A DNA stretch of 64,000 nucleotides from Flavobacterium caseinilyticum (GTDB taxonomy: Bacteria; Bacteroidota; Bacteroidia; Flavobacteriales; Flavobacteriaceae): NCBI RefSeq assembly GCF_004349085.1, contig NZ_SMFM01000001.1, positions 620,001-684,000 of the forward strand, given 5' to 3'. The notes beneath the pieces were generated by a model, which worked only from the letters and a program-made list of their open reading frames with translations, ran no database searches and was not told where the DNA came from. Positions 1 to 64,000 of the stretch are shown here, one piece after another (positions within the stretch are counted from its first letter, which is position 1; each line of letters begins with the position of its first letter). Position numbers and translations under genes: made by a program.

Positions 1-222
1 TTTTTGCTTACATATTTTTTAAGACTCGTTCTTTTTTTTGGCTAATTTTTATTTCAGTTTTTTGCTTTTATCATTAATGTCCAATCAGAAAAGTGTCAAA
101 GGCAGCTGTGATATTTAGTGTTTGTTATTTGCCGTTACCTAACAAGAATCCATGAGTTACAACGTTATTACTGTGTTCAACAATTCAGATTTTTTTTTGT
201 ACTGCGCTTTAAAATCTATTTT
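1..222. other. AT-rich flank, no gene recognised
   Basis: This stretch lies downstream of the minus-strand lipoprotein gene and runs off the left edge. It is AT-rich with several T runs. I see no open frame of convincing length, no clear hairpin terminator and no RNA gene in it. Confidence 0.4.
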
Positions 223-930
223 TCAGTATATGATTTTTACATTAGGTGTATCATAATCAAATGGATTAATGCTTTTAGGATAAACAAATAACGTGTCAGA
301 ATAGACTATGTAGTAGTATTGGGCATTCTCAGACCAGGGTAATACTTCTATCCAATTCGCTGAATTATCTCTTTGTATATAAACTTTAAAGAAACTGTCA
401 GAAGGTACATGACTATAAAAATTATTAATTTCAACATGTAGTTTATCCCAGCCGTTCCAGTCGTCCCAGATCAAATCATTGAAAATTTTCTCCTTTGTGT
501 TTGCGGACATTTCACCAACAGTGACCGTGACTCTGTCTTTGCCGGTTAAGCCCATATTGTTAGTAACTGTTAATTCAAATTCGTACACCCCTTTTTCCAG
601 TTTACTCACCTTTGTTTTAAGTGAATCAGGACTTTCCAACTTACAGGTTGAAGAGCCGGATATTTTTTCCCATGCTACTTTATTGTTAGTTATAGTATTA
701 TTAGAAGCGTTGAAGTAATAATAGCCGCCTTCTAACCAACAATAATCATGAGGTAATATTACTTGAATGTCATAGCCAGCAGATGCATTTGGTGCTGGGT
801 ATGATGGTTCTGTTACAGTGGGAGGTTTACTAGTAGAAGAGCCTGTAGCAAGAGTGTCTTCTGTGCAGCCGCTGTTAATGAGCATTGCTGCACTAAAAAT
901 AAAAAGCCCGTAAAAATTAGTATTTCTCAT
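223..930 (-). CDS. Secreted lipoprotein with PKD-like domain
   Basis: The 235-residue product begins with a lipoprotein signal peptide ending at Cys22 (LINSGC), so it should be an acylated envelope lipoprotein. After a Ser/Thr/Pro-rich linker (about residues 25-50), residues 50-140 look like a PKD or immunoglobulin-like beta-sandwich: a central VYEFELTVTNNMGLTGKD stretch followed by a VTVTV strand is typical of PKD repeats. The C-terminal 90 residues are rich in Trp, Tyr and Asn and match nothing I can name; they could be a small adhesive or ligand-binding domain. It stands alone with long non-coding flanks. There is no catalytic motif, so the role is unknown; a surface binding protein is a guess. 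Confidence 0.7.
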   Translation of the reverse strand: MRNTNFYGLFIFSAAMLINSGCTEDTLATGSSTSKPPTVTEPSYPAPNASAGYDIQVILPHDYCWLEGGYYYFNASNNTITNNKVAWEKISGSSTCKLESPDSLKTKVSKLEKGVYEFELTVTNNMGLTGKDRVTVTVGEMSANTKEKIFNDLIWDDWNGWDKLHVEINNFYSHVPSDSFFKVYIQRDNSANWIEVLPWSENAQYYYIVYSDTLFVYPKSINPFDYDTPNVKIIY

Positions 931-1408
931 GATAATATGATTTAGATTTGTGATTACAGTTCTAATTTCTATTAAATGTAGGTTACCAAAGTTGGGGTTT
1001 TCGATACTGATTTATTTCATTTAGCTCAAATGTTAGGTTTTTTATTTGCTGATCTTATAAGCATGTTAATTTTTTTAAATAGCTATAAATTTAGCAATTA
1101 TAATAAAAATATAATACATTAAATTTACGGAATATTTATTGGAGCAATCTTAAAAGTAAATTAAATTCCCTACTACGGTCCCAAAATAGAAGAGTCCCAG
1201 CAAACAGCCTGTAACACTTTAAATCACTGTTTTTTTTAAAACTACTCATTTTTTAGGACTATTACTTCTATATGTTTTCATTTATTGTTTTATATAAACA
1301 TGAGGAAGTGGTTCAAAAGATATTGAGATAAAATTTCAATATTTTAAAATTAAAATAATGAACAATCAGGATTTTTTTTATTTTTATAGCTTACTAAAAA
1401 ATGGAACT
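931..1408. other. Long AT-rich intergenic region between divergent genes
   Basis: This region separates the divergent lipoprotein and the hypothetical secreted protein. It is strongly AT-rich. I find no exact TAnnTTTG promoter next to either start and no open frame or RNA gene. Promoters for both genes should lie here but I cannot place them. Confidence 0.4.
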
Positions 1409-2509
1409 ATGAATAAATTACTTACATTATTTTTTATAGCAGCGAGTACTGTTATGTTTTCTCAGAATAAAACGGAATATCATAAAATATCTTTAAAGGA
1501 TAAAAATGATAAAGCTGCAGAATTTAATTTCTATGTCGAAAATGTTTACGATGGAAGACAGTTTAAAGAGAATATTGGAACCGTTCAAAAAGGAGGATTC
1601 AATAGAAAAGTCTTAGCAAATTTTGAAAATCCATTAGTAGAGGAATTTTCGAATTACCTCGCTATTATTTGTCCAAAACAAGAAAACAAATCTAAAATTT
1701 CTATTCGTATTAATGATTTATATGTTTCTGAGCTTACTCGTGCAATGTCTGAAACAGGATATGCGACTTTAGTGGTTGATATTATTGAGCCAAAAGACGG
1801 GATTGATTTTATCGTAGGAACGTATACTGCTTCGGCAGAAAGTAATGGTATGGATGTTACTAATAAACACGATGAAAGATTGAAAAAGGTTTTGCACGAA
1901 TGTTTAACGAATTACATGAAAACAACCGATAATGATAAAACTTCTATCGTTTTTGATGCTGATCAGAATATTAAAAGTAAAACGATAACTGCCATCCCTT
2001 CTAAGGGTATTTATTTAACCTATGTTGATGTTTTAAATAATAGTCCTGTAGATGATAGTAATTTTGAAATGTCAAACAAAAATGAAAGATTTCATTTGCT
2101 TAATAAAGTTACTCAATCGAAAGAGTTGAATTATTATGGATTCAGCGATGGAGAAGTTTTTTATATAAATGTTTCAAAGTATGCTGATGCAAAATATTAT
2201 GCTAAAACCGAAATAATCGGGAGTAAATATTATATCGAAAATGTAGTTTATAATCCTAATAATGCCATTGCTATGGGTGCGATGTTCGGGCTAATTGGTG
2301 TAGCCGTTGCTTCCGCGACTAGCAGTTCATCGGCGCCAATGCTTATTGATTGTTATTCTGGTCAGCCTTCCTTTTTATCAAATAGTGAAATGAAAGCGAT
2401 GTTGTTGCCATATCCAGTGCTTTCCAAAGACTACAAAAACAGTAAGAAAAGCAGTGAGGATATAAAAGCTATTTTGAAAAGATATTACCAAGAAACGATA
2501 GTTCAATAA
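1409..2509 (+). CDS. Hypothetical secreted protein with glycine-zipper-like segment
   Basis: I do not recognise this 366-residue protein. The frame is open from 1358, but the ATG at 1409 is preferred because it places a normal signal peptide (MNKLLTLFFIAAST, cleavage near FSQ) at the very N-terminus; the longer start would add 17 residues in front of it. The middle is soluble and Lys/Asn-rich. Near residues 285-310 a short hydrophobic Ala/Gly-rich segment (AMGAMFGLIGVAVASA) resembles a glycine zipper and may insert in or associate with a membrane. It stands alone, with a 13-bp inverted-repeat terminator beyond it that serves the converging SPOR gene. Function unknown. Confidence 0.65.
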   Translation: MNKLLTLFFIAASTVMFSQNKTEYHKISLKDKNDKAAEFNFYVENVYDGRQFKENIGTVQKGGFNRKVLANFENPLVEEFSNYLAIICPKQENKSKISIRINDLYVSELTRAMSETGYATLVVDIIEPKDGIDFIVGTYTASAESNGMDVTNKHDERLKKVLHECLTNYMKTTDNDKTSIVFDADQNIKSKTITAIPSKGIYLTYVDVLNNSPVDDSNFEMSNKNERFHLLNKVTQSKELNYYGFSDGEVFYINVSKYADAKYYAKTEIIGSKYYIENVVYNPNNAIAMGAMFGLIGVAVASATSSSSAPMLIDCYSGQPSFLSNSEMKAMLLPYPVLSKDYKNSKKSSEDIKAILKRYYQETIVQ

Positions 2510-2610
2510 TAAAAAAGGTGCCCGATTTAGACTGCATTTAGAAGTTGTAAATTCTGTCAATTTATCTGTGAATGTTGCGTAAATATTTTGACTTACCAGC
2601 CGAAACACTT

Positions 2611-2653
2611 TTAAAAAAAACTAAGAAAGCAACTCTTCACGAGTTGCTTTCTT
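2611..2653 (-). terminator. Intrinsic terminator of the SPOR gene, possibly bidirectional
   Basis: A perfect 13-bp inverted repeat (2623-2635 against 2641-2653, arm AAGAAAGCAACTC) has a 5-nt loop. On the minus strand it is followed by an eight-T run, and it lies about 57 nt past the stop of the minus-strand SPOR gene. It may also stop transcripts from the plus-strand gene ending at 2509. Confidence 0.85.
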
Positions 2654-2710
2654 ATTTACTTGTCTTCGCATATATGCTTTGAAAATTGTTATTTATAAAA
2701 AAGATAAATT

Positions 2711-3100
2711 TTAATTTTCAGGTTTTATTAGATGAACGTTATTGTACCTTTTTCGGACTTCGATCAAATTTTTTTCTGCCTCAATTCGGGTCCTGAAATT
2801 CCCCACCAATACTTTATAATTTGGCGTAAAAAAAATAATTGTACCATCTATATCTCTAAATTCTTGTCTGAATTCATTTAAGGTGTTTTTTGCTTTTTCG
2901 CTTTCTCCGCTAAAAATCTGAATTTTATAACCGTCGTTTATGCTATTAGAGATATTAATTTTTCTCTTTTCATTTAACAGTTGTTCAAATTTGGCGTCTT
3001 GATTTACGATAATATTTCCACCTTGAGCAGTTGCGTTAAAGCAAGAAAAAAATAAGGTAAGAGAGATGAAAAATGCTTTTTGAGGGGCTAAAATTCTCAT
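2711..3100 (-). CDS. Small exported SPOR-domain protein
   Basis: This 129-residue protein has a signal peptide (MRILAPQKAFFISLTLFFSC, cleavage near ATAQ) and a C-terminal SPOR domain of about 70 residues, visible as GYKIQIFSGESEKA followed by the two-strand pattern YKVLVGNFRTRIEAEKNL. SPOR domains bind denuded glycan strands of peptidoglycan and often localise proteins to division sites. The frame is open from 3121, but a promoter-like TACTTTTG overlaps that first ATG, so translation should start at the ATG at 3100. It is a single-gene unit with its own promoter and terminator. The domain assignment is firm; the exact cellular role is not. Confidence 0.85.
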   Translation of the reverse strand: MRILAPQKAFFISLTLFFSCFNATAQGGNIIVNQDAKFEQLLNEKRKINISNSINDGYKIQIFSGESEKAKNTLNEFRQEFRDIDGTIIFFTPNYKVLVGNFRTRIEAEKNLIEVRKRYNNVHLIKPEN

Positions 3101-3118
3101 AATGTGATTGTTTTTGTG

Positions 3119-3147
3119 CAAAAGTAATATTTAAAGATTGATACCAA
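3119..3147 (-). promoter_or_regulatory. Promoter of the SPOR gene
   Basis: Read on the minus strand, TTG at 3147-3145 is followed after 18 nt by TACTTTTG at 3126-3119, which matches the Bacteroidetes -33/-7 consensus. The element overlaps the upstream ATG at 3121 and so favours the start at 3100. Confidence 0.75.
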
Positions 3148-3202
3148 ATAGCAAATGTTATTTAGAATAGATATAAATTGAAATTAAGGCTATTTTAAGG
3201 TT

Positions 3203-3231
3203 TTGAGAATAGTTCTTAAGTCGTATTTTTG
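3203..3231 (+). promoter_or_regulatory. Promoter of the act-cox operon
   Basis: TTG at 3203-3205, an 18-nt spacer and TATTTTTG at 3224-3231 match the Bacteroidetes -33/-7 consensus. The expected transcript would start near 3236-3240 and carry a leader of about 75-80 nt before actA. Confidence 0.75.
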
Positions 3232-3315
3232 TCCAAGTTTTAAAATAAAGGAGCGGTTTTCCTAAATCAATTAGAAAAAACTGTGCCAAATTTTAGTAGA
3301 TAATCTTTATACTAT

Positions 3316-4650
3316 ATGAAAAAGGTGGGTAACCATAATTCGATCACAAGGAAATTATTTTTAGGCTTAGCCTCATCGTTAATTTTCTCTTTAACTTCAT
3401 TTGCTCAAGAAGCTGCTCCTGCAGTTACTGATGCAGCTGCAGCTCCTGCTGTAGTAACGGGTGGAGATGCTGTAAAAGGTAAAGAATTGTTTAATGCAAA
3501 TTGTGCTGCATGTCACAAATTAGATGGTAAAGCTACTGGCCCTGCCCTTAGAGGCGTAGCTGGTAAGTACGATATGCCATGGCTATACAAGTGGATTAAA
3601 AACAGTTCTGATTTGATAAAGTCTGGAGATCCTCTGGCTGTCAAAGTTTTTGAAGAAAACAATAAGGCAGTAATGTCAGCTTTTCCTCAATTATCTAATG
3701 CTGATATTGATGATATCATTGCCTACACATCAGAACCGAAAGTGGAAGCTCCTGCTCCTGCAGCTGGTGGTGCTGAAGGTGTTCCTGGTACTGCCACATC
3801 AGATAGTGGAGTTTCAAATAATATCATACTAGGTGCTTTGGCACTTGTAATGGTTATTTTAGTGGTGATGTTGTTTTTGGTAAATCAAGTTTTGTCAAAA
3901 GTTGCAAAAGCAAATGGCATAGTAATAGCGCCAAAAACACCTACAACTTCTATTTGGAAAGCATTTGCTAGAAATCAATTTTTAATATTAGTTAGTGTGG
4001 TATTTTTGCTTTTGGCGAGTGCATATTTTGTGTACGGATTTTTTATGCAAATAGGTGTTGATCAAGATTACGCACCAATTCAGCCAATCCATTACTCTCA
4101 CAGAATACACGCTGGAGACAATGAGATTAACTGTAAATATTGTCACTCTGCTGCACGAGTAAGTAAAAATGGAGGAATACCTTCTTTAAATGTTTGTATG
4201 AACTGTCATAAAAACATTGCTGAAGTTGCCGAAACTACTGCTACTCCGGAATACAGTAAAGCATTTTACGATGAGCAAATCCAAAAATTATATACTGCGG
4301 TGGGTTGGGACAAAACAACGCAAACTTACACAGGAAAAACGCAGCCTGTAAAATGGGTTCGTATTCATAATTTACCTGACTTCGTTTATTTCAACCACTC
4401 GCAACACGTTACTGTTGCCGGAATTGAATGTCAAACATGTCACGGTCCAGTTCAAGAATATGAAATTCAAAAACAATTTGCTCCATTAACAATGGGTTGG
4501 TGTATTGATTGCCACAGAAAAACGGATGTTAAAATGGAAGGCAACGAGTATTACACCAAAATTCATGATGAACTTTCTAAGAAGTACGGTGTAGACAAGT
4601 TGACTGCGGCACAAATGGGAGGTTTAGAATGTGGAAAATGCCACTATTAA
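3316..4650 (+). CDS. actA: Alternative complex III subunit ActA, hexaheme cytochrome c
   Basis: ActA carries the electron-transfer hemes of alternative complex III, the quinol:cytochrome c/oxidase oxidoreductase that replaces the bc1 complex in many Bacteroidetes. The 444-residue protein has a signal peptide (cleavage near SFAQ), then a monoheme cytochrome c domain with CAACH at 63-67, an Ala/Pro-rich linker, two membrane-spanning segments (about 168-193 and 220-244), and a C-terminal multiheme domain with five more CxxCH motifs at 273, 294, 372, 396 and 439. Six heme sites in one chain, that is one plus five, suggest a fusion of a monoheme cytochrome to the pentaheme core. It is the first gene of the operon, with actB 29 nt downstream. 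Confidence 0.93.
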   Translation: MKKVGNHNSITRKLFLGLASSLIFSLTSFAQEAAPAVTDAAAAPAVVTGGDAVKGKELFNANCAACHKLDGKATGPALRGVAGKYDMPWLYKWIKNSSDLIKSGDPLAVKVFEENNKAVMSAFPQLSNADIDDIIAYTSEPKVEAPAPAAGGAEGVPGTATSDSGVSNNIILGALALVMVILVVMLFLVNQVLSKVAKANGIVIAPKTPTTSIWKAFARNQFLILVSVVFLLLASAYFVYGFFMQIGVDQDYAPIQPIHYSHRIHAGDNEINCKYCHSAARVSKNGGIPSLNVCMNCHKNIAEVAETTATPEYSKAFYDEQIQKLYTAVGWDKTTQTYTGKTQPVKWVRIHNLPDFVYFNHSQHVTVAGIECQTCHGPVQEYEIQKQFAPLTMGWCIDCHRKTDVKMEGNEYYTKIHDELSKKYGVDKLTAAQMGGLECGKCHY

Positions 4651-4679
4651 TCAAATTATTAAGATTTTAATATTTATAT

Positions 4680-7600
4680 ATGTCATCAAACAAAAAATAC
4701 TGGAAAAGTGTTGAAGAACTAGACAAAAATAGTTCTATTGTTGAGGCGCTTAGAAATAACGAATTTGTTGAAGAAATTCCTACTGATGAATTTTTAGGAA
4801 ATAATGATGCTTTGTCATCTTCGTCAACATCACGTCGTGATTTTTTAAAGTACGTTGGTTTTAGTACTGCGGCAGCTACGCTTGCAGCTTGCGAAGGTCC
4901 TGTGAACAAGTCTATACCTTATGTTCTTCAGCCGGAACAAATCATTCCTGGAGTGGCAGATTATTATGCTACTTCTGTTTTTGATGGATTTGATTTTGCT
5001 AATCTTTTGATAAAAACTCGTGAAGGGCGTCCTATTAAAATAGATAATAACACTATTGCCGGAGCTAAATTTAGTGCTAATGCAAGAATTCACGCATCGA
5101 TTCTTTCTTTGTATGATAGCATGCGTTTGAAAGAGCCTAAGGTTGAAGGTAAAAATTCAACTTGGTCTGCTGTTGATTCTAAAATTAAATCAAGTTTAAC
5201 TGATGCTGCTGCGAAAGGTGGTCAAGTTGTACTTTTGACAAACACATTAGCCAGTCCGTCAACTGAGAAGTTGATTGCTGAGTTTATTGGTAAAAATCCA
5301 AATGCTAAACATGTTGTTTATGATGCTGTATCTGAATCTGAAGCATTAGATGCTTTCGAAACGGTTTATGGAGAAAGAGCTTTGGTTGATTATGATTTTT
5401 CTAAAGCCTCACTTATAATTTCTGTTGGAGCTGATATCCTTGGGGATTGGCAGGGTGGAAGTTATGATTCAGGTTATACTAAAGGAAGAATTCCAAAAGC
5501 AGGGAAAATGTCTCGTCATTTTCAGTTAGAAGCAAACATGACTTTGTCTGGTGCTGCTGCTGATAAGCGTTTGCCAATGTCTACTGCGAACCAAAAACAA
5601 GCATTAGTTCATATATATAATATTGTAACTGGATCTTCGGTTGCTGTAAGTTTAGAAGATAAATTTAAAGCAGAAGTTACAAAAGCGGGTCAACAGTTAA
5701 AAGCTGCTGGTTCAAAAGGAGTTTTAGTATCCGGTATTCAAGATAAGAATGCGCAATTATTAGTGTTGGCTATCAACCAAGCTTTGGCTAGTGAAGCGTT
5801 TAGTACTTCTGGTACAAGACAAATTAGAAAAGGATCTAGTGCAAAAGTGGCTCAATTAATAAGCGATATGAAAGCGGGAAGCGTTCATACATTAGTGATG
5901 AGCGGTGTTAACCCGGTTTATACTTTAGCGGATAGCGCTTCTTTTGTTGAAGGACTTAAAAAGGTAAAAACGTCAGTGTCGTTTTCTTTGAAAGAGGATG
6001 AAACTGCTTTAGTAAGTACTATTGCGGCAGCTGTTCCACATTATTTGGAATCATGGAATGATGTAAGTATCACAAAAGGTACTTATGGAATTACTCAGCC
6101 AACAATTCGTCCACTTTTTAATACAAAACAATTTCAAGATGTATTGTTGTCCTTAAATGGTTCAACAGGTACATTCTATGATTATATTAAGGCTAATGCA
6201 TCAACAGTAATAGCTGGTTCTTCATGGAACAAAGTATTACACGATGGAGTATATGTTGGAGCTATTCCTGCTGCCACTGGTGGTTCTGCTGATTTTAGTG
6301 CTGCTGCCAATGCTTTAGCACAATCAAAAGTTGCTCAAGGACTAGAACTTGTTTTATATACTAAAACAGGGATGGGAGACGGACAACAAGCGAATAACCC
6401 TTGGTTACAAGAGTTTCCGGATCCAATTACAAGAGTTTCATGGGATAACTATGTTACTGTTTCGAATGCAGATGCAAAGAAATATGAGCTTTTTAATGAA
6501 ATCGTGGCAAACGGTGGTTTGAACGGAAGTTACGCCACTATTACTACATCTGATGGAGTTAAATTAGAAAACGTTCCGGTAATCGTTCAACCAGGTCAAG
6601 CAGTTGGTACAATTGGTTTAGCATTAGGTTACGGTCGTAAAGCGGCTTTGAAAGAAGAAATGATGGTAGGTTTGAACGCTTACTCTTTATATAAAGGTTT
6701 TAATAATGTACAGTCTGTAACTTTGGCGAAAACTGGAGGAGAGCACGAGTTTGCTTGTGTTCAAGGTCAGAAAACGTTGATGGGAAGAGGAGATATCATT
6801 AAAGAAACTTCTTTAGAAATTTTCAATACAAAAGATGCAAAGCTTTGGAATCCACAACCAATGGTGTCATTGGATCACAAAGAAGTGGAAGCAACTAAAG
6901 TAGATTTATGGGATTCATTTGATCGCTCAACGGGTCACCATTTTAATCTTTCTATTGATTTGAATGCTTGTACCGGTTGTGGTGCTTGTGTAATTGCCTG
7001 TCACGCTGAAAACAACGTTCCTGTTGTTGGAAAATCAGAAGTTAGAAGAAGTCGTGATATGCACTGGTTGCGTATTGACAGATATTATTCTTCTGAAAGT
7101 ACTTTTGAAGGTGATAACGAAAGAAAAGAAAATATTGCAGGATTATCAAGTTCATTGTCTACATTTAACGAAATGGAAAAAGCGGGTGATAACCCACAAG
7201 TATCTTTTCAACCTGTAATGTGTCAACATTGTAACCACGCACCTTGTGAAACGGTTTGTCCAGTTGCTGCAACTTCACACTCTCGTCAAGGTCAAAATCA
7301 CATGGCTTATAACAGATGTGTAGGAACACGTTATTGCGCTAATAACTGCCCTTATAAAGTGCGTCGTTTTAACTGGTTCTTGTACAACAAAAACAGTGAA
7401 TTCGATTATCACATGAATGACGATTTAGGGCGTATGGTATTGAACCCAGATGTTAATGTACGTTCTCGTGGAGTTATGGAGAAATGTTCAATGTGTATTC
7501 AAATGACACAAGCAACAATCCTGAAGGCGAAAAATGACGGACGTGCAATTGTTGATGGTGAATTTCAAACGGCTTGTTCAAACGCTTGTTCTAATGGAGC

Positions 7601-7736
7601 AATGAAATTTGGAGATATAAATGATAAAGAAGGAGAAGTATCTAAATTAGCTACTGACGAAAGAATGTATCATTTATTGGAGCATGTTGGAACAAAACCA
7701 AATGTGATTTATCATGTTAAAGTTAGAAATACCTAG
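4680..7736 (+). CDS. actB: Alternative complex III subunit ActB, molybdopterin-fold and Fe-S protein
   Basis: ActB is the large peripheral subunit of alternative complex III. Of its 1018 residues, the N-terminal part carries a twin-arginine signature (SRRDFLKYVG, 51-60) followed by TLAAC with Cys71 in a lipobox-like position, so the protein is probably Tat-exported and perhaps acylated. The middle (about 75-740) is the degenerate molybdopterin-oxidoreductase-like domain. The C-terminal third is a ferredoxin-type domain with cysteine clusters starting near 764 (CTGCGACVIAC), 848 (CQHCNHAPCETVC), 880 (CVGTRYCANNC) and 936 (CSMCI, then CSNACSNG), enough for four iron-sulfur clusters. The N-terminal 50 residues ahead of the Tat motif are unusually long for a signal. 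Confidence 0.93.
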   Translation: MSSNKKYWKSVEELDKNSSIVEALRNNEFVEEIPTDEFLGNNDALSSSSTSRRDFLKYVGFSTAAATLAACEGPVNKSIPYVLQPEQIIPGVADYYATSVFDGFDFANLLIKTREGRPIKIDNNTIAGAKFSANARIHASILSLYDSMRLKEPKVEGKNSTWSAVDSKIKSSLTDAAAKGGQVVLLTNTLASPSTEKLIAEFIGKNPNAKHVVYDAVSESEALDAFETVYGERALVDYDFSKASLIISVGADILGDWQGGSYDSGYTKGRIPKAGKMSRHFQLEANMTLSGAAADKRLPMSTANQKQALVHIYNIVTGSSVAVSLEDKFKAEVTKAGQQLKAAGSKGVLVSGIQDKNAQLLVLAINQALASEAFSTSGTRQIRKGSSAKVAQLISDMKAGSVHTLVMSGVNPVYTLADSASFVEGLKKVKTSVSFSLKEDETALVSTIAAAVPHYLESWNDVSITKGTYGITQPTIRPLFNTKQFQDVLLSLNGSTGTFYDYIKANASTVIAGSSWNKVLHDGVYVGAIPAATGGSADFSAAANALAQSKVAQGLELVLYTKTGMGDGQQANNPWLQEFPDPITRVSWDNYVTVSNADAKKYELFNEIVANGGLNGSYATITTSDGVKLENVPVIVQPGQAVGTIGLALGYGRKAALKEEMMVGLNAYSLYKGFNNVQSVTLAKTGGEHEFACVQGQKTLMGRGDIIKETSLEIFNTKDAKLWNPQPMVSLDHKEVEATKVDLWDSFDRSTGHHFNLSIDLNACTGCGACVIACHAENNVPVVGKSEVRRSRDMHWLRIDRYYSSESTFEGDNERKENIAGLSSSLSTFNEMEKAGDNPQVSFQPVMCQHCNHAPCETVCPVAATSHSRQGQNHMAYNRCVGTRYCANNCPYKVRRFNWFLYNKNSEFDYHMNDDLGRMVLNPDVNVRSRGVMEKCSMCIQMTQATILKAKNDGRAIVDGEFQTACSNACSNGAMKFGDINDKEGEVSKLATDERMYHLLEHVGTKPNVIYHVKVRNT

Positions 7737-7774
7737 TACAAAAAATAATTAATTAAGAATCAATATAAAGGATT

Positions 7775-9178
7775 ATGTCGTCTCACTACGAAGCAACCAT
7801 TAGAAAACCCTTAGTTATAGGTGATAAATCTTATCACGATGTAACTGTAGATGTAGCTGCGCCTGTTGAAGGTAAAGCAAACAAACATTGGTGGATTGTG
7901 TTTTCAATCGCATTAATAGCCTTCCTTTGGGGACTTGGCTGTATCATTTACACCGTATCTACAGGTATTGGAACATGGGGTTTAAATAAAACTGTTGGAT
8001 GGGCTTGGGATATCACGAACTTTGTTTGGTGGGTTGGTATTGGTCACGCTGGAACTCTTATTTCGGCAGTATTATTACTTTTCCGTCAGCGTTGGAGAAT
8101 GGCGATTAACCGTTCTGCTGAAGCAATGACAATTTTCTCCGTTATTCAAGCAGGTTTATTTCCAATTATACACATGGGTCGTCCATGGTTAGCATATTGG
8201 GTTTTACCAATTCCGAATCAATTTGGTTCTCTTTGGGTAAACTTTAACTCGCCATTACTTTGGGATGTATTTGCAATTTCAACATATCTTTCGGTTTCAT
8301 TAGTTTTCTGGTGGACTGGTTTATTACCTGATTTTGCAATGTTGCGTGATAGAGCTATAACTCCTTTTAACAAAAGAGTATATTCTATATTAAGTTTTGG
8401 ATGGAGCGGTAGAGCAAAAGACTGGCAACGTTTTGAAGAAGTATCTTTGGTACTTGCAGGTTTAGCCACTCCACTTGTACTTTCTGTGCATACTATTGTA
8501 TCGATGGATTTTGCTACGTCTGTGATTCCAGGATGGCATACAACAATCTTCCCTCCGTACTTTGTAGCTGGAGCGGTTTTCTCAGGATTTGCAATGGTAA
8601 ATACTTTGCTTATAATTATGAGAAAAGTTTCGAATCTAGAAGCGTATATTACGGTTCAGCACATTGAGTTGATGAATATCGTTATTATGATTACAGGTTC
8701 TATTGTTGGGGTAGCCTACATAACTGAATTATTTGTTGCTTGGTATTCTGGTGTAGAGTACGAACAGTATGCTTTCTTGAATAGAGCTACTGGACCATAC
8801 TGGTGGGCATATTGGTCGATGATGACATGTAATGTTTTTTCTCCACAATTTATGTGGTTCAAAAAATTAAGAACAAGTATCATGTTTTCATTTATTATTT
8901 CGATCGTTGTAAATATTGGTATGTGGTTTGAGAGATTTGTAATTATCGTAACTTCGTTACATAGAGATTATTTACCATCTTCTTGGACAATGTTTTCACC
9001 TACATTCGTTGATATTGGAATTTTCATTGGAACAATAGGTTTCTTCTTTGTACTTTTCTTATTGTATTCAAGAACATTCCCTGTAATTGCGCAGGCAGAG
9101 GTAAAAACAATTTTGAAAGGAACTGGAGATAATTACAAAAGAGCAAGAGAAGCAAATAAAGATTCACATCATGAGTAA
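7775..9178 (+). CDS. actC: Alternative complex III subunit ActC, NrfD-like membrane protein
   Basis: This 467-residue polytopic protein of the NrfD/PsrC family should hold one quinol-binding site of alternative complex III. About ten hydrophobic segments are visible, starting near residue 37 (WWIVFSIALIAFLWGLG). Aromatic motifs such as FVWWVGIGHAGTLISA and IHMGRPW are typical of the family and lie where quinol binding and proton conduction are proposed. The N-terminal 35 residues are soluble and begin MSSHYEATIRKPL. The gene overlaps actD by 8 nt (9171-9178), which implies coupled translation. Confidence 0.93.
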   Translation: MSSHYEATIRKPLVIGDKSYHDVTVDVAAPVEGKANKHWWIVFSIALIAFLWGLGCIIYTVSTGIGTWGLNKTVGWAWDITNFVWWVGIGHAGTLISAVLLLFRQRWRMAINRSAEAMTIFSVIQAGLFPIIHMGRPWLAYWVLPIPNQFGSLWVNFNSPLLWDVFAISTYLSVSLVFWWTGLLPDFAMLRDRAITPFNKRVYSILSFGWSGRAKDWQRFEEVSLVLAGLATPLVLSVHTIVSMDFATSVIPGWHTTIFPPYFVAGAVFSGFAMVNTLLIIMRKVSNLEAYITVQHIELMNIVIMITGSIVGVAYITELFVAWYSGVEYEQYAFLNRATGPYWWAYWSMMTCNVFSPQFMWFKKLRTSIMFSFIISIVVNIGMWFERFVIIVTSLHRDYLPSSWTMFSPTFVDIGIFIGTIGFFFVLFLLYSRTFPVIAQAEVKTILKGTGDNYKRAREANKDSHHE

Positions 9179-9695
9179 TAAAGTAATATACGCCATTTAT
9201 AATGACGATGATATATTGATGGATGCGGTTAAAAAAACCAGAGCAGCTCATCATCATATCGAAGAAGTTTTTACTCCATTCCCGGTTCACGGTTTGGATA
9301 AAGCTATGGGAATTGCACCTACAAGATTAGCGATTTGTGCTTTTCTTTATGGTTGTGTGGGAATTGCTGTAGCAACAGCGATGATGAATTATATTATGAT
9401 TCAGGATTGGCCACAAGACATTGGCGGAAAGCCAAGTTTTAGTTACATTGAAAACATGCCGGCTTTCGTGCCAATTATGTTTGAACTAACTGTATTTTTT
9501 GCAGCTCACTTAATGGTTATTACTTTTTACATGAGAAGTAAATTATGGCCTTTCAAAGAAGCAGAAAATCCAGATGTAAGAACTACAGATGACCATTTTT
9601 TAATGGAAGTAGCTGTACATGATAATGAAGAAGAATTGATTTCTTTTTTCCAAAGTACGGGAGCTGTAGAAGTTAAAGTAATCGATAAGCATTAA
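9171..9695 (+). CDS. actD: Alternative complex III subunit ActD (DUF3341)
   Basis: ActD is a small membrane subunit of alternative complex III with a DUF3341 fold. The 174 residues have a soluble N-terminal domain (about 1-55) starting NKVIYAIYNDDDILMDAV, then two transmembrane helices at roughly 60-80 and 100-122, and a C-terminal tail containing HDNEEE and a short soluble motif. Family members hold the complex together rather than bind a cofactor, and no heme motif is present here. Its start overlaps the end of actC by 8 nt, and actE follows after 8 nt. Confidence 0.9.
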   Translation: MSNKVIYAIYNDDDILMDAVKKTRAAHHHIEEVFTPFPVHGLDKAMGIAPTRLAICAFLYGCVGIAVATAMMNYIMIQDWPQDIGGKPSFSYIENMPAFVPIMFELTVFFAAHLMVITFYMRSKLWPFKEAENPDVRTTDDHFLMEVAVHDNEEELISFFQSTGAVEVKVIDKH

Positions 9696-9703
9696 TTATA
9701 GAT

Positions 9704-10249
9704 ATGAAAAGCGTATATAAAATAACACTTTTATTTGGTATAACTATTTTAGTTTCATCATGCCATAATAATGCGGCACCAAACTATCAGTATTTTCCAA
9801 ATATGTACGAATCAGTAGGGTACGAAACTTATGCTGAATCGAATGCATTCAAAAATGGTAAAGAGGGGCAACTTCCTGCTGAAGGAAGCTTAGATAGAGG
9901 TACTGAGCCGTATGAATACGAAAATTCTACTGCAGGGTATGAATCGGCTAAAGCCAATTTGAAGTCCCCATTAGATTCGATAGGCAAGGACCTTGAAAAA
10001 GGAAAAGAACTTTTTGAAATTTATTGTGCTACTTGTCATGGTAATACTGGTAACGGTAAAGGTAAACTTGTAGAAAGAGAAAAATTTTTGGGTGTTCCTA
10101 GTTACAAAGACAGAGTCATTACTGAAGGAAGTATTTTTCACATTGTAACGTATGGTATAAACTCAATGGGATCGCATGCTAATCAATTGAGTGCCCAAGA
10201 ACGTTGGATTGTCGCCGATTACGTTCTGAAATTAAAAAGTGAATTATAA
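9704..10249 (+). CDS. actE: Alternative complex III subunit ActE, monoheme lipoprotein cytochrome c
   Basis: ActE is the monoheme cytochrome subunit that lies close to the electron exit of alternative complex III. The 181-residue product has a lipoprotein signal ending at Cys20 (LVSSC), a 75-residue Tyr/Glu-rich linker containing YFPNMYESVGYETY, and a class I cytochrome c domain with CATCH at 108-112. A Met in GINSMGSH is the likely second axial ligand. The following gene can be read from a TTG directly abutting the stop, though its better start is 27 nt further on. Confidence 0.92.
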   Translation: MKSVYKITLLFGITILVSSCHNNAAPNYQYFPNMYESVGYETYAESNAFKNGKEGQLPAEGSLDRGTEPYEYENSTAGYESAKANLKSPLDSIGKDLEKGKELFEIYCATCHGNTGNGKGKLVEREKFLGVPSYKDRVITEGSIFHIVTYGINSMGSHANQLSAQERWIVADYVLKLKSEL

Positions 10250-10276
10250 TTGTTGAACAAACTGATCGTAATAGAT

Positions 10277-11758
10277 ATGTATACATTTTCAAGTAAATTA
10301 AAAACTCTTTCTTTCATCTTAATGGCCGTAGGTATATTAGGAATTGGATATGGTTTTTTAACTGCACCAAAAGATATTCAAGACGTTGAAAAACTTCTTG
10401 CTGCCGAAAGTCACGGTGGACATGGCGAAGCAAAACATGAAGCGACCGTTGCTTCTGAAAAACCTTCGCATGAACCGTCTGCTAATCATAGCGAGGCTAA
10501 TGAAGTCAAACAAATAGACGAAACTACAGCAGTAGTTATCCCAACTTCTGATTCAACAAAAGTTGATACCACAGTGGTTGTTGAAGAAGCGCAAGTTGTG
10601 CCAGTGGTAAAAAAAGAAGGTGCTCATGAACTTAGCGCCGAAGAGGAGCATAATGAGCATTTGAATCATGTTTTACACCAGCTTCAAAACAAACCGTGGT
10701 CGGCTTTATATGTTGCTTGTATCTTCTTTATGCTAGTTTCATTGGGTGTGTTAGTGTTTTATGCTATCCAACAAGTGGCACAGGCGGGATGGTCTCCTGT
10801 TTTATTCAGAGTTATGCAAGGTATAACGGCTTATTTACCTGTTGGTTCTGTTATCTTTTTTGTTATTTTAATATTATCCGGATTACATTTTAATCACCTT
10901 TTTATTTGGTTAGATCCGGAAGTTGTAGCTAATGATAAATTAATCGCTAATAAAGCTGGTTACCTTAATTTTCCTTTTTGGATCATTAGAGCTGCTATAT
11001 TTTTGACTGGTTGGAGTCTATATCAGTATTATTCGAGAAAAAACTGTTTGGCTCAAGATGAAGCAAATGATAATCTTTATTACAAAAAGAACTTTAAGCT
11101 TTCAGCAATGTTCCTTGTGTTTTTTATTGTGACTGAGTCTATAATGTCTTGGGACTGGATTATGTCTATTGATCCACACTGGTTTAGTACTTTGTTTGGA
11201 TGGTATGTTTTTGCAAGTTTCTTTGTAAGTGCTATCACTACTATTGCTTTAGTTACTTTGTATTTAAAGTCAAAAGGGGCGTTAGAACATGTTAATACAA
11301 GTCATATTCATGATTTAGCTAAATTTATGTTTGGTTTTAGTATATTTTGGACCTATTTATGGTTCTCACAATACATGTTGATATGGTATGCTAATATTCC
11401 AGAGGAAGTTACTTATTACATTACAAGAATCGAATTATATAACCTTCCATTTTTTGGAGCTGTAGTGATGAATTTTGTCTTTCCATTATTGATATTAATT
11501 AATACAGATTTCAAAAGAATTAGCTGGGTATTAGTTATGGCTGGAGTTGTGATACTTGGCGGACATTATATTGATTTCTTTAATATGATTATGCCGGGAA
11601 CTGTAGGTGACAGATGGTTTATTGGAATTTCAGAAATAGCTTCTGTTCTTTTCTTCCTTGGATTATTTATTTTCGTTGTTTTCAATGCAATGACTAAAGT
11701 TCCTTTATTGGCAAAAAGAAATCCTTTCATCGAAGAAAGTAAACATTTTCATTATTAA
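10277..11758 (+). CDS. actF: Alternative complex III subunit ActF, second NrfD-like membrane protein
   Basis: ActF is the second quinone-site-type membrane subunit of alternative complex III, related to ActC. Reading from the ATG at 10277 gives 493 residues (MYTFSSKLKTLSF); a TTG at 10250 would add nine residues. The first helix (about 10-30) is followed by an unusually long charged insert of about 95 residues rich in His, Glu, Ala and Val, then by the main membrane domain of roughly nine helices starting near PWSALYVACIFFMLVSLGV. The motif SWDWIMSIDPHWFSTLFGWY is characteristic of this subunit. The insert is low-complexity and may vary between species. Confidence 0.9.
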   Translation: MYTFSSKLKTLSFILMAVGILGIGYGFLTAPKDIQDVEKLLAAESHGGHGEAKHEATVASEKPSHEPSANHSEANEVKQIDETTAVVIPTSDSTKVDTTVVVEEAQVVPVVKKEGAHELSAEEEHNEHLNHVLHQLQNKPWSALYVACIFFMLVSLGVLVFYAIQQVAQAGWSPVLFRVMQGITAYLPVGSVIFFVILILSGLHFNHLFIWLDPEVVANDKLIANKAGYLNFPFWIIRAAIFLTGWSLYQYYSRKNCLAQDEANDNLYYKKNFKLSAMFLVFFIVTESIMSWDWIMSIDPHWFSTLFGWYVFASFFVSAITTIALVTLYLKSKGALEHVNTSHIHDLAKFMFGFSIFWTYLWFSQYMLIWYANIPEEVTYYITRIELYNLPFFGAVVMNFVFPLLILINTDFKRISWVLVMAGVVILGGHYIDFFNMIMPGTVGDRWFIGISEIASVLFFLGLFIFVVFNAMTKVPLLAKRNPFIEESKHFHY

Positions 11759-11777
11759 TATTTAAAGAAAAAAACAG

Positions 11778-12935
11778 ATGACAAGTTTGTTGGTAATTAT
11801 AGTTTTAGTTTTATTAGCTGTTGCTTTATGGCAATTGACTAAAATATTCGACCTGACGCAAGTCGGATCCAATTCAGATAGTTCAGAAATAGCTACGGAT
11901 GATGACAATAACGTGCAAGGTTATTTGATGTTTGGGTTTTTAGCTTTTATTTATATTTTCTCAATTTACGGATTGTTTAAATGGGGTCCTCTTGTTCTTC
12001 ATACACCAGCTTCGGCTCATGGAGCAGAAGTGGATAATTTGATGAACATAACGTGGGCACTTATTTTTATAGTGCAGGCGGTTACACAAGTATTATTGCA
12101 CTATTTTGCTTTCAAATACAGAGGTAAGAAAGATCAGAAAGCGCTTTATTTTGCCGATAATAATAAATTAGAAGCTATTTGGAGTGTTATACCAGCGGTT
12201 GTATTAGCTGGTTTGATTCTATATGGTCTTTATGCGTGGACAAATATCATGTTTATCGACGAGGATGAAGATACTGTAGTTATCGAATTATATGCACAGC
12301 AATTTAATTGGAAAGCTAGGTATTCTGGTGAAGATAATGTTCTAGGTAAAGCGAATGTTCGATATATTGAAGGTGCTAACGCAGTTGGTGTTGATTTATC
12401 CGATCCATATGCTCAGGATGATATTGTTGTCACAGAGTTACACATTCCAAAAGGTAAAAAGATACATTTCAAAATGCGCTCTCAGGATGTATTGCACTCT
12501 GCGTACATGCCGCACTTTAGAGCTCAAATGAACTGTGTTCCAGGGATGGTTACTGAATTTGCTTTCGAGCCAGTCTACACCACTGCAGAATATAGAGAGT
12601 TGCCATTTATGGTAGAAAAAGTAGCTAATATAAATGCACTGAGAGCTAAAAAAAGTGTAGCGTTAGTAGCTAAGGGTGAATCGGCTTTAGACCCTTACAC
12701 ATTTGATTATTTATTGCTTTGTAATAAAATATGTGGTGCTTCTCATTACAATATGCAAATGAAAATAATAGTTGATACACCAGAAGATTATAAAGCTTGG
12801 TTAAAAGATAAAGCTACTATTGTAAATGAAGTAAAAGCTTCATTGGCTGAGCCGGCACCTGTTAATGGGGCGATGGGTAAAGATTCTACAAAAACAAAAG
12901 ATACCTCAGCAGTTGCTGCAGTTGTAATGAAATAA
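11778..12935 (+). CDS. coxB: Cytochrome c oxidase subunit II
   Basis: Subunit II receives electrons at its CuA centre and passes them to heme a of subunit I. This 385-residue version has four hydrophobic segments rather than the usual two: about 1-22, 50-75, 90-115 and 135-160. The C-terminal cupredoxin domain keeps the CuA ligands: His in VLHSAYMPH and the CNKICGASHYNM motif supplying two Cys, His and Met. QQFNWKARY is the family Trp region for electron entry. No heme c domain is fused to it, which fits direct transfer from alternative complex III. The last 30 residues are a low-complexity Ala/Lys/Thr tail. It is cotranscribed with act genes and coxA. Confidence 0.95.
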   Translation: MTSLLVIIVLVLLAVALWQLTKIFDLTQVGSNSDSSEIATDDDNNVQGYLMFGFLAFIYIFSIYGLFKWGPLVLHTPASAHGAEVDNLMNITWALIFIVQAVTQVLLHYFAFKYRGKKDQKALYFADNNKLEAIWSVIPAVVLAGLILYGLYAWTNIMFIDEDEDTVVIELYAQQFNWKARYSGEDNVLGKANVRYIEGANAVGVDLSDPYAQDDIVVTELHIPKGKKIHFKMRSQDVLHSAYMPHFRAQMNCVPGMVTEFAFEPVYTTAEYRELPFMVEKVANINALRAKKSVALVAKGESALDPYTFDYLLLCNKICGASHYNMQMKIIVDTPEDYKAWLKDKATIVNEVKASLAEPAPVNGAMGKDSTKTKDTSAVAAVVMK

Positions 12936-12962
12936 TTAATTAGGAAATTTAAAGAAATATAT

Positions 12963-14759
12963 ATGTCAGCAGAAGGTCACGATCACGCAATAGATCACGA
13001 ACACGAACACCACCATAAAGACACTTTTATTACTAAATATATTTTTAGTATTGATCATAAAATGATTGCCAAACAATATCTTATTACTGGTATTTTTATG
13101 GGGATTATTGGAGTTGGAATGTCTTTGCTTTTTAGAATGCAATTGGCATGGCCAGAAGAGTCTTTTAGAATTTTCAACATATTACTTGGTGATAAATTTG
13201 CTCCTAATGGCGTAATGGCAAATGATATTTATCTGGCATTGGTTACCATACATGGAACTATAATGGTATTTTTTGTATTAACAGCAGCGCTAAGTGGTAC
13301 CTTTAGTAATTTGCTTATACCGCTTCAGATTGGTGCTAGAGATATGGCATCCGGTTTTATGAATATGGTTTCTTATTGGCTATTCTTCTTGTCCAGTGTT
13401 ATCATGATCGGTTCACTTTTTGTTGAAGCTGGACCAGCTTCCTCAGGTTGGACAATTTATCCTCCTTTGAGTGCTTTACCACAAGCTATTCCTGGTTCTG
13501 GTATGGGTATGACATTATGGTTAGTTTCTATGGCTATTTTTATTGCATCTTCTTTAATGGGGTCTTTAAATTATGTAGTTACGGTAATTAACTTAAGAAC
13601 TAAAGGAATGTCTATGACAAGACTACCGTTGACAATTTGGGCTTTCTTTGTAACGGCTATTATTGGTATCGTTTCTTTCCCGGTTCTTTTATCTGCAGCA
13701 TTGCTGTTGATTTTTGATAGAAGTTTTGGAACATCATTCTTCTTGTCTGATATATACATTGCCGGTGAAGTTTTACATTACCAAGGAGGTTCACCAGTAT
13801 TGTTCGAGCACTTATTTTGGTTCTTAGGTCACCCTGAGGTTTATATAGTTTTACTTCCTGCTTTAGGAATTACTTCTGAAGTTATTGCAACAAATTCTCG
13901 TAAACCAATTTTTGGTTACAGAGCGATGATTATGTCTATTATTGCAATTGCATTCTTATCAACTATTGTTTGGGGTCACCACATGTTTATCTCGGGTATG
14001 AATCCATTTTTAGGATCCGTATTTACCTTTACAACATTACTGATTGCTATTCCTTCTGCCGTTAAAGCGTTTAATTACATTACAACATTATGGAAAGGTA
14101 ACTTGCAATTGAATCCTGCTATGTTGTTTTCAATTGGTTTAGTTTCAACGTTTATCACAGGTGGTTTAACAGGAATTATACTGGGAGACAGTACACTTGA
14201 TATCAATGTGCACGATACTTATTTTGTAGTTGCTCACTTTCACCTTGTAATGGGTATTTCTGCTCTTTACGGTATGTTTGCTGGAATCTATCACTGGTTT
14301 CCAAGAATGTTCGGAAGAATGTTAAACAAAAATCTTGGATATGTACACTTTTGGGTAACCGCTATCTGTGCTTATGGAGTTTTCTTCCCAATGCACTTTA
14401 TTGGATTAGCTGGTTTACCAAGACGTTATTATACAAACACAAACTTCCCGTTATTTGATGATTTGCAAAACGTAAACGTTTTGATTACAACATTTGCATT
14501 AATTGGTGGGGCATTTCAATTGGTTTTCTTATATAACTTTTTCGTTAGTATTTTCTACGGTAAAAAATCTGTAATGAATCCATGGAAATCGAATACACTT
14601 GAGTGGACTGCTCCTGTGGAACACATACACGGTAACTGGCCAGGTGAAATTCCTGAGGTGTATCGTTGGCCTTATGACTACAGTAATCCAGCTCATGATG
14701 TGGATTTTGTACCTCAAAACGTTCCAATGAAAGAAGGTGAAGAAGTTTTACACCATTAA
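12963..14759 (+). CDS. coxA: Cytochrome c oxidase subunit I
   Basis: This is the catalytic subunit of a heme-copper oxidase with twelve or so membrane helices in 598 residues. The heme a ligand His is in VTIHGTI (near 96), GHPEVY (near 289) contributes the CuB His and the cross-linked Tyr, HH in GHHMF (near 338) are the other CuB ligands, and HDTYFVVAHFHLVMG (near 417) carries the two heme ligands. The Tyr in GHPEVY and the subunit architecture point to an A-type (aa3) oxidase. The N-terminus is a His-rich stretch (HDHAIDHEHEHHH) that could bind metal. A strong terminator follows at 14772, closing the operon. Confidence 0.96.
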   Translation: MSAEGHDHAIDHEHEHHHKDTFITKYIFSIDHKMIAKQYLITGIFMGIIGVGMSLLFRMQLAWPEESFRIFNILLGDKFAPNGVMANDIYLALVTIHGTIMVFFVLTAALSGTFSNLLIPLQIGARDMASGFMNMVSYWLFFLSSVIMIGSLFVEAGPASSGWTIYPPLSALPQAIPGSGMGMTLWLVSMAIFIASSLMGSLNYVVTVINLRTKGMSMTRLPLTIWAFFVTAIIGIVSFPVLLSAALLLIFDRSFGTSFFLSDIYIAGEVLHYQGGSPVLFEHLFWFLGHPEVYIVLLPALGITSEVIATNSRKPIFGYRAMIMSIIAIAFLSTIVWGHHMFISGMNPFLGSVFTFTTLLIAIPSAVKAFNYITTLWKGNLQLNPAMLFSIGLVSTFITGGLTGIILGDSTLDINVHDTYFVVAHFHLVMGISALYGMFAGIYHWFPRMFGRMLNKNLGYVHFWVTAICAYGVFFPMHFIGLAGLPRRYYTNTNFPLFDDLQNVNVLITTFALIGGAFQLVFLYNFFVSIFYGKKSVMNPWKSNTLEWTAPVEHIHGNWPGEIPEVYRWPYDYSNPAHDVDFVPQNVPMKEGEEVLHH

Positions 14760-14771
14760 AAATATAATGAT

Positions 14772-14800
14772 AAGCCTCTGCGAAAGTAGAGGCTTTTTTT
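14772..14800 (+). terminator. Terminator of the act-cox operon
   Basis: An 8-bp stem (AAGCCTCT against AGAGGCTT) with an 8-nt loop is followed by a T run, 12 nt after the coxA stop codon. Confidence 0.9.
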
Positions 14801-14903
14801 GTGCTCTTTATTTCTGTTTACCAAAGTGCTACCGATACTTATAGCAGTTTTTTAATTTTTTCAGCATTTAAAATTTAAAATTTAAAATTCGAAATTGCTT
14901 TGC

Positions 14904-14911
14904 TATCTTTG
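14904..14911 (+). promoter_or_regulatory. Promoter -7 element of ruvB
   Basis: TATCTTTG matches TAnnTTTG and ends only 4 nt before the ruvB ATG, which suggests a leaderless or near-leaderless mRNA. A good TTG at -33 is not visible; the region upstream is a short ATTTAAA-type repeat (about 14866-14888). Confidence 0.55.
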
Positions 14912-14915
14912 TTAG

Positions 14916-15938
14916 ATGAATGAAAATTTAGATCCAACATCAAACGGTTACAATTCGGAAGAACTTGATCTTGAAAAAAAATTAAGGCCACTTTCTTTTG
15001 ATGATTTTGCAGGACAAGAGCAAATTTTAGAAAACCTTAAAGTTTTTGTTCAAGCGGCAAATCAACGAAATGAAGCGCTTGATCATACCCTGTTTCACGG
15101 GCCTCCCGGTTTAGGAAAAACAACATTAGCCAATATTCTTGCTAATGAATTACAAGTTGGTATCAAAATTACCTCTGGTCCAGTTTTAGACAAACCTGGC
15201 GATTTAGCTGGTTTATTGACGAATCTAGAAGAAAGGGACGTTCTATTTATTGATGAAATTCATCGTTTGAGTCCGATCGTAGAAGAATATTTGTATTCAG
15301 CAATGGAGGATTTTAAAATTGATATCATGATTGAATCAGGACCAAATGCACGAACAGTTCAAATTAATCTAAATCCATTCACTTTAATTGGAGCTACGAC
15401 ACGTTCGGGTTTATTGACCGCTCCTATGAGAGCTCGTTTTGGAATTTCCTCCCGTTTACAATATTACACCACAGAGTTACTAACCACAATCGTGGAAAGA
15501 AGTGCTACCATTTTTAAAATGCCAATATCCATGGAAGCAGCCATAGAAATTGCAGGCCGAAGCAGGGGAACTCCTCGTATTGCTAACGCATTATTGCGTC
15601 GGGTACGTGATTTTGCTCAAATAAAAGGAAATGGTACAATTGACATTGAGATTGCTCGTTATGCTTTAAAAGCCCTTAACGTTGACGCTCATGGTCTGGA
15701 TGAGATGGATAATAAAATTTTAACGACAATTATCGATAAATTCAAGGGCGGACCCGTTGGATTGACAACTTTGGCTACAGCCGTTTCCGAAAGCAGCGAG
15801 ACAATCGAGGAAGTCTATGAACCGTTTTTAATTCAGGAAGGATTTATCATGAGAACTCCTCGTGGTAGGGAAGTCACCGATAAAGCATACAAGCACTTGG
15901 GCAAATTAAATACAAATATTCAAGGCGGTTTATTCTAA
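14916..15938 (+). CDS. ruvB: Holliday junction branch migration helicase RuvB
   Basis: RuvB is the AAA+ motor that, with RuvA, drives Holliday junction branch migration in recombinational repair. The 340 residues show the Walker [10 protein letters not shown] (about 65-73), Walker B LFIDEIHR, the sensor region [18 protein letters not shown] with its arginine finger, and the C-terminal winged helix ending [15 protein letters not shown]. The length is normal for the family. It stands alone after the oxidase operon, with ruvA 11.5 kb downstream, as is usual in Flavobacterium. The promoter element is almost touching the start codon. Confidence 0.97.
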
Positions 15939-15943
15939 TTTTT

Positions 15944-16045
15944 AGGAGCTGTTTCCTGCTATCCGCTGTATTCCCCATTAATAAAAACTACTGCAAAAAA
16001 GCCTTGTTTTTCTAAATAGGGAGATGCCGCTTCTATCAGGGCTAA
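15944..16045. repeat. Flavobacterial intergenic repeat element or structured RNA candidate
   Basis: The stretch opens with GGAGCTGTTTCCTGCTATCC and closes with CCGCTTCTATCAGGGCTAAC. From memory of Flavobacterium genomes, this paired pattern, with a variable hairpin between, recurs in many intergenic regions. The outer parts can pair at CCTG with CAGG and AGC with GCT. It may be a mobile repeat or one of the structured RNAs described in Bacteroidetes (Flavo-1 would be a candidate to test). It occurs once in this window. Confidence 0.5.
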
Positions 16046-16138
16046 CGTATTCCGTTTATTAACATCAATTTCTTAATTATCAACCTTAAGTCTTCATACA
16101 CGCAATTTATCAAAACCGAAGCAAAACGTCTCGGCTTC

Positions 16139-16999
16139 ATGTCTTGTGGAATATCCAAAGCTGGTTTTTTGGAACAAGAAGCGCCTCGTTTAGAGAATTG
16201 GTTAAACAAAAATAGAAACGGTCAAATGTCCTATATGGAAAACCATTTTGACAAGCGTTTAAATCCAACTTTACTAGTCGATGATTCTAAAAGTGTTGTC
16301 TCACTGTTGCTAAATTATTATCCTGAAGAACTGCAAATCTCGGACTCGTATAAAATTTCAAAATATGCGTACGGGCAGGATTATCATTTTGTAATCAAGG
16401 AAAAACTCAAAGAATTTTTATTCTCCATTCAATCAACAATTGGAGAAGTTTCCGGACGTGCCTTTGTAGATTCGGCGCCAGTACTTGATAAAGCTTGGGC
16501 TGCCAAAAGCGGTTTAGGCTGGATAGGCAAAAACAGTAATTTATTGACCCAAAAAGTAGGTTCTTTTTACTTTATTGCGGAACTCATTATTGATTTAGAT
16601 TTAGACTACGATAATCCCACAACGGATCATTGTGGCACTTGCACCGCTTGCATAGACGCCTGTCCTACTGAGGCAATAGTTGCACCTTATGTGGTCGATG
16701 GCAGCAAATGTATTTCCTATTTCACCATTGAATTAAAAGAAAATATTCCTCAGGAAGTGAAAGGCAAGTTTGATGATTGGGCTTTTGGATGTGATGTTTG
16801 TCAGGATGTTTGTCCTTGGAACAAATTTTCCAAACCCCATAATGAACCCCTTTTTAACCCAAATCCAGAATTACTTTCGATGTCAAAAAAGGATTGGATT
16901 GAAATAACTGAAGAAACATTTAGAGCCGTTTTTAAAAATTCGCCATTAAAGAGAGCAAAGTTTCAAGGGATAAAAAGAAATATTGATTTTCTGGAATAG
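16139..16999 (+). CDS. queG: Epoxyqueuosine reductase QueG, start uncertain
   Basis: QueG reduces epoxyqueuosine to queuosine, the last step in modifying the tRNA wobble base, using cobalamin and two 4Fe-4S clusters. The clusters are visible as [12 protein letters not shown] and [10 protein letters not shown] in the C-terminal half; [26 protein letters not shown] is the family signature. From the first ATG (16139) the product is 286 residues, about 20 short of the family. The same frame is open upstream to 16046 and encodes [13 protein letters not shown] immediately before the ATG, which looks like the missing N-terminus, but it contains no ATG, GTG or TTG; ATT codons at 16076 and 16079 are the only near-cognate choices I see. 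Confidence 0.85.
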
Positions 17000-17010
17000 G
17001 ACTTTAAATG

Positions 17011-18042
17011 CTAACTATTTACTCTAATAGAAGATTCTCTGATAATAACATGGGTATCTAACTCCACTGTTCTAGGAGTAAAGGGAATTCCTTCTCTATG
17101 GCAATTCATTTCTTCCAGTAATAAATTGAAAGATTCAACCCCCATAGCATGACTCGGTTGATCAACTGTACTTAGTTTTGGTGTAATTACTTGAGACATA
17201 AACCAATTACTAAAGCCAATCACGGAAACTTGTTCTGGAATTTTAATTCCTGCGTCATTAAAATAGGAAAGCACTCCTACGGCAACGAGGTCTGTAATAG
17301 CAAATATCCCGTCAATATCGCTGTGTTCTTTAATAATTTGTTCAGCGAAAGCTCTTCCTTCTTCAAAAGTTACGTGTTCACAAGTATAAACCAATTTCGC
17401 ATCAAAAGGGATATTATTTTTTTCTAATGCTTTTTTGTATCCAATGAATCTGTCAATTGAATTTTGAGGATTCAATGGGCCTCGAATATGTGCTATTTTT
17501 TTGCATCCGTTATCAATCAAATGTTGCACCGCATTAAAAGCAGCTTTTTGATCATTAATAATTACTTTTGAGCATTTTGAAAGCTTGGCAATTTTGTCAA
17601 ACATTACAAAAGGAATTTTCCGATTGATTATTTCTTTTATGTGGTCATCATTATTAGACTCATTCGATAAAGACATTATAATACCGTCTACTCTTTTGTT
17701 AATCAGTAATTCGACTTGTTTTTTTTCTAAAGCAAGAGTTTCGTTGGATTGTAATATGATCACTAAATAACCGTTTTTTTCAGCCTCATCAACAATTCCA
17801 TTTATTACGTTTGAAAAGAAGTGATGAACAATTTCCGGAATAATTAAACCAATAGTTTTGGATTCTTTAGTTCTTAGATTAACAGCAAAAGAGTTAGGGC
17901 TGTAGTTGAGTTTTTTAGCTAATGAAATAACAGCATCTTTAGTTTTTAAACTGACATCAGGATAATTTTTTAGCGCTTTCGATACAGTAGTAATTGATAT
18001 GCCCAATTTTTCTGCAATTTCCTTGAGAGTAGCTTCTTTCAT
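17011..18042 (-). CDS. LacI-family regulator of the sugar locus
   Basis: This 343-residue LacI/GalR regulator has an N-terminal helix-turn-helix (TLKEIAEKLGISITTVSKAL, about 4-23) with hinge helix near SPNSFAVNLRT, then a periplasmic-binding-protein-like effector domain (about 60-340) with motifs such as KTIGLIIPEI and DGIFAITDLVAVG. It is divergent from the TonB-dependent receptor, and two perfect LacI-type palindromes lie in the 159-nt gap between them. It is therefore likely to control the receptor, permease, hydrolase and fructokinase genes, and itself. The inducer is probably a sugar from the locus, sucrose or a breakdown product, but this is inferred from neighbours. Confidence 0.92.
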   Translation of the reverse strand: MKEATLKEIAEKLGISITTVSKALKNYPDVSLKTKDAVISLAKKLNYSPNSFAVNLRTKESKTIGLIIPEIVHHFFSNVINGIVDEAEKNGYLVIILQSNETLALEKKQVELLINKRVDGIIMSLSNESNNDDHIKEIINRKIPFVMFDKIAKLSKCSKVIINDQKAAFNAVQHLIDNGCKKIAHIRGPLNPQNSIDRFIGYKKALEKNNIPFDAKLVYTCEHVTFEEGRAFAEQIIKEHSDIDGIFAITDLVAVGVLSYFNDAGIKIPEQVSVIGFSNWFMSQVITPKLSTVDQPSHAMGVESFNLLLEEMNCHREGIPFTPRTVELDTHVIIRESSIRVNS

Positions 18043-18046
18043 TAGA

Positions 18047-18076
18047 CAAATATGATAAAATAATTTTTCAAATCAA
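18047..18076 (-). promoter_or_regulatory. Probable promoter of the LacI-type regulator
   Basis: On the minus strand TTG (18076-18074) is followed after 19 nt by CATATTTG (18054-18047), one mismatch from TAnnTTTG. The last base is 4 nt from the ATG at 18042. The proximal operator begins just upstream of the -33 position, so autoregulation is likely. Confidence 0.5.
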
Positions 18077-18077
18077 A

Positions 18078-18093
18078 TCGAAAACGTTTTCGG
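18078..18093. promoter_or_regulatory. LacI-type operator 1
   Basis: TCGAAAACGTTTTCGG is a 14-bp perfect palindrome (18079-18092) with the central CG typical of LacI/GalR operators. It is spaced 20 bp centre to centre from operator 2, about two helical turns, which suits cooperative binding on one DNA face. Confidence 0.88.
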
Positions 18094-18097
18094 TACT

Positions 18098-18113
18098 TCG
18101 AAAACGTTTTCGA
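18098..18113. promoter_or_regulatory. LacI-type operator 2
   Basis: TCGAAAACGTTTTCGA is a perfect 16-bp palindrome with central CG, the second of the pair between the divergent regulator and receptor genes. It lies about 35 bp upstream of the likely -7 element of the receptor gene. Confidence 0.88.
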
Positions 18114-18147
18114 TTATATAATTCGTTTTTAATTTCCTTAATAAATA

Positions 18148-18155
18148 TACATTTG
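18148..18155 (+). promoter_or_regulatory. Probable promoter -7 element of the TonB-dependent receptor gene
   Basis: TACATTTG matches TAnnTTTG and would give a leader of about 40 nt. There is no TTG at the expected -33 position, which would fit a promoter that needs an activator. Confidence 0.5.
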
Positions 18156-18201
18156 ATAAAAAAAATAAACAAATTTTACAAACAAAATTATTTAAATAAC
18201 T

Positions 18202-20826
18202 ATGAAAAAACCAAATTCATTAATCAGACAAATAGGCACCATTGTAGTTTTATTGTTCTTTAATCTTTCTTTTGCACAAAATGCTACCGTAACAGGAGTA
18301 GTAACCGATAGTAATGGAGCGCCGCTGCCAGGTGTTAATATTTTAATAAAAGATTCGTCAAAGTCAACTGTGACGGATATTGATGGGAAATATAATTTTT
18401 TAAATCTTCAAAATGGTACTTTCAATTTTGTTGCTTCATACATCGGATATAAAAATGTTGAATTTAAAATTGATGTAGCTGGAAATATTATTAAAAATAT
18501 TACCATGATGGAAGATGCTAATGTTCTTGATGATGTTGTAATAACGGGTGTAATTAATCCAAAAACAAAAATTAAATCGAGTGTTTCTATTACATCTATA
18601 AATACAAGGGAAATTGAGCAATCTGCACCACGGTCAACAGCTGAGATTTTTAGAACTATCCCAGGTATTCGTTCAGAATCATCAGGAGGAGAAGGGAATT
18701 CCAATATTTCTGTTCGTGGTGTGCCAATATCATCCGGAGGTTCAAAATATTTACAAATTCAAGAAGATGGGCTTCCTGTATTATTGTTTGGGGATATTGC
18801 TTTTGCAACAGCTGATATCTTTACACGATTTGATGGTAATGTAGCAAGGATTGAAGCTATTCGTGGAGGTTCAGCATCTACATTGTCTTCAAATGCTCCT
18901 GGTGGAATTATTAATTTCATAAGTAAAACAGGAAAAACTGAAGGCGGAACTTTGAGTACTACTTTTGGTGTAGATCATGAAAATTTTAGAACTGATTTAG
19001 ATTATGGGACTAAAATCGGTGATGGATTATATTTTCACGTGGGTGGTTTTTACAGATCAGGTGAGGGAGTTAGAAAAACAGGTTTTAATAGCAATAATGG
19101 TGGTCAAGTAAAATTCAATATTACAAAAGAATTCGAAAAAGGATCAGTAACAGTTTACGCCAAATTTTTAAATGATAGAGCCGTAGCATATATGCCAATG
19201 CCTGTGCAAGTTTCTGGAACCAATGAAAATCCAATTTGGACGAGTGTAGATGGTTATAATGCTACAAAAGGGGCGTTACAGTCTATTTACTTAAACCATA
19301 ATGTAGGACTTGGAACCGAAGGAAACGTAAGAAGAGAAAAAGTTGCTAATGGAATGCACCCTATTTCAAAATCTATAGGAGCAAATGCTTCTTTTGATTT
19401 AGACAACAACTGGAAAGTTTCAGATAATTTTCGTTACTCTGCAAACAGTGGCGGTTTCATAGCGCCTTTTCCTGCTGAATTAGGAACTGCTTCTGCTATC
19501 GCAACTTCTTTTGGCGCGGGTTCAACACTAAGTTATGCAAATGATGGGACTGCTTTTAATAGTCCTAATGGTTTAGTTGCTAGAATTCATATGTTTGATA
19601 CTCAGTTGAACGACATGAGTAATTTTATGAATGATCTGAGATTGACAAAAAAAATAGATAATGTAGGGGTTACTTTTGGATTTTTCAAATCAATGCAAAA
19701 TGTTTCGATGTCTTGGTTGTGGAACTCTTATTTACAAGAAGTGTCTGATACTAATCCTCGTTTAATCAATGTTACGGATGTTAGCGGTAATCCATTGTCA
19801 GAGAATGGACTCTATGCTTATGGTACTCCGGCTTGGGGTAACTTAGCTAGAAATTACGACACCCAGTATAACGTGTCTGCACCTTACGTAAATGTTTCAT
19901 TTGATGCTACTGAAAACCTTTCTTTTGAAGGTGGATTACGATATGATAATGGAACAGTTACAGGTTCTTTTGCCGGGGGGACAGCGACACAATATGATAT
20001 CAATAATGATGGAGTACTATCGGCACCAGAAAACAATGTGTTTGCTGTGAATACTGCTAATGAAACTCCTGTTAATTACACTTACGACTATTTTTCATAT
20101 ACATTAGGAGGGAACTATTTATTAACTGCGAAACAATCTTTGTTTGCTAGAGTTAGTAAAGGAGCTGCTGCGAAGGCTGATAGAATTTTATTTAGTGGGC
20201 TGAATTATTTAGACGGAAATAAAATTAATGCTTTAGATTTTTTAATGCAGACAGAAATTGGCTATAAACAAAAATTCGATAAAGGATACTTTTACGCGAC
20301 TGCCTTTAGTTCTAAAACGGATGAGCAGGCCGGTTATGAGGCTGGAGCAAATATAATTAGACAAAACAATTACAAATCTTTGGGATTAGAATTAGAGTCA
20401 GCATATGATTTGTCAGATAATCTAAACATCAGAGGGTCTATGACGTATACTAAAGCAGAAATTACATCAGGTGCTGATGAAGGAAATGAACCAAGAAGAC
20501 AGCCTAAATTAATGTATGGTGTAATGCCAACATTTAAATTTATGGATAGAAAAAACACATTAGGATTAAGTTTTATTGGGCAGACTAAAGCTTTTGCTCA
20601 AGATTCAAATCAACTGGTAATGGATGGTTTTGTAATTGTAAATGGTTTTGTTGAAGTTGGTTTGACAAAAGGATTATCAGTAAATCTTTCTGGTAATAAC
20701 ATACTGAATACATTAGCAATTACGGAGTCAGAAGAAGGAAGTATAACTGAGAATACGGTAAACTATGTAAGAGCAAGATCATTGACCGGAAGATCAATTT
20801 CTATGGCCTTGTCCTACAGATTTTAA
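18202..20826 (+). CDS. TonB-dependent outer-membrane receptor of the sugar locus
   Basis: This 874-residue protein should import a sugar across the outer membrane using TonB energy. It has a signal peptide (cleavage near LSFAQ), a carboxypeptidase-regulatory-like domain (about 27-105, VTGVVTDSNGAPLPGVNI), a plug domain (about 115-235, with RSTAEIFRTIPGIRSES and RIEAIRGG) and a beta barrel that ends in aromatic SYRF. No SusD-like lipoprotein follows, so it is not a SusCD pair and resembles the stand-alone receptors of xanthomonad sux-type loci. A hairpin with a T run follows, which probably reduces expression of the downstream cytoplasmic and inner-membrane genes. Confidence 0.9.
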   Translation: MKKPNSLIRQIGTIVVLLFFNLSFAQNATVTGVVTDSNGAPLPGVNILIKDSSKSTVTDIDGKYNFLNLQNGTFNFVASYIGYKNVEFKIDVAGNIIKNITMMEDANVLDDVVITGVINPKTKIKSSVSITSINTREIEQSAPRSTAEIFRTIPGIRSESSGGEGNSNISVRGVPISSGGSKYLQIQEDGLPVLLFGDIAFATADIFTRFDGNVARIEAIRGGSASTLSSNAPGGIINFISKTGKTEGGTLSTTFGVDHENFRTDLDYGTKIGDGLYFHVGGFYRSGEGVRKTGFNSNNGGQVKFNITKEFEKGSVTVYAKFLNDRAVAYMPMPVQVSGTNENPIWTSVDGYNATKGALQSIYLNHNVGLGTEGNVRREKVANGMHPISKSIGANASFDLDNNWKVSDNFRYSANSGGFIAPFPAELGTASAIATSFGAGSTLSYANDGTAFNSPNGLVARIHMFDTQLNDMSNFMNDLRLTKKIDNVGVTFGFFKSMQNVSMSWLWNSYLQEVSDTNPRLINVTDVSGNPLSENGLYAYGTPAWGNLARNYDTQYNVSAPYVNVSFDATENLSFEGGLRYDNGTVTGSFAGGTATQYDINNDGVLSAPENNVFAVNTANETPVNYTYDYFSYTLGGNYLLTAKQSLFARVSKGAAAKADRILFSGLNYLDGNKINALDFLMQTEIGYKQKFDKGYFYATAFSSKTDEQAGYEAGANIIRQNNYKSLGLELESAYDLSDNLNIRGSMTYTKAEITSGADEGNEPRRQPKLMYGVMPTFKFMDRKNTLGLSFIGQTKAFAQDSNQLVMDGFVIVNGFVEVGLTKGLSVNLSGNNILNTLAITESEEGSITENTVNYVRARSLTGRSISMALSYRF

Positions 20827-20856
20827 AATAATGTTTCATGATTAGTTAATTGTTAG

Positions 20857-20893
20857 ACAATTCCTGTATTTTTAAGTACAGGAGTTGTTTTTT
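20857..20893 (+). terminator. Intercistronic terminator or attenuator after the receptor gene
   Basis: A 12-bp stem with one wobble pair (ACAATTCCTGTA against TACAGGAGTTGT) and an 8-nt loop is followed by seven or eight Ts. It lies between receptor and permease genes and could give partial termination, so that the receptor is made in excess. Confidence 0.8.
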
Positions 20894-20917
20894 TAAAATT
20901 AAAAAAAGAATAGGAGA

Positions 20918-22294
20918 ATGTTTAAAAAGGTAAAACTCAATTTTTGGCAAATATGGAATATGAATTTTGGATTTTTCGGAATTCAATTCAGTTTTGGGTT
21001 ACAGCAAAGTAACATGAGTGCGATTTATAAATATTTAGGAGCTGATGAAGGTAGTTTGCCTATGTTATGGCTTGCAGGGCCTATTACAGGTTTAATAATT
21101 CAACCTATTGTTGGAGCGGTTAGTGATGGCACCTGGTCACCAAAATTTGGTCGGAGAAAACCATTTTTCCTAATCGGAGCTTTAATATCAAGTTTTGCGT
21201 TGCTGGTGATGCCTTTTTCGAATTCTATTTTTATGGCTGCGAGTTTACTATGGATTTTAGATGCTGCAAATAATTTAGCAATGGAGCCGTATCGTGCTTT
21301 TGTTGCCGATAAACTAGATCAAAAACAACAATCACTAGGTTTTTTAATGCAAAGTTTCTTTACCGGTTTAGGTATTACTTTGGCTAATTTTACTCCTGCT
21401 ATTTTAGTGGCATTTGGGATTTTGGCAATTACGGATAAATTATCAAATGGGATTCCAACGTATACTTATTGGGCTTTTTTCATTGGTGCATTTGCTTCTA
21501 TTACATCGGTTCTGATTTCAGTTTTCACAACAAATGAATATCCGCCAACGGAAGAGGAGTTAGCATTGATTAATGAAAAGAAAAAGCAAAATATTTTTAA
21601 TACAGTTTTAGTTGACATTGTACAGGCATTCAAAACAATGCCATCAACAATGAAACAATTAATACCTGTTAAATTCTTTACTTGGTATGCTATGTTTTGT
21701 TATTGGCAATATATTACATCCACACTTTCAATATCTATTTACAATACCACAGATCAGGCATCACAAGGATTTTCTAAAGCACAATTGTTGACAGGTAGTT
21801 TAAATGGGACCTATAATATAATTTGTTTTATGGTTGCTTTTTTACTGGTTCCTTTAGCAATTAAAATTGGAGCAAAAGGAGTTCACTTTTTTGCTTTATT
21901 ATTAGGTGGAATAGGCTTACTGAGCATTCCGTTTTTAAATAATACTGATGTTCTGTTTATACTGCACAATCCCTTTGGTGAAAACGTAGCAGTGACTACC
22001 ATCTTTTTATATTCATTTGGATTAGGTATCTCGTGGGCTTCTATGATGGCGATGCCTTATCAGCTTTTGGCTGGTTCTATTCCAAAAGATAAAACAGGTA
22101 CTTACATGGGGATTTTCAATATGTTTATTGTAATACCAATGGCGATTCAAGTGCTGACGATGCAATATTTCGTCTATGATTTATTAGGAAGGAATCCGCT
22201 GAATGTAATTAAATTAGCAGGTGTTTTTTTAATTTTGGGGGCAATTTTCACTCTTTTTATAACTGTTAAAAATAGAAAAGAAACTAAAGCATGA
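20918..22294 (+). CDS. MFS sugar permease of the sucrose/maltose (SLC45-like) type
   Basis: The 458-residue protein has about twelve hydrophobic segments and should carry a disaccharide across the inner membrane, probably with protons. The loop after the second helix reads GAVSDGTWSPKFGRRKP, the MFS motif in the form seen in sucrose and related transporters (GRRKPF). DAANNLAMEPYRAFVADKL is also typical of this group. It is followed by the hydrolase gene with an ATGA-type overlap. Sucrose is the likely substrate given the fructokinase, but maltose or another glucoside is possible. Confidence 0.85.
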   Translation: MFKKVKLNFWQIWNMNFGFFGIQFSFGLQQSNMSAIYKYLGADEGSLPMLWLAGPITGLIIQPIVGAVSDGTWSPKFGRRKPFFLIGALISSFALLVMPFSNSIFMAASLLWILDAANNLAMEPYRAFVADKLDQKQQSLGFLMQSFFTGLGITLANFTPAILVAFGILAITDKLSNGIPTYTYWAFFIGAFASITSVLISVFTTNEYPPTEEELALINEKKKQNIFNTVLVDIVQAFKTMPSTMKQLIPVKFFTWYAMFCYWQYITSTLSISIYNTTDQASQGFSKAQLLTGSLNGTYNIICFMVAFLLVPLAIKIGAKGVHFFALLLGGIGLLSIPFLNNTDVLFILHNPFGENVAVTTIFLYSFGLGISWASMMAMPYQLLAGSIPKDKTGTYMGIFNMFIVIPMAIQVLTMQYFVYDLLGRNPLNVIKLAGVFLILGAIFTLFITVKNRKETKA

Positions 22295-23469
22295 TGAAAA
22301 ATATAGATTACAATAAAGCAATTGAATTATTGCAGAATGCTTCGTCAAAAGAAGGGTTCTTAGCAAGCGCTCAAAATATTTCAAATTACAGAAGAGTTTG
22401 GGCTCGAGATGGAGTGATTTGTGGTTTAGCTGCCCTAGCTTCAGCTGATGAAAAATTGATTGAGACCTTTGGTAACACATTAGAAACATTAGCAAAAAAT
22501 CAGCATCACAATGGTACAATTCCTTCAAATGTAATGACTGATGGAGATGTTGTTGAAGTGAGTTATGGAGGTTTAGCCGGAAGGGTTGATGCTGTTACTT
22601 GGTTTGTTATTGGTATATGTCAATACGCTTTTTATAAAAAGGATGAGGCCTTTATTCAAAAATACGATAGTAATATTCAAAAGTGTTTACAGCTCTTAGA
22701 AGCATGGGAATTTAATAATAAACATCTTCTTTATGTTCCTCTTTCAGGAAATTGGGCGGATGAATACATAACAGATGGTTATGTATTGTATGATCAATTA
22801 TTGAGAGTGTGGGCTTTAAAAAGTTATAATTATTTTTGTAAAAGTGATTCGATAGCAGATAAAATCGAACAAATAACGCAACAGTTAGCAATTAATTTTG
22901 GTCCTGATTCAGAAGGAGAGAAATACCATGAAAGGGCATACAAGGAAGCTAATATTCAAAATTTCATGCCTTGTTCGTTTTCGCCAGCGGGTTATAAAAT
23001 GCAATTTGATGCTTTTGCAAATTCCTTAGCTATACTTTTAAATATAGGAAAACCTCTATTTCAAGAAAATATTTTATCCTATTCTATAGGTTTAAAAAAC
23101 AAAATGCCATTAAAGTTATTGCCCGCTTTCTGGCCGCCAATAAAAGAAAATGATGTAGACTGGAACTTACTTAAGAATAATTATAAATACGAATTCAGGA
23201 ACTTTCCAAATGAATTTCATAATGGCGGCAGTTGGTCAATGGTTAATGGATTTTACGGTATTGCTTTGTTGAATTCAACAAAAAAAGAAGAAGCTATTGA
23301 AATACTGAAAGCTATAAATGCTATTAATAAACTTGAGAATTATAGTTTTTATGAAAATTTCAACAGTAAAACCCAAATGCCAAATGGTGTTTTACATTGT
23401 GCATGGAGCGCAGCTGCAACCGTAATGTTGCATCAAAGTATTTATAATGATTTTAAATATTTAGTTTAA
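22291..23469 (+). CDS. (alpha/alpha)6-barrel glycoside hydrolase, invertase-like
   Basis: This 392-residue cytoplasmic protein (no signal peptide) looks like the (alpha/alpha)6-barrel hydrolases usually annotated as glycogen debranching or GH100-type enzymes. Recognisable stretches are RRVWARDGVICGLAAL (about 32-47), with the Asp in the position of the catalytic acid region, SGNWADEY (about 154), and FHNGGSW (about 307), which recalls the HNGGSW motif of neutral/alkaline invertases. Its position between a sucrose-type permease and a fructokinase suggests that it cleaves sucrose inside the cell. It starts within the permease stop (ATG 22291 or 22294). The family is moderately sure; the substrate is inferred. 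Confidence 0.7.
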   Translation: MMKNIDYNKAIELLQNASSKEGFLASAQNISNYRRVWARDGVICGLAALASADEKLIETFGNTLETLAKNQHHNGTIPSNVMTDGDVVEVSYGGLAGRVDAVTWFVIGICQYAFYKKDEAFIQKYDSNIQKCLQLLEAWEFNNKHLLYVPLSGNWADEYITDGYVLYDQLLRVWALKSYNYFCKSDSIADKIEQITQQLAINFGPDSEGEKYHERAYKEANIQNFMPCSFSPAGYKMQFDAFANSLAILLNIGKPLFQENILSYSIGLKNKMPLKLLPAFWPPIKENDVDWNLLKNNYKYEFRNFPNEFHNGGSWSMVNGFYGIALLNSTKKEEAIEILKAINAINKLENYSFYENFNSKTQMPNGVLHCAWSAAATVMLHQSIYNDFKYLV

Positions 23470-23474
23470 AAAAA

Positions 23475-24410
23475 ATGAAAAAATCTATTGATATAATTTG
23501 CATTGGGGAAGTTTTAATTGATTTTATTGGTCATCAAATTGATACTTCAATAAATAGAACTAAAGATTTTCACCGATTTTTAGGTGGGTCTCCTACAAAT
23601 GTCGCTGTAAATGCAACAAGATTAGGCTTGAAATCAGTTTTGGTCGCTACGTGCGGTCAAGATGGATTAGGAGATTATATTGTTCGTAAATTGAAAGCAA
23701 ATAATGTTATTACTTCTCAGATAAAGAAAATTGATTACAAGCCAACTTCGGTAATATTTGTTTCTAAATCTACGGGAACTCCCGATTTTATCCCATTTAG
23801 AGAAGCTGACGCTCAAATTGACCCGAGTCAAATTTCAGATGATTTACTTGAAAAAGCTAAAATTTTTCATACCACTTGTTTTGCCCTAAGTAAGGATCCT
23901 GCTCGCACGACAATTCTTGAAAGTGCCAAAAGAGCGAAGCAGTTAGGACTGAAAACAAGTATTGATATCAATTTTTCGGAACGAATATGGAATGATAGAG
24001 AGGAAGCAAAATTAGTTTTAAAGGAGTACTTAGCAACGGATCCTTTAGTGAAATTAAGTGAAGACGACTGCTACAGACTTTTTGCAGAATCTAAAACGGA
24101 GGATTTTATTTTTGAATATTTCCATGGCTTAGGCGCTTCAACTATTTGCCTGACAAAAGGGAAGGAAGGAGTAGTTTTATCAGATAAGACATTTGGTCTT
24201 TTTCATCAAAAAGCAATGGCAGTTTCCGAAATAAAAGACGCTACGGGTGCTGGTGATGCTTTTTGGACTGGATTTTTGTATGCGCAACTTTTGAATAAAA
24301 ATTTTACTGATACGATTCATCTAGCGCAGAAATTAGCAGTGTTGAAATTACAAAATGTTGGAAGGCTTCCTACTGATATTGACATCAGTTCTTTTTTAGA
24401 AGTGGAGTAA
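23475..24410 (+). CDS. PfkB-family fructokinase
   Basis: A 311-residue PfkB/ribokinase-family sugar kinase. The N-terminal signature GGSPTNVAVNATRLG (about 35-49) and the C-terminal DATGAGDAFWTGF (about 255-267, holding the catalytic Asp) are intact. Next to a sucrose-type permease and an invertase-like hydrolase, it most likely phosphorylates fructose released from sucrose to fructose 6-phosphate. 2-keto-3-deoxygluconate kinase is the main alternative in this family, but no Entner-Doudoroff genes are nearby. It follows the hydrolase by 5 nt and is the last gene of the locus. Confidence 0.87.
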   Translation: MKKSIDIICIGEVLIDFIGHQIDTSINRTKDFHRFLGGSPTNVAVNATRLGLKSVLVATCGQDGLGDYIVRKLKANNVITSQIKKIDYKPTSVIFVSKSTGTPDFIPFREADAQIDPSQISDDLLEKAKIFHTTCFALSKDPARTTILESAKRAKQLGLKTSIDINFSERIWNDREEAKLVLKEYLATDPLVKLSEDDCYRLFAESKTEDFIFEYFHGLGASTICLTKGKEGVVLSDKTFGLFHQKAMAVSEIKDATGAGDAFWTGFLYAQLLNKNFTDTIHLAQKLAVLKLQNVGRLPTDIDISSFLEVE

Positions 24411-24498
24411 TAAACTGTCGAAATTTATTTTAAATAGAATTTATTTCTTTTTTATAAAATTTATTTTCTAAATTTATAATCCACTAAATGAATTCATT

Positions 24499-24924
24499 AT
24501 GACAGTCAATCAGATTTTAAGCAGCAAAGGGAACCAAGTTTATTCCATACTTTCGACGTACACTGTATTCGAAGCCTTAGCAGTAATGAGTGAAAAAAAC
24601 ATAGGAGCAATTCTTATCATAGAAGACAATGGTTTGAAGGGAATTTTATCTGAAAGAGATTATGCTCGAAAAATTGTTTTAAAAGCAAAATCTTCAAAGA
24701 AAGTTTTTGTTCATGAGATCATGGAAAAGAATCTTGTAACAGTAAAGCAGTCTGATAATTTAGACTATTGCATGGAATTAATGAGTGTCAATAGAGTGAG
24801 GCATTTACCTGTAATTGAGCAAGATGTGGTAATTGGCATTATATCTATAGGAGACGTGGTAAAAGCGATTATAGAAATTCAAAAAGAAACCATACAGCAT
24901 TTGAATTCATATATCACGCAATAA
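24499..24924 (+). CDS. Two-CBS-domain protein
   Basis: The 141-residue protein is made of two CBS domains (about 10-60 and 75-130) and nothing else: YTVFEALAVMSEKNIGAILI followed by GILSERDYARKI, then SDNLDYCMELMSVNRVRHLPVI and GIISIGDVVKAII. Pairs of CBS domains bind adenine nucleotides and act as energy or redox sensors, often as partners of another protein. It is a single-gene unit closed by a hairpin terminator. No partner is evident from the neighbours. Confidence 0.9.
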   Translation: MTVNQILSSKGNQVYSILSTYTVFEALAVMSEKNIGAILIIEDNGLKGILSERDYARKIVLKAKSSKKVFVHEIMEKNLVTVKQSDNLDYCMELMSVNRVRHLPVIEQDVVIGIISIGDVVKAIIEIQKETIQHLNSYITQ

Positions 24925-24950
24925 AAATTAAAAAAACATATATCTGAAAA

Positions 24951-24977
24951 TAGCCACATTTTTTTGCGGCTTTTTTT
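24951..24977 (+). terminator. Terminator of the CBS protein gene
   Basis: An AGCCACA / TGCGGCT stem with one mismatch and a T-rich loop is followed by a seven-T run, 27 nt after the stop codon. Confidence 0.8.
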
Positions 24978-25053
24978 ATTGGCAGTAAGTAACAGCAGTC
25001 GATTTATTTTTTAAAAGAATAGGATAAAAGCTAACTTTTTAAAGCAAGTCTTC

Positions 25054-25061
25054 TATCTTTG
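25054..25061 (+). promoter_or_regulatory. Promoter -7 element of maeB
   Basis: TATCTTTG matches TAnnTTTG. It overlaps the TTG at 25059 that opens the longest frame, so that codon cannot be the start; ATG 25071 would be leaderless and ATG 25086 would have a leader of about 20 nt. Confidence 0.65.
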
Positions 25062-25085
25062 TGGACTAGAATGAAATCTAAAAAA

Positions 25086-27374
25086 ATGGAAAAAAATAGC
25101 AAAAGAAGAGAAGCATTATTATACCACGCCAAACCAACTCCTGGTAAAATTCAAGTAGTTCCAACCAAGAAATATGCAACGCAAAGAGACTTGTCTTTGG
25201 CGTATTCACCTGGCGTAGCAGAGCCGTGTTTAGAAATTGCAAAAGATGTAAATAATGTTTATAAATATACAGCAAAAGGTAATTTAGTTGCCGTAATCAC
25301 TAATGGAACAGCCGTTTTGGGATTAGGCGATATTGGTCCTGAAGCATCAAAGCCAGTGATGGAAGGTAAAGCATTGCTATTTAAAATTTTTGCTGACATT
25401 GATGTATTTGACATCGAAATTGGAACAAAAGATATAGAGGAATTTATTCAGACAGTCAAAAATATAGCGCCTACTTTTGGAGGAATTAATTTAGAAGATA
25501 TTAAAGCACCAGAGTCTTTTGAAATTGAAAGAAGATTGGTTGAAGAACTGAATATTCCCGTAATGCATGATGATCAACATGGGACGGCCATCATATCCTC
25601 TGCGGCATTATTGAATGCGTTAGAATTAGCAGGTAAAAAAGCCGAGGATGTAAAATTGGTAGTTTCAGGAGCCGGTTCAGCCGCTCTTGCCTGTGCTAAT
25701 TTGTATGTTTTGTTAGGTGTGAGAATCGAAAATATTTTCATGTTCAATAGTAAAGGATTGTTAACAAAAGGCGATTTAAAATTGTCTGAATTGCAATTGA
25801 AATATGCAAAAGATATTCCTTCAATGGACTTGCAAGAAGCATTAGTTGATGCGGATGTGTTCTTGGGATTGTCAACAGGAGATATTATGTCTGCACAAAT
25901 GTTGCTAGGAATGGCTGAAAATCCTATCGTTTTTGCAATGGCGAATCCAGATCCCGAAATTGATTATAATTTGGCAATTGCAACTCGTAAAGATGTCATT
26001 ATGGCTACAGGACGTTCAGATTTTCCGAATCAGGTAAACAATGTTCTTGGATTTCCGTATATTTTTAGAGGGGCACTTGATGTTCGAGCCACTAAAATAA
26101 ATGAAGCCATGAAAATGGCTGCAGTTAAATCACTAGCTGCTTTAGCTAAAGAATCGGTTCCGGAACAAGTGAATGTAGCCTATGGAGCTACCAAATTAAA
26201 TTTTGGTAGAGAATATATTATTCCAAAACCTTTTGATCCAAGATTGATTACTGTTGTTGCTCCTGCTGTTGCAAAAGCGGCTATGGAATCGGGTGTTGCT
26301 TTAAACCCAATTTCGGATTGGAATAAGTATGAAGAAGAGCTTTTGGACCGCTTAGGAAATGACAACAAAATGGTCCGTTTGATTACAAATAGAGCTAAAA
26401 TGGATCCAAAGAAAATTGTTTTTGCCGAAGCAGATCATTTGGATGTTCTAAAAGCGGCTCAAATCGTATTGGAAGATGGAATAGGTTTTCCGATTTTGTT
26501 GGGAAATAAAGAAATTATTTTAGAGTTAAAAGAAGAAATAGGCTTTGATGCCGATGTTGAAATTATCGATCCCAAAATTAAAGAAGAGGAAGGCAGAAGA
26601 AATCAATTTGCTACCACATACTGGTCTGCAAGACAAAGACGCGGTATTTCCCTTCTGGATGCACAAAAATTGATGCGCGAAAGAAACTATTTTGCCGCAA
26701 TGATGGTCAATGAAGGTCACGCAGATGCACTAGTTACAGGGCATTCCAGAAGCTATCCTTCTGTGGTTAAACCAATGCTGCAACTGATTGAAAAAGCTCC
26801 GGGAGCCTCAATCATTGCCACGACAAATTTGATGATGACCGCACGGGGACCAATGTTTTTATCAGATACTGCCATAAATATAAATCCCTCAGCTGACGAT
26901 TTAGCTAAAATTGCAATTATGACCGCCAAAACCGCCAGAATGTTTGGAGTCGAGCCGGTCATTGCTATGATATCATTTTCAAATTTCGGATCTTCAACAA
27001 GTGATAGTGCCGGGAAGGTCAGAGAGGCGGTGTCTTATTTGCATAAAAATCATCCTGATATGATTATTGATGGAGAACTTCAAGCGGATTTCGCATTAAA
27101 CCCAGAAATGCTGAAAGCAAAATTCCCGTTTTCCAAACTTGCAGGAAAAAAAGTCAATACCCTAATTTTTCCAAATCTGGAATCTGCAAACATTACCTAC
27201 AAACTTTTAAAAGAGTTGAATAAAGTTGATTCCATAGGACCAATTATGCTTGGCATGGGAAAACCGGTTCACATATTTCAGTTAGGAGCAAGTGTTGAAG
27301 AAATGGTAAATATGGCAGCTATTGCTGTAATTGATGCTCAGGAAAAGCAAAAGAAAAAAATAAAAATCGGTTAA
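25086..27374 (+). CDS. maeB: NADP-dependent malic enzyme with phosphotransacetylase-like domain
   Basis: MaeB decarboxylates malate to pyruvate with NADP. The N-terminal malic enzyme part (about 1-420) shows [36 protein letters not shown], the metal-site [11 protein letters not shown] and the nucleotide-binding [12 protein letters not shown]. The C-terminal part (about 430-762) is phosphotransacetylase-like ([29 protein letters not shown]), thought to bind acetyl-CoA as a regulator rather than catalyse. The promoter element rules out the longest frame; ATG 25086 gives 762 residues, close to the normal family length, and ATG 25071 adds five. It is expressed as a single gene. Confidence 0.95.
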
Positions 27375-27414
27375 TCGCTCTTTGTAAAAAAGTCCATTTA
27401 AATACATGAATTTA

Positions 27415-27445
27415 TTGAAAATATGTGCTAATTTTATTATATTTG
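27415..27445 (+). promoter_or_regulatory. Promoter of ruvA (and perhaps sprA)
   Basis: TTG at 27415-27417, a 20-nt spacer and TATATTTG at 27438-27445 match the -33/-7 consensus. The expected leader before ruvA is about 13-15 nt. Confidence 0.75.
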
Positions 27446-27464
27446 GTAACATATATTTTAAAAA

Positions 27465-28046
27465 ATGATCGCACATATACAAGGGAAATTAGTAGAAAAA
27501 AGTCCAACACATGTCGTTATCGATTGTGCAGGAGTAGGATATCACGTAAACATATCCCTGCATACCTATTCGTTACTGCCTCCTACTGATTTTGTAAAAT
27601 TATACGCGCATCTTCAAATTAAAGAAGATGCGCATACCTTATTTGGTTTTGTGGAAAAATCAGAAAGAGAGATTTTTAAACTGTTGCTGTCAGTTTCTGG
27701 AATTGGGGCAAGTATCGCCAGAACGATGTTGTCCTCATTAGACCCAAAACAAATTACAAATGCAATTGGATCAGGGGATGTCATTACCATACAATCCATA
27801 AAAGGCATTGGTAGCAAAACCGCTCAAAGAGTAATTCTTGATTTAAAAGATAAGGTATTGAAATTGTATGATTTAGATGAAGTTTCTATGTCACAAAGCA
27901 ATACAAATCGAGATGAAGCGTTATCTGCTTTGGAGGTGTTAGGTTTCGTTAGGAAAACTTCAGAACGAATCATCGAAAAAATTGTAAAAGAGGATCCAGA
28001 GGCTTCTGTTGAATCGATTATTAAACAAGCTTTAAAAAACTTATAG
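27465..28046 (+). CDS. ruvA: Holliday junction DNA-binding protein RuvA
   Basis: RuvA binds the four-way junction and loads RuvB. The 193 residues show the N-terminal OB domain (MIAHIQGKLVEKSPTHVVID), the two helix-hairpin-helix motifs (LLLSVSGIGASIARTML and IQSIKGIGSKTAQRVIL) and the C-terminal domain that contacts RuvB (EALSALEVLGF). Length is normal. The gene is only 20 nt ahead of sprA; this DNA-repair and secretion pairing is common in Flavobacterium and may reflect shared transcription rather than shared function. Confidence 0.96.
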   Translation: MIAHIQGKLVEKSPTHVVIDCAGVGYHVNISLHTYSLLPPTDFVKLYAHLQIKEDAHTLFGFVEKSEREIFKLLLSVSGIGASIARTMLSSLDPKQITNAIGSGDVITIQSIKGIGSKTAQRVILDLKDKVLKLYDLDEVSMSQSNTNRDEALSALEVLGFVRKTSERIIEKIVKEDPEASVESIIKQALKNL

Positions 28047-28066
28047 ATACTCAAAACACGGATTAT

Positions 28067-31000
28067 ATGCATAAAATTTGTATTTTTTTGCTAGTCATAT
28101 TTTGTGGTTATGTATCGCAAGCTCAAGTAACACCAGCTACTCAAGATACCTCTAAGACAGGTTTCTCAAAAGGCAAAGTCCAATTAAAAGATCCTCAAAG
28201 TATTCTTTCAGCATATACTTACGATCCTGTGACAGACAGGTACATTTACACCAATTCTATAAACGGGTTTTCCATTAATTATCCCATTATATTAACTCCC
28301 AAAGAGTATGAAAACTTGATGCTGAAAGAGTCGATGCGCGATTATTTCAAGAAAAAAGTGGATGCGATGGAGGGTATAAAAGAAGGAAGTGAAAATGCAA
28401 AAAGAGATTTACTGCCAAGATATTATGTAAAGTCGGGGCTTTTTGAAACTATTTTTGGAAGCAATACCATCGATGTAAAGCCTACCGGATCAATTGAAAT
28501 TGATTTGGGAATGCGGTACACAAAACAAGACAATCCATCCTTTTCACCAAGAAACAGGTCTAATCTTACTTTCGATTTCGATCAAAGGATTAGTATGAGT
28601 TTAATGGGGAAAGTAGGAACGAGATTGCAGGTAAATGCGAATTATGATACACAATCCACATTTGCTTTTCAAAATTTAATTAAATTAGAATACGCTCCTT
28701 CGGAAGATGATATTATTCAAAAAATCGAAGTCGGAAATGTAAGCATGCCGCTGAACAGCTCTTTGATTCGAGGTACACAAAGTTTATTTGGAGTAAAAAC
28801 ACAATTACAATTTGGAAAAACTACCATAACGGGTGTTTTTTCAGAGCAAAAATCCCAAACCAAAAGTTTAATTGCTGAGGGCGGTGGAACAATTGAAGAT
28901 TTTGAATTGTTTGCATTGGATTATGATAGTGACAGGCATTTTTTCTTATCCCAATATTTTAGAAATAGATACGATAAATCATTGGCAAATTATCCATTGA
29001 TAGATAGTAGAGTTCAAATTTCCAGACTTGAAATTTGGGTAACCAATAAGCAAAATCGAGTAACCACAACCAATAATAACCTCAGAAATATCATTGCACT
29101 TCAGGATTTAGGGGAAGGACAATTAACGGGTTTGGCAGATACTGAACTGGTTGTTTTGGATCCTTCAATTGGCATTTTTAATAATCCAATTGATTCTCCC
29201 GCGGATAATTCAAATAATGATTATGATCCCGCACAAATTTCGACAGGAAGCGGTTTGCTAAATTCAAATATTCGTGAAATTGTAACTTCAAATTCAGGTT
29301 TTAATGTTACGGTAAGTGAAGGACAAGATTATTCCAAACTAGAGAATGCCCGAAAATTGAATCCTAATGAATATACTTACAATCCGCAGTTAGGTTATAT
29401 TTCATTACAACAAAGATTGGCTAATGATGAAGTGCTGGCTGTTGCTTATCAATATACCATTGGAGATCAGGTTTATCAAGTTGGCGAATTTGGAAATGAT
29501 GGCGTGGATGCAACAGTTGTTACAGGGAACACACAATCTACTCAAGCCATTATTTCGCAAAGTTTAATTTTGAAGATGTTAAAAAGTAATTTAACAAATG
29601 TTAGAAATCCGGTTTGGAACCTGATGATGAAAAATATTTATCAGATTCAAGGCGGTTATCAATTAAAACAAGAAGATTTTAGATTTAATATTCTTTATAC
29701 AGACCCTTCTCCTTTAAATTACATTACGGAAGTTCCCGGAAGTCCTTTCCCAGCCAATCCTTCAAGAGAAAATGAGGTCGCCGAAACGCCGTTGCTTAAA
29801 GTATTTAATTTAGATAAGTTAAATTATAATAATGACCCGCAAGCGGGTGGTGATGGTTTTTTTGATTTTTTACCCGGTTTGACAATCGATGCTCAAAACG
29901 GAAGAATTATTTTTACGACCAAAGAACCTTTTGGAGAGTTGCTGTTTAACAAATTATCAACAGGCTCAGCTGAAAATTATAAAGACCCGAATTCATACAA
30001 CGCTAATCAAAAAAAATATGTATTTAGTAGTATGTACAGCAATACGCAGGCAGCGGCGTTACAGGATAGTGAGAAAAATAAATTTTTATTAAGAGGAAAA
30101 TACAAATCAAGCGGTACTGATGGAATACCAATTGGGGCATTTAATGTTCCTCAAGGATCAGTTGTGGTTACTGCAGCGGGACGAGTTCTGGTCGAAGGGA
30201 TTGATTATAGCGTGAATTATCAATTCGGACGAGTGCAGATTTTAGATCCATCCTTGCAAGCTTCGAATACGCCTATTGAAGTATCGTTGGAAAACAACTC
30301 CGTTTTTGGTCAACAAACCAGAAGATTCATGGGTGTGAATGTCGAACATAAGATTTTAGAGAATTTCCTGGTTGGAGGAACTTTTTTAAAGATGTCCGAA
30401 AGACCTTTTACACAAAAATCCAGTTTTGGTCAGGAATCCGTTAACAATACTATTTTTGGATTAAATACTAATTATTCAACCGAAATCCCTTTCTTAACCA
30501 GAATGGTAAATAAATTACCAAATATTGATACTGATGTACCTTCCAATCTCTCGGTGCGAGGAGAAGTGGCATTCTTAAGACCAGATTCACCAAAAGCGGA
30601 TCGATTTCAGGGTGAATCTACCATATATGTGGATGATTTTGAGGGTTCTCAATCGACTATTGATTTGCGCTCTCCGTATTCCTGGAGTCTGGCATCCACA
30701 CCAGAGAAAAATGCTACAAGCACGTACGATTTTAATGCTAGTGCCAATGATTTAAGCTACGGTTTTAAAAGAGCCAAACTAAATTGGTATTCGATTGATC
30801 CGATTTTTTACGCTCAAAAACCAGTAGGAATATCAAATGAAGATTTGTCGTTCAACAGTACTAGAAGAATTTTTAGCGAAGAACTATATCCGCTCACCGA
30901 CATTGCGCAAGGTCAATCTCAGGTTGTCAATACCTTAGATTTAAGTTATTATCCATCTGATAGAGGGCCATATAACAACAGTTTGAATTATGCTTTGAAT

Positions 31001-34000
31001 CCAAGAGATAATTTTGGAGGTATTATGCGTTCATTAAATTCAACTAATTTTGAACAAGGAAATGTGGAATATATTCAGTTTTGGGTGTTGGATCCTTATG
31101 TAGGAAAGGGTCAGATTACGCAGTCCAATACAGGAAAAATTTATTTCAACTTAGGCGAAATATCAGAGGATGTCTTGAAAGATGGAAGAAAGCAATATGA
31201 AAACGGACTTGGGCCAGATCAGATATTGGCAAATCCTCGGCCATTGTGGGGAGATGTTCCCGCTTCACAGTCGTTGATTTATGCTTTTGATACCAATATT
31301 GAAAACAGAAAGAATCAAGATATTGGTTTAGATGGTTTGGCTAATGCCAATGAAGGAACTGTTTACAATAATTTTGCCTCTGAACCAGATCCGGCGGCTG
31401 ATGATTATACCTTTTATTTGAATGCTTCGGGAGGGATTTTAGAACGTTATAAAATGTACAACGGAACAGATGGAAATTCTGTAGTAGACATCAATGATCC
31501 AAACCGAGGGTCATCAACAGTTCCGGATGTGGAAGACATCAACAGAGATAACACGATGAATACCATTAATGCATATTATGAATACAGTATTGATGTTCAG
31601 CCAAATATGAATGTAGGGCAAAATTATATTACTGATATAAGAAATACGCAAGTTACCCTCGCAGATGGTTCTACCACCGAAGCCAGATGGTTGCAGTTTA
31701 AAATCCCGGTGTCACAACCTGAGAATACGATAGGAAATATTTCAGATTTTAGATCCATACGTTTCATGAGAATGTTTATGACGGGTTTTGATGACGCAGT
31801 AACCGTTCGTTTTGGAGCTTTGGATTTGGTTCGTGGAGAATGGAGAAGGTATACGAACACTCTTGATTTTAATGACACAAACACCGCAGATGATAACACA
31901 ACTTTAGATGTTTTGGCTGTTAACGTTCAGGAAAATAACGAAAGATGTCCTATAAATTACATCACTCCTCCAGGTGTACAGCGGGAACAATTGTATAATA
32001 ATAACACGGTTATCAATCAAAATGAACAATCATTAGCAATAAGAGTTTCTGGAGAGGGATTAGAGCCAGAAGATTCCAGAGCAGTTTTTAAAAATGTAAG
32101 TATTGATATGCGCCAATTTAAAAAACTAAAAATGTTTTTGCACGCAGAATCATTACCAAATGAAATTGTTCTGCAAGACAATCAAATGGCGGGCTTTATC
32201 CGGTTTGGAAACGATTTCACTCAAAATTTTTATCAAATTGAAATTCCTTTAAAAGTTACTACTCCTTCATCTTCATCCAATTCCGACTGTTCTTCCTTAA
32301 GCGCTGAAGAGGTTTGGCCAGAAGAAAATGAAATTGACCTGTCGTTGGCATTGTTGACCAAGCTAAAAATTATGGCGATGAGTATCAATCCAAGCTCGCT
32401 GCCCCTAGATGGAATTTATTATCCAGACAATGATCCCGCTAATCCCGATGGTGACGGCAGCGAAAAACTAAAATTGGGTATCAAAGGAAATCCTAATTTT
32501 GGATTAGTTCGCACGCTTATGGTGGGAGTGAAAAATAATGAATCCAGAAATGATATAAAAGGGGAAGTTTGGTTTAATGAGCTCCGTCTTGCTGATATGG
32601 ATAACCAAGGCGGTATGGCCGCGGTGTTAAATGTAGATTCAAATTTAGCGGATTTCGCCACTGTTTCTGCCTCCGGTAGAAAAAGCACCATCGGTTTTGG
32701 AGCATTAGAACAAGGTCCAAACGAGAGAAGCAGAGAAGATATTGAGCAGTATAGTATAGTTACCAATGTGAATTTGGGAAAATTATTACCTCAAAAATGG
32801 TTTATTAATGTGCCGTTTAATTATGCTGTTGGAGAAGAGACAATAACTCCGGAATATGACCCGTTCAACCAGGATGTAAAACTAAAACAGTTACTTGAAA
32901 ATACGACAGACCAGAACGAGAGAGATAATATTGCCAATAGAGCGATAGATTACACAAAACGTAAAAGTATAAATTTTATCGGGGTTAGAAAAGATCGTAG
33001 TCCTGAGCAAAAACAACGCCTCTACGATATCGAAAACTTTACTTTTTCTCAGTCTTTTAATGAAGTAGAAAGGCATGATTTTGAAATAGAAGATTATGTG
33101 GATCAACAGGCAAATTCGGCAGTTGATTACGGATATACTTTTAAGCCTAAGTCAATAGAGCCATTCAAAAAGACGAAATTTATGAAAAAAAGCGGGTACT
33201 GGAAGCTCTTTAGTGATTTTAATTTTAATTATTTGCCATCTAATATTTCATTCAACACTAATATTATCAGACAGTATAATCGTCAGCAGTTTAGACAGGT
33301 AGAAGTACAAGGTATTGGCCTTGACCCTTTGTACCGAAGAAATTTCGGATTCAATTATCAATATGGATTCAATTATAATTTGACTAAATCTTTGAAATTA
33401 AATTATACAGCATCGTCGAATAATATCGTAAAAAACTATTTGAATGCAGATAATGAGCCTATCGACAGTTTTACAATTTGGGATAGTTATTGGGATATTG
33501 GAGATCCAAATCAGCACATGCAGCAATTGGTTTTGAATTATGAAATACCACTTAGCAAAATTCCATTATTCAGCTTCGTCAAAGCAAATTATTCTTATAC
33601 GGGCGATTATAATTGGCAACGCACTTCTAACGCTTTGTCTGAAATCCAGATTGACGGTATTAGTTATAATTTAGGAAATACAATACAAAACGCAAGCTCT
33701 CATAATTTGAATGCCGCATTGAATATGGATCTGTTGTATAAGTATTTGCGATTAACAAAAAACGCCGCCAAAGTAGCGCCAAAACCTAAGCCAACTATTC
33801 CGAAACCAGGCGAAAAAATAGTGAATACCAATGCGAACCAAATTCCAAAAAACAATGAATTTGTTGATGGTTTGATTGGGGTTTTGACCAGTGTGAAGAA
33901 TATTCAAATTAATTATACGCACAACAGCGGAACAGTTCTGCCGGGTTACATTCCAGGTGTAGGATTTTTTGGTTCATCAAAGCCTACTCTTGGATTCATT

Positions 34001-35209
34001 TTTGGAAGTCAGGATGACGTGAGGTATGAAGCAGCAAAAAATGGTTGGCTTACCAATTATCAGGATTTTAACCAAAATTTCTCTCAGGTAACCAACAAAT
34101 TATTCAAAGCGACGGCAAACATGGATTTGCTGCCGGATTTAAAAATTGATTTAGCACTGGACAGAGCTTATTCTGAAAATTTTTCAGAACAATATGATGT
34201 AACAGATGGGCAATATAATCCGAGATCTCCTTATAGTTATGGTATTTTTTCCATTTCAACGGTTTTAATTGGGACATCATTCTTAGAAAGTAATGAAAAT
34301 TCATCAATTGCTTTTGATGAATTTAGATTAAACAGACTCACAGTGGCCAACAGATTGGCAACGCAAAGAGGAATTGATATAAACAATCCGGGCAATTTAG
34401 ATACAGATGGGTTTCCCTTGGGTTATGGAAAAAATAATCAAGCCGTATTATTGCCATCCTTTTTAGCAGCATATTCCGGCAGTGATGCGTCAAATGTTTC
34501 ACTTGGAATTTTCAGAAATTTTCCGGTACCAAATTGGGCTGTTAAATACAATGGATTAATGCGTTTTGGGATTTTTAAAGAGAATTTCAAACGCTTTTCT
34601 TTGCAGCATAATTACAGAGCTTCGTACACTATTAATGCCTTTAGATCAAATTTTGAATATGACAAAGCTCCAGATGGATTAGATGCCAGCGGAAATTTTT
34701 TCAATCGTACGATTATGTCAAACATTAACTTGGTAGAACAATTCAGCCCGCTTGTCAGAATGGATTTTGAGCTTAAAAATTCGTTAAAAGTACTTACAGA
34801 GATTAAAAAAGACAGAGCATTGTCAATGAGCTTTGACAATAACTTATTGACCGAAGTCAAAGGGATTGAATATGTAGTAGGATTGGGATATCGCTTTAAA
34901 GATGTGATTATTTCCTCTAAACTTGCTGATAATCCAACAGGAATAATAAAAAGCGACATCAATTTGAAGGGGGATTTGTCTTATCGCAACAATCAAACGA
35001 TTGTTCGGTATTTAGATTATGACAACAATCAATTGGCGGGCGGCCAAAATATATGGTCTATCAGATTAACGGCAGATTATGCTTTCAGCAAAAACCTTAC
35101 GGCTATATTCTATTACGATCATTCTTTTTCCAAAGCTGTAATCTCGACTTCTTTTCCACTGACGAATGTTCGTTCCGGATTTACGTTACGTTATAATTTT
35201 GGAAATTAA
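28067..35209 (+). CDS. sprA: Type IX secretion translocon protein SprA
   Basis: SprA (Sov in Porphyromonas) is the giant outer-membrane barrel that forms the protein-conducting pore of the type IX secretion system, needed for gliding adhesins and secreted enzymes. The 2380 residues begin with a signal peptide (cleavage near SQAQ) and continue with long beta-rich stretches; DPQSILSAYTYDPVTDRYIY, YYVKSGLFETIFGSNTIDVKPTGS and VDDFEGSQSTIDLRSP are typical of the family. It ends FTLRYNFGN. Length agrees with other flavobacterial SprA proteins. It sits between ruvA and gcvH, the usual order in the genus. Confidence 0.96.
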   Translation: MHKICIFLLVIFCGYVSQAQVTPATQDTSKTGFSKGKVQLKDPQSILSAYTYDPVTDRYIYTNSINGFSINYPIILTPKEYENLMLKESMRDYFKKKVDAMEGIKEGSENAKRDLLPRYYVKSGLFETIFGSNTIDVKPTGSIEIDLGMRYTKQDNPSFSPRNRSNLTFDFDQRISMSLMGKVGTRLQVNANYDTQSTFAFQNLIKLEYAPSEDDIIQKIEVGNVSMPLNSSLIRGTQSLFGVKTQLQFGKTTITGVFSEQKSQTKSLIAEGGGTIEDFELFALDYDSDRHFFLSQYFRNRYDKSLANYPLIDSRVQISRLEIWVTNKQNRVTTTNNNLRNIIALQDLGEGQLTGLADTELVVLDPSIGIFNNPIDSPADNSNNDYDPAQISTGSGLLNSNIREIVTSNSGFNVTVSEGQDYSKLENARKLNPNEYTYNPQLGYISLQQRLANDEVLAVAYQYTIGDQVYQVGEFGNDGVDATVVTGNTQSTQAIISQSLILKMLKSNLTNVRNPVWNLMMKNIYQIQGGYQLKQEDFRFNILYTDPSPLNYITEVPGSPFPANPSRENEVAETPLLKVFNLDKLNYNNDPQAGGDGFFDFLPGLTIDAQNGRIIFTTKEPFGELLFNKLSTGSAENYKDPNSYNANQKKYVFSSMYSNTQAAALQDSEKNKFLLRGKYKSSGTDGIPIGAFNVPQGSVVVTAAGRVLVEGIDYSVNYQFGRVQILDPSLQASNTPIEVSLENNSVFGQQTRRFMGVNVEHKILENFLVGGTFLKMSERPFTQKSSFGQESVNNTIFGLNTNYSTEIPFLTRMVNKLPNIDTDVPSNLSVRGEVAFLRPDSPKADRFQGESTIYVDDFEGSQSTIDLRSPYSWSLASTPEKNATSTYDFNASANDLSYGFKRAKLNWYSIDPIFYAQKPVGISNEDLSFNSTRRIFSEELYPLTDIAQGQSQVVNTLDLSYYPSDRGPYNNSLNYALNPRDNFGGIMRSLNSTNFEQGNVEYIQFWVLDPYVGKGQITQSNTGKIYFNLGEISEDVLKDGRKQYENGLGPDQILANPRPLWGDVPASQSLIYAFDTNIENRKNQDIGLDGLANANEGTVYNNFASEPDPAADDYTFYLNASGGILERYKMYNGTDGNSVVDINDPNRGSSTVPDVEDINRDNTMNTINAYYEYSIDVQPNMNVGQNYITDIRNTQVTLADGSTTEARWLQFKIPVSQPENTIGNISDFRSIRFMRMFMTGFDDAVTVRFGALDLVRGEWRRYTNTLDFNDTNTADDNTTLDVLAVNVQENNERCPINYITPPGVQREQLYNNNTVINQNEQSLAIRVSGEGLEPEDSRAVFKNVSIDMRQFKKLKMFLHAESLPNEIVLQDNQMAGFIRFGNDFTQNFYQIEIPLKVTTPSSSSNSDCSSLSAEEVWPEENEIDLSLALLTKLKIMAMSINPSSLPLDGIYYPDNDPANPDGDGSEKLKLGIKGNPNFGLVRTLMVGVKNNESRNDIKGEVWFNELRLADMDNQGGMAAVLNVDSNLADFATVSASGRKSTIGFGALEQGPNERSREDIEQYSIVTNVNLGKLLPQKWFINVPFNYAVGEETITPEYDPFNQDVKLKQLLENTTDQNERDNIANRAIDYTKRKSINFIGVRKDRSPEQKQRLYDIENFTFSQSFNEVERHDFEIEDYVDQQANSAVDYGYTFKPKSIEPFKKTKFMKKSGYWKLFSDFNFNYLPSNISFNTNIIRQYNRQQFRQVEVQGIGLDPLYRRNFGFNYQYGFNYNLTKSLKLNYTASSNNIVKNYLNADNEPIDSFTIWDSYWDIGDPNQHMQQLVLNYEIPLSKIPLFSFVKANYSYTGDYNWQRTSNALSEIQIDGISYNLGNTIQNASSHNLNAALNMDLLYKYLRLTKNAAKVAPKPKPTIPKPGEKIVNTNANQIPKNNEFVDGLIGVLTSVKNIQINYTHNSGTVLPGYIPGVGFFGSSKPTLGFIFGSQDDVRYEAAKNGWLTNYQDFNQNFSQVTNKLFKATANMDLLPDLKIDLALDRAYSENFSEQYDVTDGQYNPRSPYSYGIFSISTVLIGTSFLESNENSSIAFDEFRLNRLTVANRLATQRGIDINNPGNLDTDGFPLGYGKNNQAVLLPSFLAAYSGSDASNVSLGIFRNFPVPNWAVKYNGLMRFGIFKENFKRFSLQHNYRASYTINAFRSNFEYDKAPDGLDASGNFFNRTIMSNINLVEQFSPLVRMDFELKNSLKVLTEIKKDRALSMSFDNNLLTEVKGIEYVVGLGYRFKDVIISSKLADNPTGIIKSDINLKGDLSYRNNQTIVRYLDYDNNQLAGGQNIWSIRLTADYAFSKNLTAIFYYDHSFSKAVISTSFPLTNVRSGFTLRYNFGN

Positions 35210-35247
35210 TTTTTAAAAATCTAAACCAGATTTGAATAGAAGAGTGT

Positions 35248-35255
35248 TACATTTG
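35248..35255 (+). promoter_or_regulatory. Possible promoter -7 element of gcvH
   Basis: TACATTTG fits TAnnTTTG and lies 48 nt before the gcvH ATG; the nearest TTG is only 13 nt upstream of it, shorter than usual. The following leader holds a small direct repeat of AATTATCAATTA. Confidence 0.35.
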
Positions 35256-35303
35256 TCAAGGAAAATTTCAATTATCAATTAATAATTATCAATTACAATT
35301 TAG

Positions 35304-35684
35304 ATGAACATACCAGCAAATTTAAAGTACACAAAAGATCACGAATGGATTAGTGTTGAAGGAGACATCGCAACAGTAGGAATCACTGATTTTGCTCAAA
35401 AAGAATTAGGAGATATCGTTTATGTTGAGGTCGAAACGTTAGACCAAGCTTTAGAGAAAGACGAAGTTTTTGGAACAGTGGAAGCGGTAAAAACGGTTTC
35501 TGATTTGTTTCTTCCATTGTCGGGAGAAATCATTGCTTTCAATGATGCTTTAGAAAGCACACCGGAAAGCGTGAATTCAGACCCTTATGGCGCTGGCTGG
35601 ATGATCAAAGTAAAAATAGCAAATATGGCTGAAGTTGAAGGACTACTTTCTAGCGATTCATACAAAGAATTGATAGGTGCGTAA
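35304..35684 (+). CDS. gcvH: Glycine cleavage system H protein
   Basis: GcvH carries the lipoyl arm that shuttles the aminomethyl group among the P, T and L proteins of the glycine cleavage system. The 126 residues contain the lipoylation motif [12 protein letters not shown] with Lys63 as the modified residue, plus the family features KDHEWI near the N-terminus and [13 protein letters not shown] near the C-terminus. The P, T and L genes are not in this window. The 3' end overlaps the VanZ-like gene by 8 nt. Confidence 0.97.
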
Positions 35685-36054
35685 ACAGCTTTATTTTTGG
35701 GCTGCTTTTCTCTGGACTGGAATAATTGCATTTTTTTGTTTGGCAAAATTTAACAGTGTCCCAATGGGAAATGTTTCAAATATGGATAAAATTGTTCATG
35801 CTTTTTTTCATTTTGTACTCACTTTTCTTTGTTTCTTGTATTTAAAAAGTCGGGCTAACACTGTTAGTACTATAAAATCCATAGTTGTATCATTTATGTT
35901 TTCTGTCTTTTTTGGAATAGGAATTGAAATAGCGCAGGAGTTATTAACGACCTCAAGACATGCAGAAGTATTTGATGTTTTAGCAAATGTTTCTGGAGCA
36001 ACTTTAGCAGTAGCACTTATTTTTTTATTTGGTTTAAATACTAAAATAAAATAA
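35677..36054 (+). CDS. VanZ-like membrane protein
   Basis: This 125-residue protein has four hydrophobic segments and the VanZ-like signature [16 protein letters not shown] (about 33-48), with conserved Asp, Lys and His, plus [30 protein letters not shown] (positions 85-114), where the Glu and Asp are conserved. VanZ-like proteins are membrane proteins of unclear role, some giving low-level teicoplanin resistance. It starts with GTG inside the end of gcvH and is probably translated by coupling. A hairpin terminator follows it. Confidence 0.85.
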
Positions 36055-36072
36055 ATTTTTAAATAGATAAAG

Positions 36073-36093
36073 TCCCACTTCGGTGGGATTTTT
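36073..36093 (+). terminator. Terminator of the gcvH-vanZ unit
   Basis: A TCCCAC / GTGGGA stem closed by a TTCG tetraloop is followed by five Ts. It lies 19 nt beyond the VanZ-like gene. Confidence 0.88.
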
Positions 36094-36242
36094 CATTTTT
36101 GTACAATTTTAAAACCTGTTTTCACCTTTTTCGTCGTTAATAATATTGATTTATTTTTTATAAATGTTCGGTAAATGAGGTTTAGGATTAAAAAAAAAAT
36201 AAAGAGAAAAGCTTTATACGAAACTTTTATCTAGATAAAATG

Positions 36243-36250
36243 TATTTTTG
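36243..36250 (+). promoter_or_regulatory. Promoter -7 element of deoC
   Basis: TATTTTTG matches TAnnTTTG and lies 39 nt before the deoC ATG. I see no TTG at the expected -33 position. Confidence 0.55.
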
Positions 36251-36289
36251 TGAGTTCGCATTTGTTAATATTAAGAAATAAAAAACGCT

Positions 36290-37033
36290 ATGGATATTAA
36301 GCAATATTTAGATTCTACCTATTTAAAGACCCCAGCGCAAGCCGGACTGAATAAAACAGAGAATACTCTTGTGGTTCAGGGATTTATTCAGGAGGCCATC
36401 GATGAGCATTTTAAACTTATTATGATTCGTCCTAATATGGTTTCTTTAGCCAAAAAGATGATTAAAAATGCGAATTCGGTAGTGCAAATTGGAACTGTCA
36501 TTGATTTTCCGGAAGGTAAATCTTCACTCGAAGATAAACTAAAGGAAGCAGTTCAGGCGATACACGATGGTGCCGATGATTTGGATTTTGTATGCAATTA
36601 TGAAGCTTTTAAAAATGGGGAAACAGATCTGGTTAAGGAAGAAATCTTACAATGCACGCAATTAGGATTAGCTCACAATAAAGTTGTAAAATGGATTATT
36701 GAAGTGGCAGCACTCAGCGATAAAGAAATTATTCAGTTGTCAAGTCTGATAAAAAATGTAATTGTTTCTAATTTCGAACAAGAGCTATTTCCTAAGGTTT
36801 TTGTGAAATCCTCTACTGGATTTTACAAAACAGGAAATAACTTGCCAAATGGCGCCACTATTCCTGCGATAACGATGATGCTGGAAAACGCAGCACCACT
36901 TCCGGTAAAATCCGCGGGCGGTGTCAGAACGTATGACGAGGCTGTTGCAATGATTGAACTCGGAGTAAAGCGAATAGGAACGTCAGGAGCAAAAATGATA
37001 GTTAATGGCCAAAATTCAAATAATGAATATTAA
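36290..37033 (+). CDS. deoC: Deoxyribose-phosphate aldolase
   Basis: DeoC cleaves 2-deoxyribose 5-phosphate into glyceraldehyde 3-phosphate and acetaldehyde in deoxynucleoside catabolism. In the 247 residues, Lys173 in VFVKSSTGF is the Schiff-base lysine and DDLDFV (about 96-101) carries the proton-relay Asp. KSAGGVRTYDEA supplies the phosphate-binding end with the second Lys. The end overlaps the upstream part of the next frame, but the better start of that gene is 20 nt beyond the deoC stop. Confidence 0.94.
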   Translation: MDIKQYLDSTYLKTPAQAGLNKTENTLVVQGFIQEAIDEHFKLIMIRPNMVSLAKKMIKNANSVVQIGTVIDFPEGKSSLEDKLKEAVQAIHDGADDLDFVCNYEAFKNGETDLVKEEILQCTQLGLAHNKVVKWIIEVAALSDKEIIQLSSLIKNVIVSNFEQELFPKVFVKSSTGFYKTGNNLPNGATIPAITMMLENAAPLPVKSAGGVRTYDEAVAMIELGVKRIGTSGAKMIVNGQNSNNEY

Positions 37034-37052
37034 ATTGAAAAAGAAAATAAGA

Positions 37053-39176
37053 ATGAACAAAGGATTGTTGACCTTACTTTTATTATTGCAGTCATTTTTA
37101 ATTTTCGCTCAGGAAATTAGTAGCGTTACAGTTCAATCCGGCAATTCAGCGGAGCGTTTTCCTGTTTTTCCAGAATGTGTAGCGTTAGAATCTAAAAAAC
37201 TGGAAACCTGTTTCTACAATCAAGTACATGATTTTGTTTTTCTAAATTTTGAAGTACCTGAGCAATTGAAACAAAGCAATTTTGAAGGAAATGTAAAAGT
37301 GCTTTTCGAAGTGGACAGCAATGGCGCTTTCAAAGCGATTTATATTGATGCAGTGGATGAGCAATTAATAAAAGAAACAAAAAAAGTATTTGGCAAATTC
37401 CCAAAAATTCAACCATCAACATACAACGGAAAACCAACGTATGCTAAGTTTACAATGACTATTGCAATCCCGTTAAAAAGCAGAGAAGAAGCAGTTGCTG
37501 TACCTTTGGCGAAAACCGAAACTGTTTCTAATAAAACAAAAATACTAACAGAGCTGGATAGCATTGTCTATAAAAAGTTTAATAATCCTGAGTTCGAAAG
37601 TCATTTGAACGTTCCTTTTTCGCACAGTTATTATGCGCAATTTGATGCTGCGCTAAACCAAATGGGAAGTAACAATCATACAGCTTCAAAGCCGTATACG
37701 TATGCTGAAGTTTCGAAATATTATGATCTGAAAGCAGCGAGTGAGAAGCTAAAAAAGAAAGCTTCGAGTTGGTGGGCGAGAAAATTATGGAATGAAAATA
37801 TGGTAGAAATTCAGGGTGAAGACTATTGGTTTACACTGAATCCTATATTTGATTTGCAAATTGGTAAAGCGTCACAAACTGAAGCAGCGTATACCTATAT
37901 AAATACAAGAGGAGTGAACTTCCGTGGAGGTTTGGGTAAAATGCTGAATTTTACGACAACTGTTTTTGAAAGTCAGGGACGTTTTGCGGATTATTACAAT
38001 CGCTATGCGGAATCAATAAAGCCGTCGGGTGGAAGTTCTGCTATTATTCCGGGAATGGGGATTACGAAAGATTTTAAAGAGGATTCGTATGATTTTCCTT
38101 TGGCGGAAGCTAATTTGACTTTGGCGCCCAGCAAATTTATCGATTTGCAATTGGGTTACGGAAGAAATTTTATAGGAGATGGATATCGCTCTTTGTTGGA
38201 AAGTGATGGTGCCAGTCCGTATCCTTATTTTAAATTGAATACAAATTTTTGGAAAATAAAATACACCAACACGTACCTGTGGCTCAAAGATGTTCGTCCG
38301 GAAGTTACACTTGAAAGAACGTATGCGACCAAGTTCATGGCAAACCATTATTTGAGTTGGAATGTTTCCAATAGATTAAATATCGGTTTGTTTGAATCTG
38401 TGATTTGGACCAATACCAATGATCGAGGGTTTGATATGAGCTTTGTCAATCCGATAATTTTTTACCGTTCTGTTGAATTCGCCTCATCGGCCAAAACAGG
38501 GAATGCACTTTTGGGATTAACTTCTAAATTTAAATGGAATAATCAAATCAACATTTATGGTCAATTTATTCTGGATGAATTTTCGCTGGGCGATGTAAAA
38601 GCAGGGAATAACAGCTGGAAAAATAAATACGGATATCAGTTAGGGATGAAGTATTACAATGCTTTCAAAATTGATAATTTACTTTTACAATTAGAATACA
38701 ATCATGTGCGTCCTTATGTTTATTCGCATAGCACGCCAATCACAAATTACGGTCATAACAATCAGAATATTGGCCATCAATGGGGTGGAAATTTTAAGGA
38801 ATTAATTGCTATTGCGCGTTATCACAAAGGAAGATATTTTGCTGATGCCAAAGTAACATTGGGAACACGAGGATTGGATTTTGACTCCGTTGAAGACAGT
38901 TTTAATTACGGAGGGAATATTTATAAGCCGTACGATGAAAACCGACCTTTCGATAGCGATGTAAAAGTAGGACAAGGAAATAGAACTGCTGTTTTTATCG
39001 CTGATGTTCAGGCAGGTTATTTGGTGAATTCGGCTACTAACTTAAAGCTATTTACAAGTTATATTTACAGGAGTTTTGACCCTTTAGAAAACACCGCTAC
39101 TACTTTTAACAAAAGCACTAACTGGTTTACTATTGGTCTGAGAACGGATATTTTTAATTGGTATTTTGATTATTAG
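37053..39176 (+). CDS. RemB-like outer-membrane protein with TonB-like N-terminal domain
   Basis: The frame is open from 37005, but ATG 37053 puts a clean signal peptide (MNKGLLTLLLLLQSFLIFAQ) first and gives 707 residues. Residues about 45-160 look like a TonB C-terminal-type domain (FEGNVKVLFEVDSNGAFK, then VFGKFPKIQPSTYNGKPTYAKF split by a short linker). The rest is beta-rich, with aromatic strand ends and the C-terminal IFNWYFDY, and should form an outer-membrane barrel. This layout fits the gliding motility protein RemB of F. johnsoniae as I recall it; I cannot confirm by alignment. A Wzi-like capsule-assembly barrel is the other possibility. Confidence 0.6.
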   Translation: MNKGLLTLLLLLQSFLIFAQEISSVTVQSGNSAERFPVFPECVALESKKLETCFYNQVHDFVFLNFEVPEQLKQSNFEGNVKVLFEVDSNGAFKAIYIDAVDEQLIKETKKVFGKFPKIQPSTYNGKPTYAKFTMTIAIPLKSREEAVAVPLAKTETVSNKTKILTELDSIVYKKFNNPEFESHLNVPFSHSYYAQFDAALNQMGSNNHTASKPYTYAEVSKYYDLKAASEKLKKKASSWWARKLWNENMVEIQGEDYWFTLNPIFDLQIGKASQTEAAYTYINTRGVNFRGGLGKMLNFTTTVFESQGRFADYYNRYAESIKPSGGSSAIIPGMGITKDFKEDSYDFPLAEANLTLAPSKFIDLQLGYGRNFIGDGYRSLLESDGASPYPYFKLNTNFWKIKYTNTYLWLKDVRPEVTLERTYATKFMANHYLSWNVSNRLNIGLFESVIWTNTNDRGFDMSFVNPIIFYRSVEFASSAKTGNALLGLTSKFKWNNQINIYGQFILDEFSLGDVKAGNNSWKNKYGYQLGMKYYNAFKIDNLLLQLEYNHVRPYVYSHSTPITNYGHNNQNIGHQWGGNFKELIAIARYHKGRYFADAKVTLGTRGLDFDSVEDSFNYGGNIYKPYDENRPFDSDVKVGQGNRTAVFIADVQAGYLVNSATNLKLFTSYIYRSFDPLENTATTFNKSTNWFTIGLRTDIFNWYFDY

Positions 39177-39215
39177 TTTTTTTTGCTGCGTTAGCGTTTT
39201 TTTATCAATTGTTCT

Positions 39216-39246
39216 TTGTCAAATCACTTTTGATACCTTACTTTTG
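39216..39246 (+). promoter_or_regulatory. Promoter of the heme O synthase / oxidase assembly operon
   Basis: TTG at 39216-39218, a 20-nt spacer and TACTTTTG at 39239-39246 match the consensus. The leader to the TTG start codon is about 27 nt. Confidence 0.78.
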
Positions 39247-39278
39247 CAGAAGTTTTTAGAAACAAACAAACTCTAGTA

Positions 39279-40181
39279 TTGAACGCAACATCCGGTACCT
39301 TTTCATTAAAATCCATCTATATTGATTTCCGAGAAATCACTAAGGCACGTTTAGCCATTAGTGTTGTGTTTTCGTCTATTGCAGGATTTATGCTTGGGAT
39401 TTATGATTTGCATTCTTTGGATTGGATGGTTTTGTTGAAATTGGCAGTTGGTGGCTATTGCATGGTAGGTGCATCAAATGCTTTTAATCAAGTGATCGAA
39501 AAAGACCTAGACGCTTTGATGGACAGAACGAAAAATCGTCCTGTGCCAGCAGGCAGAATGACTCGAACTACGGCTTTAATTATTGCGAGTCTTCTTACCG
39601 TTGTTGGAATTGCGTTGCTGTATACAATTAATCCGAAAACGGCTATGTTTGGTGCCATTTCGATTTTTCTATATACAAGTGTTTACACTCCTCTAAAAAC
39701 GATGACATCGTTATCTGTTTTTGTTGGAGCTTTTCCTGGAGCAATTCCTTTTATGTTGGGTTGGGTTGCTGCAACAGGAGAATTTGGAATAGAGGCGGGG
39801 ACTTTGTTTTTAATTCAATTTTTTTGGCAATTCCCGCATTTTTGGGCTATTGGATGGTTTTTGTATGAAGATTATGAAAAAGCAGGTTTTTTTATGTTGC
39901 CTACAGGTAAAAAAGACAAAGGAACAGCCTTGCAGGTTATTTTATATACAGTTTGGCTAATTTTAGCGTCACTTTTGCCGGTTTTAGGCTATACAGGTCG
40001 ATTATACATAACGCCGATTGCTGCAATTATTGTATTTTTACTGGGATTATGGATGCTTTTTTACGCGGTTCGACTCTACAAATTAAGAACCGCTAAAGCA
40101 GCAAGAACATTAATGTTAGTTAGTGTTTCTTATATTACATTGTTACAATTGGTTTATATATTTGATAAATTTTTAAGATAG
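39279..40181 (+). CDS. ctaB: Protoheme IX farnesyltransferase (heme O synthase)
   Basis: CtaB/CyoE adds a farnesyl group to protoheme to make heme O, the precursor of heme A for the aa3 oxidase. The 300 residues show about nine helices and the prenyltransferase Asp motifs NQVIEKDLDALMDRTKNRP (about 66-84) and YEDYEKAGFFMLP region. The only sensible start is TTG at 39279: it gives the normal N-terminus ahead of EITKARLAISVVFSS, and there is no in-frame ATG until well inside the first helix. It leads an operon of oxidase subunits and assembly factors and has a good promoter. Confidence 0.94.
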   Translation: MNATSGTFSLKSIYIDFREITKARLAISVVFSSIAGFMLGIYDLHSLDWMVLLKLAVGGYCMVGASNAFNQVIEKDLDALMDRTKNRPVPAGRMTRTTALIIASLLTVVGIALLYTINPKTAMFGAISIFLYTSVYTPLKTMTSLSVFVGAFPGAIPFMLGWVAATGEFGIEAGTLFLIQFFWQFPHFWAIGWFLYEDYEKAGFFMLPTGKKDKGTALQVILYTVWLILASLLPVLGYTGRLYITPIAAIIVFLLGLWMLFYAVRLYKLRTAKAARTLMLVSVSYITLLQLVYIFDKFLR

Positions 40182-40183
40182 TT

Positions 40184-40771
40184 ATGGAGATGATAATGAC
40201 AAAGGAGGAACAAAAATCCAGAACGGACAGATCATACAAATTGATTTTGTTGTTCGCAATGGTAAGTATGACGATGATGTTTGCGGGACTAACGAGTGCT
40301 TTTGTAGTGAGTAAATCTAGAGCCGATTGGTTGAAAGATTTTCAATTACCGCCGGCATTTTATTACAGTACTATAGCAATTATAGCATGCAGTGTGACGT
40401 TTCATTTGGCAAAAAAAGCCATTCAAAAAAACAATCAAAGTAAAACCACAATTTTTCTTTTGACTACATTAGTTCTAGGAATATTGTTTGTAATTTTACA
40501 GTTCGTAGGATTTGGGCAAATTGTGGAAAATGGGTATTATTTCACCGGAAGTGGAAGCTCAATAACCACAACTTTTTTATACGTTGTTACTGTCGTGCAC
40601 TTGATTCATCTTGCTGGTGGCGTGATTTCACTACTAATTATAATTTATAATCATTTTAAACAAAAATACAATTCATCTCAAACCCTTGGAATAGAACTAG
40701 GTGCAATGTACTGGCACTTTCTTGACTTATTGTGGGTTTATTTGTTTTTGTTTTTATATTTCTTTAAATAA
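40184..40771 (+). CDS. Cytochrome c oxidase subunit III-like protein (short form)
   Basis: The 195-residue protein has five hydrophobic segments and belongs to the heme-copper oxidase subunit III family. Typical features are TSAFVVSKSRADWL near the first helix, TVVHLIHLAGG and the C-terminal ELGAMYWHFLDLLWVYLFLFLYF with the conserved Trp-His. Subunit III stabilises the catalytic core and helps proton uptake. Another subunit III gene follows directly; having two copies, one short and one long, is usual in Flavobacteriia. It is 2 nt from the end of the heme O synthase gene. Confidence 0.9.
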   Translation: MEMIMTKEEQKSRTDRSYKLILLFAMVSMTMMFAGLTSAFVVSKSRADWLKDFQLPPAFYYSTIAIIACSVTFHLAKKAIQKNNQSKTTIFLLTTLVLGILFVILQFVGFGQIVENGYYFTGSGSSITTTFLYVVTVVHLIHLAGGVISLLIIIYNHFKQKYNSSQTLGIELGAMYWHFLDLLWVYLFLFLYFFK

Positions 40772-40813
40772 GAAAAAAACGTAAATTTGGGAACTTTTTA
40801 ACGAATAACTTTT

Positions 40814-41791
40814 ATGGAAGCGACAGTTACTACTGCAAATAGTGAAGAAAAAACTTGGGGAGGCGGCAATGAGCCAATGGGAGCAAGTTATGGCAAATTG
40901 ATGATGTGGTTTTTTATCGTATCAGATGCTTTAACGTTCTCTGGATTTCTGGCGGCGTATGGTTTTTCTCGATTTAAATTTATTGAAACATGGCCATTAG
41001 CTGATGAAGTGTTTACGCACTTTCCATTCATGCACGGAGTATCTGCTCCGATGTATTATGTGGCATTAATGACTTTTATTTTGATTTTCTCATCTGTAAC
41101 AATGGTTTTGGCTGTTGATGCAGGGCATCAAATGAAAAAAAACAAAGTAGTTCTTTACATGTTCTTAACCATTATCGGAGGTTTGATTTTCGTAGGATCT
41201 CAAGCTTGGGAATGGAAAAATTTCATCAAAGGGGAATATGGTGCTATTGAAACAAAAGGAGGGAGTTTACTTCAGTTTGTGGACAAAGACGGTAAGCGTG
41301 TAGCTTTAGCTGAATTTGCTGCAACTTTGCCTGAAGATAGAGAACAACTTACAAGAAGTAAAGGCAAATGGTTCATGGATGAACCAAGCTTACCTACTTA
41401 TTCTGTTGCTGAAGTCCAAGCTGGTTTCAAAGCGCATCCTGAACTTTTGATCAGAACAGAGGTAATTACCAATGAAAAGCAGAAAACGATCCTCTCCCGC
41501 CAAGAATCTGAGCTTAGGTTGAGTCAGGCTAGTTATGTTGTTGAAGGAGCAAATTTGCAAAGAAATGAATACGGAAGTAAATTATTTGCTGACTTCTTTT
41601 TCTTCATCACTGGATTTCACGGATTTCACGTTTTTTCCGGAGTTATTATTAACATCATCATATTTTTCAATGTATTAATTGGAACTTATGAAAAAAGAGG
41701 AAGTTATGAAATGGTAGAAAAAGTGGGTCTTTATTGGCACTTTGTCGATTTAGTTTGGGTATTTGTATTTACAGTTTTCTATCTAGTTTAA
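40814..41791 (+). CDS. Cytochrome c oxidase subunit III with soluble insert (long form)
   Basis: This 325-residue subunit III has the family helices (LMMWFFIVSDALTFSGFLAAYGFS at about 30-53 and the C-terminal GLYWHFVDLVWVFVFTVFYLV) and the conserved ITGFHGFHVFSG. Between helices, at about residues 140-250, there is a roughly 110-residue hydrophilic insert (starting after WEWKNFIKGEYGAIE and including LPEDREQLTRSKG), which is unlike the compact subunit III of proteobacteria. The insert may contact another subunit or a periplasmic partner. Its neighbour is the short subunit III gene. Confidence 0.9.
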   Translation: MEATVTTANSEEKTWGGGNEPMGASYGKLMMWFFIVSDALTFSGFLAAYGFSRFKFIETWPLADEVFTHFPFMHGVSAPMYYVALMTFILIFSSVTMVLAVDAGHQMKKNKVVLYMFLTIIGGLIFVGSQAWEWKNFIKGEYGAIETKGGSLLQFVDKDGKRVALAEFAATLPEDREQLTRSKGKWFMDEPSLPTYSVAEVQAGFKAHPELLIRTEVITNEKQKTILSRQESELRLSQASYVVEGANLQRNEYGSKLFADFFFFITGFHGFHVFSGVIINIIIFFNVLIGTYEKRGSYEMVEKVGLYWHFVDLVWVFVFTVFYLV

Positions 41792-41809
41792 TTTCAAAAA
41801 GCAATTATC

Positions 41810-42160
41810 ATGTCACACGAACACGTATCAAATACTGGTAGAATCTGGAAAGTTTTCGGAATATTATCTGCCGTTACAATAGTAGAAGTTTATTTGGGGA
41901 TTTTGAAACCAGATTTTCTTTTCATGAATGATTTTTTAAGTATGAATTTACTTAATTGGATATTCTATATTCTTACTATTTTTAAAGCCTATTACATTGT
42001 TTGGGCCTTTATGCATATAGAAGGGGAAAAAAGTTCTTTAAGAAGTGCCGTAGTTTTTCCAGTAATTTTTCTGATATTATATTTACTCTTCATTTTATTA
42101 ACCGAAGGTAATTATGTATATGAGGTTTTTAAAAATTCTACCATAAAATGGAATTTTTAA
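41810..42160 (+). CDS. Cytochrome c oxidase subunit IV family protein
   Basis: A 116-residue membrane protein with three hydrophobic segments (about 12-32, 45-70, 82-105). The pattern WKVFGILSAVTIVEVYLGI, then FKAYYIVWAFMHIEGE is that of the bacterial subunit IV / CtaF-type family. It is the last structural subunit of the split oxidase gene set, 18 nt after subunit III, and is followed by a hairpin terminator. Confidence 0.88.
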   Translation: MSHEHVSNTGRIWKVFGILSAVTIVEVYLGILKPDFLFMNDFLSMNLLNWIFYILTIFKAYYIVWAFMHIEGEKSSLRSAVVFPVIFLILYLLFILLTEGNYVYEVFKNSTIKWNF

Positions 42161-42181
42161 CAACATATTAATTCAATAAGA

Positions 42182-42206
42182 GGGTACGCTTTGCGTACCT
42201 TTTTTT
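42182..42206 (+). terminator. Terminator after the oxidase subunit IV gene
   Basis: A 7-bp perfect stem (GGTACGC / GCGTACC) with a TTT loop is followed by a T run that merges with the promoter element of the next gene. Confidence 0.85.
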
Positions 42207-42213
42207 ATTTTTG
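42206..42213 (+). promoter_or_regulatory. Promoter -7 element of the SCO-like pair
   Basis: TATTTTTG matches TAnnTTTG and lies 22 nt before the ATG at 42236. It overlaps the T run of the terminator upstream, so the two share bases. It excludes the upstream start at 42191. Confidence 0.6.
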
Positions 42214-42235
42214 TACTTTAATTAGTAAAATTACA

Positions 42236-42877
42236 ATGAAAAAAAATATTGTTCTATTTGTTCTTTTTATTTTACCTATCGTGGCGTATCTATTTTTTGC
42301 GTCAGGTGTAAATAGTTTCACAAAGTTGCCTGTTATTACTGCAAATACAGCTGATTTTGGAAATTGGCAATCCTTAGACGGTAAAACGGTTACTTTGGAC
42401 GGTAAAGTCACCATTCTTGGTTTTATGGGTACTGAACTTTTAAAAAACAGGGGAAACCTGTTCAATCTAAATCAGAAAATTTATCAAAGGTATCATGAAT
42501 TCAAAGATGTTCAGTTTGTGATGATTTGTCCAACGGAAACTGAAGAGGACGCGAAAAAAGTTGTCGATGCGTTAGGAGCTTTTACTGATGTCGCGCAGTG
42601 GCGCTTTGTCTTTGCCTCACCGGAAGAAATCAAAACCTATTATGCTCAATTAAAACTGGCGGAGGAACTGGATGATAAGTTAGGAACGCCTAAAGTGTAT
42701 ATCATTGATAAAAAGAGAAATCTTCGCGGACGAAAATTGGTGAAGAATACTAAAGAAGGTTATAATACATTTCACCCGGCACAGTTGAGTAATGAAATGC
42801 TTGATGATTTTAAAGTAATACTGTATGAATATCGTGCAGCTCTCAAAAAGAACAATAACGCCACCAGAAAAATTTAA
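42236..42877 (+). CDS. SCO/thioredoxin-fold membrane protein lacking the CxxxC motif
   Basis: This 213-residue protein has an N-terminal membrane anchor (about 4-25) followed by a thioredoxin-like domain: VTILGFMGTELL stands where SCO proteins have the CxxxC copper site, then DVQFVMICPTETEEDAKKV and GTPKVYIIDKKRNLRGR. No cysteine is left in the metal-binding loop; the only Cys is in MICPTE. So it cannot bind copper like SCO1 and may act as a partner, chaperone or pseudo-enzyme. It precedes a canonical SCO gene by 12 nt, so the two are probably cotranscribed. ATG 42236 is preferred because the promoter element overlaps the earlier start. Confidence 0.75.
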   Translation: MKKNIVLFVLFILPIVAYLFFASGVNSFTKLPVITANTADFGNWQSLDGKTVTLDGKVTILGFMGTELLKNRGNLFNLNQKIYQRYHEFKDVQFVMICPTETEEDAKKVVDALGAFTDVAQWRFVFASPEEIKTYYAQLKLAEELDDKLGTPKVYIIDKKRNLRGRKLVKNTKEGYNTFHPAQLSNEMLDDFKVILYEYRAALKKNNNATRKI

Positions 42878-42889
42878 TTTTAATATTTT

Positions 42890-43576
42890 ATGTTTAAAAA
42901 TAAATCTTACATAGGGATCTCATTCATTATTTTGATTTTCGGGATTTATGCCGTGCCAAAAATTGTGGAAAGAATTAAAAACAATAATGTGGTTCAAGGA
43001 GATCGTCTAGACAGAGTGATACCAAAAACAACAGATGAAGATAAATTAATAAAAATAGGACCCGCTCCTAAATTCGAATTAATAAATCAGGACAATAAGA
43101 AAATTACTAATGAAACCTACAACGGCAAAGTGTATGTATTAGAATTTTTCTTTACAACATGCCCGACGATTTGTCCGAAAATGAATGAAAGCATGCTTCT
43201 TATTGAAAAAAAGTTTTTTGGTAATCCTAATTTTGGAATTGTTTCTATTACTATTGATCCGGAGCATGACACTCCGCAAGTATTAAAAGAACATGCAAAA
43301 TTATTAGGGGTGAAATCCTCTAATTGGAATTTTTTAACAGGGGACAAAGCTTATATTTTTAGTTTAGCTAATAAAGGATTTAATCTTTATGCGGGAGAAA
43401 ATAAAAAGGTAGCCGGTGGATTTGAACACTCGGGATTATTTGCATTGGTTGATAAAAACGGGAATATTCGTTGTAGAAAAGATGATTTTGGAAACCCAAT
43501 TTTATATTACGATGGATTAGATAAAATGGGAGTAAGAAACATTCAACAAGATATTAATATTTTATTACAGGAATAA
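42890..43576 (+). CDS. SCO1/SenC-type copper chaperone for cytochrome oxidase
   Basis: SCO proteins deliver copper to, or reduce, the CuA site of oxidase subunit II. In the 228 residues, one membrane anchor (about 8-24) is followed by the SCO domain with CPTIC (Cys91 and Cys95) and the ligand His180 in GGFEHSG, along with VSITIDPEHDTP. All copper ligands are present. Its place after the oxidase subunit III/IV genes supports a role in CuA assembly of the subunit II encoded 30 kb upstream. Confidence 0.95.
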   Translation: MFKNKSYIGISFIILIFGIYAVPKIVERIKNNNVVQGDRLDRVIPKTTDEDKLIKIGPAPKFELINQDNKKITNETYNGKVYVLEFFFTTCPTICPKMNESMLLIEKKFFGNPNFGIVSITIDPEHDTPQVLKEHAKLLGVKSSNWNFLTGDKAYIFSLANKGFNLYAGENKKVAGGFEHSGLFALVDKNGNIRCRKDDFGNPILYYDGLDKMGVRNIQQDINILLQE

Positions 43577-43578
43577 AA

Positions 43579-44121
43579 ATGGAAGATAATTCTTTGGAAA
43601 AAAAATTCAATAAGTTAATAATAGCGGTATCTATCATAATACCGGTTGCGGTTGCCATTCTTTTTGGAGTTAAATTAAAAGATTTTGGCTATAATGTGGA
43701 ACCCCTTTCATTTTTACCCCCTATTTATGCTACTACTAACGGAATTACAGCTGTTTTATTAATTGCTGCAGTAATTGCAATTAAGAACGGAAAGAGAAAG
43801 CTGCACGAAAGACTGATGACATCCGCAATCGCCTTGTCTGTTGCTTTTCTGGTGATGTATGTTGCATATCATATGACTTCCGATTCCACTAAATTTGGCG
43901 GCGAAGAAACTATTAAGTATGTATATTTTTTTATATTGATCACCCATATTATTTTATCAATCGCCATTATTCCGATGGTTTTGATTACTTACGTTAGAGC
44001 ATTGGCAGAAAATTTTGACAGACATAAAAAGATTGCCAAAATTACTTTTCCAATCTGGTTGTATGTTGCCGTTACCGGAGTAGTTGTTTATCTAATGATC
44101 TCACCCTATTATGTCTATTAA
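43579..44121 (+). CDS. DUF420 membrane protein
   Basis: A 180-residue integral membrane protein with about five helices, starting FNKLIIAVSIIIPVAVAILFGVK. Features of the DUF420 family are the conserved KNGKRKLHERLMTSAIALS (about 68-86) with Lys, His and Arg, and the His-rich YVAYHMTSDS and FFILITHIILS. DUF420 proteins are found in oxidase and SCO gene clusters (CtaM/YozB in Bacillus is related and needed for aa3 oxidase maturation), so a role in oxidase assembly is likely here. It overlaps the next gene by 11 nt. Confidence 0.88.
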   Translation: MEDNSLEKKFNKLIIAVSIIIPVAVAILFGVKLKDFGYNVEPLSFLPPIYATTNGITAVLLIAAVIAIKNGKRKLHERLMTSAIALSVAFLVMYVAYHMTSDSTKFGGEETIKYVYFFILITHIILSIAIIPMVLITYVRALAENFDRHKKIAKITFPIWLYVAVTGVVVYLMISPYYVY

Positions 44122-44377
44122 ATCCAAGAATAAAGAGTTAGGAGCCAAGAATAGAATCAAGAAGTTGAATGTTTATATGTTTCTTCTTATTTTCACTTTT
44201 TTTTCGATGTCTGCAAATGCGCAATGTGCTATGTGCCGCGCTGCATTGACAAGTGAAGGAAACACAACGCAAGCAGCTGCTGTAAATGACGGAATCGTTT
44301 ATTTAATGGTAATTCCCTATATTTTGGTTGCAGGAATTGGTTATGCGATTTATCGAATGAAAAAGAATAAATCTTAA
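44111..44377 (+). CDS. Small membrane protein with CxxC motif, oxidase-cluster associated
   Basis: This 88-residue protein has a basic N-terminus, a signal-like helix (about 23-37, MFLLIFTFFSMSANAQ), a CAMC motif directly after it, and a second helix (about 62-82) with a basic tail. Cleavage after ANAQ would leave Cys at the very start of the mature protein. The CxxC could bind copper or heme or act in thiol exchange. It overlaps the DUF420 gene and belongs to the same unit as the SCO proteins. I know no assigned function. An ATG at 44177 is an alternative start that would begin at the signal helix. Confidence 0.75.
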   Translation: MSIKSKNKELGAKNRIKKLNVYMFLLIFTFFSMSANAQCAMCRAALTSEGNTTQAAAVNDGIVYLMVIPYILVAGIGYAIYRMKKNKS

Positions 44378-44462
44378 CGTTAAAAAAATTCACAAGCAAA
44401 CCTTCAATTCCATTATATTACAATTGCTTCATCTTCCTTGGGGAGGTTTGAGTAAGGTGTTT

Positions 44463-45863
44463 TTACTTCAATCCATCAACGGAAATATTCATAATTCCTT
44501 TTACTTTTATAAATGCAATGATGGCCTGATTCGTCAGTTGAATTTTTTGGAACTGAATCTCTTCCATTTTTCCATTTACAAAAACACCTTGCAAAGGGGA
44601 ATAGTTTTTTAAGTACATCATCATGCTTTTTTGAGCTTCATCGAGGTTTGGTTTTATGGAGTAGCGACAACTTTGTTCAATTTTTTTGAGTACTAATCCT
44701 TGCGCCAGCCAATTTGCAGTTCGCATCAATTTATTTTTTGTATCCAAAGCATAATCCAGTTGATCGAAATATATTTCCTTAGTCTTGTCATTATATTGTG
44801 GAAAACCGGCTAAATAAATAGTTCCGTTTACAGATCCTATTACATCTAAAGCAATTATCATTTTTCCTTTTTTGTGCCAAATCGCAACATTTTGAACTTT
44901 TACTTTCTTAGAACCAGACCCAAATTCCTGTCCCGCAAAATTCTTTGTCATGATTTTTGACGCTTCTTGATATGTGGACATGGCCACAATGTTTGCGGTA
45001 ATGTTTTCCGGAATTTTGGTAACGGATTTTAAAATAATTTTGGAGGCATTAAATTTAGATTCTGGTTGTTTTCCAATTATTGTTTCTATACTGGATTTCA
45101 TTCCCATCTCCAGGACAAAGGAGTCATTTTTCATTTTGGCACTAGTCGAGTATATTTCAATAGGTACAATCCGTAGCCAACTTTCATAGGTGTCATTCAT
45201 TAAAAAAGGAATGCAAATTTTTTCCAATGCAGCCAAAACATTTGGTTTAAAATCCATGGCTTTTGCAATAGCGTCATCAATTTTCTTTTCTATTTTCGAT
45301 TTAAAAAGTTTTACACCTGGATTAATTAAATAAGTAACAGGAACATTTTTTCCTAAGATAGTCATCGTAGGACTTTCATTCCATTCCAATGATTTTAGTT
45401 CTGTTTTTGTATTTAGTTTCCAATTTACTAAAGCCACATCGCTCACTAAAGTCACAACGCCATCAAGATTAAATTCACGAATATCGTACATTTCGACTCC
45501 CATTTTTTTGGCGCCTATTCTATATTTCACGATTGCTTTTAAAGGTAAAACGGTTCTTATTTTGCCGCCAGTTTCATTTTTGATTGTTATTGGAGCCAGT
45601 TTCCAAACTTTCATTTCGATGTCGTCGTCGTCAATAATGTTATCTTCATAAATTAGTCCGTTCAAGAGAGAGTTGGTTTGGTTCTCGATATCTTTTAGTT
45701 TTACACTAACCGGCATATTTATAAATGAGGGAGTATTTTCATAAACTAAAGGAACAGCATCATCAGGTTCTGGTTTCAAAGCGTCTATTTTATTAGTTAC
45801 AGCACAACTTGAGACCAATAAAATAAAGCAAATTATAAGTATAGTGGAAGGTAGTTTCAACAT
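44463..45863 (-). CDS. DUF4403 lipoprotein
   Basis: The 466-residue protein has a lipoprotein signal ending at Cys20 (LLVSSC) and matches the DUF4403 family in length and layout: a repeated domain of about 200 residues with stretches such as INMPVSVKLKDIENQTNSLLNGLIYED, plus a second half starting near VEIYSTSAKMKNDSFVLEMGMK. The family is thought to have a lipid-binding-type (SMP/TULIP-like) fold, but its role is unknown. It lies alone on the minus strand, divergent from the TolC gene, with a promoter of its own in the gap. Confidence 0.8.
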   Translation of the reverse strand: MLKLPSTILIICFILLVSSCAVTNKIDALKPEPDDAVPLVYENTPSFINMPVSVKLKDIENQTNSLLNGLIYEDNIIDDDDIEMKVWKLAPITIKNETGGKIRTVLPLKAIVKYRIGAKKMGVEMYDIREFNLDGVVTLVSDVALVNWKLNTKTELKSLEWNESPTMTILGKNVPVTYLINPGVKLFKSKIEKKIDDAIAKAMDFKPNVLAALEKICIPFLMNDTYESWLRIVPIEIYSTSAKMKNDSFVLEMGMKSSIETIIGKQPESKFNASKIILKSVTKIPENITANIVAMSTYQEASKIMTKNFAGQEFGSGSKKVKVQNVAIWHKKGKMIIALDVIGSVNGTIYLAGFPQYNDKTKEIYFDQLDYALDTKNKLMRTANWLAQGLVLKKIEQSCRYSIKPNLDEAQKSMMMYLKNYSPLQGVFVNGKMEEIQFQKIQLTNQAIIAFIKVKGIMNISVDGLK

Positions 45864-45884
45864 TTTTATTTTTAATTAACGGAA

Positions 45885-45918
45885 CAAAATTAACAAAACA
45901 ATTCTTTTTTTAGAACAA
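45885..45918 (-). promoter_or_regulatory. Promoter of the DUF4403 gene
   Basis: On the minus strand TTG (45918-45916), a 23-nt spacer and TAATTTTG (45892-45885) fit the -33/-7 pattern; the leader is about 16-18 nt. Confidence 0.5.
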
Positions 45919-46064
45919 ACTGTAACATTTTCATGTCATTCATGTCTTATGAGTAAATTCCCGTAAGGCTGTAGCTTTTATGATTTAAATTCTTCAGCCA
46001 AAAAGATTGCAAAAAAATAAGGGAGGAAAGGATTTTTGTTTTTTAAAATATTAAATATGTGTAG

Positions 46065-46072
46065 TACCTTTG
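46065..46072 (+). promoter_or_regulatory. Promoter -7 element of the tolC-adaptor genes
   Basis: TACCTTTG matches TAnnTTTG. It contains the TTG at 46070 that opens the longest frame, so translation must begin downstream, at ATG 46094. Confidence 0.62.
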
Positions 46073-46093
46073 CTACTCTTTCATTCAGAGAAT

Positions 46094-47464
46094 ATGAAAA
46101 AAAATAGTTGGATCAGTTTCATTTTTATCATGCTATTTGGTTTGTCTGTTCAGGGACAATCAAAAAAATGGACACTGGAAGAGTGCGTAAAGTATGCTAT
46201 ACAAAATAACATTTCGATCAAGCAATCAGAGTTGGATTCAAAGACAGCGCTCATCGATAAAAAAGATGCATTTGGGAATTTCCTTCCGTCATTAAACGCC
46301 AGTGCTTCTCATTCTTGGAATATTGGTTTAAACCAAGACATAACCACAGGACTTTTACGCAATCAAACTACCCAATTTACGTCTGCTGGAGCTACTATGG
46401 GAGTCGATATCTATAAAGGACTGCAAAACCAAAATGCGTTGCGCAAAGCCAATCTTTCGATAGTAGCAGCGAAATATCAGTTATTGAAAATGCAGGAAGA
46501 TATTGCCTTAAATGTTGCCAATGCTTTTTTACAAGTTCTTTTTAACAAAGAAAATTTAAAAGTGCAACAAGCGCAATTGGGAATCAATGAAAAACAATAT
46601 CTCCGTTCCGAAGAATTAGTTAATGCTGGTTCGATTCCTCGTGGTGATTTGTTAGATGTAAAAGCGACGGTTGCATTAAACAATCAAAATGTCATTGCAG
46701 CGGATAATGCAGTTTTGATTTCTAAATTGAGTTTGGCTCAATTGTTACAGTTGAAAGATTTTGAAAATTTTGATGTGATGGATGAATCAACTCTGACAGA
46801 TGAAAATAATATGCTGGCACAAACTCCGGCTTCCATTTATGGGCAAGCGGTAGAAAATCGAACCGAGTTGAAAATTGCCAAAACCAATTTAGAAATTGCC
46901 CAAAAAAATATAGAAATTGCAAAAGGAGCTTATCAACCTACTTTACAAGGTTTTTATAGTTTTAACAGCAGAGTTTCGTATGCCGATGTTCCTGAATTTA
47001 ACAACGTGGGAAATATAATTGGCACAAAAAAAGCAGCACCATTTTTCACCCAGTTTGGCGACAATAAAGGGCAATCTTTTGGAGCACAGCTATCCGTACC
47101 AATTTTCAATGGGTTTTCGGTTCGAAATAATGTGGAGCGATCTAAAGTAAATTTTGAAAGATCAAAAATTGCAGTTGAGCAACAAGAATTAGATTTGCAA
47201 AGAAATGTTTTTACGGCATTTACGGATGCTAAAGGCGCTTTGAAAGCCTACGAATCGGCAGTGACTGCGCTTGAGGCAAGACAGGGAGCTTATAATTATG
47301 CCAAGGAAAGGTACGATGTAGGTTTGATGAATTCTTTTGATTTCAACCAATCGCAGACCTTATTGACTAATGCCCAATCAGAAGTTATCAGAACGAAATA
47401 CGATTATATATTTAAAATAAAAATAGTGGAATTTTATTTTGGAATTCCTCTTATCAAAAACTAA
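46094..47464 (+). CDS. TolC-family outer-membrane efflux protein
   Basis: The 456-residue protein (start ATG 46094, chosen because the earlier TTG lies in the promoter) has a signal peptide (cleavage near VQGQ) and two repeats of the outer-membrane efflux domain, about 30-225 and 255-450. WTLEECVKYAIQNN at the N-terminus and YDVGLMNSFDFNQSQTLL near the C-terminus are typical, and the long Gln/Ala/Asn-rich helices form the periplasmic tunnel. It is 6 nt from the adaptor gene. The inner-membrane pump is not encoded next door. Confidence 0.92.
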   Translation: MKKNSWISFIFIMLFGLSVQGQSKKWTLEECVKYAIQNNISIKQSELDSKTALIDKKDAFGNFLPSLNASASHSWNIGLNQDITTGLLRNQTTQFTSAGATMGVDIYKGLQNQNALRKANLSIVAAKYQLLKMQEDIALNVANAFLQVLFNKENLKVQQAQLGINEKQYLRSEELVNAGSIPRGDLLDVKATVALNNQNVIAADNAVLISKLSLAQLLQLKDFENFDVMDESTLTDENNMLAQTPASIYGQAVENRTELKIAKTNLEIAQKNIEIAKGAYQPTLQGFYSFNSRVSYADVPEFNNVGNIIGTKKAAPFFTQFGDNKGQSFGAQLSVPIFNGFSVRNNVERSKVNFERSKIAVEQQELDLQRNVFTAFTDAKGALKAYESAVTALEARQGAYNYAKERYDVGLMNSFDFNQSQTLLTNAQSEVIRTKYDYIFKIKIVEFYFGIPLIKN

Positions 47465-47470
47465 TTTACC

Positions 47471-48766
47471 ATGTCAAAGAAAACAATTTATATTCTAATA
47501 GGCGGAGCAATAATAATCATTGCTACATTGATCACCCTTTCAAAAACGGGAGTAATCGGAAATAAGGATAAAGGGACTGAAATTGAAATTGCCCAAGTTA
47601 CGCCCATCACTATTGTCGAAACAGTTTCGGCGACAGGGAAAATTCAGCCCGAAATCGAAGTTAAAATTTCCTCAGAAGTTTCCGGTGAAATTATTTCTTT
47701 AAATGTAAAAGAAGGTCAAGTCGTGAAAAAAGGAGATTTACTAGTCAAGATAAATCCAGACTTATATACCTCGGGTTATAGACGTTCAGTGTCAAATTTA
47801 TCTGGAACCAAAGCAAATTTAGGCCAAGCGGATGCTTCGTTTAAGGAATCGAAATCCAATTACGACCGAAACAAAACGCTATTCGAAAAAGGAATTATCT
47901 CGAGAGCAGACTGGGATAAAGCTCTTGCATCGTATGAGGTGGCAAAAGCAGCGAAACAAAGTGCTTATTTTAATGTTCAAAGTGCTTCTGCAACGGTAAA
48001 TGAGGCCAAAGACAATTTAGGGCGTACTACTATTTATGCTCCTGCAGATGGAACTATTTCTATGCTGAATGTAGAATTAGGTGAACGTGTTCTTGGAACA
48101 CAACAAATGACCGGAACGGAAATTTTGAGAGTTGCGAACCTAAACAACATGGAAGTTGAAGTTGATGTAAATGAAAACGATATTGTAAAAATTAAGGTAG
48201 GAGATGAAGCGAATGTTGAAGTAGATGCTTATTTGAAAAAACAATTTAAAGGTGTTGTAACCAGTATTTCTAACTCGGCGAGTTCTGCATTGACGGCAGA
48301 TCAAGTTACCAATTTTAAAGTCAAGGTCAGAATTGTCAAAGAATCATACGAAGATTTACTAGAAGGCAAGCCAGATACATATTCACCTTTTAGACCTGGA
48401 ATGACTGCAACAGTGGATATCATTACACAAACGAAAAGCAATGTTTTAGCAGTGCCAATAAGCGCTGTTGTAATCAAATCAGATACTGCTGCCGTAAAAG
48501 ATATTAAAGTTTTAGATCCTAATGAAGAACAAAAAGGAACCGCGTCAAAAAGCGATAAAAAATTCGAATGTGTATTTGTAAAAGTAGGGGATAAGGCTAA
48601 AATCCGAATTATTAAAACAGGAATTCAGGACGATACGAATATTGAAGTGTTGACAGGTCTTAAAAAAGGCGACGTGGTAATTACCGGGCCATATTCTACT
48701 GTGTCCAAAGATTTGAATTCAGGGGATAAAGTAACGTTAAAAACAAATACAGAAGTTAAGAAGTAG
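47471..48766 (+). CDS. RND/MacA-type periplasmic adaptor (HlyD family)
   Basis: This 431-residue adaptor bridges an inner-membrane transporter to TolC. A single N-terminal anchor (about 5-25) is followed by a lipoyl half (VSATGKIQPEIEVKISSEVSGE), a coiled-coil hairpin (about 95-175), the second lipoyl half (RTTIYAPADGTISMLNVELGERV) and beta-barrel and membrane-proximal domains to the end. The tight spacing with tolC marks a transport operon, but the next gene is tsaB, and no MacB-type ABC transporter or RND pump lies within this window after it. It probably works with a pump encoded elsewhere. Confidence 0.92.
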   Translation: MSKKTIYILIGGAIIIIATLITLSKTGVIGNKDKGTEIEIAQVTPITIVETVSATGKIQPEIEVKISSEVSGEIISLNVKEGQVVKKGDLLVKINPDLYTSGYRRSVSNLSGTKANLGQADASFKESKSNYDRNKTLFEKGIISRADWDKALASYEVAKAAKQSAYFNVQSASATVNEAKDNLGRTTIYAPADGTISMLNVELGERVLGTQQMTGTEILRVANLNNMEVEVDVNENDIVKIKVGDEANVEVDAYLKKQFKGVVTSISNSASSALTADQVTNFKVKVRIVKESYEDLLEGKPDTYSPFRPGMTATVDIITQTKSNVLAVPISAVVIKSDTAAVKDIKVLDPNEEQKGTASKSDKKFECVFVKVGDKAKIRIIKTGIQDDTNIEVLTGLKKGDVVITGPYSTVSKDLNSGDKVTLKTNTEVKK

Positions 48767-48828
48767 TTGCTTCAGATTATAAATTTCAAGTGGTCACCTT
48801 AACTTTAAACCTAATATATTAAATTATT

Positions 48829-49497
48829 TTGTCGTATATATTAAATATTGAAACTGCTACTAAAAACTGTTCTGTTGCTCTTGCAAAAGAAGGAAAAACA
48901 GTTTTTTGCAAAGAAATTGCAGAAGAAGGGTACTCCCATGCCGAACGACTTCATGTTTTCATTGAAGAGATTATAAAATTAGCGGGGATTACGCTTAACG
49001 ATTTGTCAGCTATAGCCGTTAGTCAGGGTCCTGGTTCTTACACGGGACTTCGAATTGGAGTTTCGGCTGCTAAAGGGCTTTGTTTTGCACTGGATATACC
49101 GTTGATTGCCGTTGATACATTACAGGTTTTGGCATCGAAAGTTATTATTTCAGACGGTTTGATTATTCCAATGATTGATGCCAAAAGAATGGAAGTGTAC
49201 AGCGCTATTCATACGTCAGATTTTCAACGCAAACGAGAAGTTCTTGCCGAAATAATTACTGAAAATTCGTTTGAAGATCTGCAGGAAACACTTTATTTTG
49301 TTGGTGATTGCGCTGAAAAATGCAAGTCGGTTTTGACTGCTAAAAATCATATTTTCTTGGAGAACATAAAATACCCTTCTGCTCATGAAATGAGTCTGTT
49401 AAGCTATGAAAAATACAAAAGAAATGAAACGGTTGATGTAGCTTATTTTGAGCCATTTTATCTGAAAGATTTTCTGATAACCGCTCCAAAGAAATAA
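48829..49497 (+). CDS. tsaB: tRNA threonylcarbamoyladenosine biosynthesis protein TsaB
   Basis: TsaB is the Kae1-like partner of TsaD in making t6A37 in tRNAs that read ANN codons. The 222 residues start TTG (read as Met), giving the normal N-terminus SYILNIETATKNCSVAL; there is no ATG in the right place. SQGPGSYTGLRIGVSAAKGL is the diagnostic segment. The gene converges on the MscS gene with 9 nt between the stops. TsaB often follows the adaptor gene in flavobacteria, but it has no functional tie to efflux. Confidence 0.93.
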   Translation: MSYILNIETATKNCSVALAKEGKTVFCKEIAEEGYSHAERLHVFIEEIIKLAGITLNDLSAIAVSQGPGSYTGLRIGVSAAKGLCFALDIPLIAVDTLQVLASKVIISDGLIIPMIDAKRMEVYSAIHTSDFQRKREVLAEIITENSFEDLQETLYFVGDCAEKCKSVLTAKNHIFLENIKYPSAHEMSLLSYEKYKRNETVDVAYFEPFYLKDFLITAPKK

Positions 49498-49506
49498 TAT
49501 TTTTAC

Positions 49507-50334
49507 TTAAGAACTGCTCTTGGAAGATTCCCTTACATAGGGCTGAATGACAATTCCCTGCGCATCAAAAGCTTGTTTACAATTTTCAAGAGTGTCAGCA
49601 TAGACTCCCCAAAAATCTTCATTTGTTGCCCAAGGTCTCACAGCAAGTTGAATAGCACTGTCGGTTAAGTTCTTAACGGAAACTTCAGCTGCGGGAATTT
49701 TAAGAACTTTTGGATTATTAGCTAGAACGGCTGTTATTATTTCTTTTACTTTTTTAATATCGGTTTCATAAGAAATAGCAATGGTTAAATCTGCTCTCCT
49801 AAAATTTTGTAGTGAATAGTTGATTATGTTCCCGTTTGACAAGGAGCCGTTTGGTATAAAAATCGTCTGATTGTTAGCCGTTATTAATTTAGTTACAAAA
49901 ATTTGTATTTCACAAACGGTTCCAGTTACTCCTTGTGCTTCAATAGTATTTCCTACTTGAAATGGTTTGAAAAGAATAATCAACATTCCGCCTGCGAAAT
50001 TCGATAAGGAACCTTGTAGAGATAAACCAACCGCAAGTCCCATAGCACCCAAAATGGCGACAAAAGACGAGGTTTCAATACCTAATTTTGAGATGAAAGA
50101 CACAAACAATACTACTCTCAATACCCAAAGTAAGATATCGGCAAGAAATCGCGTCAGTGTAGGATCTAAATTCCTTTTCACCATTATGCTTCTGATGAAT
50201 CGATTGATAAGCCTGATGATATAAAGTCCGGCAAATAATATTATAAATGCAGAAATTAATTTTGGGGAATAGTCAATTAATACTTTTATAAAAGTGTTGG
50301 CGTAATTAGTAATTTGATCCGGATTTAAATTCAT
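49507..50334 (-). CDS. Small mechanosensitive ion channel (MscS family)
   Basis: The 275-residue MscS-family channel has three transmembrane helices (about 15-40, 58-80, 88-110) with the pore helix FVAILGAMGLAVGLSLQGSLSNFAGG, including the conserved Gly/Ala pattern, and the cytoplasmic beta domain FKPFQVGNTIEAQGVTGTV. It opens under membrane tension to release solutes on hypo-osmotic shock. The longer frame starts at 50388, but that is inside the terminator region of the preceding gene, so ATG 50334 is used. The neighbours, an LEA-like protein and dodecin, also suggest stress physiology. Confidence 0.93.
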   Translation of the reverse strand: MNLNPDQITNYANTFIKVLIDYSPKLISAFIILFAGLYIIRLINRFIRSIMVKRNLDPTLTRFLADILLWVLRVVLFVSFISKLGIETSSFVAILGAMGLAVGLSLQGSLSNFAGGMLIILFKPFQVGNTIEAQGVTGTVCEIQIFVTKLITANNQTIFIPNGSLSNGNIINYSLQNFRRADLTIAISYETDIKKVKEIITAVLANNPKVLKIPAAEVSVKNLTDSAIQLAVRPWATNEDFWGVYADTLENCKQAFDAQGIVIQPYVRESSKSSS

Positions 50335-50344
50335 TTTATATATA

Positions 50345-50372
50345 ATAAAAAACCTTCTCAGAAGGAGAAGGT
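50345..50372 (-). terminator. Terminator of the LEA-like gene, in front of the MscS gene
   Basis: AACCTTCT (50351-50358) pairs with AGAAGGTT (50365-50372); read on the minus strand the stem is followed by TTTTTTATTATA. It is 44 nt beyond the stop of the repeat-protein gene and 11 nt before the MscS start codon. Confidence 0.8.
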
Positions 50373-50385
50373 TAAATTTGAAAGA

Positions 50386-50393
50386 CAAAAATA
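50386..50393 (-). promoter_or_regulatory. Promoter-like -7 element upstream of the MscS gene
   Basis: TATTTTTG (minus strand) matches TAnnTTTG. It lies upstream of the terminator hairpin, so a transcript from it would have to read through the hairpin to reach the MscS gene. Confidence 0.4.
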
Positions 50394-50416
50394 CGAATAA
50401 ATTCTTTTTCAGTAAA

Positions 50417-51412
50417 TTAATCGCTGTCTTCTTCTGTTTTATTTATGTTTTTTCTCGGAAACTTTTCTTCTTCCTCTTCAGCTTCTTTCAACAAACTTGC
50501 TTTTTTACTTGTAGCCTCAGCTGTGTTTGAAACTGCGGTTATGCCTTCATTGGTTAAATCTTCAACTTTTTCAGCAGTTGTATCCGCATTTTCTTTTACG
50601 TTTTCAATGGTATCTGAAACAGCTGTTTTAGCATCTTTAGTTAAATCTTCTGCTTTATCAGCAGTTGCATCCGCATTATCTTTTACGGTTTCAATAGTAT
50701 CTGAAACAGCTGTTTTAGTTTCAGTAATTAAATCTTCTGCTTTATCGGCAATTGGATTCGCATTTTCTTGTACGGTTTCTACAGTGTTTGCAACAGCAGT
50801 TTGTGCATCATTTGGTAAATCTTCTGCTTTTTCAGAAGTTGTATGTGCTTTTTCTTTTACGGTTTCGATAGTATTTGAAACATCAGTTTTAGCATCATCA
50901 ATCAATTCTTCTGCTTGATCAGCGATTGAATCCACTTTTTCTTTTACGGTTCCTGTAGTGTTTGCAACAGCAGTTTGTGCATCATTTGGTAAATCTGCTG
51001 CTTTTTCAGAAGTTGTATGTGCTTTTTCTTTTACGGTTTCGATAGTATTTGAAACAGCAGTTTGTGCTTCATTAGTTAAATCTTCCGCTTTATTGGCTAC
51101 TGGCTCCGTCTTTGTACTAATTTTTTCTTTATTGTGCCCGGTAAAATCTTCCACTTTCTCAATAATTGGAGCAGCTGCTTCTTTTACTTTTTCAAAAGTT
51201 TCTTCTGCAAAAGTTTCTGCTTTTTCCAGATAAGGTGTTGCGGTGTCTTTGGCTTTTTCAAAAGTTTCTTCTGCAAAAGTTTCTGCTTTTTCCAGATAAG
51301 GTGTTGCGGTTTCTTTTGCTTTATCAAAAGTTGTTTCCGCTTTTTCTGCTAATTCGTTGGCAGTTTCTTTGGCTGAGCCAAATAATTTTTTAAAAAATGA
51401 AGTAAGTCCCAT
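50417..51412 (-). CDS. LEA-like repeat protein
   Basis: This 331-residue protein is highly charged, Ala/Thr/Lys/Glu-rich and almost free of aromatic residues after its first 12 residues (MGLTSFFKKLFG, an amphipathic N-terminus). It holds two 22-residue repeats (TATPYLEKAETFAEETFEKAKD type, about 36-79) made of 11-mers, then seven 29-residue units (KAEDLTNEAQTAVSNTIETV and nine more residues), the last partial. The pattern is that of group 3 LEA or apolipophorin-like proteins: long amphipathic helices that coat membranes or protect proteins on drying, freezing or osmotic stress. The C-terminus is acidic. Function is inferred from composition only. Confidence 0.78.
   Translation of the reverse strand: MGLTSFFKKLFGSAKETANELAEKAETTFDKAKETATPYLEKAETFAEETFEKAKDTATPYLEKAETFAEETFEKVKEAAAPIIEKVEDFTGHNKEKISTKTEPVANKAEDLTNEAQTAVSNTIETVKEKAHTTSEKAADLPNDAQTAVANTTGTVKEKVDSIADQAEELIDDAKTDVSNTIETVKEKAHTTSEKAEDLPNDAQTAVANTVETVQENANPIADKAEDLITETKTAVSDTIETVKDNADATADKAEDLTKDAKTAVSDTIENVKENADTTAEKVEDLTNEGITAVSNTAEATSKKASLLKEAEEEEEKFPRKNINKTEEDSD
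50785..51060 (-). repeat. 87-bp coding repeats, two-unit (174-bp) duplication
   Basis: Within the LEA-like gene, the block that reads GCAACAGCAGTTTGTGCATC and onward for about 90 bp occurs twice, 174 bp apart (near 50788 and 50962), almost base for base. This is two 87-bp units, so a recent in-frame duplication is likely. Confidence 0.7.
51188..51315 (-). repeat. 66-bp tandem coding repeat
   Basis: In the 5' part of the LEA-like gene, a 66-bp unit including TTTCTTCTGCAAAAGTTTCT is repeated in tandem with near-perfect identity. It encodes the 22-residue helix repeat. Confidence 0.75.
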
Positions 51413-51723
51413 GGTTTTTTTGTTTGATTAGTCATACAATATTAATCAAATTTTTCTTCGGTTTCTTTATTAATTCATTAATAATTTGTTGATAATCAGT
51501 ATTTGAGATCTAACACATGCAGTTTTTCTGGGGGAACCACAGTTTTGTTGGTTTCGAGAATCTAAAGAGGGGAGCATTAATTATTTTGGGATTTTTGAAA
51601 ATCTTTTAAATATTTGCCTTAAAAAACTATAGCTTTCGTCCTAATTATTAAATAGAACATTTTTAAAATAAAAAGCAAATTTAGGGTCAAAATGGTAATT
51701 ATTTAAAGCCATTAAATGGTTTG
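51413..51723. other. Intergenic region upstream of the LEA-like gene
   Basis: The region is AT-rich and lies between the LEA-like start and the dodecin terminator. It should hold the promoter of the LEA-like gene, but I see no exact TAnnTTTG on the minus strand near its start. There is a G-rich patch near 51530 (CTGGGGGAACCACAG) that I cannot explain. No RNA gene recognised. Confidence 0.4.
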
Positions 51724-51756
51724 AAAATAAAAAAAGCGTCTCCAAGGAAACGCTTT
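51724..51756 (-). terminator. Terminator of the dodecin gene
   Basis: AAAGCGT (51733-51739) pairs with ACGCTTT (51750-51756), extended inward with one mismatch, and on the minus strand it ends in seven Ts. Confidence 0.85.
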
Positions 51757-51779
51757 AAATTGTCTTTTTTTTAATTAAT

Positions 51780-51980
51780 CTATTCGAGTTCGAAAGTTAA
51801 TTTTAGATTCACTCTAAATTCTGTGATAATTCCGTCGCTAACTTTCGCACTTTGTTCATGAACATAAACTGAACGGATGTGTTTTACAGATTTTGAGGCT
51901 TTAGCAACGCCTTTGCGAGTAGCATCTTCCCAACTTATCTCTGAGTTGGAAAGTATTTCGATTACTTTTAATACTGACAT
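51780..51980 (-). CDS. Dodecin, flavin-storage protein
   Basis: Dodecins form hollow 12-mers that bind and store flavins. The 66 residues match the family over the full length: VLKVIEILSNSEISWEDATRKGVAKASKSV, then SVYVHEQSAKV and FRVNLKLTFELE (each segment separated by a few residues). The usual position of the flavin-stacking aromatic residue in this family is Trp, here the W in ISWEDA. It is a single gene with its own terminator. Confidence 0.93.
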   Translation of the reverse strand: MSVLKVIEILSNSEISWEDATRKGVAKASKSVKHIRSVYVHEQSAKVSDGIITEFRVNLKLTFELE

Positions 51981-52096
51981 GATTTCTATTTATTAAGTGA
52001 AATATAAATTTACCGAATTTATTTAATAATTCCATCCAAAAAACTAAAAATTTTCGCTTAACTATAACAATATCAGGCAAATAAATTTTCTACTTC

Positions 52097-52996
52097 TTAT
52101 GCATTGACTGCTTCAACTTTGATACCCTCATCGTTCAGCATGCTTTTTAACATGTTTTCAATACCGCTTTTGAGTGTGAAAGTCGAAGAAGGACAGCCGC
52201 TGCAAGCTCCTTGTAAAATCACCTTTACTGTTTTTTCACTTTCATTGTAAGAATCAAAAGCAATGTTACCTCCGTCAGCTTGCACGGCAGGTTTTACGTA
52301 TTCTTCTAATATGTTGATGATCTGCTGAGAGGTCACGTCCAGATTATCAAAATCTTTAGCTTTTGTACTTTCTTCAGCTGTTACCGTAGCGACATAATTT
52401 TCATCTAATACAGTTCCGCCGTTTTCAATATATTGTTTGATAAAACTTCTTAATTCTAGGGTTATTTCCTGCCACTCACTGATTTCATATTTGGTTACCG
52501 AAATATAGTTTTCATCAATAAAAATTTCTTTTACATAAGGAAATTTAAAAAGTTCTTTGGCTAACGGTGAAGCAGCAGTTTGATCGATATTTTTGAATTC
52601 AATAGCGTTTTTGGTCAGCATTCTGCTCACCACAAATTTTAAGGCTGAGGGATTTGGAGTGGTTTCGCCATAAACTGTCACGGGTTGTATTTTGCTTTTG
52701 TTTTCGTCTATTTCGATAATGGTTCCGCCATCGTTTACAAACGTTTCCATTTGCTCTGCTACAGCATCTTTAACATCATTCCATTCAACAATATTATATT
52801 TCTCGATTGCAATAAAATTTCCCGAAATATAAACAGTTTTCACAAACGGTAAATAGAAGAGCTGCTGGGCAAGTGGAGAAGTTTTCGCTTCATCTATGTT
52901 TTTGAATTCATAACTTGCATTTTGAGTAATAAAATCCTCGAATTCGAACTTTAATATGGTTGGGTTTTGTGTTTCTTTTATGGTAACTTTGCTCAT
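52097..52996 (-). CDS. NifU/Nfu-type Fe-S scaffold with doubled N-terminal domain
   Basis: The 299-residue protein ends with a NifU C-terminal domain (about 220-295) carrying GACSGCPSS with Cys265 and Cys268, which holds a transferable 4Fe-4S cluster. In front are two copies of the Nfu N-terminal domain (about 8-100 and 110-205). The repeats align: FKNIDEAKTSPLAQQLF against FKNIDQTAASPLAKELF, and EWNDVKDA against EWQEITLE. Most Nfu proteins have a single such domain, so this looks like an internal duplication. It should deliver clusters to apo-enzymes. Confidence 0.93.
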   Translation of the reverse strand: MSKVTIKETQNPTILKFEFEDFITQNASYEFKNIDEAKTSPLAQQLFYLPFVKTVYISGNFIAIEKYNIVEWNDVKDAVAEQMETFVNDGGTIIEIDENKSKIQPVTVYGETTPNPSALKFVVSRMLTKNAIEFKNIDQTAASPLAKELFKFPYVKEIFIDENYISVTKYEISEWQEITLELRSFIKQYIENGGTVLDENYVATVTAEESTKAKDFDNLDVTSQQIINILEEYVKPAVQADGGNIAFDSYNESEKTVKVILQGACSGCPSSTFTLKSGIENMLKSMLNDEGIKVEAVNA

Positions 52997-53013
52997 GACT
53001 TTTGAAATTTTTA

Positions 53014-53021
53014 CAAATTTA
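53014..53021 (-). promoter_or_regulatory. Promoter -7 element of the NifU-type gene
   Basis: TAAATTTG (minus strand) fits TAnnTTTG and lies 17 nt before the start codon. No clear TTG at -33. Confidence 0.5.
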
Positions 53022-53045
53022 GTAAAGTTATTTTCTACGAATACC

Positions 53046-53053
53046 TATATTTG
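53046..53053 (+). promoter_or_regulatory. Possible promoter -7 element of the PorP/SprF-type gene
   Basis: TATATTTG fits TAnnTTTG and lies in the divergent gap, 113 nt before the start codon. No TTG at -33 is visible, so this is weak. Confidence 0.35.
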
Positions 53054-53166
53054 GTTTTTTAATGAATAAATTAACTTTAGTTTAATTTTTTGATTAAGAA
53101 TTTGGCCATGTTTTATGATACTTCGTATTGATTAAGAATTATTTATTTTACTAAAAAAGTATTTAA

Positions 53167-54165
53167 ATGTATAATAAAATTAAGATTTTAGCTGCTCTTT
53201 TATTTATTTCTCACTATTCTTTTTCACAAGAAGGAATCCCTGTTTATTCGGATTATTTATCAGATAATTATTATTTAATTCATCCCTCGATGGCTGGTGC
53301 GGCTAATTGTGCAAAACTTAGGGTGACTGGTCGAAAGCAATGGTTTGATCAGGAGGATGCGCCGGAGTTGCAGACATTAAGTTTCAACGGCAGAATAGGT
53401 GAAAAGGCAGGAGCGGGGATTATTCTTTTTAATGATAAAAATGGGTATCATTCCCAAAAAGGAGTCAAACTGACTTACGCGTATCATTTAATGTTTTCAA
53501 GAGATGAGATCGATTTGAATCAGTTGTCTTTTGGTATCAGTGCCGGTTTAATCCAAAGTCAATTAGACGAAACCGAATTTCTTCAATCTGGCGATTTCGA
53601 TCCAATCATTGATGGGACTGTGGTTCAAAAAGACGCGTATTTCAATGTAGATGTAGGCGCTTCGTATAATTTTTTGAATTTTTATGCGCACGCGACAGTC
53701 AAAAACGCAATTGAAACCCGAAGAGAAATATATACAGAGTACGAAAGTGATAATTTAAGAAAATATTTATTGAGTGCCGGATATGTGTTTGGAAATAGAG
53801 AGAAAATACTATTTGAACCTTCTCTTTTATTTCAGATGGTTGAAAAAACTACTGAGAAATCAATTGACATAAATTTTAAAGCCTATAAAAATTTAGATTT
53901 TGGAAGGCTTTGGGCAGGATTATCGTATCGAAGAAGTTTTGATGGAGCTGAATATCTTGATGGCACGACCGTTTCTAAACAAAATTTGCAATATATAACA
54001 CCAATTGTGGGTGTTAATTATAAAAATTTTATGCTGGCTTACACATACTCTCAGTTATCAGGCGCTGTTAAGTTTGATAATGGTGGTTATCACCAAATCA
54101 CATTAGGTATTGACTTATTTTGTAAACCTGTTAAATATGACTGCTATTGCCCATCAGTTAATTAA
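53167..54165 (+). CDS. PorP/SprF-type outer-membrane protein (type IX secretion associated)
   Basis: This 332-residue protein is a PorP/SprF-family outer-membrane barrel. A signal peptide (cleavage near SFSQ) is followed by the family opening, SDYLSDNYYLIHPSMAGAA, then KLRVTGRKQWFDQ and a beta-rich body with many aromatic strand ends. PorP/SprF proteins work with type IX secretion, each often paired with one large surface protein such as the gliding adhesin SprB. No such partner is adjacent here; the next gene is a carbonic anhydrase, 18 nt away. It is a likely paralogue, not necessarily SprF itself. Confidence 0.88.
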   Translation: MYNKIKILAALLFISHYSFSQEGIPVYSDYLSDNYYLIHPSMAGAANCAKLRVTGRKQWFDQEDAPELQTLSFNGRIGEKAGAGIILFNDKNGYHSQKGVKLTYAYHLMFSRDEIDLNQLSFGISAGLIQSQLDETEFLQSGDFDPIIDGTVVQKDAYFNVDVGASYNFLNFYAHATVKNAIETRREIYTEYESDNLRKYLLSAGYVFGNREKILFEPSLLFQMVEKTTEKSIDINFKAYKNLDFGRLWAGLSYRRSFDGAEYLDGTTVSKQNLQYITPIVGVNYKNFMLAYTYSQLSGAVKFDNGGYHQITLGIDLFCKPVKYDCYCPSVN

Positions 54166-54183
54166 TCACTATCAATTACAATT

Positions 54184-54702
54184 ATGCTAATTAAATCTGT
54201 CAATGGCAAATCGCCTTCGATTCCTGATGACTGTTATGTTGCCGAAAATGCAACTGTAATTGGTGATGTGATTTTTGGTAGCGATTGCAGTGTTTGGTTC
54301 AATGCCGTAATAAGAGGAGATGTGAATTTTATTAGAATTGGTAATAAGGTAAACATACAAGACGGAGCTGTAATACATTGTACATATCAGAAACATCCAA
54401 CTATTATAGGAAATAATGTATCAATAGGCCATAATGCCATTGTTCATGGCTGCACTATTCACGATAATGTGTTGATTGGGATGGGATCAATTGTAATGGA
54501 TAATTGTGTTATCGAAACTAATTCAATTATTGCTGCCGGGGCCGTTGTTACTCAAAACACAGTGGTGCCTTCCGGAAGTATTTTTGCAGGAGTTCCTGCA
54601 AAAAAAGTGAAAGATATTGATCAATCAGCTTTTGCCGGTGAAATTGAACGCATTTCGAATAATTATGTGATGTATTCGGGTTGGCTTAAAGATGGTGAAT
54701 AA
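54184..54702 (+). CDS. Gamma-class carbonic anhydrase
   Basis: The 172-residue protein is a left-handed beta-helix built of hexapeptide repeats. Zn/Fe ligand candidates His65 (VIHCT), His83 and His88 (IGHNAIVHGC) are all present, as is the WFNAVIRGDVNFIRIG stretch of the YrdA/CaiE branch. It should catalyse CO2 hydration or a related acyl-type reaction. Upstream is the PorP/SprF-type gene at 18 nt; the start is preceded by TATCAATTACAATT, also seen upstream of gcvH. The family is sure, the activity in vivo less so. Confidence 0.9.
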   Translation: MLIKSVNGKSPSIPDDCYVAENATVIGDVIFGSDCSVWFNAVIRGDVNFIRIGNKVNIQDGAVIHCTYQKHPTIIGNNVSIGHNAIVHGCTIHDNVLIGMGSIVMDNCVIETNSIIAAGAVVTQNTVVPSGSIFAGVPAKKVKDIDQSAFAGEIERISNNYVMYSGWLKDGE

Positions 54703-54713
54703 ATGAAATTCTT

Positions 54714-55493
54714 TTAGAAATTTTTCTGCTCAACAGTATATTGATTCCCTAAAATTTTAGCTAATACTTTTGGATCATTATTGGTGTAGAAGAGCTGCTC
54801 ACTTTTTTTAGCAGACGAAAAACCTACTTTTTCCCGTAATATATTTTGAGTTTGCTTTGCTACCGCTTGACCAGAATCAATAATTTGAATGTGTTCTGGC
54901 AGGATTTTCTTTATCTGTGGGATTAGATAGGGATAATGACTACACCCTAAAACTAAATAATCGATATTGGCGGCTATCATTGGATTTAAATAGGAGTGAA
55001 GTAATTGTGTCATTTTTTCGGAATCGATTTCCCCATTTTCAATAAGCTGGACTAATCCATGTCCTACCTGTTCGATTATTTTCGTTTCCTGGAACTTCTT
55101 TGTGGTTTTACTGAAAAGCTCGCTATTTAACGTGCCTTGTGTTGCCAAAATCCCTATAATTTGTGTTTTCGAATGCGATGCTGCCGGTTTTATCGCTGGT
55201 TCTATCCCCACAAACGGAATGTCATATTTCGCCCGTAGTTCATCGATTGCATTTGTAGTTGCCGTATTGCAAGCCACCACAATTAATTTGCAATTCATTT
55301 GCAGTAATAATTCTGTGTTTTTAATGCTTAAGGCAACAATTTCTTCTTTCGATTTCTGACCGTAAGGCGCATTTTTGCTATCTGCGAGGTATATTGTTGT
55401 TTCATTAGGCAACAACTGATGAATTTCCTTCCAAATCGAAGTTCCGCCAATACCTGAATCAAAAATGCCAATGGGTTGATTATTGCTGTCCAT
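54714..55493 (-). CDS. murI: Glutamate racemase
   Basis: MurI makes D-glutamate for peptidoglycan. The 259 residues show the opening PIGIFDSGIGGTS and both catalytic cysteines, in VVACNTATTNA and VLGCSHYPYL. The frame is open to 55529, but a promoter (TTG, 20 nt, TAACTTTG) covers the region between, so the ATG at 55493 must be the start and the mRNA is nearly leaderless. It is the last gene on the minus strand after the bamA-skp cluster but has its own promoter, with the skp terminator in front. Confidence 0.95.
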   Translation of the reverse strand: MDSNNQPIGIFDSGIGGTSIWKEIHQLLPNETTIYLADSKNAPYGQKSKEEIVALSIKNTELLLQMNCKLIVVACNTATTNAIDELRAKYDIPFVGIEPAIKPAASHSKTQIIGILATQGTLNSELFSKTTKKFQETKIIEQVGHGLVQLIENGEIDSEKMTQLLHSYLNPMIAANIDYLVLGCSHYPYLIPQIKKILPEHIQIIDSGQAVAKQTQNILREKVGFSSAKKSEQLFYTNNDPKVLAKILGNQYTVEQKNF

Positions 55494-55498
55494 GAAAA

Positions 55499-55529
55499 CA
55501 AAGTTACGTGCTACAGTTTGAAATTCCAA
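55499..55529 (-). promoter_or_regulatory. Promoter of murI
   Basis: On the minus strand TTG (55529-55527), a 20-nt spacer and TAACTTTG (55506-55499) fit the consensus. The last base is 5 nt from the ATG. Confidence 0.75.
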
Positions 55530-55543
55530 TGATTTGCTAAAAC

Positions 55544-55578
55544 AAAAAAACTGCTCGATCCTTTTAAAGGCGAGCAGC
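55544..55578 (-). terminator. Terminator of the uppS-bamA-skp operon
   Basis: CTGCTCG (55551-55557) pairs with CGAGCAG (55571-55577), enclosing a second small palindrome CCTTTTAAAGG; on the minus strand a seven-T run follows. It is 23 nt past the last OmpH/Skp gene. Confidence 0.88.
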
Positions 55579-55600
55579 TTTTTGTATTATCAATGGTTTT

Positions 55601-56101
55601 TTAGAAACCTAAATCTTTTTTTACATCCATAGTCAAATTAGGACCATCAGCAAGTAAAAGAGATGAACCATCAAGAACGTACTGGAATCCTTTAGCTTTA
55701 CCCACTTTTTGGATAGAAGCTCTAACTTTTTCCATTAATGGTTTCATGATATCAGATTCTTTTTGTTGCAATTCTTTTTGCGCTTTATCTCTGTAATCAA
55801 CGATTCTTTTTTCCATATCTTGAACTTCCTTAGAACGTCCTTCGTTTACAGCTTCAGTAACAGTAACAGCTTCAGCTTTGTATTTTGTTATTTTTGCTTG
55901 ATATTCTTCAACCATTTTTTTATACTCAGCATCATACGTAGTACTCAATTTATCCAATTGTTTTTGACCATCTAACACCGCTGGCATCTTTGTCATAATT
56001 TCACTTACATCAACATGAGCTGTCTTTGCTTGTGCACTAATTGTTTGATTTGCTCCTAAGATAAAAATTGCAGCAATTAATAGAGTTTTGAATTGTTTCA
56101 T
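55601..56101 (-). CDS. OmpH/Skp-family periplasmic chaperone
   Basis: This 166-residue OmpH/Skp-family protein holds unfolded outer-membrane proteins in the periplasm on their way to the Bam complex. A signal peptide (cleavage near ISAQ) is followed by the short beta region AKTAHVDVSEIMTKMPA, a long charged coiled-coil (about 50-125) that forms the tentacle arms, and the closing beta strand region YVLDGSSLLLADGPNLT. The length is normal. It is 21 nt after a longer paralogue, and both lie downstream of bamA, the classic order. Confidence 0.92.
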   Translation of the reverse strand: MKQFKTLLIAAIFILGANQTISAQAKTAHVDVSEIMTKMPAVLDGQKQLDKLSTTYDAEYKKMVEEYQAKITKYKAEAVTVTEAVNEGRSKEVQDMEKRIVDYRDKAQKELQQKESDIMKPLMEKVRASIQKVGKAKGFQYVLDGSSLLLADGPNLTMDVKKDLGF

Positions 56102-56122
56102 CGTTTTTAAAATATTTAGTAA

Positions 56123-57142
56123 TTAATTATTGTTTGTATTTTCTTTTAATTTTTCTTCCCTTGCTTTTTTAGCAGCTTCGCGATCTTCAAGTATTTTTTT
56201 TCTTTTTTCGTCTAAAGCTCTTTGTCGGTCTTCCAGAACTTTCTTACGCTCTTCTAAAATTCTTGCTCTTGCGTCTGCTTGTTTTTGTTTAGCTTCTTCC
56301 AGTGCTAGTTTTGCAATGTCTTTCTTTGGGTCATTACTAACCGCAGTGTCAGTGCCGTCTATTTTAACATTTGCAGAAACCGTGCCATTTTTTTTAGCTT
56401 CTCTGTCGGCTAATATTTGTTTTCTTTTTTCTTCAAATTCTAATCTCTTTTGCTCCTGAATCAATTTCCTGTCAGCGAGGGTTTTTTCTTGTACTGCTTT
56501 TTTATCTTCCAAGAGTTTTTTTCTTTCCGCTAAGGCTGGATTAACATCGATCGCATCTTCCTTACTTTCCCGAGCTTCCTCTTCTTTGAGTTGTTTTTTA
56601 GTTAACTGCTCTCTTTTTTCTGTTCTATTCAAGATCCGAAGAACCTGCTCGCTAACGTCAAACCTTTTTGCTGCGAATAACATCGTCAGGTCAGAAGTTT
56701 TGTCAAAAATAAAATCATATTTTAACCGTTCTGCAATATCTTGAACTGCCGTGAAAACTTGATCCTGTATTGGTTTTATCAAAATGGCTTTTTGAATAAT
56801 CAAATCTCCGTTGGCACCAAATCTTTTTTGCTGATATTCTAAATTTTCGTTTTCAAGAAAACTAATCTCTGTTTCCCGCTCATCAATTAACTCTTTTGTC
56901 AATAACGCTCTTTCTGCTTTTAATGCCTCTTTTAAAGTGTTAATTGCAATTTTCTTAGTATCAATCTCCAACTTCCATTTTTGGGTTTTTTGCTCTAACT
57001 GTGCCCTTGCTTCATTATAATCGGGTACATTTTGCAAAATGTATTCCATATCAATGTAGCCTAATTTAGTTCCTCTGGTCTGCGCAATAATTGTTTGCGT
57101 TGCAACGACCGCTAAAAATAGATATAAAAATTGTTTTCTCAT
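56123..57142 (-). CDS. OmpH/Skp-family protein with long charged tail
   Basis: The 339-residue protein begins as a normal OmpH/Skp protein: signal peptide (cleavage near IIAQ), LGYIDMEYILQNVPDYNEA and the coiled coil, with the closing strand KYDFIFDKTSDLTMLFA near 150. It then has an extra 170 residues or so of Glu/Lys/Arg-rich sequence full of short repeats such as ILADREAKK, VLEDRQRALDEKRKK and KKILEDREAAKKA. The tail is predicted coiled coil and about doubles the usual length. It may lengthen the arms, bind peptidoglycan or bind a partner. It is 40 nt from bamA. Confidence 0.9.
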   Translation of the reverse strand: MRKQFLYLFLAVVATQTIIAQTRGTKLGYIDMEYILQNVPDYNEARAQLEQKTQKWKLEIDTKKIAINTLKEALKAERALLTKELIDERETEISFLENENLEYQQKRFGANGDLIIQKAILIKPIQDQVFTAVQDIAERLKYDFIFDKTSDLTMLFAAKRFDVSEQVLRILNRTEKREQLTKKQLKEEEARESKEDAIDVNPALAERKKLLEDKKAVQEKTLADRKLIQEQKRLEFEEKRKQILADREAKKNGTVSANVKIDGTDTAVSNDPKKDIAKLALEEAKQKQADARARILEERKKVLEDRQRALDEKRKKILEDREAAKKAREEKLKENTNNN

Positions 57143-57182
57143 AGCTGTATTGTATTAGAAAATTTAAAATCAATTTTTTTTT

Positions 57183-59858
57183 TTAGAACTGTTGTCCAAT
57201 TATAAAATGGGTTTCCCATCCATTCGCTTTCGCTTGTCCAGGTAATGCGTCAAAACCGTGACCGAAATCAATTCCTAACAGTCCAAATGCTGGCATAAAT
57301 ACACGTAATCCGACTCCTGCTGAACGACTTAGCGCAAAAGGGTTGTAACTCTTAAAATCACCAAAGGAAGATCCTGCTTCCATGAAGGCTAACGCATAGA
57401 TTGATGCCGATTGTTTTAGCGTTATCGGATAGCGCAACTCCATTGAGAATTTATTGAAAACCGTTGCCCCAATTTGTTCTCCAGTATTGTTTACCGGAGT
57501 CAAAGAATTGTTTGGATATCCTCTTAATTGAATTGTTTCTCTACCATCCATCGAAAAATTTGCCAATCCATCACCTCCTAAATAGAATCGTTCAAAAGGA
57601 ACGACACCTCTTTCTTGATTGTATGCACCAAGAAATCCAAATTCAGTTAAAGTTCTGAGTACTAATTTACCATAAATTTTTGTGTACCAGTCTGCTTTGA
57701 ACTTTATTTTATAATATTCTAACCAATTAAATTTCTTTTGATCCACTTTTGAAGGGTCAGCAGCAGCAGCAGCAATATTATCCAATGTCACTTTATTTGG
57801 AGTTGGATTAATCTGACTTGGAATAGCCTCAACATAATCGCCTTCGTTTACTATTTTTCCATCTGTGCCAGTGTAAGCGTCGCCAGTATATTTGAATTTA
57901 TACTCTTCCTGATCCCCTAATGTTGAATAATCAATTCCATTAAACAATGAATAAGGAGGTGTCACTTTTGCCGAAAGACTGAATTCAGAGCCATAAGTTG
58001 GAAAAATCGGGTTGTTTCCTTTGCTGCTTCTTGTGAGTCCAATTGTGTAGGCAAAATTTCTGGAAGTACCGTCTCCAAAAGTAAATAACCCAGTATTGTA
58101 ATTATTTAAAGCATAATGTTGATAACTTAAAGATTGAGATAACACAAAAAAGTCATCTGGTACTGTAAGTCTTTTAGCCAAACCAACAGACAAAGTTAAA
58201 ATATTGAAACTTTTTGTTTTGTCCGCTCTCTGTGTTATAAAATTATTTAAAAATTGCTTGCTATACGATATTGAAGAACTGAATTGTACTGGTTTTTTAC
58301 CACCAAACCATGGTTCTGAAAAGGAAACACTGTAGGTTTGAAAGAATGTACTGGCCTGCAAACGTAAAGACACTTTTTGTCCGTCTCCCATCGGAAGAGG
58401 TCGGTATGCGTCTTTGTTGAACATGTTTCTTGCGGAAAAGTTATTGAAAGACAATCCTAGTGTTCCAATGAAACCACCGCCTCCATAACCTCCTTGCAGT
58501 TCAATTTGGCTAGAACCTTTTTCTACTAGATTGTATTCAATGTCTACCGTTCCTGATCCTGAATCTACATTCTTGAATTTTGGATCGATAGCTTCCGGAT
58601 CAAAAAATCCTAATTGTCCAATTTCACGAATGGTTCTAACTAATTCTTCTTTACTATATTTTTCTCCCGGTTTTGTTCTTAATTCCCGGTAAATTACACG
58701 GTCATTTGTTTTATCATTTCCAACTACAGTAATTTTGTTAAAATAAGCAATGGGTCCTTCAGTGATTCGTATTTCAAAATCAATGGTATCATTTGCGGTT
58801 CGTACCTCAACTGCATTTATATTAGAAAATAAATAACCGTTATTTTTATATAAATTATCGATATCTTCTCCGTCAGGTTTTGAAGCATCAGCAATTCTTT
58901 TTTGTAAAAGCACACCATTGTATGTGTCTCCTTTTTTAACACCTAATGCTCGGCTCAATCCTTGATCAGTGTAAACAGTATTCCCTAAAAACTTGATGTC
59001 TCCAAAATAATATTTATTTCCTTCTTCAACATTAATTTTGATGTTTAACGCATTTTTATTTTTGTCAAAATAAACAGAATCCGAAAGTATTCTTGCATCT
59101 CTGTATCCCTTTTCTTTATAGGCTGCAACTACTTTTTCTAAATCAGTTTTGTATTTTTCTTTTATAAATTTAGATGCTTTTAAAACACGAAGAATATTTT
59201 TTTGTTTCGTATCCTTCATCGCTTTTTTCAACACATTGTCGGAAATTTTGTCGTTTCCTACAAAATCAATATTTTGGATTTTTACTTTATCACCAGTATC
59301 TACAGTAACAACCATGTTTACCTGATTGACCAGTGCGGTATCTTTAACAGTATTGATGTTTACTTTTGTATTGAAATAACCATCTTTTTTGTATTTGTTT
59401 TCAATATAATTTTTTGTTGTGGTAATCAGATTTTCATTGACTACTTTCCCTTTATTCAGGCTATTGTCTTTAATTAAGGTCTCGGTTTTACTTTTCTTAA
59501 CACCAACAAATTTAACTTCATTCAATTTCGGTAATTCTACAATATTTAAATCAAGATAAATACTATCATTTTCAATTCTATTTATGTAAAAAGATATCTC
59601 ATCAAACAAACCTAATTTTCCCAATTTTTTAATAGCAGTGCTTATTTCCTCACCTGGAACGGTTATTTCTTGCCCTTTTTGCAATCCTGAAAAAGTAACT
59701 ACAGTTTGGGTATTAAAACTGATTTCTCCAACCACTGCCACATCAGCTAAAATGTATTTTTTTCCTTGATCAAAAGGAACTCTTTCTTGAGCTTTAATTT
59801 GTGTAAAACTTCCAAAAATCAAAACGGTAATGACTAATTTTATGCTTTTATTTAACAC
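57183..59858 (-). CDS. bamA: Outer-membrane assembly protein BamA
   Basis: BamA inserts beta-barrel proteins into the outer membrane. The 891-residue form starts GTG at 59858, which gives a good signal peptide (LNKSIKLVITVLIF, cleavage near IKAQ) directly after the uppS stop; GTG 59882 and an ATG at 59996 inside uppS are less likely. POTRA repeats occupy about 30-440 (for example ISFYINRIENDSIYLDLNIVE, GYLFSNINAVEVRTANDTIDFEI split by a residue or two), and the C-terminal barrel has family marks such as PFERFYLGGDGLANF and ends IIGQQF. It sits in uppS-bamA-skp-skp order. Confidence 0.95.
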   Translation of the reverse strand: MLNKSIKLVITVLIFGSFTQIKAQERVPFDQGKKYILADVAVVGEISFNTQTVVTFSGLQKGQEITVPGEEISTAIKKLGKLGLFDEISFYINRIENDSIYLDLNIVELPKLNEVKFVGVKKSKTETLIKDNSLNKGKVVNENLITTTKNYIENKYKKDGYFNTKVNINTVKDTALVNQVNMVVTVDTGDKVKIQNIDFVGNDKISDNVLKKAMKDTKQKNILRVLKASKFIKEKYKTDLEKVVAAYKEKGYRDARILSDSVYFDKNKNALNIKINVEEGNKYYFGDIKFLGNTVYTDQGLSRALGVKKGDTYNGVLLQKRIADASKPDGEDIDNLYKNNGYLFSNINAVEVRTANDTIDFEIRITEGPIAYFNKITVVGNDKTNDRVIYRELRTKPGEKYSKEELVRTIREIGQLGFFDPEAIDPKFKNVDSGSGTVDIEYNLVEKGSSQIELQGGYGGGGFIGTLGLSFNNFSARNMFNKDAYRPLPMGDGQKVSLRLQASTFFQTYSVSFSEPWFGGKKPVQFSSSISYSKQFLNNFITQRADKTKSFNILTLSVGLAKRLTVPDDFFVLSQSLSYQHYALNNYNTGLFTFGDGTSRNFAYTIGLTRSSKGNNPIFPTYGSEFSLSAKVTPPYSLFNGIDYSTLGDQEEYKFKYTGDAYTGTDGKIVNEGDYVEAIPSQINPTPNKVTLDNIAAAAADPSKVDQKKFNWLEYYKIKFKADWYTKIYGKLVLRTLTEFGFLGAYNQERGVVPFERFYLGGDGLANFSMDGRETIQLRGYPNNSLTPVNNTGEQIGATVFNKFSMELRYPITLKQSASIYALAFMEAGSSFGDFKSYNPFALSRSAGVGLRVFMPAFGLLGIDFGHGFDALPGQAKANGWETHFIIGQQF

Positions 59859-59865
59859 TAAAAAA

Positions 59866-60606
59866 TTATTTAATTTGTTCACTTGTTTTTCCAAATCTGC
59901 GTTCTCTTTTTTGATAACTAATGATAGCCTCATATAAATCTTGTTCTTTAAAGTCCGGCCACAATATGTCCGTAAAATACAATTCTGCATAGGCAATTTG
60001 CCACAACAAAAAGTTACTTATCCTGTGTTCTCCACTTGTTCGTATTAGTAAATCTACGTCCGGTAAATTTTGCGTGTAAAGATGCTCATTAATAATGGAA
60101 TCGTCAATAGCGTCTATTGAAATTATATTATTTTTAACTTTACTGCAGATGTTTCTTACTGCACTAACTAATTCCTCTCTAGAACCGTAGCTCAAGGCAA
60201 GGGTCAAAGTCATCTTGGTGTTGTCTTTGGTCTTTTCAATTACATCAAGAAGTTCTTTCTGTGCTGATTTTGGTAATTTTTCTAAATTACCGATGGCGCC
60301 TAGTTTGATGTTATTTTTTTGCAGTGTTGTAAGCTCTTTTTTTAAAGAATTAATAAGCACTTTCATTAAGGTTTCAACCTCCAGTTTTGGCCTGTTCCAA
60401 TTTTCCGTGGAAAAAGCATATAAAGTAAGGAATTCTATGCCCAGTTTCGCACTCGCTTCTATGATCACTTTTACGGACTTTGTCCCGCTTTCATGACCTA
60501 AAGCCCGCAAGAGACCTTTCTGTTTTGCCCACCGCCCATTCCCGTCCATTATTATGGCTAGGTGTTTGGGTAAGTTTGTTTTGTCAATATTTTGTTGTAA
60601 ATCCAT
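59866..60606 (-). CDS. uppS: Undecaprenyl diphosphate synthase
   Basis: UppS makes undecaprenyl diphosphate, the lipid carrier for peptidoglycan and other cell-wall polymers. In the 246 residues the cis-prenyltransferase motif LAIIMDGNGRWAKQKG (about 16-31) carries the catalytic Asp, with TLYAFSTENWNRP, ALSYGSREE and the C-terminal DLLIRTSGEHRISNFLLWQ. It follows the DUF6089 gene by 3 nt, and bamA starts next to its stop. This joins lipid-carrier supply to outer-membrane assembly in one transcript. Confidence 0.96.
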   Translation of the reverse strand: MDLQQNIDKTNLPKHLAIIMDGNGRWAKQKGLLRALGHESGTKSVKVIIEASAKLGIEFLTLYAFSTENWNRPKLEVETLMKVLINSLKKELTTLQKNNIKLGAIGNLEKLPKSAQKELLDVIEKTKDNTKMTLTLALSYGSREELVSAVRNICSKVKNNIISIDAIDDSIINEHLYTQNLPDVDLLIRTSGEHRISNFLLWQIAYAELYFTDILWPDFKEQDLYEAIISYQKRERRFGKTSEQIK

Positions 60607-60609
60607 TTT

Positions 60610-61269
60610 TTATTCTGCGCAATAACAGGGTTTGTTCCCAAAGGTATATGTTACAGTTACGCCTGAAAAAACATACCAATCATTATTATTTGTATCTCCG
60701 CTTCCATCCATATTATCGGTCAACGTATATCGTGCTCCGGTTTCCACTGCAAGCAATAGATGAGGGGTAATATTAGACTTTATTCCTAAAATCATTGGAA
60801 TTGCTATTGATTTTCTTCTTTCTGTTCTACTTTCGTATGACTCCCCAGTTAAAGGGTTATTAAATTTATAGTTACTCAGAAAATAATTTGCACCAGAGAA
60901 AATATAAGGGGTGACTTTAGTATTTGTCTTATGAAGATCGAAATCAAAAAAGTTGAATTCCAAACCGAAAGAGGCTTCTCTCAAACGGTTTTCAATTTGA
61001 TTGCCTCTTTGGTTTCTGCCACCTTCTTTAGAATCAAAATCATTTGAAGTAATTTTGGATTGTGTGTAAGAAAATCTATAGGCATGTCTGGAGCTTTTAT
61101 TCCATTTATATAATATACCGAAAGCAGGTTCATTAGGGGATATATAAGTAGTGGGTCCAACATCTCCTATAAAGTTACTGCCACCTAAGAAGACACCAAT
61201 CTCATGTATTTGAGCTTGGATATTCATGAGAGGTAGAAAGAAAAAAAATAAATAAAAAATCTTGTTCAT
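60610..61269 (-). CDS. DUF6089 outer-membrane-type protein
   Basis: This 219-residue protein has a signal peptide (cleavage near IQAQ) and a small beta-barrel pattern: IHEIGVFLGGSNFIGDVG at the N-terminus, then alternating aromatic strands and the ending FSGVTVTYTFGNKPCYCAE. The DUF6089 family regularly precedes uppS and bamA in Flavobacteriia, so a role in envelope assembly or as a small outer-membrane protein is likely, but none has been assigned that I know. The two C-terminal cysteines (CYC) are a small oddity. It heads the operon with uppS, bamA and the OmpH genes. Confidence 0.85.
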   Translation of the reverse strand: MNKIFYLFFFFLPLMNIQAQIHEIGVFLGGSNFIGDVGPTTYISPNEPAFGILYKWNKSSRHAYRFSYTQSKITSNDFDSKEGGRNQRGNQIENRLREASFGLEFNFFDFDLHKTNTKVTPYIFSGANYFLSNYKFNNPLTGESYESRTERRKSIAIPMILGIKSNITPHLLLAVETGARYTLTDNMDGSGDTNNNDWYVFSGVTVTYTFGNKPCYCAE

Positions 61270-61287
61270 TTAATCAAAAATTGCGTG

Positions 61288-61316
61288 CAAATATAATAAT
61301 TATCACTTCATTTCAA
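61288..61316 (-). promoter_or_regulatory. Promoter of the DUF6089-uppS-bamA-skp operon
   Basis: On the minus strand TTG (61316-61314), an 18-nt spacer and TATATTTG (61295-61288) match the consensus very well, 18 nt ahead of the DUF6089 start. Confidence 0.8.
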
Positions 61317-61437
61317 TACTCAATCAGCTAAATGTGTTCTTTTTTAATAAATGTCCACTAGGCCTACTTTAAATGAGTGTTGTTTACTTTAAACGGGGAA
61401 AAATGATAAAATCGTATAGCTTTTTTATTTAAATGAT

Positions 61438-62322
61438 TTAATTCCTTTTGTCTTCTCCCCAAAGTAATTTGTTACGAAGCGTTTTCAAAAAGGTTTCTTC
61501 TGGAATTTCAACCATATAAATTTGAAATGGAGTTTTCTTTAAAATAAGAATTGATTCGTTTTTAATTGAGGTAACTCTTGAATCTAACGAAACTAAGTAG
61601 TTTTCTTCTCTTCCGGAAACTTTCAGTCTAATTTCGGTTTCGTCAGGTACAACAAGCGGTCTGGCGGTAAGATTATGAGGAGCAATAGGAGTAATTACCA
61701 AGCTTTTAACATCAGGTGTCAAGATTGGACCGCCGCAACTCAAGGAATATCCGGTGGATCCCGTTGGCGTTGAAATAATTAAACCATCGGCCCAATACGA
61801 ATTCAAAAATTCATCATTCAGGTAGGTATCAATAGTAATCATTGATGTGGTGTCTTTTCGGCTAACCGTAATTTCATTCATCGCAAAATTGATTTCTTCT
61901 ATTGATTCGTTGGGCGGGGAACACGTTAAACTCAGTAAAGCCCTTTTAGAAATTGTATATTTTTTGTCGATCACAAATTGCATGAAAGTGGATATATTTT
62001 CTTTTTGTACAGAAGCTAAGAACCCTAATCTGCCAGCATTTATCCCTAAAATAGGAATGCCGGAATCTCTTACTAATGTTGCTGCTCTCAGGATTGTTCC
62101 ATCACCACCAATACTGATCAGCATATCAAAACTGGAGTCAAGTTCGGTGTGAGAGGTAAAGGTTTTATATTTTTTTTCTACAATCTTCCGTTCATTAAGC
62201 ATCAACAAAAAATGAGATTCAATAATCATTTCTACATTATTTCTGTTAAAAAAAACAAAGATGTCGTTGATGATTGGTTCTGTGCTGTTTTGATAATATT
62301 GGCCGTAAATAGCTACTTTCAT
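61438..62322 (-). CDS. nadK: NAD kinase
   Basis: NAD kinase phosphorylates NAD to NADP. The 294 residues show the conserved GGDGTILRAA (about 73-82), the NE/D region INFAMNEITVSRKD and DGLIISTPTGSTGYSLSCGGP. Length is normal. It follows the CBS-domain gene by 84 nt and lies about 170 nt from the DUF6089 gene, which has its own promoter, so it is probably cotranscribed with the CBS gene. Confidence 0.95.
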   Translation of the reverse strand: MKVAIYGQYYQNSTEPIINDIFVFFNRNNVEMIIESHFLLMLNERKIVEKKYKTFTSHTELDSSFDMLISIGGDGTILRAATLVRDSGIPILGINAGRLGFLASVQKENISTFMQFVIDKKYTISKRALLSLTCSPPNESIEEINFAMNEITVSRKDTTSMITIDTYLNDEFLNSYWADGLIISTPTGSTGYSLSCGGPILTPDVKSLVITPIAPHNLTARPLVVPDETEIRLKVSGREENYLVSLDSRVTSIKNESILILKKTPFQIYMVEIPEETFLKTLRNKLLWGEDKRN

Positions 62323-62406
62323 CTTTCTTTAATCGTTAATTTGGTTATTTGGTTAATTGAGAGAATGGTTACGAATAACCGAATCAACAAATTTCCAAAT
62401 AAGTGG

Positions 62407-63066
62407 TTAGATGTTAAGGTATTTTTCTAAATAATCAGAACGTTCCTTTAAGTTATTGATGTAATTGTCTTCTTGATGCTCAGAAATGATTTCGTAATTG
62501 TACCTTCTGAAAGTCTGGATAATTTCGTTCATTGCGCCCAAAGTTATTTTCATGGTCACTTCCACGCTTTCAACATCTGCTTCAGAAATGAACAATCCTA
62601 AAAGCTTGCCGTTATTGCTTTCGACAATTTGGGTAATCTGACTCATCGAGTAGTCTAAAATTGGTTTTCTAACCACAATGATTCCGCCCGGTTCTTTTAA
62701 AAAAGGTGTTTCATGAAAAAATTTCATGATATCTTCAATTTCATAATAGCCTACGTAGGTGTTGTTTTCATCCAAAACAGGAACTAAATTAGTGTGATTT
62801 TTTGCGAAGACTTCTAAAACATCCAGCCACATCGTATTTGTTCTGGTAAAAAATCCTTCCAGTGTAAAACGATAATCAGATGCTTTTTTATCACTTTCAA
62901 AAGTCTCAATATCCTCGGATGCAATACTGCCAATGTAAACGCCCTCTTCGACAATTGGAAAATGTGAAAAGTGTAATTCACTAAAAAATTCTTGAATAGC
63001 CGCAATAGAATCTTGGCTGTCAATCGCTTTAAAGTCATTAGTGATATATTCTGTTATTTCTGTCAT
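62407..63066 (-). CDS. Two-CBS-domain protein with ACT-like tail
   Basis: This 219-residue protein has a pair of CBS domains (about 1-130, SIAAIQEFFSELHFSHFPIVEEGVYIGSI split by linkers, and VLEVFAKNHTNLVPVLDENNTYVGYYEIEDI) followed by about 70 residues with an ACT-like beta-alpha-beta pattern (GGIIVVRKP and SVEVTMKITLGAMNEIIQTF). Such CBS proteins sense adenine nucleotides. It is beside the NAD kinase gene, as in other Flavobacterium genomes, so a link to nucleotide sensing is possible. It is divergent from pdxJ. Confidence 0.85.
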   Translation of the reverse strand: MTEITEYITNDFKAIDSQDSIAAIQEFFSELHFSHFPIVEEGVYIGSIASEDIETFESDKKASDYRFTLEGFFTRTNTMWLDVLEVFAKNHTNLVPVLDENNTYVGYYEIEDIMKFFHETPFLKEPGGIIVVRKPILDYSMSQITQIVESNNGKLLGLFISEADVESVEVTMKITLGAMNEIIQTFRRYNYEIISEHQEDNYINNLKERSDYLEKYLNI

Positions 63067-63098
63067 AAATCAATCGGCAATATTTCATGCAAAATAAT

Positions 63099-63106
63099 CA
63101 AAAATA
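63099..63106 (-). promoter_or_regulatory. Promoter -7 element of the CBS-nadK unit
   Basis: TATTTTTG (minus strand) fits TAnnTTTG and lies 32 nt before the start codon. No clear -33 TTG. Confidence 0.45.
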
Positions 63107-63132
63107 AGCAAAATCTCCTAAGTTTTACTTTG

Positions 63133-63140
63133 TATTTTTG
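63133..63140 (+). promoter_or_regulatory. Promoter -7 element of pdxJ
   Basis: TATTTTTG fits TAnnTTTG and lies 40 nt before the start codon. It is 27 bp from the divergent element of the CBS gene. Confidence 0.55.
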
Positions 63141-63180
63141 TTCCAAGTAAATACTAGTATCAAAATAAAAATACGTTTCA

Positions 63181-63894
63181 ATGACAAAATTAAGTGTAAA
63201 TATCAATAAAATAGCCACTTTACGTAATGCGCGCGGAGGAAATGTTCCCGATTTATTAAAAGTAGCAGCTGACATTCAAAAGTTCGGTGCCGAAGGAATC
63301 ACGATTCATCCGCGTCCGGATGAGCGTCACATTCGGTATCAGGATGCCCGAGATTTAAAGTCTGTCGTTTACACCGAGTATAATATTGAAGGAAATCCAG
63401 AACAAACATTTATCGATCTTGTTCTCGAAATAAAACCCACTCAAGTGACTTTGGTGCCAGATGCAATTGATGCCATCACGTCTAATGCAGGTTGGGATAC
63501 TATAAAACACGCTTCTTATTTAACCGAAATCGTTCAGGAATTTCAACGCAACGGAATCAGAACTTCTATTTTTGTAGATCCTGTTCTCGATATGATTGAA
63601 GGCGCAAAGAAAATTGGAACCGAAAGAATCGAATTGTACACCGAGGCATTTGCACATCAATATAGTTTAGGGAATCAAAACGGAATTTTGCCGTATACCC
63701 AATCGGCAATTTTGGCCAATGAGCTTGGATTAGGAATCAACGCAGGTCATGATTTGAGTTTGGATAATATTCAGTTTTTCAAACAAAATATTCCGGGATT
63801 ATTGGAAGTTTCTATAGGTCACGCATTAATTTCCGAAGCCATTTATTTAGGCTTGGATAATGTGGTAAATATGTATTTGCAAAAATTAAAATAA
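63181..63894 (+). CDS. pdxJ: Pyridoxine 5'-phosphate synthase
   Basis: PdxJ makes pyridoxine 5'-phosphate from 1-deoxyxylulose 5-phosphate and 3-amino-1-hydroxyacetone phosphate in the DXP-dependent vitamin B6 pathway. The 237 residues show LSVNINKIATLRNARGG at the N-terminus (with the conserved Asn and Arg), ITIHPRPDERHI, the TLVPD strand and GINAGHDLSLDNI, plus the closing EVSIGHALISEAI. It is a single gene followed by a long palindrome. Confidence 0.96.
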   Translation: MTKLSVNINKIATLRNARGGNVPDLLKVAADIQKFGAEGITIHPRPDERHIRYQDARDLKSVVYTEYNIEGNPEQTFIDLVLEIKPTQVTLVPDAIDAITSNAGWDTIKHASYLTEIVQEFQRNGIRTSIFVDPVLDMIEGAKKIGTERIELYTEAFAHQYSLGNQNGILPYTQSAILANELGLGINAGHDLSLDNIQFFKQNIPGLLEVSIGHALISEAIYLGLDNVVNMYLQKLK

Positions 63895-63900
63895 AATTTC

Positions 63901-63959
63901 GCCACGAATTATACCAATTTTCACGAATTTGAGTGGTGGAAATTGGTGTAATTCGTGGC
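63901..63959. repeat. Long imperfect palindrome after pdxJ
   Basis: Arms of 24 nt (63901-63924 and 63936-63959) are complementary except for two G-T wobble positions, with an 11-nt loop. The outer arm starts GCCACGAATTATACC. There is no T run after it on the plus strand. CACGAATT-type palindromes are, from memory, common in Flavobacterium intergenic regions. Confidence 0.8.
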
Positions 63960-64000
63960 TAAAAAAAAGTAAAAAATGTTATATTCAAAAATAGAAGGAT

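Follow-up and report, generated by a model that had tools for sequence, protein, structure and literature searches.

Phased tandem operators upstream of a TonB-dependent receptor promoter in Flavobacterium caseinilyticum as candidate sites of activation by a LacI-family regulator

The divergent regulator–receptor locus

The analysed window is a stretch of 64,000 nucleotides from Flavobacterium caseinilyticum (NCBI RefSeq assembly GCF_004349085.1, contig NZ_SMFM01000001.1, positions 620,001 to 684,000). In this window the genes for a TonB-dependent receptor and a LacI-family regulator, the latter being one of three LacI-family genes in the genome, are divergently oriented, and two exact GAAAACGTTTTC cores are located between them (Table 1). 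The regulator contains an N-terminal LacI helix-turn-helix domain (PF00356) and a periplasmic-binding-protein-like domain (PF13377), both above cut-off, which places it in the LacI/GalR family. When the protein was compared with PDB sequences, CcpA gave the best matches and PurR appeared lower in the list. None of the NCBIfam models listed was matched above its cut-off, among them the CcpA equivalog TIGR01481 (193.1 bits, cut-off 442.35) and the D-fructose-responsive sucrose repressor TIGR02417 (132.3 bits, cut-off 389.55).

The receptor gene is followed by genes for an MFS transporter, a GH100-like glycosidase and a PfkB-family kinase, and this is the sucrose-type gene context of regulators of the ScrR and SuxR kind. 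No SusD-like protein was found by Pfam among these three genes. Based on their domains, the four genes constitute a probable sucrose operon; the sucrose and fructokinase models gave matches, in both cases under the cut-off. The GH100-like protein had a weak match to alkaline invertase structures (best E 0.002). This putative invertase is far from known structures and may represent a distinct GH100-like group.

Table 1. Coordinates of genes, operators and promoter elements at the locus (positions within the window).
Feature	Coordinates	Strand	Basis or remark
LacI/GalR-family regulator, 343 aa	17011..18042	-	Pfam LacI PF00356 and Peripla_BP_3 above cut-off
Regulator -7 box CATATTTG	18047..18054	-	predicted +1 = 18042, A of the start codon (leaderless)
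Regulator -33 TTG	18074..18076	-	spacer 19 bp; 2 bp from operator 1 palindrome
Operator 1, perfect 14-bp palindrome CGAAAACGTTTTCG, core 18080-18091	18079..18092		palindrome check, conserved pair
Operator 2, perfect 16-bp palindrome TCGAAAACGTTTTCGA, core 18100-18111	18098..18113		palindrome check
Receptor -7 box TACATTTG	18148..18155	+	starts 36 bp past operator 2 core edge (18111); predicted +1 18160
TonB-dependent receptor, 874 aa	18202..20826	+	Pfam plug, barrel, CarbopepD_reg_2
MFS transporter resembling GPH sucrose symporters	20918..22294	+	Pfam MFS_1; GPH_sucrose below cut-off
GH100-like glycosidase, possible invertase	22291..23469	+	Pfam GH100
PfkB-family sugar kinase, possible fructokinase	23475..24410	+	Pfam PfkB; fructokinase model below cut-off

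The initial annotation had described two perfect palindromes with cores 20 bp apart, located upstream of the receptor promoter instead of over it and next to the -33 element of the regulator gene, and all three statements were confirmed by the coordinates in Table 1. The operator pair and the receptor promoter do not overlap. Taken as a whole, the region 18076-18115 is an inverted repeat whose 17-nt arms are separated by 6 nt. Each operator is an even palindrome with a central CG, a feature described for LacI/GalR-family operators (PMC4052901). The exact 12-mer occurs four times in the 3.84-Mb genome, twice at this locus, versus 0.44 occurrences expected from the base composition of the window.

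Transcription starts were predicted by taking the sigma-A -7 box as spanning -12 to -5, as described for F. psychrophilum (PMC9723704). With respect to the predicted start of the receptor, operators 1 and 2 are centered at -74.5 and -54.5, and with respect to that of the regulator at -43.5 and -63.5. The regulator mRNA is predicted to be leaderless (18040-18054, minus strand), as the distance from the end of the -7 box to the ATG is 4 nt. The motif.ATATTTG was present in 30 of 69 non-redundant regulator sides collected from other loci, and in 20 of those 30 it was located 4 nt before the start of the open reading frame.

Conservation of the operator pair and of its distance to the target promoter

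The exact pair was searched for in other genomes with gaps of 4-34, and the reversed pattern was used as a control. The pair was found in 27 of 397 genomes of the family and in 77 of 398 genomes of the genus, and the reversed pattern had 0 matches in every genome listed. A class-wide sample of 395 genomes contained the exact pair in three, all belonging to its 14 family members, and in none of the 381 class genomes outside the family. The genome studied here has one exact pair. Among the best 80 of 172 loci obtained by searching with the regulator (Flavobacterium-type), 39 had a divergent pair in which neither core carried more than one mismatch, and at all 39 a TAnnTT-type box 35 or 36 bp from the operator was among the three best candidates. 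At those loci without a divergent pair that were looked at, the regulator comes after GH32, GH13 or kinase genes. A search with gaps of 6-11, which took 39 of the 41 loci without a divergent pair (L061 and L064 were left out), found an exact pair in 6 of the 39 genomes. Of 102 loci fetched, 99 were distinct, and the centers of their operators were 21 bp apart in 76, 20 bp in 22 and 27 bp in one. The spacing was therefore 20 or 21 bp in 98 of the 99 distinct loci, though gaps of 4-34 (6-11 in one search) were permitted. The pairing itself is not new, because tandem LacI sites 21-22 bp apart are known in other groups (PMC4052901).

After near-identical flanks had been removed, the set comprised 81 sides facing a target gene (target sides), 69 facing the regulator gene (regulator sides) and 4 that faced no gene. 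By BLAST clustering, the 81 targets comprised 74 TonB receptors, 3 GH65 proteins, 2 GH32 proteins, 1 PfkB kinase and 1 protein that stood alone. The relaxed box TAnnTT[TCA]G, which like its further variants was set after the first loci had been seen and could bias the counts, started 35-37 bp from the operator in 59 of the 81 target sides; these are not independent cases, since many of the loci share a common origin. When the flanks were rotated (200 sets), the corresponding mean was 2.2 and the maximum 6 of 81. The strict box TAnnTTTG was present at 34-37 bp in 29 of the 81 sides. When further one-base variants were admitted, 75 sides could be assigned (35 bp in 29, 36 bp in 43 and 37 bp in 3), of which only 29 had a box ending in TTTG. 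With the box 35-37 bp past the operator in these 75 sides, the arrangement of a plain repressor, with its operator over the promoter, was not found. The six sides left over had TAnnTTGY at 35-36 bp (four), a box at 57 bp (one) and no box at all (one). The last of these, L151, was the only target side without any box and also the only locus with an operator spacing of 27 bp. At the four loci L146, L147, L148 and L155, where TAnnTTGY takes the place of TAnnTTTG, the spacing outlasts the change of box type; TAnnTTGY is the box described as SM5 in F. psychrophilum (PMC9723704).

The length of the spacer is conserved and its sequence hardly, since spacer identity between loci was 0.42 versus 0.36 expected from composition. 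Apart from the bases adjoining each element, the stretch from operator 2 to the box shows little conservation. This bears on the possibility that the receptor is repressed at a distance, either through a loop to another, unseen site or by blocking of an activator adjacent to the promoter. LacI-family proteins such as GalR can form loops (PMC4693257), and the upstream cre of the B. subtilis lev operon is reported to repress by keeping LevR from working with RNA polymerase (PMC3463425). However, sites with up to two mismatches occur within the window at chance level (10 versus 7.92 expected), which speaks against repression of this kind, as does the sparse conservation of the spacer. We consider it quite improbable.

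On the regulator sides, a box at 34-37 bp was present in 0 of 69 by the strict and in 2 of 69 by the relaxed definition, and under the loosest rule 9 of 69 had a box at 34-38 bp. The promoter of the regulator itself showed no single operator–box distance, and 14 of the 69 sides were without a candidate box. The operator adjoins the -33 region of the regulator or, in some genera, covers it; in several other genera the likely regulator box is 16-18 bp from the operator, so that the operator would cover the -33 position. The distance of 35-37 bp also holds for operons away from the regulator, and at some loci one pair serves two divergent operons with the regulator elsewhere. If the operators served the regulator only, as sites of autorepression, with the receptor controlled in another way or constitutive, the 2 bp between operator 1 and the regulator -33 TTG and the boxes at 16-18 bp in the other genera would be accounted for. 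Such an autorepressor would leave unexplained that the conserved distance is the one from the pair to the target promoter and not to that of the regulator, and that the pair is also found between two operons neither of which contains the regulator, and we regard this explanation as very improbable.

Several loci deserve individual description. In L271 (4789-18089), from another genus, the neighbourhood is similar in gene sizes and order, the regulator is 62% identical, and Pfam matches for MFS and PfkB were obtained; a 521-aa protein (13497-15062) had no Pfam match at 1e-8. This similarity suggests an old, vertically kept locus. In another Flavobacterium (L273, 7398-14396) the pair is flanked by a LacI-like gene on one side and a receptor-MFS-trehalase operon on the other; the control may thus have been retained through a change of sugar. 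In L094 (5733-5765) the regulator is 78% identical to that of the window and the operator pair has changed to two copies of GCAAACGTTTGC, 21 bp apart. The box of this diverged orthologue, which is outside the loci that formed the distance rule, is still at 35 bp despite the changed operators. On the same contig, a further LacI-like gene (L159) has an exact GAAAACGTTTTC pair next to it.

In the 3.1 kb around each of the two other LacI genes of the genome, no perfect CG-centered palindrome of 12 or 14 bp was found; one such palindrome with a single mismatch was present, in L018. The other two exact sites of the genome (L003 and L004) are single, with no partner of up to three mismatches nearby, and a global CcpA-like regulon is therefore not supported in this genome. 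A relaxed box lies 36 bp from the site in L003, with no gene reading that way, and 47 bp from the site in L004, so a role of the single sites is possible.

Helical steps in GH65 operons and in a paralogous regulator group

Nineteen operator pairs between divergent operons were tallied, degenerate ones included, and only boxes at 30-60 bp were counted. On the right side the box was at 35-37 bp in 11, at 39 bp in one and at 50 bp in one, and 6 had none. On the left side, where the gene was of GH65 type whenever it was checked, the box was at 56-57 bp in 10 (four with an extra box at 35 bp), at 46-47 bp in 2 and at 36-38 bp in 6, and one had none. An in-phase box was absent from 8 right sides and 1 left side of the 19, the boxes at 39 and 50 bp being included in this count.

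Across the genus, the GH65 gene was matched in 48 of 398 genomes. A tree was made of 45 of these matches, leaving out one at a contig end and two remote ones. At the 45 loci the box was located at 55-57 bp in 31, at 35-36 bp in 5 and at 46-47 bp in 4; four had no operator and one had no box. GH65 promoters were read at 62 of 127 loci, as no gene start was recognised in 65. In this reading the first box at a distance above 15 bp was taken, and 8 loci without an operator (at some of which the gene was misplaced, since L051 and L125 have a pair) and 2 without TAnnTTTG were dropped. The 30 non-redundant GH65 promoters with operator and box had the box at 35-36 bp in 2, at 46-47 bp in 5 and at 55-57 bp in 23, with L310, listed at 16 bp in one reading, counted at 56 bp. 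The cluster means were 35.5, 46.6 and 56.0 bp; periods of 10 and 10.5 fit them about equally and 9.5 and 11 less well, in a fit that rests on three clusters, too few for fine discrimination. In the 56-bp class, no hidden third operator was seen by eye.

On the tree of the 45 GH65 proteins, of whose 42 inner branches 16 are open, a minimum of two changes is required for the 35 class and likewise for the 46 class. Judged from these classes and the tree, the distances step by about one helical turn, and the steps appear to have been reached more than once independently. The helical positions were seen first in the 19 pairs and then checked on the wider GH65 set, which overlaps with them, and on paralogues.

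The paralogues are a LacI group 38-45% identical to the regulator, from which 20 upstream regions were chosen among the matches listed; this group was not used in forming the distance rule. An operator like GCAAACGTTTGC was present in 15 of the 20 regions and absent from 5. Ten of these 15 had the relaxed target box 45-47 bp away, about one turn beyond that of the window, and these ten are not independent, because the regulators are related to each other. A box in any in-phase position was found in 10 of 15 versus a mean of 2.46 and a maximum of 8 of 15 with rotated flanks, counting from the near-match closest to the promoter, a choice of operator that makes this reading differ from another one at some paralogues. 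Of the remaining five, L348 had the box at 41 bp and L342 and L350 had it at 19 bp, and L341 and L353 had no box in any of the in-phase positions. In 7 of the 15 loci (L337-L341, L347 and L349) a near-operator is found 12 bp from the main one, giving overlapping sites that resemble the 13-bp class described in PMC4052901.

Proposed activation from upstream and known LacI-family systems

The initial annotation had also taken the missing -33 TTG of the receptor as an argument for activation. The position at spacer 19 indeed reads TTT, but the argument is weak because control sites rarely have a TTG at spacer 18-21 either: it was present at 22 of 153 control TAnnTTTG sites of this genome. The targets had it in 4 of 74 (p 0.048 versus the controls), so that its absence is mildly enriched, and the GH65 promoters in 3 of 30. 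As the main proof of activation the missing element was rejected.

As the conserved neighbourhood suggests, the two palindromes would be tandem operators of the neighbouring LacI-family protein, on which two dimers could sit side by side on one DNA face. The pair lies wholly upstream of the receptor core promoter and, judging by the distances, on a fixed helical face relative to RNA polymerase, which is the arrangement of class I and CcpA-type activator sites. CcpA sites upstream of -35 are described as activating, and CcpA control as helix-face-dependent (PMC3463425). Whole-turn spacing at several distances would be needed for contact with RNA polymerase from upstream, and a repressor acting by exclusion would not need it. 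We therefore take the geometry to point to such contact. The protein would likely activate the receptor operon by touching RNA polymerase in a class I-like manner, with sucrose or a product of sucrose as the probable effector. As the same pair adjoins or covers the -33 region of the regulator, self-repression is plausible and would be the most likely effect on that side. Contact-dependent activation from upstream combined with self-repression, of the CcpA type, is the best explanation of the data and probably the correct one. The upstream sites, two-site binding and possible activation had been proposed in the initial annotation; the fixed and stepped distances strongly support the geometric part, and activation is what we infer from it.

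Phasing alone is compatible with either sign of control, because GalR bound at -60.5 represses a promoter on the same face (PMC4693257). The main rival is accordingly contact inhibition, in which the LacI-type protein bound upstream would hold RNA polymerase inactive, as GalR does, until released by the sugar. It requires the same fixed helical face, and the upstream position and the stepping fit it. GalR at -60.5 suffices to repress P1 (PMC4693257), and the functional counterpart in Xanthomonas, SuxR, acts as a repressor of an operon for sucrose with a TonB receptor (PMC1790865). On the other hand, distances of up to 55-57 bp, with the nearest operator center at about -74, seem far for polymerase trapping, and the target boxes are often imperfect, as seen in the low share of strict boxes at 34-37 bp (29/81), which would be unlike promoters held by a repressor. 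In Flavobacterium IR1, moreover, the lacI mutant resembles the susC mutant: a transposon in lacI23, beside a susC operon, and one in the neighbouring susC both abolished the response to fucoidan, with possible polarity noted by the authors (PMC9131120). These phenotypes, of a lacI gene that may or may not correspond to the regulator of the window, are in line with positive control. Taking these points together, contact inhibition appears unlikely, and we retain activation from upstream as the preferred reading.

Among known systems, CcpA of B. subtilis (ackA, pta and ilvB) is similar in belonging to the LacI/GalR family, in being the best PDB match and in activating from sites upstream of -35 with dependence on the helical face (PMC3463425). 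As a global regulator that acts together with HPr-Ser-P, CcpA differs from the system described here, in which one exact pair is present in the genome, the operators are in tandem and the promoter is the Bacteroidota type TAnnTTTG. Cra/FruR of E. coli, likewise of the LacI family, has a dual role as repressor of some genes and activator of others (PMC4052901), but it is a global regulator of central metabolism and acts on a different promoter type. GalR at galP1/P2 of E. coli is comparable in that an upstream operator, at -60.5, controls through contact with RNA polymerase, with a sign set by the helical face; GalR additionally forms a loop with a second operator at a distance of 113 bp (PMC4693257), whereas the sites described here are in tandem, 20-21 bp apart, at several permitted distances. 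SuxR of Xanthomonas is a LacI regulator of a sucrose locus with a TonB receptor and an MFS transporter and, unlike the activator proposed here, a repressor (PMC1790865). ScrR of Burkholderiales and RafR have double sites at 21-22 bp (PMC4052901). The descriptions of SuxR and ScrR in these two sources do not include a phase-locked upstream placement (PMC1790865, PMC4052901). In B. thetaiotaomicron, LacI regulators are listed for four sugar-acid regulons (PMC3878776).

In the open-access collection of papers searched, no report of this operator–promoter geometry in Bacteroidota was found. Where a LacI-family gene adjoins the gene for a SusC-like or TonB receptor, its product is usually assumed to be a repressor. 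It may be that, in Flavobacteriaceae generally, LacI-family sugar regulators act instead as phase-locked activators of the unusual Bacteroidota RNA polymerase and do not repress their uptake operons. They would act from discrete positions (nearest operator center at about -54, -64 or -75), one pair could drive two divergent operons, and the bound protein might replace the -33 element. We put this generalization forward tentatively, as a close call that leans slightly against it. If activation from upstream is correct, the expected effect of a regulator knock-out would be reversed, and a box 35-36, 46-47 or 55-57 bp from the operator would serve as a sequence rule for members of the regulon. 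The promoters collected here would then also provide a natural set for learning how activators contact the Bacteroidota polymerase.
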